Source: a virus. From it: a stretch of 28,933 bases of DNA. Position numbers and translations under genes: made by a program. Each line of letters starts with the position of its first letter. Position 1 is the stretch's first letter. The notes under the pieces were generated by a model. That model was not told where the DNA came from and made no database searches. It saw only the letters and a program-made list of their open reading frames with translations. Below are positions 1-28,933 of the stretch, piece by piece. The stretch spans positions 1-28,933 of the IMG/VR virus record IMGVR_UViG_3300040751_000902; one strand, written 5' to 3'.

Positions 1-2
1 AC

Positions 3-1160
3 GTCAATAGACAATCGCTTAATTTACATCAATGCGCAGTTATTGGTGATAAGTTCATGCGACGTCTTGAACAAGGAGATGCAGAAGCTAGGACTAGATG
101 GAGTAAACTACTTAGAAAACGAAAAGCAACTGGAGAACCGTATGTATTATTTAAGGGAAACACTAACAAAAGAAATCCAAAAGCGTATAAACAAAACGGG
201 TTAAAAGTACATATGACAAACATATGTTCAGAAATTACTTTACACACAGATGAGAATCACAGCTTTGTCTGCTGCTTATCATCATTAAACTTAGCAAAAT
301 ATGAAGAATGGAAAGGTACTAACCTTATATATGACGCCACGTTCTTTCTTGACGGCGTTATGGAAGAATTTATTCAAAGAGCCAAGGGATTACGGGGTTT
401 CGAAAACTCTGTTCGATCTGCACAAAAGGGGAGAGCATTGGGTCTGGGAGTACTCGGATGGCATACATATCTCCAAGAGAAAGGCCTTCCTTTCGAAGGT
501 TTACTCTCTCAGTTTGAAACTAGGAAGATTTTTTCGCAGATTAAAATCGAAAGCGAAAGAGCTTCCAGAGATCTTGCTGAAATTTATGGCGAGCCTTTGT
601 GGTGTGTTGGCACTGGTATGCGTAATACTCACTTGCGTGCTATTGCTCCCACTGTTAGTAATTCAAAGCTTAGCGGGAACATTTCGCCAGGAATAGAACC
701 TTGGGCTGCCAATGTATTCACAGAGCAGTCAGCTAAAGGTACTTTTATACGTAAAAATCCTACGTTATTAAAACTATTAAGAAAACTTAAAATTAATACA
801 AATGAAACTTGGGATAAAATACTCGCAGATGGTGGTAGCGTTCAGGGTTTATCTGAGCTTGATGGGGTTGTTGTTGGCACACACGAAATCCCTGCGAAAG
901 AAGTATTTAAGACGTTTAAGGAGATTAATCAATTAGAATTAGTTAATCAAGCTGGTATACGACAGCAGTACATTGATCAAGCAGTAAGTTTAAATCTAGC
1001 ATTTCCTAGTGTAGCAACACCAAAATGGATAAATCAAGTCCATATGCAAGCTTGGAAAAATGGCATTAAAACTTTATATTACACGAGGACAGAGTCAGTG
1101 CTTCGTGGAGATATAGCACAACAAGCTATGGATCCTGAGTGCGCTGCTTGTGATGGATAA
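3..1160 (+). CDS. nrdA: Ribonucleoside-diphosphate reductase class Ia large subunit, 5' truncated by the window edge
   Basis: Reduces ribonucleoside diphosphates to deoxyribonucleotides in the cytoplasm, with a radical-supplying NrdB partner that is not in the window. The frame is open to the window edge, so 385 residues are visible; the ATG at 57 is internal because upstream codons already read as conserved NrdA sequence. Counting from that ATG, NICSEI carries N55, C57 and E59, matching E. coli N437, C439 (thiyl radical) and E441; C72 of CCLSSLNL matches C462; Y341-Y342 of KTLYY match the radical-transfer tyrosine pair Y730-Y731; and the tail CAACDG (C362, C365) is the shuttle cysteine pair reduced by thioredoxin or glutaredoxin. 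NISPGIEP is the usual glycine-rich motif before the last third. The N-terminal ATP-cone and first active-site cysteine lie outside the window. It is the only plus-strand gene and faces the late operon, as expected for an early/middle DNA-metabolism gene. Function is clear; only the N-terminus is unknown. Confidence 0.95.
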   Translation, partial: VNRQSLNLHQCAVIGDKFMRRLEQGDAEARTRWSKLLRKRKATGEPYVLFKGNTNKRNPKAYKQNGLKVHMTNICSEITLHTDENHSFVCCLSSLNLAKYEEWKGTNLIYDATFFLDGVMEEFIQRAKGLRGFENSVRSAQKGRALGLGVLGWHTYLQEKGLPFEGLLSQFETRKIFSQIKIESERASRDLAEIYGEPLWCVGTGMRNTHLRAIAPTVSNSKLSGNISPGIEPWAANVFTEQSAKGTFIRKNPTLLKLLRKLKINTNETWDKILADGGSVQGLSELDGVVVGTHEIPAKEVFKTFKEINQLELVNQAGIRQQYIDQAVSLNLAFPSVATPKWINQVHMQAWKNGIKTLYYTRTESVLRGDIAQQAMDPECAACDG

Positions 1161-1162
1161 TT

Positions 1163-1195
1163 AAAAAAGGGGTTCACGCAATGTGGACCCCTTTC
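1163..1195. terminator. Bidirectional hairpin terminator between convergent transcripts
   Basis: A 12-bp stem (1166-1177 paired with 1183-1194, one G-U pair) closes a 5-nt loop (1178-1182). On the minus strand the stem runs straight into TTTTTT (complement of 1163-1168), a classic intrinsic terminator for the end of the late operon. On the plus strand it lies 5 nt after the nrdA stop codon but is followed by only a mixed C/T stretch, so termination there is probably weaker. Its position between two convergent transcription units fits a shared terminator. Confidence 0.85.
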
Positions 1196-1230
1196 TTGGT
1201 TACAGGAACTTTTGGGTATGGTACGCCCAG

Positions 1231-1344
1231 TTATTTTTGTTCCTTTTTAAACATTAATTTATATAGTAACGAGTTCCATTTACCTTTTAAATATTCGTTA
1301 AATGCAACTAATTTGTTTCCGATTTTTATAAAAAACTTTCCCAT
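1231..1344 (-). CDS. Small hypothetical protein (37 aa), last gene of the late operon
   Basis: An ATG at 1344 opens a 37-codon frame ending in TAA at 1231, read directly from the sequence. It starts 2 nt after the stop codon of the 136-aa gene, the same tight spacing as elsewhere in this operon. The product begins MGKFFIKIGNKLVAFNEYLK and is basic and rich in aromatic and aliphatic residues (FF, FNEYLKGKW, LLYKLMF); it could be a short amphipathic peptide. The terminator follows about 35 nt beyond its stop. I recognise no family. Position and spacing favour a real gene, but so short a frame could arise by chance in AT-rich DNA. Confidence 0.4.
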   Translation of the reverse strand: MGKFFIKIGNKLVAFNEYLKGKWNSLLYKLMFKKEQK

Positions 1345-1346
1345 AA

Positions 1347-1757
1347 TTATCTTTTTAAAGATTTACCAATAGTTTCTCCAGCTTTTAAAATTGTTTTGTA
1401 GTCTTTTCTTTTTTGCTTACGCATTCTAGCATCAGCATCAAGACTTTGTTTTCTAATTTTATAAATTTGACCAGCAAGATTTGTTCTATCTGCTCCTGCC
1501 GGCATTTTAATCATATCTTTAGTAAGATTAGAAGCGCGATCACGACTAAATTTAGCAGCGTCTATTTCAGCTTGATTTTCTGGACGAGTTGGAAGTTTTT
1601 CAGAAGGGTGCGGTTCAAACTCTGGATCATAATAACCTACATTTCCAGGTTTCATTTTTTGATCCAACGGTGATCCGTAGTTAGCGCAACTTTTCTTTTC
1701 TAGTGGTGTACCATAGCTTATTGGGCTACAATGTTTTGATGTGAATGGTTTGTTCAT
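1347..1757 (-). CDS. Hypothetical small phage protein with YG(T/S)PL repeats (136 aa)
   Basis: I do not recognise a family. The N-terminal 35 residues contain a degenerate tandem repeat: SPISYGTPLEKK is followed by CANYGSPLDQK, so YGTPL and YGSPL recur with a lysine after each, plus two cysteines. A proline- and charge-rich stretch follows (EFEPHPSEKLPTRPEN), then a helical, strongly basic C-terminal half (RMRKQKRKDYK and ending SLKR). There is no signal peptide or membrane segment. It starts 7 nt after the stop of the 93-aa gene and belongs to the same run of small genes downstream of the lysis cassette. The repeated N-terminal segment may be a binding or virion-association tag, which is a guess. 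Confidence 0.7.
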   Translation of the reverse strand: MNKPFTSKHCSPISYGTPLEKKSCANYGSPLDQKMKPGNVGYYDPEFEPHPSEKLPTRPENQAEIDAAKFSRDRASNLTKDMIKMPAGADRTNLAGQIYKIRKQSLDADARMRKQKRKDYKTILKAGETIGKSLKR

Positions 1758-1764
1758 TGTTTTT

Positions 1765-2046
1765 TTATTTTTTAGATTTATTTTTTTGACAAAAGTTTCT
1801 AGCAGCTTCTACACTACCAAATCCCCATTTTTTTAAAGCCATTGCTTTCTTTGTTGGTTCGCCTTTAGCATCTTTCATTGCACCTGCCATACCAGCAAAT
1901 CTACAAGCAAATGATACTCTTCTTTTACTAACACCTTTAGTTAGTCTTTTTCCTAAAGTCTTACCAGTTTCAGATTTATACTCTTTACGCATTTTTCTAT
2001 TTTGCTTCTCGTAAGCTTCTTCTTTAATGTTAAATGGTGTTTTCAT
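1765..2046 (-). CDS. Small basic conserved phage protein of unknown function (93 aa)
   Basis: A highly basic protein (many K and R) with a conserved-looking core: SKRRVSFACRFAGMAGAMKD, then KKAMALKKWGFGSVEAARNF. From memory such short cationic proteins recur in marine tailed phages close to lysis and structural genes; their function is unknown to me. It has no membrane segment. The start overlaps the stop codon of the amidase gene in an ATGA junction, so the two are translationally coupled. It could be a minor virion or DNA-binding protein; no catalytic motif is visible. Confidence 0.75.
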   Translation of the reverse strand: MKTPFNIKEEAYEKQNRKMRKEYKSETGKTLGKRLTKGVSKRRVSFACRFAGMAGAMKDAKGEPTKKAMALKKWGFGSVEAARNFCQKNKSKK

Positions 2047-2450
2047 ATATTACAATATTCTTTATTAACGTCGAAACAAGGGCAAGCTTTAGCTGAAAAC
2101 TCGTTGTGACCATGTATTGTAGCATTACAATGCAGTTTTTTTAGTGTTTTAATTAAAAGTAATAAACTTTCTTTTTGTTCTGCTGTTCTAGTATCTTTAG
2201 GATTCATATGTAAATCACAACCTCCTATATAACAAATACCTATACTTCCTGTGTTATGACCTTTAACGTGAGCACCTGTTTTTGTTATATCTCTACCATA
2301 TTCGATTGTTCCATCAATCTTAACTACATAATGGTAGCCAATACCAGACCAACCTCTTTTTTTATGCCATTGATCTATTGTGTTTGCAGATATATTTGTA
2401 CCTTCAGGAGTAGCAGAACAATGTAATATTATTTTATTTATATCCCTCAT
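2043..2450 (-). CDS. Endolysin: T7-lysozyme-like N-acetylmuramoyl-L-alanine amidase (135 aa)
   Basis: Zinc amidase of the PGRP/amidase_2 fold that cleaves the MurNAc-L-Ala bond of peptidoglycan at lysis. Motifs match T7 gp3.5: HCSAT, QWHKKRGW, GYHYVVKIDGT, GHNTGSIGICYIGG and HNEFSAKACPCFD. Zinc ligands H10, H115 and C123 and catalytic Y39 and K121 lie exactly seven residues before T7 H17, H122, C130, Y46 and K128, so the core aligns to T7 without net gaps between these sites. The protein begins right at the fold: the short N-terminal tail with which T7 lysozyme contacts T7 RNA polymerase is missing, so a transcription-inhibiting role is unlikely. There is no signal peptide, so export needs a holin. 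It lies 3 nt after the spanin-like gene and overlaps the next gene by 4 nt. Confidence 0.95.
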   Translation of the reverse strand: MRDINKIILHCSATPEGTNISANTIDQWHKKRGWSGIGYHYVVKIDGTIEYGRDITKTGAHVKGHNTGSIGICYIGGCDLHMNPKDTRTAEQKESLLLLIKTLKKLHCNATIHGHNEFSAKACPCFDVNKEYCNI

Positions 2451-2453
2451 TTA

Positions 2454-2792
2454 TTAATTTATTTCGCTTAAACAACCTTCTAATTCTTTTACTTTTAGTT
2501 TAATATTTTCTAAATCGTTTATAGCTTTTTCTTGGTATTTTTCTAAATATATCAACCTTAGATTTTGCTCAGCATCATCCGGTAAAGCACCCATTTCACC
2601 TCTAGGCCATTTAACACGGAACTCTGAATTCATATCAAGCTCAGACTCCATTCGCATTAGATTTATTTCTAGTTGTTGAATTTGAGCTATCAATGTAAAA
2701 TAAACACCAGCTATAGATAATAGTCCAGCGCATATTGCTATAATTGTTTTTACATTGACATTGAATATGGTGTCTTCACTCAACTCTTTCAT
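2454..2792 (-). CDS. Small membrane protein with coiled coil, spanin- or holin-like (112 aa)
   Basis: One hydrophobic segment at about residues 14-38 (TIIAICAGLLSIAGVYFTLI) is followed by a helical, coiled-coil-like stretch (QQLEINLMRMESEL), a linker with WPRGEMGALPDD, and a second charged helix to the C-terminus. This layout, an N-terminal membrane anchor with a long periplasmic helix next to an endolysin gene, resembles an inner-membrane spanin (T7 gp18.5, lambda Rz). No lipoprotein partner (o-spanin with a lipobox) is visible nearby, so a holin-type role is also possible. It lies 3 nt upstream of the amidase gene and 3 nt after the 50-aa membrane protein gene, making a three-gene lysis cassette. 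Confidence 0.7.
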   Translation of the reverse strand: MKELSEDTIFNVNVKTIIAICAGLLSIAGVYFTLIAQIQQLEINLMRMESELDMNSEFRVKWPRGEMGALPDDAEQNLRLIYLEKYQEKAINDLENIKLKVKELEGCLSEIN

Positions 2793-2795
2793 TAA

Positions 2796-2948
2796 TTATT
2801 TTTTTTTAATATTTATCCATTTAGACAAAGTGTAACCAATTGTTATAAGAAGTAATAGTATTTTCAAGCTATCTTCTATCTGTGTAAATGTTGTTACGCT
2901 TAGAGTTCCTACGTTCATAGCGTATAGTTTAATGTCTGATATATTCAT
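2796..2948 (-). CDS. Very small one-span membrane protein, holin candidate (50 aa)
   Basis: Read directly from the minus strand: ATG at 2948, TAA at 2796. It begins MNISDIKLYAMNVGTLSVTT, has a mildly amphipathic N-terminal half, a single hydrophobic span at about residues 28-43 (SLKILLLLITIGYTLSKW), and ends in a lysine run. It starts 8 nt after the stop of the 91-aa gene and ends 3 nt before the next membrane-protein gene, so it fills exactly what would otherwise be a gap of about 160 nt. Size, single span, basic tail and place just upstream of a membrane/coiled-coil protein and an amidase fit a small holin or pinholin. I recall similar short proteins in marine phages but cannot verify it here. 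Confidence 0.75.
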   Translation of the reverse strand: MNISDIKLYAMNVGTLSVTTFTQIEDSLKILLLLITIGYTLSKWINIKKK

Positions 2949-2956
2949 TTTTATTT

Positions 2957-3232
2957 TTATTTGCCGCAAGGCTCTCCTGTTTTTACATTAATCCAATTTT
3001 CTTTTTCAAACCAGTCACGTAATGTAGCGCCTTTTTTACGAGCACCTTTGACCTCTGATTTAGTTGATCTTTCTCTTTTACCCTGCGCAGCGGCAGATTC
3101 TTTAGCGCGGATAACTTTTTCTTTAGCTTCTTTACTCATCGATCTTACTTTTGCAGCGGGTAAACATACTTTACGTGTACCACCACCTTTAGCTTTGTGC
3201 AGTGGTGTATTTCCTGGTTGTATATAAGCCAT
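2957..3232 (-). CDS. Small basic conserved phage protein of unknown function (91 aa)
   Basis: A lysine/arginine-rich protein with the conserved-looking blocks GGTRKVCLPAAKVRSMSKE, KGARKKGATLRDWFEKENW and a C-terminal VKTGEPCGK. It has two cysteines and no membrane segment. From memory the blocks with KVCLP and RDWF recur in marine phage and other environmental viral proteins of unknown function. It overlaps the stop codon of the preceding 51-aa gene by one base (TAATG), implying translational coupling. It is one of three small cationic proteins in this block and may be a minor virion or nucleic-acid-binding component. Confidence 0.75.
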   Translation of the reverse strand: MAYIQPGNTPLHKAKGGGTRKVCLPAAKVRSMSKEAKEKVIRAKESAAAQGKRERSTKSEVKGARKKGATLRDWFEKENWINVKTGEPCGK

Positions 3233-3387
3233 TATTTTTTTTTATTACCGTAGTTTTGCGGTCCACCAGCTTTAGTACATCTTACACCCCAACCTGAAGC
3301 ATAAGCACTAGGCCAAACCTTAAATTTTCTTTTTGCAGCAGCTTTACAAGCTGAACTTATTTTACCGTACAAAGGACTATTTGCCAT
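3232..3387 (-). CDS. Small basic conserved phage protein overlapping the end of the giant gene (51 aa)
   Basis: ATG at 3387, TAA at 3232, read from the sequence. It begins inside the last codons of the 2679-aa gene (11-nt overlap) and its stop overlaps the start of the 91-aa gene (TAATG). The product has the block AKRKFKVWPSAYASGWGVRC, a pattern I recall from short phage proteins (KRKF-x-V-x-PSAYA-x-G), then KAGGP and a lysine tail. It is very basic, with no membrane span. The overlap at both ends and the recognisable motif argue strongly for a real gene despite its length. Function unknown. Confidence 0.8.
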   Translation of the reverse strand: MANSPLYGKISSACKAAAKRKFKVWPSAYASGWGVRCTKAGGPQNYGNKKK

Positions 3388-6300
3388 CTTTCTTTTTATT
3401 TTGTAATTTTATAATTTGATCAACTCTTTGGTCTTCTTTAGTTAATGCTCTAATTTCTTTCTTAGTTAAACCTAAGTCCAATAGCATCTTAACTTGATCA
3501 GACTTATTAAGATCAAATAGTTTTTTAGTTTGCTTTTCAGTTTCAGTTAACACTGGCTTGTCTTCAGCTAAACCAAAATAAGGTAGTCCAATATCCCAAG
3601 TAGACCAACCTAAAGCTAGCGCAACTTTTTGCCAGTTTTCAGTAGCAGGATTTAGTATGTTACGCATATTGTTCATTTTCATAACAGCTCTATCTAGCGG
3701 TATATTGAATACGGCTGATATTGTTTGAGCACCTGCTAGGTAAGCTGGATTGTCCATACTGAAACCTTTTTCTTTTATTTCTTTACCATTCCAAGAAACA
3801 GTTCTAGCAGCTGATTTTAATTTTCTAATTTTAGATCCAAGAGCTGGAGCTATAGAAAGTAAATCATCAAGAGCTTCTTCGAACTTAGGCGACTTTTTAT
3901 CTGTTTGCTCAGCTATAGTCAATAAAGCGTTTTTAACACCAGCAATAACCGCGCCTTGAATACCAAGACCTTTTAACTGAGAATCAATAGCACCATTTAA
4001 AGCTCTTTCTAGTTTTTGCTCTTTGTTAGCTTCTGTTAACTCTTCATCATCTTCATCATCATCAAACATTGCCCAAGCTAAACCACTTTGCAGTGCATTA
4101 AACAATAGGTTTTGAATAGCACCGTAATAAACTATTTTAGATATATTAGCTCTCCAATCGCCTCTACCGTCAACTAGATCTTGTACAGCTCTTTTCTGTA
4201 TACGTACATACTGAAGTTGAGTGTTGCCAAATTGAAGTACAATACGACCTATCAAAGATCTTTGTTGTTGACTAATACGCATTGGACTACTTGATTGCTG
4301 GTTTTCTTCAGCTATTAATCTAAAGTCTTCAAAAGCTTGTTGCTCTGCTAGCTTTCTGTCCATGCCTTGTTCAACTAAAGATTCTATTCTATTTCTATAA
4401 AATGTAGCACCACCAGAAGCAATAGCAAAACTATCTGCGTATCTTGTAAATACAAAACCTTTATTAAGCAAGTATGATATAGCGGCATTAACTTTATTTT
4501 TACTACCTTCAACAGCATCGGCTATTTCAGATTCACTCACGTTAATTTTAAGACCGTCTCGTCTTTCAAGTAAATAATCAGAGTTCATAAGAGTTAAGAA
4601 GTCACCCCAAAATTGTTTTTGGTTAGCAAATGCTTTACCCGCCTTTAATATATTATTATCACCCCAATTTATAAAGTTTACCGCAGATATAGTCTGTAAT
4701 ACCGCAGATCTTGTATTTAAGAACATTATAGCACCAACAGAGTTGTTTAGCCAGTCTAGTATTTCGTTAGAAACTCTATCACCGCCTAACGGTCTATTAC
4801 TACCACTCTTCATTGCTCTAAGCGAGTCTTTCAATGCTTCAACGTACTTAGCACCAAAAGCAGCTTCAAGTTTATTCATATTCTTTTTAGAGAATATAAT
4901 ATCTACGTTTTCTTGCCACTCTTGTAAATACTCTGCTCTATTGACTTTGTTAATACCTGATATAACATCTGTAGTAATATTACCTGCCGTCCAGTCTTTG
5001 TCTGGTTTTGGATATGGTTTACCTTTCTGTATAGTAATAAGTTGATCAGCGAACGCCTGTAGTTCTGGATCTGCTTTAATAAAGTCTGTTAATCTTTTTT
5101 GATCACGCTTGGAAAGTCCTGGAACTTCTAGTCCTTGACTATCCCATATGTAGGTTCTAATAGCGTGTTGATATGAATATTTGGAAATACCAGTTTCTTT
5201 TTCCAAAGTTTTTGGTATGTTTTTAAATTGCTTTTTTAACGCTTTATAATCTCTACCAGCTGCAACTTTAGCTTGTGATATAGCCATTTCAGCTCTGTTA
5301 AATGGATCTAACAAGTTTTCCTTATAAAAAGCCATTTGAGCATCACCAATTTTACCTTTACCTAAGGTCTTATAAAGTAAACCTAAAAAGTCTTCAGCAG
5401 ATGGCGTTGTAAAGAAAGTAAACTTACCTTTATTTGCACCAACAGTTTTAGCTTTAGCAGCAGAAAATTGCTTATAAGATTCAATACCTGTTTTTTGCTC
5501 TATGATGTCATTAAAAACCTTATCAAATGTTTTTGTTTTACTAAACTTAGCTTGTTGTACTTTTGATTTAACATCAACTTGGCTAAGTACATCTTTAACA
5601 GCTTGAACATTTTTAATAGCATCATCAGCAAAATAAAAGTCATTATAACCTTCAGCGGCTTTACTAGCTATCCATCTACCTTTTGCAGCTGCAGTGCCAT
5701 CACCTAAACCTGTTATGTTTTGTAAAGGTATATCAATACCATTAGCTTTCATAAACTCTTGTATAGGTTTAGCGGCATCAGCAGGTCTTGCTGTTAATAT
5801 AAATATATCGTCAGTACCTCTTGCTGCAGCTATTTTTTTAGCAACGCTAAACAAAGGTCCTTTTTCACCTTCAATTACTCTACTAAACTCTCTAAAATCA
5901 AACTCTGCGCCTTGACTTTCTAAAACATCATACTCGGTAGCGAAGTTACTTGCGTCAACTTTACCAACCTTATTTCTGTTTATACCATTGTAAACTTTCT
6001 GTAAAAACTCATTAGGTAATGGTTTACCATATTCTATAGTCTCTGTATTAATCTCGTACAAACGATCGCCAAAATCTTCTCTATATTTTTTTAAGCTTTC
6101 TTGAACACTTTCGTAAGTTTTTTCTACAACAAAATCAGGTAGCGATCTTTCTGTTCTAGCCCTGTTTCTTTCAATTGCGGTTTCAAGCGGTGTAGTAGCT
6201 ACAACCATATGTACTTCAAAACCAGCATCTTCTAGAGCTTTTATTTTCTTAGTAGTGGCATTATAAGAAGCGCCTGTTCCATCTATAACCATACCATTAC

Positions 6301-9300
6301 CTGCAGAAGCGTATTTATCAAACTTAGCTACAGCGGCTTTTCTAGCAGCAGCACCAAGCTTTGATCTAGTAGATCTTTGCTCTGCTGTATAATCAGATTC
6401 TTTAGCTGGTAATCCAGCTTCTTCTTTCATAGCTTCTAGTGCTATATCTTGATTAACTACTTTGTAGCCACGTCTGCCAAGCTGCAGTCCTTTACCAACA
6501 TTTGTTTTACCAGCACCAGGACCACCAACCATAAATATAGCTTTTAAGTTTGTAGCACCTTCACTAAACCCACCTTCTACATTTGGCACAGTGTATAATA
6601 CTTGACTTTTAGATCTAGCCAATGTATCGTCAAAGTCAAATACTCTAATCTTTTTAACTGGAGCATCAGGGCGTCTAGCTTTGTTTAAAGCACTATCTAA
6701 AATACCTTGATTATAAATATTTTGTTGAGCTGATGGAATTGTTTTACTATACATTGACTTAGGAACAACCTCATCTAGTGCTTTTTCTACTTTAGGCAAA
6801 TCTTTAACACCTTGTTCGTTTAATTTTAAACCGCTGGGTGTTACATTAAATAAATCAAAAACAGACTTATTATTAGCCAGCATAATTGATTGAGGGTTTA
6901 TACCACCCTCTGTATTAGCTACATTTATATTAAAATATCTAGCCCAAATATTATCTGTAATTTTCCAGCCTTCTGGAGTAGATTCTACATAATCATATCT
7001 CCCGCCAGTTGGTTTAAAACCTTTTAGTCTATCGTCGTTTGTTTTTAGTAAAGCTCCTTGAAAAAAGTTTTTCTTTACATTTTTAAAATCAGAAGAAACT
7101 GTACCTCCTAACGCAGACATAAAAAGATATTTACCTATTAAACTAGCTGGTAATGTGTGCTCTTCTCTTATAGCTTGATCTAAATAACCTTTTTGATAAA
7201 ATTTCCAAGGTGCTGATTTTCTTATAAAATGATTTTGACTAGCACCACTAGAAGACATTATTGCCGCCACAAAAGCTATACCTTCTGGTGTTTTCATAGC
7301 GTCTTGAAATATTTCAAAAACTTTCTTTAACCCATTTATTGAATTTTCCTGTCTTTTTATAAAAGCTGGATCATTCAAAGCTTTTTCCATTGGAAGTCTT
7401 TTAGCTGTAGGATTTTCCTTTTTAAGCATGTCGCTAAACAACTGAGAGTCTTCAGCAAAAACACCTCCATTCGCTTCTGTTTCAGCGATCCATTCATTTA
7501 CCTCTTTTACACTTTTAAAAGGTAAATTACCTTTGAACTCTCTAAATTGACTTTCATCAATAACAACATCAGGATCTTTTGCTAATGATTCTACAAACTC
7601 ACGGGTTTCTTTTACAGCTTCACCAAACTTTTTAGTTTTATCTTTTAAAAGGTTTTCAGTAGTTCCTTGCATAGATCTCCAAAAGTCTTTAGGAAATTTA
7701 GATATCATACCACTTGAAACAGCATAGTCCTTAAATCTCTGTCTACCTTCTCGGGTTTTCATATCAATAGGGCTAACACCACTACCTTTCAATGTAGCTT
7801 GTAAGATAGCGCCCCATCTAAAATTATTAAGAGTACTAAAGTCATCTTTAACTCGTTCAAAAGGTAACGCTTGAAAAAGATTTTGGTACGCAGTTGTTTT
7901 ACTAAACTTAGCGCCACCGCGTAATCTTTCTGGTGTAGTAGTTACTAAGTCTTCAAACATGCGGTTTCTAATGTGTAAGTTTAATAAACCACGTATTGTT
8001 TGACCTACAGCATCTCTATATATTGGTTTAACAGGCTTTTGTCTAATAAGATCCATATAATCTTTTAGAGTACCTGTAAGTTTACCGTCTGTATACAACG
8101 CATTCATTACGTTTCTAGGTAAAAAAGTACCTTTACCAAAACCATCTTTAGTTTCAGGCAATCTAGCAAAATCGTTATTAGCGTTTTTAAGTAAGAACTG
8201 TTTAGCTGTTGTTAATCCTTCAGCATCTGTTTTCTGATAGTTTCTAGTTTTATCAGTTATAGTCTGAGGATTTAAACCAAACATACCAGCATATATATCC
8301 GCTACGGCTTTTGGCACATTTCTAGTTTGTCCAAAAGTTTTTATATCTTGACCTTTAAAAGCCTCGTTTGCAGCTTTTGTTATTCTAGTTTCAACTTCAG
8401 TTTTATCTTTAGCACCTATTTTTTCTACTTGAGCTTGAGAAAACTCAACTGTTTCAGTAGGTTTTTTAGCTATTGGCTTTTCCTCTGCAACGGTTTCAGC
8501 AGTTTCTTCAGCTACAACACCTTTTGCTTCTGTCACATCTGCTGTAAACTCTTCACCTAAAACTCTACGTGAAGCTTCTATAGCCCTAGCTGGTAAAAAC
8601 TTATTGATATAAGCGGCTAATGGCACGCCTGATTCTTGCTTGTATTCCATTATTAAATCAAGTATACCTCTTGGTCCAGTTTCTATTTCATCTGTTAGTA
8701 ATTGACGATCAAAATTAGGAGCTTGACTTCTTGCTTCTACGATTCTATTTGTAATAGGCTTAAACTTCTGTATAATATCCATAGCGCCAGATACGCCTTG
8801 ATCTTCATATATTTTTTGAACTTCATTAGAAGCTATTTCACGGTTAGTTACAGACTTTTTAATAATACCTAAATCAACTTCTTCAAGCTCTTGAAGTTTT
8901 TGTGCTCTTTCTGATATTTTACCTTTTTTGATGTTTTTCTGATAATCTTTTATAAAATTATAAACATCTCTACCGCTTTCGAAGTTTAACTTAGAATAAC
9001 CTTTAGGTCTAAAAATATCTAATATAGGTTTGGCTAAACGCATAAAGGTTTCTTTCAAGTTATCTTTGTAAGTAATTTCACCTTTACCTATAGCATCAGA
9101 AAAAGCAGTTAAGTATTCTTCAGCTTTTACCTCAGCTGTTGCGTCTTTATAGTTTTCCTCTATACGTTTATCTACTACGGCTTTTTCTTTTTCACTTAAT
9201 ATATTTTTAAAACTATCAACTAGCTTTAAGGCTGCGTTAGTATCTGCTTGAAAAGTAGATCTTAATATTCTATGCAGCAGTTCATGCGATCCAGCTGTTA

Positions 9301-11416
9301 TAGCTCCTACTTCTGCAGCTCTTTGTTTGTTTATAAATATCTTACCAATTTCATTTATAAAAGCATCAACTTCACCGTCTTGTCCAGTGGCTTCTACAAA
9401 TTCATCTATAGTGTCAAACGTTTGAACATTTTCTTTACCAGCTAAATCTTCTACAATAGCAACTTCACCTTCAATTAATCTTTTGTTTGCGTTAGCTAAA
9501 ACTCTATCTACCTTGTTTGTTAAAGCTTTATTACTGCTTGATACACCGCCTTTGGCTGATCCATATTGTTGAGCTGTTATTTTACCTTTTGATAAAGACT
9601 CGTTTAACTCTATAAGAGTTTCATTATTTTTCTTTTTTTGATTAAGTAAATCTAAAACTTCATTTTGCTCTTCTTTAGTCATTAAGTTTGTTAGTTTGTT
9701 TGTATTTTCTAACAAATCTTTTAGTGACTGCTCTTTTTCTTGTATCTGTAAATCTATAGCTTCTTTAAAAGCTTTATTACCACTTTGAGACTTTTGTAAT
9801 TGCAAGCTAGATACTTCTTGTATTAGTTTAGTAGCATTGTTAAAAACTTCAGTTTCTGTTATTAAAGCGCTATTTACAGATCTACCTAGCGATGTAGGTG
9901 CTGTCATAACTCCAGAACCGATTACACCCATCATGTAGTTTTCGAGATATTCTTTGGCGTTTCTAGGGTCAGTAATAGCATCGGTTAAAGCGACCGTAAC
10001 ACTTTTACCTTTACCTAAACCTTCGTTAACTTTTTCTGTCACAGCTTGTCCAACCTCAGTTAAACCCTCTTTGTTTTGAGTTAAAACCATAGTGGTTAAC
10101 GGCTTAAGTAGACCTGTTTTACCTATCAGGTTTTTCATTATGCCTTTAAAACCAACATATTCTAAACCAACCGCAATCCCGCCTAAAGCTAAAGGGGTTA
10201 CAACTTCAACCTCGTTATTTTGAACAAGCTTATCTATAGCGTCTGGAGTGTCACCGTATAAAGACTTAGCTTTTTGCACGTTATAATCAACATACATAGG
10301 TGCTGCTACTTGAGGAAATAAAGAAGCTCCTCTAGTTAATGCAGCTGGAATAACTGTAGATACAGTGCTACCAACGGCGTTTAATATACCACCGAATAAC
10401 TCTCTACCAGAAGTAAACTTTATATCAACACCATCTTCTAAGTCAAACTTATCAACTATATTACCAACGTCAATAATACCCTTACCAAGCTCCTCTGACT
10501 CTTTAAATCTTTCTATTATATAATCTTCTGCAAACTTACCAACGTTAATATCAGTACCTTTGTATTTTGTTTTGATTTCTTCAGTACCCATATTTCTAGT
10601 GTTTAATTTTTTCCACTTTTCTGGGTTTTCACTAAAATCAACTTCTTCGTTGGTCTCTGGATCTACAAAAACTATAGACTCATCTGGCATTTTTCCTACT
10701 AAAAAATCAGCGGCGTCTTTGCCTGCTACACTAGAAATCCAATTAGTAAAAGCAGCTTTAGTTCCTTCCCAAGCTTGCTCTAACTGAATAGGTATATTAT
10801 TAATAAAAACGGCTTCAGCTTGTTCAGCTGTTGTCATTTTAGCTATTTTTTCTTTTCTTTGTTTTTCAGCAACCTCTAAAGCTTCTTGCTGAATCCTAGT
10901 AAAAAAATCACTAAATTGCTCTCCTTCTTTTTTCTCATTTTGATACTTATCGTAAGCACTGTAAAGATCTTTATTTATAGTTTCATCTGGAGCTAACTCT
11001 AGTTGGTAATAAGCTATAGTTCTTTCTGGTGTTCCTGGTTCATGCTCTTTTAGTATAGAATTTATTTGGTCTTGTCTATATTTTTTTTGTTGTTTTTCAA
11101 ATTCTTTTATAGACTTACCAAAAACGTTTTCATGTATTTTATTAAAATCACCTTCTTGATATTGTGAATCTCCATCTCCATAAATTGCATCTGAAAATGG
11201 CGTCTCGGACGCATCCGGTGTTTTGGGTGGTACAGTTGCATCCGTTGTTTCCGCAACACCCTCTATCTTTACTTCTTTAACTTCAGGAGCTTCAATAGTT
11301 TTTACTTCAACTTCTTCAGTCTTGTTTTTTTCTTTAAACTCCTGAGCTTTAGCAAATATTTCTTCGCTAGATAAACCTTGATCTTGTAAAGATGCTACGT
11401 ATTCTAGTAATGTCAT
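3377..11416 (-). CDS. Giant polyvalent virion-type protein with zincin-like, HAD phosphatase and P-loop kinase modules (2679 aa)
   Basis: Probably packaged and injected with the DNA, inferred from its place after the T7 gp14-like gene, where T7 has gp15 and gp16. Order of parts: an acidic N-terminal tail; helical region with hydrophobic stretches near residues 335-430; HELLH (H711, E712, H715), a zincin-type metal site, with AEEYL downstream as a possible third-ligand region; a long helical middle; a HAD core with motif I FDFDDT (D1594, D1596), motif II ILTARP (T1875) and motif IV FADDA (D1931-D1932), holding an inserted P-loop kinase (GGPGAGKT, K1637); then about 700 mostly helical residues with SSPMRISQQQRSL near 2375 and a DDDEDDEE patch. 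The C-terminal region looks, from memory, like domains of the large polyvalent proteins of phages and conjugative elements (Iyer and Aravind's class). It is about twice the length of T7 gp16. I see no RNA polymerase motif. Molecular targets are unknown. Confidence 0.85.
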   Translation of the reverse strand: MTLLEYVASLQDQGLSSEEIFAKAQEFKEKNKTEEVEVKTIEAPEVKEVKIEGVAETTDATVPPKTPDASETPFSDAIYGDGDSQYQEGDFNKIHENVFGKSIKEFEKQQKKYRQDQINSILKEHEPGTPERTIAYYQLELAPDETINKDLYSAYDKYQNEKKEGEQFSDFFTRIQQEALEVAEKQRKEKIAKMTTAEQAEAVFINNIPIQLEQAWEGTKAAFTNWISSVAGKDAADFLVGKMPDESIVFVDPETNEEVDFSENPEKWKKLNTRNMGTEEIKTKYKGTDINVGKFAEDYIIERFKESEELGKGIIDVGNIVDKFDLEDGVDIKFTSGRELFGGILNAVGSTVSTVIPAALTRGASLFPQVAAPMYVDYNVQKAKSLYGDTPDAIDKLVQNNEVEVVTPLALGGIAVGLEYVGFKGIMKNLIGKTGLLKPLTTMVLTQNKEGLTEVGQAVTEKVNEGLGKGKSVTVALTDAITDPRNAKEYLENYMMGVIGSGVMTAPTSLGRSVNSALITETEVFNNATKLIQEVSSLQLQKSQSGNKAFKEAIDLQIQEKEQSLKDLLENTNKLTNLMTKEEQNEVLDLLNQKKKNNETLIELNESLSKGKITAQQYGSAKGGVSSSNKALTNKVDRVLANANKRLIEGEVAIVEDLAGKENVQTFDTIDEFVEATGQDGEVDAFINEIGKIFINKQRAAEVGAITAGSHELLHRILRSTFQADTNAALKLVDSFKNILSEKEKAVVDKRIEENYKDATAEVKAEEYLTAFSDAIGKGEITYKDNLKETFMRLAKPILDIFRPKGYSKLNFESGRDVYNFIKDYQKNIKKGKISERAQKLQELEEVDLGIIKKSVTNREIASNEVQKIYEDQGVSGAMDIIQKFKPITNRIVEARSQAPNFDRQLLTDEIETGPRGILDLIMEYKQESGVPLAAYINKFLPARAIEASRRVLGEEFTADVTEAKGVVAEETAETVAEEKPIAKKPTETVEFSQAQVEKIGAKDKTEVETRITKAANEAFKGQDIKTFGQTRNVPKAVADIYAGMFGLNPQTITDKTRNYQKTDAEGLTTAKQFLLKNANNDFARLPETKDGFGKGTFLPRNVMNALYTDGKLTGTLKDYMDLIRQKPVKPIYRDAVGQTIRGLLNLHIRNRMFEDLVTTTPERLRGGAKFSKTTAYQNLFQALPFERVKDDFSTLNNFRWGAILQATLKGSGVSPIDMKTREGRQRFKDYAVSSGMISKFPKDFWRSMQGTTENLLKDKTKKFGEAVKETREFVESLAKDPDVVIDESQFREFKGNLPFKSVKEVNEWIAETEANGGVFAEDSQLFSDMLKKENPTAKRLPMEKALNDPAFIKRQENSINGLKKVFEIFQDAMKTPEGIAFVAAIMSSSGASQNHFIRKSAPWKFYQKGYLDQAIREEHTLPASLIGKYLFMSALGGTVSSDFKNVKKNFFQGALLKTNDDRLKGFKPTGGRYDYVESTPEGWKITDNIWARYFNINVANTEGGINPQSIMLANNKSVFDLFNVTPSGLKLNEQGVKDLPKVEKALDEVVPKSMYSKTIPSAQQNIYNQGILDSALNKARRPDAPVKKIRVFDFDDTLARSKSQVLYTVPNVEGGFSEGATNLKAIFMVGGPGAGKTNVGKGLQLGRRGYKVVNQDIALEAMKEEAGLPAKESDYTAEQRSTRSKLGAAARKAAVAKFDKYASAGNGMVIDGTGASYNATTKKIKALEDAGFEVHMVVATTPLETAIERNRARTERSLPDFVVEKTYESVQESLKKYREDFGDRLYEINTETIEYGKPLPNEFLQKVYNGINRNKVGKVDASNFATEYDVLESQGAEFDFREFSRVIEGEKGPLFSVAKKIAAARGTDDIFILTARPADAAKPIQEFMKANGIDIPLQNITGLGDGTAAAKGRWIASKAAEGYNDFYFADDAIKNVQAVKDVLSQVDVKSKVQQAKFSKTKTFDKVFNDIIEQKTGIESYKQFSAAKAKTVGANKGKFTFFTTPSAEDFLGLLYKTLGKGKIGDAQMAFYKENLLDPFNRAEMAISQAKVAAGRDYKALKKQFKNIPKTLEKETGISKYSYQHAIRTYIWDSQGLEVPGLSKRDQKRLTDFIKADPELQAFADQLITIQKGKPYPKPDKDWTAGNITTDVISGINKVNRAEYLQEWQENVDIIFSKKNMNKLEAAFGAKYVEALKDSLRAMKSGSNRPLGGDRVSNEILDWLNNSVGAIMFLNTRSAVLQTISAVNFINWGDNNILKAGKAFANQKQFWGDFLTLMNSDYLLERRDGLKINVSESEIADAVEGSKNKVNAAISYLLNKGFVFTRYADSFAIASGGATFYRNRIESLVEQGMDRKLAEQQAFEDFRLIAEENQQSSSPMRISQQQRSLIGRIVLQFGNTQLQYVRIQKRAVQDLVDGRGDWRANISKIVYYGAIQNLLFNALQSGLAWAMFDDDEDDEELTEANKEQKLERALNGAIDSQLKGLGIQGAVIAGVKNALLTIAEQTDKKSPKFEEALDDLLSIAPALGSKIRKLKSAARTVSWNGKEIKEKGFSMDNPAYLAGAQTISAVFNIPLDRAVMKMNNMRNILNPATENWQKVALALGWSTWDIGLPYFGLAEDKPVLTETEKQTKKLFDLNKSDQVKMLLDLGLTKKEIRALTKEDQRVDQIIKLQNKKKDGK
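5533..5551 (-). repeat. AKFSKT boundary motif, copy 2 (exact 19-nt repeat of 7894-7912)
   Basis: The plus-strand word ttgttttactaaacttagc occurs here and at 7894-7912, encoding AKFSKT at residues 1956-1961, just after the HAD core and before FDKVFNDII. The sequence around it differs from the other copy, so only this short motif is shared. Confidence 0.7.
5600..6645 (-). other. HAD phosphatase core interrupted by a zeta-toxin/PNK-like P-loop kinase (within the giant protein)
   Basis: HAD motif I (RVFDFDDTLA, D1594/D1596) is followed after about 30 residues by a P-loop kinase: Walker A GGPGAGKT (K1637), VNQD, the Walker-B-like MVIDGTGA, and an arginine-rich stretch RNRARTERSLPD typical of zeta-toxin/PNK-type small-molecule or end kinases. 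The HAD fold then resumes with GPLFSVAKKI, motif II ILTARP (T1875), and motif IV DFYFADDAIKNV (D1931-D1932). So the kinase lies in the cap position of the HAD domain. The pairing recalls T4 polynucleotide kinase/phosphatase, but there the two domains are in series. Expected activity: phosphoryl transfer to, and removal from, nucleic-acid ends or a small metabolite; substrate unknown. Confidence 0.75.
7894..7912 (-). repeat. AKFSKT boundary motif, copy 1 (exact 19-nt repeat of 5533-5551)
   Basis: Encodes AKFSKT at residues 1169-1174 of the giant protein, before TAYQNLFQALP. It is the same 19-nt word as at 5533-5551. A looser relative, VEFSQAQ, lies near residues 990-996 where a low-complexity E/A/K/T linker ends. 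All three sit where the sequence character changes. Confidence 0.65.
9101..9420 (-). other. Zincin-like metallopeptidase segment of the giant protein (HELLH)
   Basis: H711-E-L-L-H715 (HExxH) is preceded by IGKIFINKQRAAEVGA, the strand-helix lead-in usual in phage zincins, and followed some 60 residues later by KAEEYLTAF, whose glutamates could supply the third metal ligand. In polyvalent proteins such peptidases are thought to process the polyprotein itself or host targets. A single HExxH pentamer can occur by chance; the conserved-looking surroundings raise confidence moderately. Confidence 0.5.
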
Positions 11417-11426
11417 TTAATTAAAT

Positions 11427-12473
11427 TTATAGATTATTAGCTTCGATGAACGCTTGTGCTTTAGCCATTTTAGCTTCTTGTAAATCAAATACTTGAGCAT
11501 CCTCAGGTATAATTGGTAACTGATTTTTAGTAAACTGAAGTAAATAATTATTCATAAAGTAATCTTTATATTTTTTAGAAAACTCATCTCGCTTAGACTG
11601 ATCTAATGGTAAATCCTCTGTATAAGACCAGTATTTACCTTCAGACAGGTAAACGTTCCAAGCAGCTATAGTTTCTTCCTCAGAAGCCATTGTAGCGGCT
11701 ATTTCGGCGTCTACGAAAGGATTAGAAACTCTTTTTATTCTATCCATATCGTATTTTAATATGTTTCTACCTTTACCGTTACCTATTTCTATTATTTCGT
11801 AATCGAAATTACCGTCTGCAGTTTTAAGTATAAACTCTTCTTTTATTTTAGCACCTGATTTTAATTGACCAACTTCGTTAATATCTTCTGGTGAAAATAT
11901 ATTAACCTCTGTTAATAGCTTAACCATATTTTTAGTTATATCAGGCGTCGATGCTACTATTGTAGTACCTGCTTCGTTTAAAGAGTTTAATGAAGAGTTA
12001 TTTATAACTAACGGCTCTTCAAATGCTGGCCCAATGAAAACAATATCTTGAGTACCATCTTCTAGCAAATGTAAAGCAATATCATAACCGTCAGTTTTAG
12101 AAAAACCTGGTCGTTCTTTTAATATAGAGTTAACTACAGTGTACTCGTAATTATTATTAGGATCAAAGTTCGGCTCTTCTGTTATCTCAACATTAGAAAT
12201 AAGCATAGCTAAAAAATCTAAAGCAGCTTGAGGCGCTTGATCTAGTTGCTTTACTTTGTTTATTTCGTACTCGCAATAATCAGATATGCAGTTATTTGCT
12301 TCTATAGCTATTTTAAGCTTAGCATAGACCTTACCTGTATCTCTAAAAGCTTTACCTAGAATATCAAAATTAACATCAGATGATCTAGCTATATACTCTT
12401 TATTAAAGCCCATAGCATTGCTTTCTGCCATTTGCTTTATAGTAAGATTTGTAATTACATTTTTATTACTCAT
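11427..12473 (-). CDS. Putative internal virion/ejection protein of unknown function (348 aa)
   Basis: I chose the ATG at 12473 (product begins MSNKNVITNL). A longer frame back to 12530 would overlap the upstream gene by 50 nt and add 19 residues that are only out-of-frame sequence of that gene's end; the 12473 start gives a 7-nt gap and an A-rich leader, as elsewhere in the operon. The protein is soluble, mixed helix/strand, mildly acidic, with no signal peptide or membrane span. No family is recognised. It lies between the gp14-like gene and the giant gene, the slot T7 gives to gp15, so an ejected core role is a positional inference only. The C-terminal part (WSYTEDLPLDQSKRDEFSK and a helical tail) looks best conserved. 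Confidence 0.7.
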   Translation of the reverse strand: MSNKNVITNLTIKQMAESNAMGFNKEYIARSSDVNFDILGKAFRDTGKVYAKLKIAIEANNCISDYCEYEINKVKQLDQAPQAALDFLAMLISNVEITEEPNFDPNNNYEYTVVNSILKERPGFSKTDGYDIALHLLEDGTQDIVFIGPAFEEPLVINNSSLNSLNEAGTTIVASTPDITKNMVKLLTEVNIFSPEDINEVGQLKSGAKIKEEFILKTADGNFDYEIIEIGNGKGRNILKYDMDRIKRVSNPFVDAEIAATMASEEETIAAWNVYLSEGKYWSYTEDLPLDQSKRDEFSKKYKDYFMNNYLLQFTKNQLPIIPEDAQVFDLQEAKMAKAQAFIEANNL

Positions 12474-12480
12474 ATCTTTG

Positions 12481-13146
12481 TTATGGTTTGTTAAACGCTC
12501 CAGATAATCCAGCTTGAGCAACGGTTCCAAACATACCAGTCAATGCCGATGTTTGATCTGCTTTAGCTTGAGCCGCTGCTTGTTGTTGTTGACCTAGCAT
12601 TGCAGCTGTTCTATCTAAAACCTGTTGTTCTCTTTGCTCTGTAGCTCCAAAAACAAATTGTTTTCCAGCAGCACTAGCCTGTTGCATACGTCTTTCTTCA
12701 GCTACTTTCTGTTGTTGTAGTTGCTGCTCGCCTTGTGCTTTTAGTTTTTCGTTTTGTGCTTCTTGCTGTTCTATACTAGCTGAAACACCCTTCTTACTTC
12801 TAAGCGCTGCTTGAGCTAGAGCTGTAGCTCCACCGGCTGAAGCGCCTGTAGCTCTAAGTGTATCTAAAGTATTTGCTAAAGATATATCAGCTTCTTCAGC
12901 TTGCATCTCAGCAGCTTGAGTAGCAACACCTAAATTAGCAAATGGATTAGACATTGTGCTAGTTAAATTTTCAAAACCTTCATAAGGATTTATGATTTCT
13001 TGTCTATTTCTCTCTAACCCGTCTAATTTTGCCTGTATTCTTCTAGCTTCTGCCTGCGCTCTTCTTTTAGCTTTTCCAGCGGAAATAGAGCCAATTACGC
13101 CGCCTACTATACTAGCGCCTGCTCCTATTATTGCTCCTAAAGGCAT
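12481..13146 (-). CDS. Internal virion protein, T7 gp14-like (221 aa)
   Basis: The N-terminus (residues 1-25) is a glycine/alanine/isoleucine-rich hydrophobic segment (GAIIGAGASIVGGVIGSISA) ending in a basic run KAKRRAQAEARR, followed by a long Ala/Gln-rich helical region with QEAQNEKLKAQGEQQLQQQK and GQQQQAAAQAKAD. This matches the usual look of podoviral internal core proteins such as T7 gp14, which is ejected and forms an outer-membrane channel. Length is close to gp14 (about 196 aa). It starts 18 nt after the 574-aa tail gene and precedes the 348-aa and 2679-aa genes, completing a gp14-gp15-gp16-like order. The assignment rests on composition and order, not on specific residues. Confidence 0.75.
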   Translation of the reverse strand: MPLGAIIGAGASIVGGVIGSISAGKAKRRAQAEARRIQAKLDGLERNRQEIINPYEGFENLTSTMSNPFANLGVATQAAEMQAEEADISLANTLDTLRATGASAGGATALAQAALRSKKGVSASIEQQEAQNEKLKAQGEQQLQQQKVAEERRMQQASAAGKQFVFGATEQREQQVLDRTAAMLGQQQQAAAQAKADQTSALTGMFGTVAQAGLSGAFNKP

Positions 13147-13164
13147 ATTTTTTTGTTTTTATTA

Positions 13165-14889
13165 TTAATATCCATTGTTTTGAGTATAAGTTGTGCTAAC
13201 ACTAAAAAGTTGTTTTTCCCCTCCAGGATTTGTAAGTTGATCTGTAATCATAGTTATGTTAGTGTAAAACCCTTTTATTCCAGATATAGAGTTTCCAAAA
13301 ATAACCTCATCTTGTCTAGAGCCTGAGTTATTAACTATGTTAGCTACATATTTGTTTTCTTTTCTATTAAAACCAGAATAATATTTATTTATAAATGATG
13401 GATTAGGTGTTCCAAAAACAGCATTATAATTTGATCTAGTTACATATAAGTTAAAAAATAGTTGCGTGTTTATTGTTATATTTAAGTTTTGGTTTGTAGT
13501 TAAAACCTTTGTAGTTGTATCATAATTGACAACTGTAGTTCCTGAGTCAACACCTTCGCCACTAACAATAGCTCCTGCAGGTATAATTACACCACTGCTA
13601 ATTCCCTGAGTTCCAGATAGCCCTGTTAAAACTACAGTCGTTGTAGTTGAAGCCGCTGTAGCTATAGCTTTAGACTGTACAACAGTATATTCTCCTTCAT
13701 AATAGCTAGGTATTTGTGCGCTTTGATCAAACACTTGTCTCCACTCTTGTAAAGACACTGAAAAATCATCACCCACTGGATCTGAAGACATACCTAAGTT
13801 GTTTATTTTCCAACCGTTACTTCCTTCGTAACCTATAGTCATAAAAGATTTAGACACTGTTGGATTGTCGTTAACAATAAAGCTTACGCTACTATCGTTG
13901 TTTATACCATAAAAACTAGATCTTGGAACAGTAGAATTTGAATTAGAATTTGATCTATAATGCTCCCATACTTTTCCGCCATTTATACTATAAAAATTAT
14001 CTCTTAAGCTAAACATTTGCTCTGGTTGATAGTCAAATAAACTAACCCAACCATTGTAAGCGCTATCGTATGATAGTGTGTGATAATTTTCTGCGTCGTA
14101 ATTGTTTACTGGGTTTTTTCTAAGAGAAACAACGTACTGCTTGTTATGTATATCAAAACCACCAGTAACATAACCCTCAGAAAAAGAACTGTCTATAGAC
14201 TGCAAATTAGTTCTAAAGAAGTTTTTCATGCCAAATGAAGATATTTCATTTAAACCACTTCTACCTAGCTCAAGAATAACATTTTTATTTTTATCAGCAA
14301 AATAAATATTATATCCGTACTGAGCAAAACTTTCTGGGTTTTTACTTATACCATACTCGCCAGTATATGGTTGTAAAACTCCTATAACTAAATTACTAGC
14401 AGTAACAGCTCCACCGCCTTCTGCTGAGTATATAGCGTCTTTATCTATTAATGCTCTACTAACCTTTAATTCTTGAAATACGTTTAAGTTAGTATCAGAA
14501 GCGTAAAGTTTCTGTATAGAGCCATTAGATGGATCAGCAGATTTAGTTATGTCTTCTCCTATAGAAAAAACGTTAGTATCGTTTATACCTGTTCTAGAGT
14601 TAAATATACCAGAGTATATCATTGAACTGCTTAAAAAAGAAGCCCTAGGATCATCTTCAACTAAGTACGCTTTAACTCCAAAATCTACAGAAGTGTTATT
14701 ATAACCACCTCTTATTCTAGACTCTTCAATAACCCAATCATTATCGTCGATGCCACTAGGCCCAACTTCATAACCTCCAATTGAATTAGGTATTCCTCTA
14801 GAGCCATTCCATATTGGCATTTCTGAATTATTATTAGTTTTATTCAGAATATATGTGTTAAAGTATTTTACCTCTATTACAGCACCCAT
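13165..14889 (-). CDS. Tail/nozzle-associated structural protein (574 aa)
   Basis: A beta-rich protein with propeller-like repeats: YIYFADKNKN-like strands (YNIYFADKNKNVILELG), GGFDIHNKQYVVSLRK, SYDSAYNGWVSLFDY and NFYSINGGKVWEHY, a pattern seen in nozzle or tail-hub proteins of podoviruses. Residues about 400-481 hold a beta module like those in the 1609-aa protein (TTTVVLTGLSG then GAIVSGEGVDSGT then VLTTNQNL). It begins 27 nt after the 1609-aa gene. Because the upstream protein has the start of such a propeller and this one has the FDIHN/YNGW part, the two may together form what is one long chain in other phages. Exact place in the tail is uncertain. Confidence 0.7.
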   Translation of the reverse strand: MGAVIEVKYFNTYILNKTNNNSEMPIWNGSRGIPNSIGGYEVGPSGIDDNDWVIEESRIRGGYNNTSVDFGVKAYLVEDDPRASFLSSSMIYSGIFNSRTGINDTNVFSIGEDITKSADPSNGSIQKLYASDTNLNVFQELKVSRALIDKDAIYSAEGGGAVTASNLVIGVLQPYTGEYGISKNPESFAQYGYNIYFADKNKNVILELGRSGLNEISSFGMKNFFRTNLQSIDSSFSEGYVTGGFDIHNKQYVVSLRKNPVNNYDAENYHTLSYDSAYNGWVSLFDYQPEQMFSLRDNFYSINGGKVWEHYRSNSNSNSTVPRSSFYGINNDSSVSFIVNDNPTVSKSFMTIGYEGSNGWKINNLGMSSDPVGDDFSVSLQEWRQVFDQSAQIPSYYEGEYTVVQSKAIATAASTTTTVVLTGLSGTQGISSGVIIPAGAIVSGEGVDSGTTVVNYDTTTKVLTTNQNLNITINTQLFFNLYVTRSNYNAVFGTPNPSFINKYYSGFNRKENKYVANIVNNSGSRQDEVIFGNSISGIKGFYTNITMITDQLTNPGGEKQLFSVSTTYTQNNGY

Positions 14890-14916
14890 ATTTAATTATT
14901 ATTACTTATTTTTTTA

Positions 14917-17900
14917 TTAAGTTACTACACCCCAAGTGTATTGATCAAGCCAAAATTGACTAGCATTAGCACCGCTTATTTCTAAAACACCACCATTAGC
15001 TACCAATATTGTTCCATTGCTATCAGCATATGGAGAAACTCTAGCTGTCATACCCGGCACACAATATCCCGGAGCTCCTAATGGATTAAAATTACATTCA
15101 GCAGGAGTAGCGTCAACAGCATAAGGATATCCACTTGGAAAAGGATATATTTGTGAAAACCTACAACTTTGAGAACTACCACCTCCATTGTACCACTCGT
15201 TGAAAGCGACTTCTTCAGTAGTACCAAACTTTAGTTGATGTATATCTGTATTTTTATTTGCAAAATCAATTTGCAAAACATTATTTTCATCAGCTAATGT
15301 ACTTACTAAATTAAAATTTGGATTGTAAGTATTAGAGTAACCAACAGGTGAATTTCCGTTTTGACCAGAGTTATAAGAACCTATCATAGCGAGCCAACTT
15401 GGAACACTAAAAGGCCCATTAAATATGTACCAACCTAAAGACTCTGGAGGCCCACTAGTTACTTCAAAGTATGTTACAAACTGATAAGCTTTAGGATATG
15501 TAGAACCTGATCTCTGTATTGGCGAATCAGGTGGAAAATTTAAATCTCTAGTTAAAACTATTTTTTGATAAACGTCTCCTACTGTAACTCCTCCGTTCAA
15601 AATTATATCCACGGTATCAGCATCGTTAACTCCACCAGCGTCTTGAACTTGTATTGTTAAATAATAAGTATCTACAGGTAGTGTTCCTTGTTCGTTATTA
15701 TATAAAGACCAAACAGCATTACCACTTCCGTCAACTGTATACTCGTAAGGAATTATAAAGAAATCTACGTCGTTTCCAGCTGAATTTGTTTGAGATATTA
15801 TTGTACAATCTGAGTTGTTGAAAATACTAGATAAATTAGAATTAGCACTTCCGTTTTCAGCTGTTATTGTAGTTATTAAGGAGGTGTTTGCAGTTACATT
15901 AAATGTTTGATTCTGAGTTGGTAATGATATGGTTGGCGCGACATTACTTAAAATCGCTTCAAAAGTAAAATCAGTTTCTAAATCATTAACAGTAGCTCTA
16001 AGCAAAAAGTTAAAAACTCTAGTATTTGGAGAGTAATTATAGAATATAGTGTCAAAATAAGCTTGTGTTATTTCAATGTTCCAAATATTATTAGAAGCTA
16101 TTTGTATTAAATTAAAATAACTAGAAACTTCTTGACCTTCATTGTCAAAAACATTTATTATAGATAACGTTTCTTGTATATCTGATATTGGTACTATTTG
16201 ACCAAAATTGTCTAATATGTTAAAAGGCGCTGAAAAAATTTCACCTCCATTAGCTAATCCTTCACTAAACGCAGACGAATTAAGAGAGCTTAGAGTAGCA
16301 GCTCCAGAAGAAGCATTTATAACAGCATTGTTTAAATCTGATATTAAACCGGTTGTAGATGACTCCCAAAATATATCCAACAAGCTTTCAACTGGTTCTG
16401 TTTCGTAAACAGCTAAATACTGTATGCCAGGCGTTGCGTTACTTACGATGTTTATGTTTTGGTCAAAAACTACAGTAACCGGTTTATTAACCTTTATTCT
16501 AGGGGGATTATATATTTCTAAAGCAACTCCATTGCCAATACTTACTGTATTGCTTAGTGTTAAAACTGGATTTGTACTACCTGTTGTTATGTCTGTTATT
16601 ACTGTCCCTGATGGTATAGTAGTAGAGCTTGATGGATCGACCACTAGATCACCTATTGTTACAGCTGAAGAAGCCCCAACACCGATAGAGTTTACTTCAA
16701 TTTCATTGCTTATAGAGGCTGCTTGCGTTGTAAGTGTTGCTGGCGATATTGGCCAAGCTAGTTGTTTGTCGGTAAAACCCGGTGTTTCAATAATCAAATC
16801 GTCTGGAAATCCTGATCCTAAAACCTTGTCACCAACCGTTATAGTCGAAGTGATTGATTGATCAGGTACCAAACTACTTAAAAGTATTATATCTGTAGTA
16901 CTATTTTTAGCTGCTTTAACGCTTACCGTGTTGTAATTGGTGGTTGATGTTTGCCCTATTTTACTATGTGTGTTTATTCTAGCTATTAAAGGGTTTGACT
17001 CTACGTCATAAAACTGTGGAAAATAATCAGGTCTAGGCGCGTCGTCTCCTCTAGGATTATAATCAAACAAATCATTAACAGTAGATATAGTAGAAACTAC
17101 ATCATTAAATCTTTCTGGATAATACTGCTTATTACTACTGCCTAGGTCTGTCGATGGAATTATTGGATTACTTGTATTTTCAACTCTTCCAAACAATCGC
17201 ACAGAACTTCTAAATTGTTTTTGGTCGGGACCAACTTCACTTAAATCTCTAGGAACTTTATTTATATTGTCATTTATTAATACAGCGTGAGATGTACTAC
17301 CTAGTTCTAGCGTTTGACTAGAAGGATAAGAAGCCATTATTCCAGGTAGATAAACGTTATAATACTCTTGTTCTGTTTGTTTTACTACTATTTTATATGA
17401 ATACCACCCCAAAGGATTGTATTGAATAGAAGTAGAGTCTCCGTTGTATATTCCAGGTGTTCCAATATTAAAGTTTCTAGCTGAAGATATAGCTTGATTA
17501 AACAAAAGCTTTATTGAATCCCCTGGCCATTGAGAAGGTGGAATTGATGGGTCTATATAAGGTGAGTATATTGTAGAACCTGAATAACTAACGCCGTTAA
17601 CAGTTATAGTGTCTTTATTATTAGATAAAATTACAGAAGAACTTCTACCATATCTATCTGACAAAACAACTCCAACTTGATAATTTCTATTAGTTTTAAC
17701 GCTGTGATTAGGGTATTCTATAATACTACTGGTTTGCGTTGTGTCAGCACCTGGTTCGAAAAAAATAATACTAGAATTTGTTAAAGCTGTAACGCTTTCG
17801 CTTAAAACTACAATGTAATTTCCGCCGCTAGCGGTTATAGAAACAACCTGCGTATTTTCTGGTATTATACCGGATCCAGAAATTAATGTAACAAAATCAC

Positions 17901-19746
17901 CAACATTAGGTAAGTTTAAACCAGCTTTTATAGTTATAGTAGTTCCAGTAAAAGTTCCTTGTACTTGCGCTGTTGTTGTTTTTAAATCAAAATTAGATTT
18001 TTGAGAAACAGAAACGTTATAGTTTAAAAATTCTGGCGGTGTGTGTTTATCTTGAAAATTACCATATATAACTCTATTACCACTTATTTCTTGAGCTAAA
18101 GCTTTAACGGGGACTTTGTCATAAACTCTAATTATATCAGCTTCTGGTAAGGTTTTATATGGTTTTTTTGACTGATAATCAAAAACAAAATAATCTGGAT
18201 TATTTACATTTAAAATAACATCATCTACTAAAGTTTGGGCTATATCTACCGTTATATCTCCACCGCTAGATGGGTTGTTAGGATCTGTAGGATCAAAAGC
18301 TGTTACTACGGGCTTACCTATTATGCCAAAGCCAGTGACTAAAGCTCCGATCTTAACACCACCAAGTATATTGTCGATGGCTATAGTTGTGCTAGAAGTA
18401 GTAGCTCCATTAACTGTAACTGTAGCAGCGTGATTTTCTATATCTATTATTGGTATATTATCTATAACCTTAACAGAAGTTCCATCTGACTCTTTATATA
18501 ATATTTCTAGTTCTTCTATACCGAGCTGTTGTTTTAAATTGTAGTTTTTAAAAGGTAAAGGTATATTTAATTTTACACTATTAACCTTGTTTTGCATAAA
18601 AGAAACAATGGTACTTCTATAAGCGTTGTCTTGGTCTTCTATTTCTTGTAAGTTATCTTTCTTTACATTTAAAAAATAACCGTCTTGTTCTGGTATAAAA
18701 GTTGATTGAGTAAAAGGAGCTAGTAAAGAGTACTCGTTATCTTCGTATTTAAATCTATAACTAAATCTAACAAATTTGTCTTTTAAAAAATCAGGGTCTC
18801 CAGCGAATTTTGGATTATAGTACGGATTTGGATTTAACACAACGTCACTAATTGTTGTCAAGTCTGGAAAAGAAGCTCCTACAATAACAAAAGTCCAGAC
18901 AGCGGTTGCTGAATCATAAGTTGCTGTGCTAAGTGTAGCACCTGATAATACTTGTATTTCACCTGTAACTGGATCTGTGTAACCTATCTTTGCAGCTGAA
19001 GGGTATTCAGCACTTGGCAAGACTATATCCCCTTTGAAAGAGTTTACGTCAACAGTAAATGATCCCGCAGAAACGCTTGAGTTTACTTTACCAAAACCAC
19101 CGTTTGGGTAGCTTTTAGAAACTACATCTTTCATTGATGATTCATAGTCACCAGCGTTAGTAGATAAATAGCTTTCTTCAAACAAGTCAATACATTGGTA
19201 AGGGTTGTATTTAGCTACAGATATTTTATCTTCTGTATTGTAATAATTAGGATTTGAAACAGCTTTTTCTATATTTATTTTTCTGGGTTGATTTCTATTG
19301 TCAGTCCAAAAAAGTAAATTTTCTAAAACATTAACACCGTGTATTGGATTTTTTTTTGAAAAATTAAGAAAAGCTCCTTGAACTAATATATTAGCATTCT
19401 GTGATAAAGTATTATATTTTATTATAAAATGATTATCTAATGGATCGTAGTAGTAAGGCTTTTGTCCTCCCAGCAACCCGTCCCAGTCAGTGAAAAATAA
19501 ATACATATCATTTGTTTCGTCACTAACACAGTGTCCTATGCAATACAAGTTGTTAACCCCTGTTAAAGTTTGTATATTTAAAATATCTGTATTACCTAGT
19601 ATGTTTTCTAAAGATCCAGCGTTTTGGCTTTCAGATGCGCTAACTTGAACGTTTTTAGCTGTTCTATACGTGCCTTTTGGCATTAGACGAGCGTCCAAGT
19701 CTTGATTCATCTTGGACTTTAAAAATGTATTTAAAGATTTAGCCAT
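14917..19746 (-). CDS. Large tail nozzle protein with inserted beta modules and cadherin-like region (1609 aa)
   Basis: The N-terminus (KMNQDLDARLMPKGTYRTAK, then GSLENILGN and YLFFTDW) resembles the propeller entry of podoviral nozzle proteins (P22 gp10/T7 gp12 role: the tail tube below the adaptor). Conserved-looking blocks include FVRFSYRFKYED, LSDRYGRSSSVILS, YPERFNDVV, ESNPLIARINT and YETEPVESLLDIFWE. At least four beta modules of about 65-80 residues are inserted (residues about 437-515, 587-664, 939-1004, 1003-1082). Residues about 1264-1383 look cadherin/Ig-like (APTISLPTQNQTF to YLTIQVQDAGGVNDAD). The last 220 residues are aromatic, glycine-rich and hold three cysteines (QSCRF, AECNF, GYCVPG), possibly a receptor-binding tip. 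It is about twice the length of T7 gp12, and no separate fibre gene is visible in this window. Confidence 0.8.
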   Translation of the reverse strand: MAKSLNTFLKSKMNQDLDARLMPKGTYRTAKNVQVSASESQNAGSLENILGNTDILNIQTLTGVNNLYCIGHCVSDETNDMYLFFTDWDGLLGGQKPYYYDPLDNHFIIKYNTLSQNANILVQGAFLNFSKKNPIHGVNVLENLLFWTDNRNQPRKINIEKAVSNPNYYNTEDKISVAKYNPYQCIDLFEESYLSTNAGDYESSMKDVVSKSYPNGGFGKVNSSVSAGSFTVDVNSFKGDIVLPSAEYPSAAKIGYTDPVTGEIQVLSGATLSTATYDSATAVWTFVIVGASFPDLTTISDVVLNPNPYYNPKFAGDPDFLKDKFVRFSYRFKYEDNEYSLLAPFTQSTFIPEQDGYFLNVKKDNLQEIEDQDNAYRSTIVSFMQNKVNSVKLNIPLPFKNYNLKQQLGIEELEILYKESDGTSVKVIDNIPIIDIENHAATVTVNGATTSSTTIAIDNILGGVKIGALVTGFGIIGKPVVTAFDPTDPNNPSSGGDITVDIAQTLVDDVILNVNNPDYFVFDYQSKKPYKTLPEADIIRVYDKVPVKALAQEISGNRVIYGNFQDKHTPPEFLNYNVSVSQKSNFDLKTTTAQVQGTFTGTTITIKAGLNLPNVGDFVTLISGSGIIPENTQVVSITASGGNYIVVLSESVTALTNSSIIFFEPGADTTQTSSIIEYPNHSVKTNRNYQVGVVLSDRYGRSSSVILSNNKDTITVNGVSYSGSTIYSPYIDPSIPPSQWPGDSIKLLFNQAISSARNFNIGTPGIYNGDSTSIQYNPLGWYSYKIVVKQTEQEYYNVYLPGIMASYPSSQTLELGSTSHAVLINDNINKVPRDLSEVGPDQKQFRSSVRLFGRVENTSNPIIPSTDLGSSNKQYYPERFNDVVSTISTVNDLFDYNPRGDDAPRPDYFPQFYDVESNPLIARINTHSKIGQTSTTNYNTVSVKAAKNSTTDIILLSSLVPDQSITSTITVGDKVLGSGFPDDLIIETPGFTDKQLAWPISPATLTTQAASISNEIEVNSIGVGASSAVTIGDLVVDPSSSTTIPSGTVITDITTGSTNPVLTLSNTVSIGNGVALEIYNPPRIKVNKPVTVVFDQNINIVSNATPGIQYLAVYETEPVESLLDIFWESSTTGLISDLNNAVINASSGAATLSSLNSSAFSEGLANGGEIFSAPFNILDNFGQIVPISDIQETLSIINVFDNEGQEVSSYFNLIQIASNNIWNIEITQAYFDTIFYNYSPNTRVFNFLLRATVNDLETDFTFEAILSNVAPTISLPTQNQTFNVTANTSLITTITAENGSANSNLSSIFNNSDCTIISQTNSAGNDVDFFIIPYEYTVDGSGNAVWSLYNNEQGTLPVDTYYLTIQVQDAGGVNDADTVDIILNGGVTVGDVYQKIVLTRDLNFPPDSPIQRSGSTYPKAYQFVTYFEVTSGPPESLGWYIFNGPFSVPSWLAMIGSYNSGQNGNSPVGYSNTYNPNFNLVSTLADENNVLQIDFANKNTDIHQLKFGTTEEVAFNEWYNGGGSSQSCRFSQIYPFPSGYPYAVDATPAECNFNPLGAPGYCVPGMTARVSPYADSNGTILVANGGVLEISGANASQFWLDQYTWGVVT
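16500..18431 (-). repeat. Repeated beta modules in the nozzle protein (4 degenerate copies; a fifth at about 13447-13690)
   Basis: Copies at about 18205-18431, 17755-17985, 16735-16930 and 16500-16737 share the plan T-S/T-T-x-I-x-hydrophobic, then (V/I)GDxV or (V/I)GAxV, then a GxGI/GSGF turn, then (T/P)-x-V-x-x-I, and end in a VxLS or VDIA strand. The fifth copy lies in the 574-aa protein. The copies are too diverged to align at DNA level by eye, so they are old duplications or independent acquisitions of a common phage surface module. Confidence 0.6.
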
Positions 19747-19752
19747 TAAATT

Positions 19753-20976
19753 TTAGTGTTTTATCCATTTAGACTTACCTCTCATAACTTGAACTATTTC
19801 AGTAAGTTTTATATTTGATAATCTAATTTTTGCGTTTCTAAGTTTAGAGCTTTTATCTCTTCTAAGTCTTTGAACTAAATACTCAGGTTGATTAGCTCTT
19901 GTGGATACAATATAGTGCAGTATAGAGGCATATAGTGCTTCTTCTGCTAGCTTAGGAACTTTAGTGTCTTTATCATAAGCTAAACCATCAGATATGTATT
20001 CTAGTACAATTAGTCTGTCTACCATGTCACTAGAAAAAGATATCTTACCTTCTCTATCATCTATAGTAAAATAACCGTTAATATTAGCATATTGAGGATC
20101 TGTTCCGTAGAATTGACCTAAGTTCCAGTTACCATTATAACCATATGCTTCGCTAAAATAAGCCCAATCATCTAAGTCAAAATTATTATTTAAAACATCG
20201 ATGTTCATGCTATCAAACCTTTCTTTTGTCAAAGAAGTTCCTTCTATGTTTTCACCAAAGTTGTCTTGAGTAGGAATACCTTTATTATCTTGAATAGGCG
20301 TGTTATACGGTATTGTAGTTAAATTATTTGTAGGAAATATAGGTCTTTTAACGCCATACTTGTCTATCCAAGATAATTTAACATAATTAACGTAGTCTTG
20401 TGGTAGCACTATATTTAAGCTAGGTGGTATTGTTAGCTCTTGAGACTTAATACTTTTTAATGTATCATAACTAAACTCCTGTAAAGATCTTTTTGCAAAA
20501 AATAATACATCAGATTTTTTAGCTGTCTGAATTATTTTACCATCACCAACATAACCAACCATGAAGTTATCTATAGCATCACTCAGCGTTATATAACTAT
20601 ATCCTCCGTAATTATTTTCTACTGTATCACCTAAAGCTTCTTCTGATTGGGTGTTAGCATAATTACCACCATCTAACTTTTCAAGCTGTACAACTAAAAA
20701 TATATCAGCAGCTAACGCATCTGTTATTGTTATAGCATTATTGCTCAATGTATAAGCGCTAGTGTATTCGCTCCAAGAACCAGGTAAGCCCGTAGTGCTT
20801 GTGTATATCTTAAAATTATTTAAAGTGTAATCTACTTCATTTGGATCATAGCTGCCTAAAACTAAATCTGTATTAAATGTAGTAGTGAACACTTGACCAG
20901 CATCTCCATCAGAGTTCCCTCTAAAGCCTTGAGCGCCTTGATAATATTGTTGGTTTGTTTCTGTAACTAAACTCAT
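19753..20976 (-). CDS. Tail adaptor / tail tubular protein A-like with N-terminal beta domain (407 aa)
   Basis: The core from about residue 125 (EEALGDTVENNYG, then KRSLQEFSYDTLKSIKSQEL, IPPSLNIVLPQDYVNYVKLS) and the C-terminal helices (LAEEALYASILHYIVSTRAN, then a basic tail) have the helical-bundle look of portal-bound adaptors (T7 gp11/P22 gp4), which join portal and nozzle. Residues about 25-115 form an extra beta-rich domain (FNTDLVLGSYDPNEVDYTL, YTLSNNAITITDAL, FLVVQLEKLDGGNY) reminiscent of the N-terminal virion-binding part of T7-type tail fibres. It may serve as a docking platform for fibres. It is 4 nt downstream of the 260-aa gene and 6 nt upstream of the nozzle gene, the order expected for adaptor then nozzle. 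The N-terminal domain match is by pattern only. Confidence 0.75.
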   Translation of the reverse strand: MSLVTETNQQYYQGAQGFRGNSDGDAGQVFTTTFNTDLVLGSYDPNEVDYTLNNFKIYTSTTGLPGSWSEYTSAYTLSNNAITITDALAADIFLVVQLEKLDGGNYANTQSEEALGDTVENNYGGYSYITLSDAIDNFMVGYVGDGKIIQTAKKSDVLFFAKRSLQEFSYDTLKSIKSQELTIPPSLNIVLPQDYVNYVKLSWIDKYGVKRPIFPTNNLTTIPYNTPIQDNKGIPTQDNFGENIEGTSLTKERFDSMNIDVLNNNFDLDDWAYFSEAYGYNGNWNLGQFYGTDPQYANINGYFTIDDREGKISFSSDMVDRLIVLEYISDGLAYDKDTKVPKLAEEALYASILHYIVSTRANQPEYLVQRLRRDKSSKLRNAKIRLSNIKLTEIVQVMRGKSKWIKH

Positions 20977-20980
20977 TTAT

Positions 20981-21763
20981 TTAAGATTTTTCGTTAGCTT
21001 CAACTTTCGCAGCTTCTTGAGCAGCTGCTTGTATTATTGTTGGATCATTAATAACAACGCCTAAGTACTTTAATATACCTATAACTATATTTGTTTGTTC
21101 AGAGCTGTCTAAACTAAAATTTGTAGAGCTAGATTGATTATATATATATTGACCCTGTGATCCACCGGTAAATCCCCATATAGGTGGTGTTGGGTATTTT
21201 ATAGTATTAACCGTTATAGAGTCAGGAGTTGGAGAAGCAATAATAGAGTAACTAGGTGTTTCTATGGAAGTGTTCAAGCTATTATTGTAGTTATAATATA
21301 TAGGGTTTTTAGCAGTGGGTCTGGTTAGTTTTGAGTTATGTAATAATGTATATTCTTTTTTAGTGGTTTTTTGAGCTTGTGAATTTTGTGTAGGATTTCC
21401 ATTATATGTGCAAATAACTTCACCAATTAAATAAATACTAGAATTTAAAGATTGAGTAATAGGATCTACATCTGGATAAGTAAAGCTAATATTATTTGAG
21501 TCTAAAATAAAATTAACTTCCTGTATAAAAGGCGTTAATTTATAAGATAAATTGTCAAATATATTAAAAAATTCCGTGCTGTTTTGAGAATTATTTTGGT
21601 TTAATCTATTTATTTGATTTCCATCTGGAAAATAAGAGTTGAATATTTCAAGCTGCACTTGAGTACCTATACTATTAAACTCATCTGGTGGCGCATAACC
21701 TCTTTGTTCTTTGTTTAATATATACAAGACTGTTTGATATACTGTGTTTACGTTTACCGCCAT
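20981..21763 (-). CDS. Conserved structural protein, probable head-tail connector component (260 aa)
   Basis: The N-terminus VYQTVLYILNKEQRGYAPPD is a block I recall from marine podovirus structural regions without assigned function. The rest is Asn/Ser/Thr/Gln-rich and beta-prone (FILDSNNISFTYPDVD; IIASPTPDSITVNTIKYPTP) with an alanine-rich C-terminal helix (IIQAAAQEAAKVEA). It has no membrane span. It sits between the head-associated gene and the adaptor, after a hairpin at 21788-21809, so a connector, plug or tail-completion role is likely by position. The A/T-only leader (AAAAATATAAA before ATG) shows no Shine-Dalgarno. Confidence 0.65.
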   Translation of the reverse strand: MAVNVNTVYQTVLYILNKEQRGYAPPDEFNSIGTQVQLEIFNSYFPDGNQINRLNQNNSQNSTEFFNIFDNLSYKLTPFIQEVNFILDSNNISFTYPDVDPITQSLNSSIYLIGEVICTYNGNPTQNSQAQKTTKKEYTLLHNSKLTRPTAKNPIYYNYNNSLNTSIETPSYSIIASPTPDSITVNTIKYPTPPIWGFTGGSQGQYIYNQSSSTNFSLDSSEQTNIVIGILKYLGVVINDPTIIQAAAQEAAKVEANEKS

Positions 21764-21787
21764 TTTATATTTTTATTATAATATAGT

Positions 21788-21809
21788 GGAGACTACTTTC
21801 GTAGTCCCC
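21788..21809 (-). terminator. Perfect hairpin with GAAA tetraloop between head and connector genes
   Basis: On the minus-strand transcript GGGGACTAC pairs with GTAGTCTCC (nine pairs, one G-U) around a GAAA loop of the stable GNRA class. It lies 22 nt after the 276-aa gene and 24 nt before the 260-aa gene. The tail is AT-rich but not a U-run, so it may be a weak terminator, an RNA-stabilising 3' end or a processing site rather than a full stop. Confidence 0.6.
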
Positions 21810-21831
21810 ATCATATTAGTATCACTTGTTT

Positions 21832-22662
21832 TTATAGTTTTTTATCTATAGATTTATAGATTTCAACACCTTCGTCTGTTTTAAGAAAAGCAGCAAAAGC
21901 TGAGTATGGGTTTTCATCAAATGGTACATTCATTAGTTTTCTATCATTTGCTCCCCACGTAAATGTTCTTTGGTCCTGAGATAGTTTGATAATTCCAGCC
22001 TCAGACGCTCTAATAGCAAAATTCCTAAGTTGAACATTATCATCATTTGCTAGTTCTATAAATAATTTTGGGTTATTTTTAGCAAACAATAACAAATCTC
22101 TTTTAAGTTCTTTTGAACTCATTTTAGTTACAGCTGAACCTAATTCTACTCTAAGTATTGCTTCTGCAAAATCAATATCCATTTCTCGCGCTAAATTTAA
22201 AGCATCAATTTGCATATCTAACATGCTTAATTGGTCTTCAGCTATAACTACAGGATTATGCTCTGTATATAGTTTATTTTTAGCTGGGTGATATATAGAT
22301 AATAATTTTTGTAAATTTTGTTTTTGTTTAGGTACAAATAAACTTCCGTTTTTAAAGATAATATGACCAAGAGTAGCTTCACCTTTTTGATATGTTTTAA
22401 GAGGAGAAGTTTGGTTTGTTGCGTATCTTATTTCATGCTGTTCACCGGTTTTTTCATCAAACCACAACAACGGATGTTTAGACGTGTGCCTAGAATTTAT
22501 GGTGTGTGTTAAAGGCGTTTTTTTACCTTTTAAGAAATAAGTTCTATCTTTTATTTCCCACTCTGGTTTACTTGGTTTTTCAACTTTTTTTGGTGCGGCT
22601 TTTACCGCTACTTCTTGAGGTGCAACCTCAATTGTTTCTTCTGCTTTAGCTTTTTTAGCCAT
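21832..22662 (-). CDS. Conserved head-associated protein of unknown function (276 aa)
   Basis: A basic/acidic Ala-Lys-Glu-Pro N-terminal tail (residues 1-35) leads into a compact region: RTYFLKGKKTPLTHTINSRH, KHPLLWFDE, then LGHIIFKNGSLFVPK and QKLLSIYHP, a beta-then-helix block that looks conserved. A helical C-terminal half follows (LARE, ILRVELG, ELANDDNVQLRNFAIRASEA). It is encoded immediately after the major capsid gene and bracketed by two hairpins, so it may be expressed at a different level from its neighbours. It could be a head-completion, decoration or regulatory protein. No enzyme motif is seen and I cannot name a family. Confidence 0.6.
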   Translation of the reverse strand: MAKKAKAEETIEVAPQEVAVKAAPKKVEKPSKPEWEIKDRTYFLKGKKTPLTHTINSRHTSKHPLLWFDEKTGEQHEIRYATNQTSPLKTYQKGEATLGHIIFKNGSLFVPKQKQNLQKLLSIYHPAKNKLYTEHNPVVIAEDQLSMLDMQIDALNLAREMDIDFAEAILRVELGSAVTKMSSKELKRDLLLFAKNNPKLFIELANDDNVQLRNFAIRASEAGIIKLSQDQRTFTWGANDRKLMNVPFDENPYSAFAAFLKTDEGVEIYKSIDKKL

Positions 22663-22690
22663 GATATAATAAAATTAAATAGTTAATAAT

Positions 22691-22725
22691 AAAAATCCTG
22701 AGGTTACCGAAATGGTAACCCCAAG
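22691..22725 (-). terminator. Hairpin terminator/attenuator after the major capsid gene
   Basis: On the minus strand a 12-bp stem (22714-22725 with 22697-22708, two wobble pairs) with a 5-nt loop is followed, one base later, by TTTTT (complement of 22691-22695). It starts 16 nt after the capsid stop codon. It fits partial termination that yields excess capsid mRNA while letting some transcripts continue into the tail genes. Confidence 0.8.
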
Positions 22726-22741
22726 AATTTTAAGTTTTGAA

Positions 22742-24211
22742 TTATGCTCCTTGGAACAATACAAAGTTGTTAGCACCTTGTACACAAAGACATCTTTCAG
22801 ATAGGAAGTTTACTTCCATAGCATCTAAATCAGATGTGAAAGCACCTCCAGCAGAGCCAGTTAACCACTGCTTCATTCTACGATCGTCAGCTTGTGAAGC
22901 TCTGTAACGAACGTGCAAGAATGGGCGACGGATGTTAGTTCCTAGAATTTGATCGTAAACTGTAGAAGTTCCAGCAGGCACTAAAACACCTTCAACACTA
23001 GCTGTCAAAGTATCATAAGCACCACGCGTAGAAGCATCGTTTAAGTATTTCCAGTCTGTTTTATAGAAATCATAAGATCCTCTACGGAAACCAGTGAAAC
23101 CTAAGTTCAATGCCATTTCTTCAGAGTTTTCAAATAATCCATAAGCAGTACCACCGTTTGCTCCAGCAGATAAATCAGCAAGCATATCGTCAAAATCTAA
23201 CGCAGTTTGGCGATTTAAGAAAAGCATATTTTCTTCAATAGCACCTTGAGTGTCTAGATTTTTAAGAATAGCGTCAAAAGCAGCTAAACCAGTTGCAGCT
23301 GTGAATCCAGTGTTTACGTTACCGCGATCTTTAATAGCAGCAAATAAACCTTGAGTACCTTTGTAACCAGCTTGATAAGCAGCGTCACCAGAAGCACCAA
23401 CAGTAGAATCAGCTAATTCACCTTCAACTACGGACATTTCTAAATAATCTTCGAAACGTAAACGAGTTTCAGACTCAGCTTTCAAATACCATAAGTATCC
23501 AGAAGTTCCATCTTCAGTAGCAACTTCAACCCAACCGATTTGAGCCATATCAGATCCGTTAACAACGTATTTATCTCTGATAATGATAGGTGAGTTAGAG
23601 TATTGAGTGAAAGAGGGAGTGATACTTCTTTTTCCAGTAGTATCAGCTAAACCTGTAGAGTTTGTAATAGAAACTCCTTTAGAGTATTCAGAACCGTATA
23701 CAAAGATTTTTAATCCAGTAGCAGCAACTCCAGACAAATCTTCAACGCCATAAGGAGCTACAACTACAGTAGCAGTTGCTCCAGCTTGACTAGAAGCAGT
23801 TACAACAGCTTTTACGTCAGCATTGTTTGTATCATCTAAAATAACAATAGTATCACCTGCAGAAATAACATTTTCAACAAAAGTGTCACCAGAACCACCT
23901 ACTGTAAAAGTTAGTGTATCAGTCAAATCATTAGAAACATTGTTGTAAGCAACGTGTAGTCTGTTTTGCTCAGACCAAATTACTTGATCAGATGTCATTG
24001 GCATTTCGGCGCCAACCATTCTTAAGAATCCAGATAACGTACGGTTTCCGTAACGCTCTACTTCTTGTTCATAAATTTCTGGTAAATACTGCTGAGCAAA
24101 TGTATCAGTGTCTCCAGCGGCAGTACCGTCATTAAACTTTAGCCAGTTGCTATCGTTTAATTGTTGTTTTTGACTTGGTTTAATAGAACCAAATGTAGGA
24201 CTTAAAGCCAT
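22742..24211 (-). CDS. Major capsid protein (489 aa)
   Basis: Forms the head shell, expected HK97 fold. The N-terminal part (FAQQYLPEIYEQEVERYGNR, TLSGFLRMVGAEMPMTSDQV) and middle (RDKYVVNGSDMAQIGWVE, LRFEDYLEMSVVEG) resemble capsid proteins of crAss-like and related marine Bacteroidota podoviruses. A beta-rich inserted segment at about residues 95-180 (TFTVGGSGDTFVENVISAGD to LKIFVYGSEY) could be an outward-facing insertion domain. The C-terminal half has the mixed helix/strand P-domain look (GLFAAIKDRGNVNTGF, FLNRQTALDFDDMLADLSAG). Position after the scaffold-like gene and before a strong hairpin supports the call. By eye the gene is less AT-rich than its neighbours, as often seen for very highly expressed capsid genes. 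Confidence 0.9.
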   Translation of the reverse strand: MALSPTFGSIKPSQKQQLNDSNWLKFNDGTAAGDTDTFAQQYLPEIYEQEVERYGNRTLSGFLRMVGAEMPMTSDQVIWSEQNRLHVAYNNVSNDLTDTLTFTVGGSGDTFVENVISAGDTIVILDDTNNADVKAVVTASSQAGATATVVVAPYGVEDLSGVAATGLKIFVYGSEYSKGVSITNSTGLADTTGKRSITPSFTQYSNSPIIIRDKYVVNGSDMAQIGWVEVATEDGTSGYLWYLKAESETRLRFEDYLEMSVVEGELADSTVGASGDAAYQAGYKGTQGLFAAIKDRGNVNTGFTAATGLAAFDAILKNLDTQGAIEENMLFLNRQTALDFDDMLADLSAGANGGTAYGLFENSEEMALNLGFTGFRRGSYDFYKTDWKYLNDASTRGAYDTLTASVEGVLVPAGTSTVYDQILGTNIRRPFLHVRYRASQADDRRMKQWLTGSAGGAFTSDLDAMEVNFLSERCLCVQGANNFVLFQGA

Positions 24212-24225
24212 AATTTTTTAATTTT

Positions 24226-25416
24226 TTAGTTAAATTTTTTTGTTTTTACTTTTAGTTTTGTAGAATCAGCACCACTAATAGCTTTAACTTTGAAGCCATT
24301 TAAAAACACATCCCCGTTACTAGAAGCTCTAGCTTTGGTGTCACTAATGTTTTTTGAATTATCAATAACATCTTTAACAGCATCAGCTTTGCCTTGTTCG
24401 TAAAAATGTGCAGCTATACGATCTACGTTTTCAGCAGCATACATCGCCTTGTGATAACCTTTATAGTCACTAACAGATCCATTTTTATCAAGGAACTTCC
24501 CGATTAAGTTGTTAATGTCTGATTGTTTATCAGCAACAGCTTCAGTATTTTGAATTTTATACCTATATTTCTTATCACCTACGTTAATATCGAAACCTTC
24601 GAAATTTTCAGTGAAAAGTTTTTTAGTATTTTCTTGAAATAAAGAACGCTGTTGTTCAGCTTGTTCTTGCTGCTTGTTATATCGATTGAAAAAGTCCATG
24701 GCTTTCTGAGCGTCAGGATTTACATTTGATTTCAACTTGATATCAGCGTAATATTTTTCCTTAGTCTCGTTTAAAAAGCGTCTGGCTTTTGCAACTTCTT
24801 CTTTAAACGCAAGTTTTTTCTTGCGTATATCTTTATCTTCATCTAAATCTTCATCGTATTGAAAATCTTCTAACAATAAATCAATATCTGAATTATCAAG
24901 ATATGGTTTTTCTTTTTTATAATACTCTTTTAACAATGTATTATCGTCTATGCTAGAGTAATCAGCATTTAATCTAACGTAGTCTTCTACGCTACCACCA
25001 GTATCTTCCATGAAAGAAACTAGTTTTTCTATATTTTCAGGTAACTTTTTACCTAATACCTTTTCATCTCTAACCGCTTCTTTAAGCTCTTGCTCTACTT
25101 CAGCTACTTCTTCAATAATTTCTATTGGAGCTTCTACTGCTTCTTCGGTGGTCCGTACTTCTTCAACCACTGCTTCGCTGTTGCTACTGTCTTCGGGTTT
25201 TTCGACAATAGCATCGCTATCATTTGTCTTTTGTGTTTGAACGGCATCTTCTTTAGGTATTTCAACTTTAACAACATCAGGGATCACTTCTCCCTGAGCT
25301 TCTGGTTTTGTTAAATCTACTTTAGTTACTTCCTCTTTTTTGTTTAATTTTTTAGGTGTAGTTTTCTTTCTACTTTTTAAGGTAAACTCACCTTCTTGTT
25401 TTACTTCTGTTGACAT
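24226..25416 (-). CDS. Scaffolding-like acidic protein (396 aa)
   Basis: Residues 1-115 are disordered and Glu/Lys/Val-rich (VEVRT-like runs such as EEVRTTEEAVEAPIEIIEEV). The centre is helical and highly charged (DEDLDEDKDIRKKK; RRFLNETKEKYYAD; NKQQEQAEQQRSLFQENTKK), and the C-terminus is basic (KLKVKTKKFN). This is the usual make-up of a podoviral assembly scaffold: acidic coiled coil with a basic capsid-binding tail. Its position between portal and major capsid protein is the classic scaffold slot. There is no protease signature and no membrane span. Assignment is by composition and order, not by sequence family. Confidence 0.75.
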   Translation of the reverse strand: MSTEVKQEGEFTLKSRKKTTPKKLNKKEEVTKVDLTKPEAQGEVIPDVVKVEIPKEDAVQTQKTNDSDAIVEKPEDSSNSEAVVEEVRTTEEAVEAPIEIIEEVAEVEQELKEAVRDEKVLGKKLPENIEKLVSFMEDTGGSVEDYVRLNADYSSIDDNTLLKEYYKKEKPYLDNSDIDLLLEDFQYDEDLDEDKDIRKKKLAFKEEVAKARRFLNETKEKYYADIKLKSNVNPDAQKAMDFFNRYNKQQEQAEQQRSLFQENTKKLFTENFEGFDINVGDKKYRYKIQNTEAVADKQSDINNLIGKFLDKNGSVSDYKGYHKAMYAAENVDRIAAHFYEQGKADAVKDVIDNSKNISDTKARASSNGDVFLNGFKVKAISGADSTKLKVKTKKFN

Positions 25417-25448
25417 AATATAATATAATTTAAAAAAATGTTATAGCA

Positions 25449-27836
25449 TTACATAAATGCTCCTAAACCTTGATCTGGTTCGTTTTCAAAGTCTATTGGT
25501 AAACCATCGTTTTTTCTTTGGCTTATCATTTCACTTTGTTGTGTTGCTTGTATTTTAGTTCTTTTATCTTTTCTATCTTCTATAAACTGCTCTTTGCTTT
25601 TTTGAATTTGAACATCCATTTGCTTAAGTTGCATATCGTACTGAAACTGTCTTTCCATTTCAGCTTGCTTTAATTGAGATGCTTGTTGCATTTTTTGAAG
25701 TTCCATTTCTTGTTTAGCTTTTTCAATATCAACCTTTGTTGACGCGATAGCTTCTTGCTTTTGAACTTCTGCCATAGCTGTTCTTTCAGCTGTTTGAGCT
25801 TGAGCGTCAGCCTGAGCGGCAATATTTGCTTGCTGCGCTTTTTGATCTCTTTCCATTTTAACCTTACGCTTAATCTTTAGCATTTGGTTAGCTAACTTAA
25901 GATTTTTAATTTGACGTATATCAATAGCATCTTCTAGATCAATACCGCCAGACTGTAAAGCTACTTGTATATTTTGTTCTAATTGAGCTCTTTCTTCTTC
26001 GTCAGGTTCTAACTCTAAAAATATACCAAAATCATGAAGATTTAAATCTATAACTTCATCCAGTGATTTTATATTATAAGTAGATATAGAGTTTTGTAAC
26101 GATGCTCTTGTTAATGGGAAACGAAGAGCGTCAGCTATTTTAAGAGAAACATTTTCAGCTATTTTAAGAGTTAAATATAAGCTAGACTGAACAATATGTC
26201 TAGTAGCTACATTAGACGCGTTAGCAGCTAACTTTTGCAAACCTACTAAAGTGTTTTTATCCGGAGTACTACCATCTCTAGCTTCGTTTAATCCTGTTAC
26301 ATCACGTATCATTTGCAGATAATATTGATACGTGGTTATTAAACTTTGTATTTTACCACCACCACTAGAACTGTTAAGCTCTTGAATAGGTACTTTACCG
26401 TGGTTAAGATCGCCGTCTTGCGTTAGTGATCTACCAACAATACTACCAGTTTGAAAATACATATTAAGTGCTTCAGCTGGATTGTAGTTTGTTCCATTGC
26501 CTAAATCAACTTCTGCCAAACCGTCCATATCAAGATATACACCATCTGGCACCATTCTTGAAAGAACTTGCTGTAGTTTTAAATGCGTTATCTGTATCAT
26601 ATCAGCAAAACCAACACATTTACTAACAACAGACTCTATTCTACCTTTATAAATTCTCGGCGCACAAATAGCATAATTCATAGCTACTTTAGTAGTATCA
26701 GCGTAAGGTCTTGACATATTTTCAGCCAACTCCCATTTTAGCATTGTGTCTGTTCCTAAAACGACTGCACCATTGTAAAGAACTTCTATGGTTCTAGAAA
26801 CTCTTTCAAAATTATCATTTTCTGGCGGATTAAACGTATCTGGCTTTTCAATAGCTTTCATCAATCCTTGATCAGTCTGCTTTATTTTAAATACTTGATT
26901 GTGATATGTTTTGTAATCAAAATACATTACCTGAACAGTGTTTTCATCGTAATCACCCCAACCAGTTATATACGATCTATTTCCAGGCATATTTTGAATG
27001 CGTTTTAACTCTTCTTCAGATATATGTGGAAACTCTTTTTTAAGCTCTGGTATAGTAATAGCTTTTACTTCACCGACATAATATATGTCTTCAAAGTTAG
27101 GATCTTCTGTGTAAGAATAAACCATATAAGCAGGATCTACATAATCAACCTTAATGCCTTCAGCCGTGTTAAAACTAGTTTTAGCCGCAGCAATACCTAA
27201 TACAGTTAAATCCATATTAAGCCTGCGTCTAACTAAATCATATTTGTTTTGAGCAAAAACCGTAGATATGCTTTCTTCTTCAGCTATTTCAATTGACTGC
27301 TTATAGCTTAATTGCATTTTAAGCTCTAGCTCTTCTTTAGATTCTGGTATAGTTGTTGGATCAGGTGATTGATATAAATTAATACCAAGAGTTTGATTAA
27401 CATTTTCTATATAATCTTTAGCCACCATATCTTCGTAAAGTCTAGAAGCGTATTCAGTTCTTTTCTTTACAGACTGCGGGTCTTGAGCGTAAGCTTTAAT
27501 ATCATAAGACTTTTGAGATATACCATTAACAACAATATCTACAAATTTAGATAAAATTGGCACTGGCTTCCAGTCTAAATTAAGATAAGATAAATCACCA
27601 TTAATAGATAATTCATCTTTATATTTTTGTATAGATTGCTCGCCTCGAGCATATAGTCTTAAATTATGGAAATTATTCCAGTTAGTTAAATATCTATTAC
27701 CATTAGTTCTGCCTTGTCTAAACCACTCATACTCTATAGCTTGAGCAACTTGCTTTCCATATTCAATAGTGCCTTTTTCTTCGTTACTTACTACTTGACT
27801 AGGAAAAGAACTGTTGTTATTAGTGTAAACGTTCAT
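25449..27836 (-). CDS. Portal protein (795 aa)
   Basis: Dodecameric ring at the DNA-entry vertex, docking TerL and the tail adaptor. Recognisable stretches: NLRLYARGEQSIQKYKDEL, PVPILSKFVDIVVNGISQKS, MDLTVLGIAAAKTSFNTAEG, VDYVDPAYMVYSYTEDP, RDVTGLNEARDGSTPDKNTL (the conserved part with the ring helix) and GLQKLAANASN. Length agrees with crAss-like portals, which are longer than T7 gp8 (536 aa). The last 130 residues form a Gln/Lys/Ala-rich helical extension (MERDQKAQQANIAAQ to MQLKQMDVQIQKSKEQ), likely the barrel or a disordered tail inside the head. The start codon abuts the TerL stop (TAAATG), so translation is coupled. Confidence 0.9.
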   Translation of the reverse strand: MNVYTNNNSSFPSQVVSNEEKGTIEYGKQVAQAIEYEWFRQGRTNGNRYLTNWNNFHNLRLYARGEQSIQKYKDELSINGDLSYLNLDWKPVPILSKFVDIVVNGISQKSYDIKAYAQDPQSVKKRTEYASRLYEDMVAKDYIENVNQTLGINLYQSPDPTTIPESKEELELKMQLSYKQSIEIAEEESISTVFAQNKYDLVRRRLNMDLTVLGIAAAKTSFNTAEGIKVDYVDPAYMVYSYTEDPNFEDIYYVGEVKAITIPELKKEFPHISEEELKRIQNMPGNRSYITGWGDYDENTVQVMYFDYKTYHNQVFKIKQTDQGLMKAIEKPDTFNPPENDNFERVSRTIEVLYNGAVVLGTDTMLKWELAENMSRPYADTTKVAMNYAICAPRIYKGRIESVVSKCVGFADMIQITHLKLQQVLSRMVPDGVYLDMDGLAEVDLGNGTNYNPAEALNMYFQTGSIVGRSLTQDGDLNHGKVPIQELNSSSGGGKIQSLITTYQYYLQMIRDVTGLNEARDGSTPDKNTLVGLQKLAANASNVATRHIVQSSLYLTLKIAENVSLKIADALRFPLTRASLQNSISTYNIKSLDEVIDLNLHDFGIFLELEPDEEERAQLEQNIQVALQSGGIDLEDAIDIRQIKNLKLANQMLKIKRKVKMERDQKAQQANIAAQADAQAQTAERTAMAEVQKQEAIASTKVDIEKAKQEMELQKMQQASQLKQAEMERQFQYDMQLKQMDVQIQKSKEQFIEDRKDKRTKIQATQQSEMISQRKNDGLPIDFENEPDQGLGAFM

Positions 27837-28933
27837 TTAACTTATTATTTTTGATGTGTAACCTCTATTGTCATATCTTTTTATACCTAAATCGACAGGT
27901 TCTCTTTTTCTTATATTATTTGGTGTGTATCTATGTTTATTACAAGCCATTAAAGCTAAACCAGAGCTAATAGAAGCATCGTGAGATGTTCTATTGTTTA
28001 TATTAAATTTAGCCCAGTCTTCTAGAGTTCTTTGAAAATACATATCACCATATCCAGTTTCTTTTAAACCAACAAATGTTTCGATATATGATTCTATTGC
28101 TGCTGCGTGTGCCTGTTTTATATCTTCACTTGAGTTTGGTATTCCACCTATCTCTCTCTCTGTTACTGACAACTTGTTTCTTGTTCTGTCAGGTCTATTC
28201 ATCGCAAAACCTCTATAGCCACGTTTTTTAAAATAATATAATAAACGAGGTTTATTATTTTCAGCTAATATTGGCATTCCATAAAAAGCACAAGCCATAA
28301 GCACATCTTCAAAGAATATTTCAGCTGTTTGAGGTCTTGCTATATATTCCAAGAAAAAATGATTTGGTGGAGCATCTTCCATTGAAAACTTTGTTAAACC
28401 GTGTAAAGATCCGTTAGAACCTCTTTTATCTACTGTACCTGATATATCGTATGGATCACATCCAAAAGCACCTATATGTTCGTTACCAGGATAATATACA
28501 CCGTTTTTATTATATTTTCTATTTTGCAAATGCAATGGTGGAACCCAAGAAATCAAGAATCTACCGTTTTTATTTGGACTAAAAATAACTCTAGTGTCTT
28601 TTTCTCCATTTTCCCATTGAAATGATCCTTGCGTAACGTTTATAGAATTACGCATATCTTCATTAAAATCTATTTGCTCGTATATTTTAGTTAGATTAAA
28701 TAAAGATTGCTTCGTTTCATCTCTAAAAGCGTGTTTTTCAGTACGTGGAAATTGTCTATAAAATTCATTTAAAGCATCTTGATCTTGCTTTAATCCTTCT
28801 ACTTCGTTCTCCCAGTATTCTATTACACCTATTTTTATCTTTTCACCCTGTGGTCCTTCTATTGGTTTTGATGGAGTACTGAATACAGGTACTCCATAAG
28901 AATCAATGTATCCCTCGTAATTCCATTCCATAG
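27837..28933 (-). CDS. terL: Terminase large subunit, C-terminal nuclease part (cut by the window edge)
   Basis: Packaging motor that pumps DNA into the procapsid and cuts it. Only the C-terminal portion (about 364 residues) is present; the ATP-hydrolysing N-terminal domain with Walker A/B lies beyond 28933, so the ATG at 28931 is internal, not the start. The RNase H-like nuclease fold is visible: GAFGCDPYDISG carries the first metal-binding Asp (D159 counted from 28931), followed by the strands NHFFLEYIARPQT and PRLLYYFKKRGYRGFAMNRP, and SHDASISSGLALMACN with the last catalytic Asp (D318). FYRQFPRTEKHAFRD is the usual linker between ATPase and nuclease. Partial length, motifs and place upstream of the portal make the call firm. 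Confidence 0.9.
   Translation of the reverse strand, partial: MEWNYEGYIDSYGVPVFSTPSKPIEGPQGEKIKIGVIEYWENEVEGLKQDQDALNEFYRQFPRTEKHAFRDETKQSLFNLTKIYEQIDFNEDMRNSINVTQGSFQWENGEKDTRVIFSPNKNGRFLISWVPPLHLQNRKYNKNGVYYPGNEHIGAFGCDPYDISGTVDKRGSNGSLHGLTKFSMEDAPPNHFFLEYIARPQTAEIFFEDVLMACAFYGMPILAENNKPRLLYYFKKRGYRGFAMNRPDRTRNKLSVTEREIGGIPNSSEDIKQAHAAAIESYIETFVGLKETGYGDMYFQRTLEDWAKFNINNRTSHDASISSGLALMACNKHRYTPNNIRKREPVDLGIKRYDNRGYTSKIIS

Follow-up and report, generated by a model that had tools for sequence, protein, structure and literature searches.

A mobile P-loop kinase in the flap hairpin of a probable Pnkp-type HAD phosphatase within a giant podovirus protein

In T4 Pnkp (polynucleotide kinase/3'-phosphatase) and bacterial Pnkp1, a single chain combines a P-loop kinase of the Pnk clade with a HAD phosphatase; in T4 Pnkp the two are in series and the kinase comes first. 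Within the HAD superfamily, a domain placed mid-flap is termed a C1 cap; such caps are described as alpha-helical or alpha+beta units, and PNKP is placed among the C0 (open) HADs (PMC8069645). Zeta toxins and PezT, which are UNAG kinases, likewise have a P-loop kinase fold, and the residues essential in the zeta toxin are K46, D67, E116, R158 and R171 (PMC6356619). Polyvalent proteins of phages and conjugative elements (Iyer et al. 2017, PMC5512222) are very large multidomain proteins encoded among virion genes, featuring peptidase-like motifs and variable domains that include a zeta-like kinase and an ART-like domain. The locus analysed here lies in a 28,933-nucleotide stretch of viral DNA (IMG/VR record IMGVR_UViG_3300040751_000902, positions 1 to 28,933; hereafter the window) and shares features with each of these systems while departing from all of them.

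The nested enzyme pair is part of a giant ORF of 2679 amino acids (3377..11416, minus strand, as are all features given below) whose product is probably virion-internal and of the polyvalent type. The gene order runs from terminase (terL) through portal, capsid (MCP), virion proteins and two small ORFs to the giant ORF and an amidase. Portals of Flavobacterium phages, Maribacter phages and a spring-water podovirus share 42-52% identity with this one, from which the hosts of the uncultured podovirus family are judged to be probably Bacteroidota. At the same position, Flavobacterium phage elemo has a 3757-amino-acid ORF annotated 'structural protein', a label whose basis was not traced. Comparison of the whole giant protein with the isolate giants of elemo, Manatee Spring and Panino gave biased, low-quality matches only, and the relation is claimed as one of synteny, not of sequence homology. 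It is from gene order that we infer carriage of the giant protein in the virion and its entry into the host cell. The giant protein also contains HELLH at residues 711-715 (9272..9286), a candidate zinc-peptidase motif suggestive of peptidase activity; across 18 aligned giant proteins, HExxH has an invariant glutamate and second histidine and a nearly invariant first histidine. As in polyvalent proteins, dissimilar enzymatic domains are thus found together in one large protein encoded among virion genes, and the virion carriage proposed here agrees with the proteins of PMC5512222. Unlike the locus analysed here, the main text of that paper, as searched, mentions no HAD phosphatase, and no mention of a fixed module-exchange socket inside a single domain was found in it.

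The HAD as a whole (residues 1588-1956; about 5549-6655) is one domain in two pieces with the kinase between them. Its N-terminal piece (residues 1588-1611; 6584..6655) provides strand 1 with motif I, the squiggle and the first flap strand; the inserted cassette with its linkers follows (residues 1612-1814, about 200 amino acids; 5975..6583), in which the P-loop kinase domain spans residues 1623-1790 (6047..6550); the second flap strand and the HAD C-terminal part (residues 1815-1956; 5549..5974) complete the arrangement. The HAD superfamily signature of DxD, T, K and DD is complete in the window protein, comprising motif I with D1594/D1596 (6620-6640), motif II with T1875 and R1877 (5786-5800), motif III with K1912 (5672-5692) and motif IV with D1931/D1932 (5618-5632). 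The kinase presents a Walker A motif GGPGAGKT with K1637 (6503-6526), VIDGTG with D1712GTG (6272-6289) and a lid RNRARTER with R1750, R1754 and R1757 (6146-6169); D1657 is the candidate base. An earlier note on this DNA, made from the letters alone, had proposed a complete-looking P-loop kinase inside a HAD phosphatase. Sequence mapping places D1594/D1596, K1637, T1875 and D1931/D1932 exactly where it had them, with the motif III lysine as an addition that completes the set; the location it assigned, 5600-6645, was right but slightly too narrow. In Pfam the kinase is recognised by AAA_33 (E 1.6e-16) and also by Zeta_toxin (E 1.9e-10; 40.9 bits, gathering cut-off 22.3), each match exceeding its gathering cut-off. 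Pfam misses the HAD of the window protein because it is too diverged and too split. Of its uninterrupted homologues, 27 of 27 match PHROG 415 'polynucleotide kinase' (best E 4e-8), and one (L061) also matches Pfam DUF2608 above cut-off. The HAD profile found nothing useful among PDB sequences, and a search of isolated phages with the HAD C-terminal part returned zero matches at E 1.

The nested topology was examined in an AlphaFold2 model of residues 1580-1975, built with 65 related sequences (pLDDT 89.4, pTM 0.78). In model numbering, the kinase (46-211) is located between flap strands 26-32 and 236-242, and HAD strands 10-15, 292-296, 322-324 and 347-352 surround it. The predicted strands and the insertion point reveal a Rossmann-like HAD core with squiggle and flap, the cap being in the flap; since a mid-flap insertion fits the C1 definition of PMC8069645, the kinase is, topologically, at the HAD cap position. 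The model thus predicts with confidence what the earlier note had proposed, namely a kinase nested in the flap hairpin at the C1-cap site and not in series, as in T4 Pnkp, with a packing of the two domains that is the model's own. The consecutive HAD and kinase domains that the note had named as a counter-finding do not appear in the predicted structure. Consecutive domains combined with a chance DxD upstream are likewise ruled out by the uninterrupted homologues, by the model and by the quantised motif spacing described below.

Degenerate active sites in close relatives, the other outcome that would have spoken against the earlier proposal, are ruled out by motif conservation and by low dN/dS. 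Every one of the 142 non-redundant rows has HAD motifs I, II and IV intact, motif III is found in 137 of them by a strict pattern and is invariant in the 65-row alignment, and the four kinase motifs are intact in 57 of 57. In the kinase dN/dS lies at 0.05-0.15, and in the HAD C-terminal part at 0.06-0.22 (the N-terminal piece, at 24 codons, was not used), so that both display purifying selection. The low dN/dS argues that the nested arrangement is not due to chance. Both sites are predicted to be catalytic.

The point of insertion is the same throughout. A scan with the nested segment gave two classes of match, about 1180 bp and about 576 bp, that shared the same query ends, and the single insertion point immediately follows 'VLYTMP' and precedes 'K(I/L)(D/N)A..FA'. 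In 284 distinct HADs from related viral contigs, counted by distinct sequence from the best 80 hits in each of several scans and hence not as natural frequencies, the spacing from motif I to motif II takes only a few discrete values: 77-85 amino acids with no insert (about 180 HADs, one of them at 100), 124-125 with a 46-amino-acid insert (9), 209-217 with an ADP-ribosyltransferase-like (ART-like) insert (8) and 275-283 with the kinase (88), the two inserts other than the kinase together accounting for 17. The arrangement of kinase in HAD is kept in 7 of 7 near relatives of the window. The ART-like domain, found at 19 loci, is nested at the same point in 12 and located elsewhere in 7. It probably, although not certainly, belongs to ART-PolyVal (PF18760), with scores under the curated cut-off: free copies match at E 4.2e-6 (L254; 28.0 bits, cut-off 31.2) and 3.2e-5 (L267), and the nested copies tested match more weakly (E 0.01-0.09, one without a hit). 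Unlike the C1 caps described, therefore, the cap position is here taken by a complete kinase or an ART-like domain and varies between near-identical phages.

Comparison of relatives reveals that the insert has been repeatedly gained, lost or swapped, the analysis treating gain, loss and transfer together. A HAD tree that leaves the insert's columns aside shows at least 10 changes between kinase presence and absence on branches with good support, and a single clade of kinase-bearing HADs is rejected with a p-AU of 1.2e-6, in a test that used a quick tree and a group defined after the first tree was viewed. Nearly identical flanks surround different contents: L019 with the kinase and L209 with the 46-amino-acid insert share 95.6% nucleotide identity upstream and 90.9% downstream, and L024 with the kinase and L091 with no insert share 92.7% and 81.8%, respectively. 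A single ancient insertion that was vertically inherited is ruled out by the AU test together with these flanks. Relatives L100-L105 show protein identities to the window of 86-90% in the kinase, 54-63% in the HAD and mostly 42-54% in the next 300 amino acids (omitting two comparisons with short or lower-scoring alignments). Slow evolution of the kinase fails to explain this pattern, since among more distant sequences its conservation does not exceed that of the HAD. Kinases are also encountered without the HAD halves (L107, L108, L122), at other places in the giant protein (L113, which is also without the HAD, and L114), in tandem behind a complete HAD (L163, L164) and as separate genes of their own (L168, L169, L171). 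A separate kinase that could complement kinase-free HADs was found in none of 30 contigs by a profile search; the same profile matched 17 of 17 kinase-bearing contigs as positive control.

The nearest folds point to Pnkp for both domains, by small margins, and the Pnkp comparison drawn by the earlier note proved apt for both halves, as the PHROG 415 matches also indicate. For the HAD, an ART-bearing homologue, in which no kinase can steer the fold search, was modelled (pLDDT 89.2); its nearest match is the T4 Pnkp 3'-phosphatase (Z 12.4, rmsd 2.5, 127 residues), followed by Pnkp1 (Z 11.9) and, at a small margin, the next fold outside Pnkp (10.9). The kinase is closest to the C. thermocellum Pnkp kinase (Z 16.2), tied with O-phosphoseryl-tRNA kinase (PSTK, the tRNA(Sec) kinase; 16.1), and scores about 13 against both T4 Pnkp and Pnkp1 (T4 Pnk 13.7) and 14.1 against zeta toxin, with AvrRxo1 also among the matches. 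Arg38 of T4 Pnk, three residues after the catalytic Asp, is important. The HMM alignment pairs NRDDYR of T4 Pnk with NQDIAL of the family, leaving Arg38 unmatched, and an arginine three residues past the catalytic Asp is absent from every row of the kinase alignment. Other departures from T4 Pnkp are an insert that is optional and replaceable and a host chain that is a 2679-residue probable virion protein.

Based on this evidence, we hold with fair confidence that a Pnkp-type HAD with an exchangeable flap socket and a mobile kinase is the best explanation overall. On this view, a giant protein of Bacteroidota podoviruses, probably carried in the virion, incorporates a Pnkp-type HAD phosphatase whose flap-hairpin tip, at the C1-cap point, serves as an insertion socket. 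The window has this socket filled by a complete and mobile P-loop kinase that belongs to the Pnk/zeta/tRNA-kinase clade; in other members it is empty or holds an ART-like domain or the 46-amino-acid insert. The giant protein would enter the host cell and the pair would act, as the likeliest of its possible roles, on nucleic-acid ends. Such end processing, by a 3'-phosphatase core and an optional 5'-OH kinase, is our first choice because the HAD is nearest to the T4 Pnkp phosphatase and the kinase to Pnkp kinases; it is proposed tentatively. Against it are the missing arginine, a DGTG that resembles the EGTG of zeta, the rarity of RNA ligase and the prevalence of kinase-free HADs. RNA ligase PF09414 was detected in only 2 of 33 related contigs, many of them fragments, and the PF09511 profile was uninformative, as it matched nothing, controls included. 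ATP-dependent DNA ligase is present in 10 of 16 kinase-bearing compared to 14 of 16 kinase-free contigs (many again being fragments), hence the kinase has no positive link to it. Because most HADs have no kinase, the function common to the family cannot be end healing by both sites. A single obligate kinase-phosphatase machine is also made less plausible by an insert that is exchangeable and by a kinase that sometimes occurs without the HAD.

That the kinase is instead a zeta-type or other small-molecule kinase (for a sugar nucleotide, a nucleotide signal or an NAD-like compound) acting as effector, with the HAD as its carrier or as a phosphatase of unrelated substrates, we consider less likely than end processing, of which it is nevertheless a serious competitor. 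Zeta_toxin is above the Pfam cut-off, a zeta toxin is the profile's top PDB sequence match (E 1.4e-6), and zeta K46 aligns with the Walker lysine and E116 of IEGTG with the aspartate of the invariant DGTG, the GTG following a Walker B-like strand in both. The fold matches include AvrRxo1, a relative of zeta for which NAD phosphorylation has been reported (PMC5491322), zeta kinases have been described in polyvalent proteins before (PMC5512222), and the kinase can be found apart from the HAD. However, the structural score for zeta (14.1) is below that for Pnkp kinases (16.2), Asp replaces E116, and in the HMM alignment the catalytic Asp is one residue off D67, with Arg158 and Arg171 falling outside the aligned part. 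The window kinase differs from zeta toxins and PezT also by its Pnkp-like lid RNxxRxxR and by being embedded in a virion-type protein; no antitoxin gene was seen in the window.

The tie of PSTK for top structural match (Z 16.1), and the co-occurrence of kinase and HAD in one chain in 88 of the 284 distinct HADs (best 80 hits per scan), would also suit a protein or RNA kinase, for example a tRNA-directed one resembling O-phosphoseryl-tRNA kinase, whose mark the HAD reverses or tunes. This we regard as improbable: most HADs stand without a kinase and some kinases without a HAD, which means that a matched writer-eraser pair is not required. Least probable, and by our estimate very much so, are inserts that serve as structural spacers or are selfish domains tolerated at an exposed hairpin, with no enzymatic role in infection. 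The flickering presence of the insert among close relatives and the insert-free majority of HADs fit such a scenario, but the four motifs of the kinase, unbroken in 57 of 57, its dN/dS of 0.05-0.15 and the occupation of the same site by a second enzyme-like domain, the ART-like one, argue against it.

Under the preferred explanation of a Pnkp-type HAD with an exchangeable socket, the system extends both the polyvalent phage proteins and the Pnkp-like enzymes, and the socket is the more interesting part. By analogy with the tips of polymorphic toxins, we give an even chance to the idea that the HAD flap is a dedicated cassette-exchange socket, at which unlike enzymes would be swapped so that the phage renews its cell-delivered cargo and keeps the rest of the virion protein, and that the kinase as HAD cap constitutes an undescribed kinase-phosphatase topology. 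A literature search, which is no proof of absence, returned no kinase nested in a HAD; as far as it found, an entire P-loop kinase at the HAD C1-cap position has no precedent, and the case bears on the evolution of end-healing enzymes and of HAD caps. If the activity is indeed nucleic-acid end repair, the repair equipment would arrive ready-made instead of being expressed after entry. In nature, near-identical phages come in sets whose members differ mainly by the domain held at one hairpin, which would allow the role of a putative early-infection enzyme to be compared across variants. The kinase family itself reaches beyond these viruses: unlike the window, phages HTVC008M and Melnitz encode it without a nesting HAD in separate genes of about 220 amino acids, as does Agrobacterium phage Atu_ph07 within a 778-amino-acid protein, all at 32-36% identity to the window kinase.

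The point in the flap hairpin of the HAD phosphatase domain at which the window's giant protein carries its nested P-loop kinase accommodates other inserts in related viral loci. An ART-like domain family, represented at loci L063, L081, L087 and L252-L270, is nested at this same point in 12 loci and is found in different contexts in 7 loci. A 46-aa insert (DMLDIVARRKFKKEFENLPS...), probably helical, occupies the point in loci L042, L046-L048, L051, L189, L199, L209, L228 and L328. Directly before the HAD, residues about 1300-1570 of the giant protein (window 6700-7520) share an identity of only 23-57% with relatives that match the downstream region at 54-97%, making this stretch a second variable zone.

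Among the relatives, the 50-kb contig 3300025131_000066 (loci L029/L125 and L166) carries two giant ORFs, each bearing a HAD-nested kinase. In Maribacter phage Panino, the syntenic position is occupied by an ORF of 1829 aa (L281:35435-40924) that is annotated as tRNA methyltransferase and in which a Pfam search detected zero domains. Contigs L271-L273, which carry this phage gene, are binned into the Aliivibrio MAG JAAGZR01 and probably represent stray phage sequence. At the edge of the window, a fragment (3-1160) of the large subunit of a class I ribonucleotide reductase is encoded on the + strand, opposite to the giant ORF.
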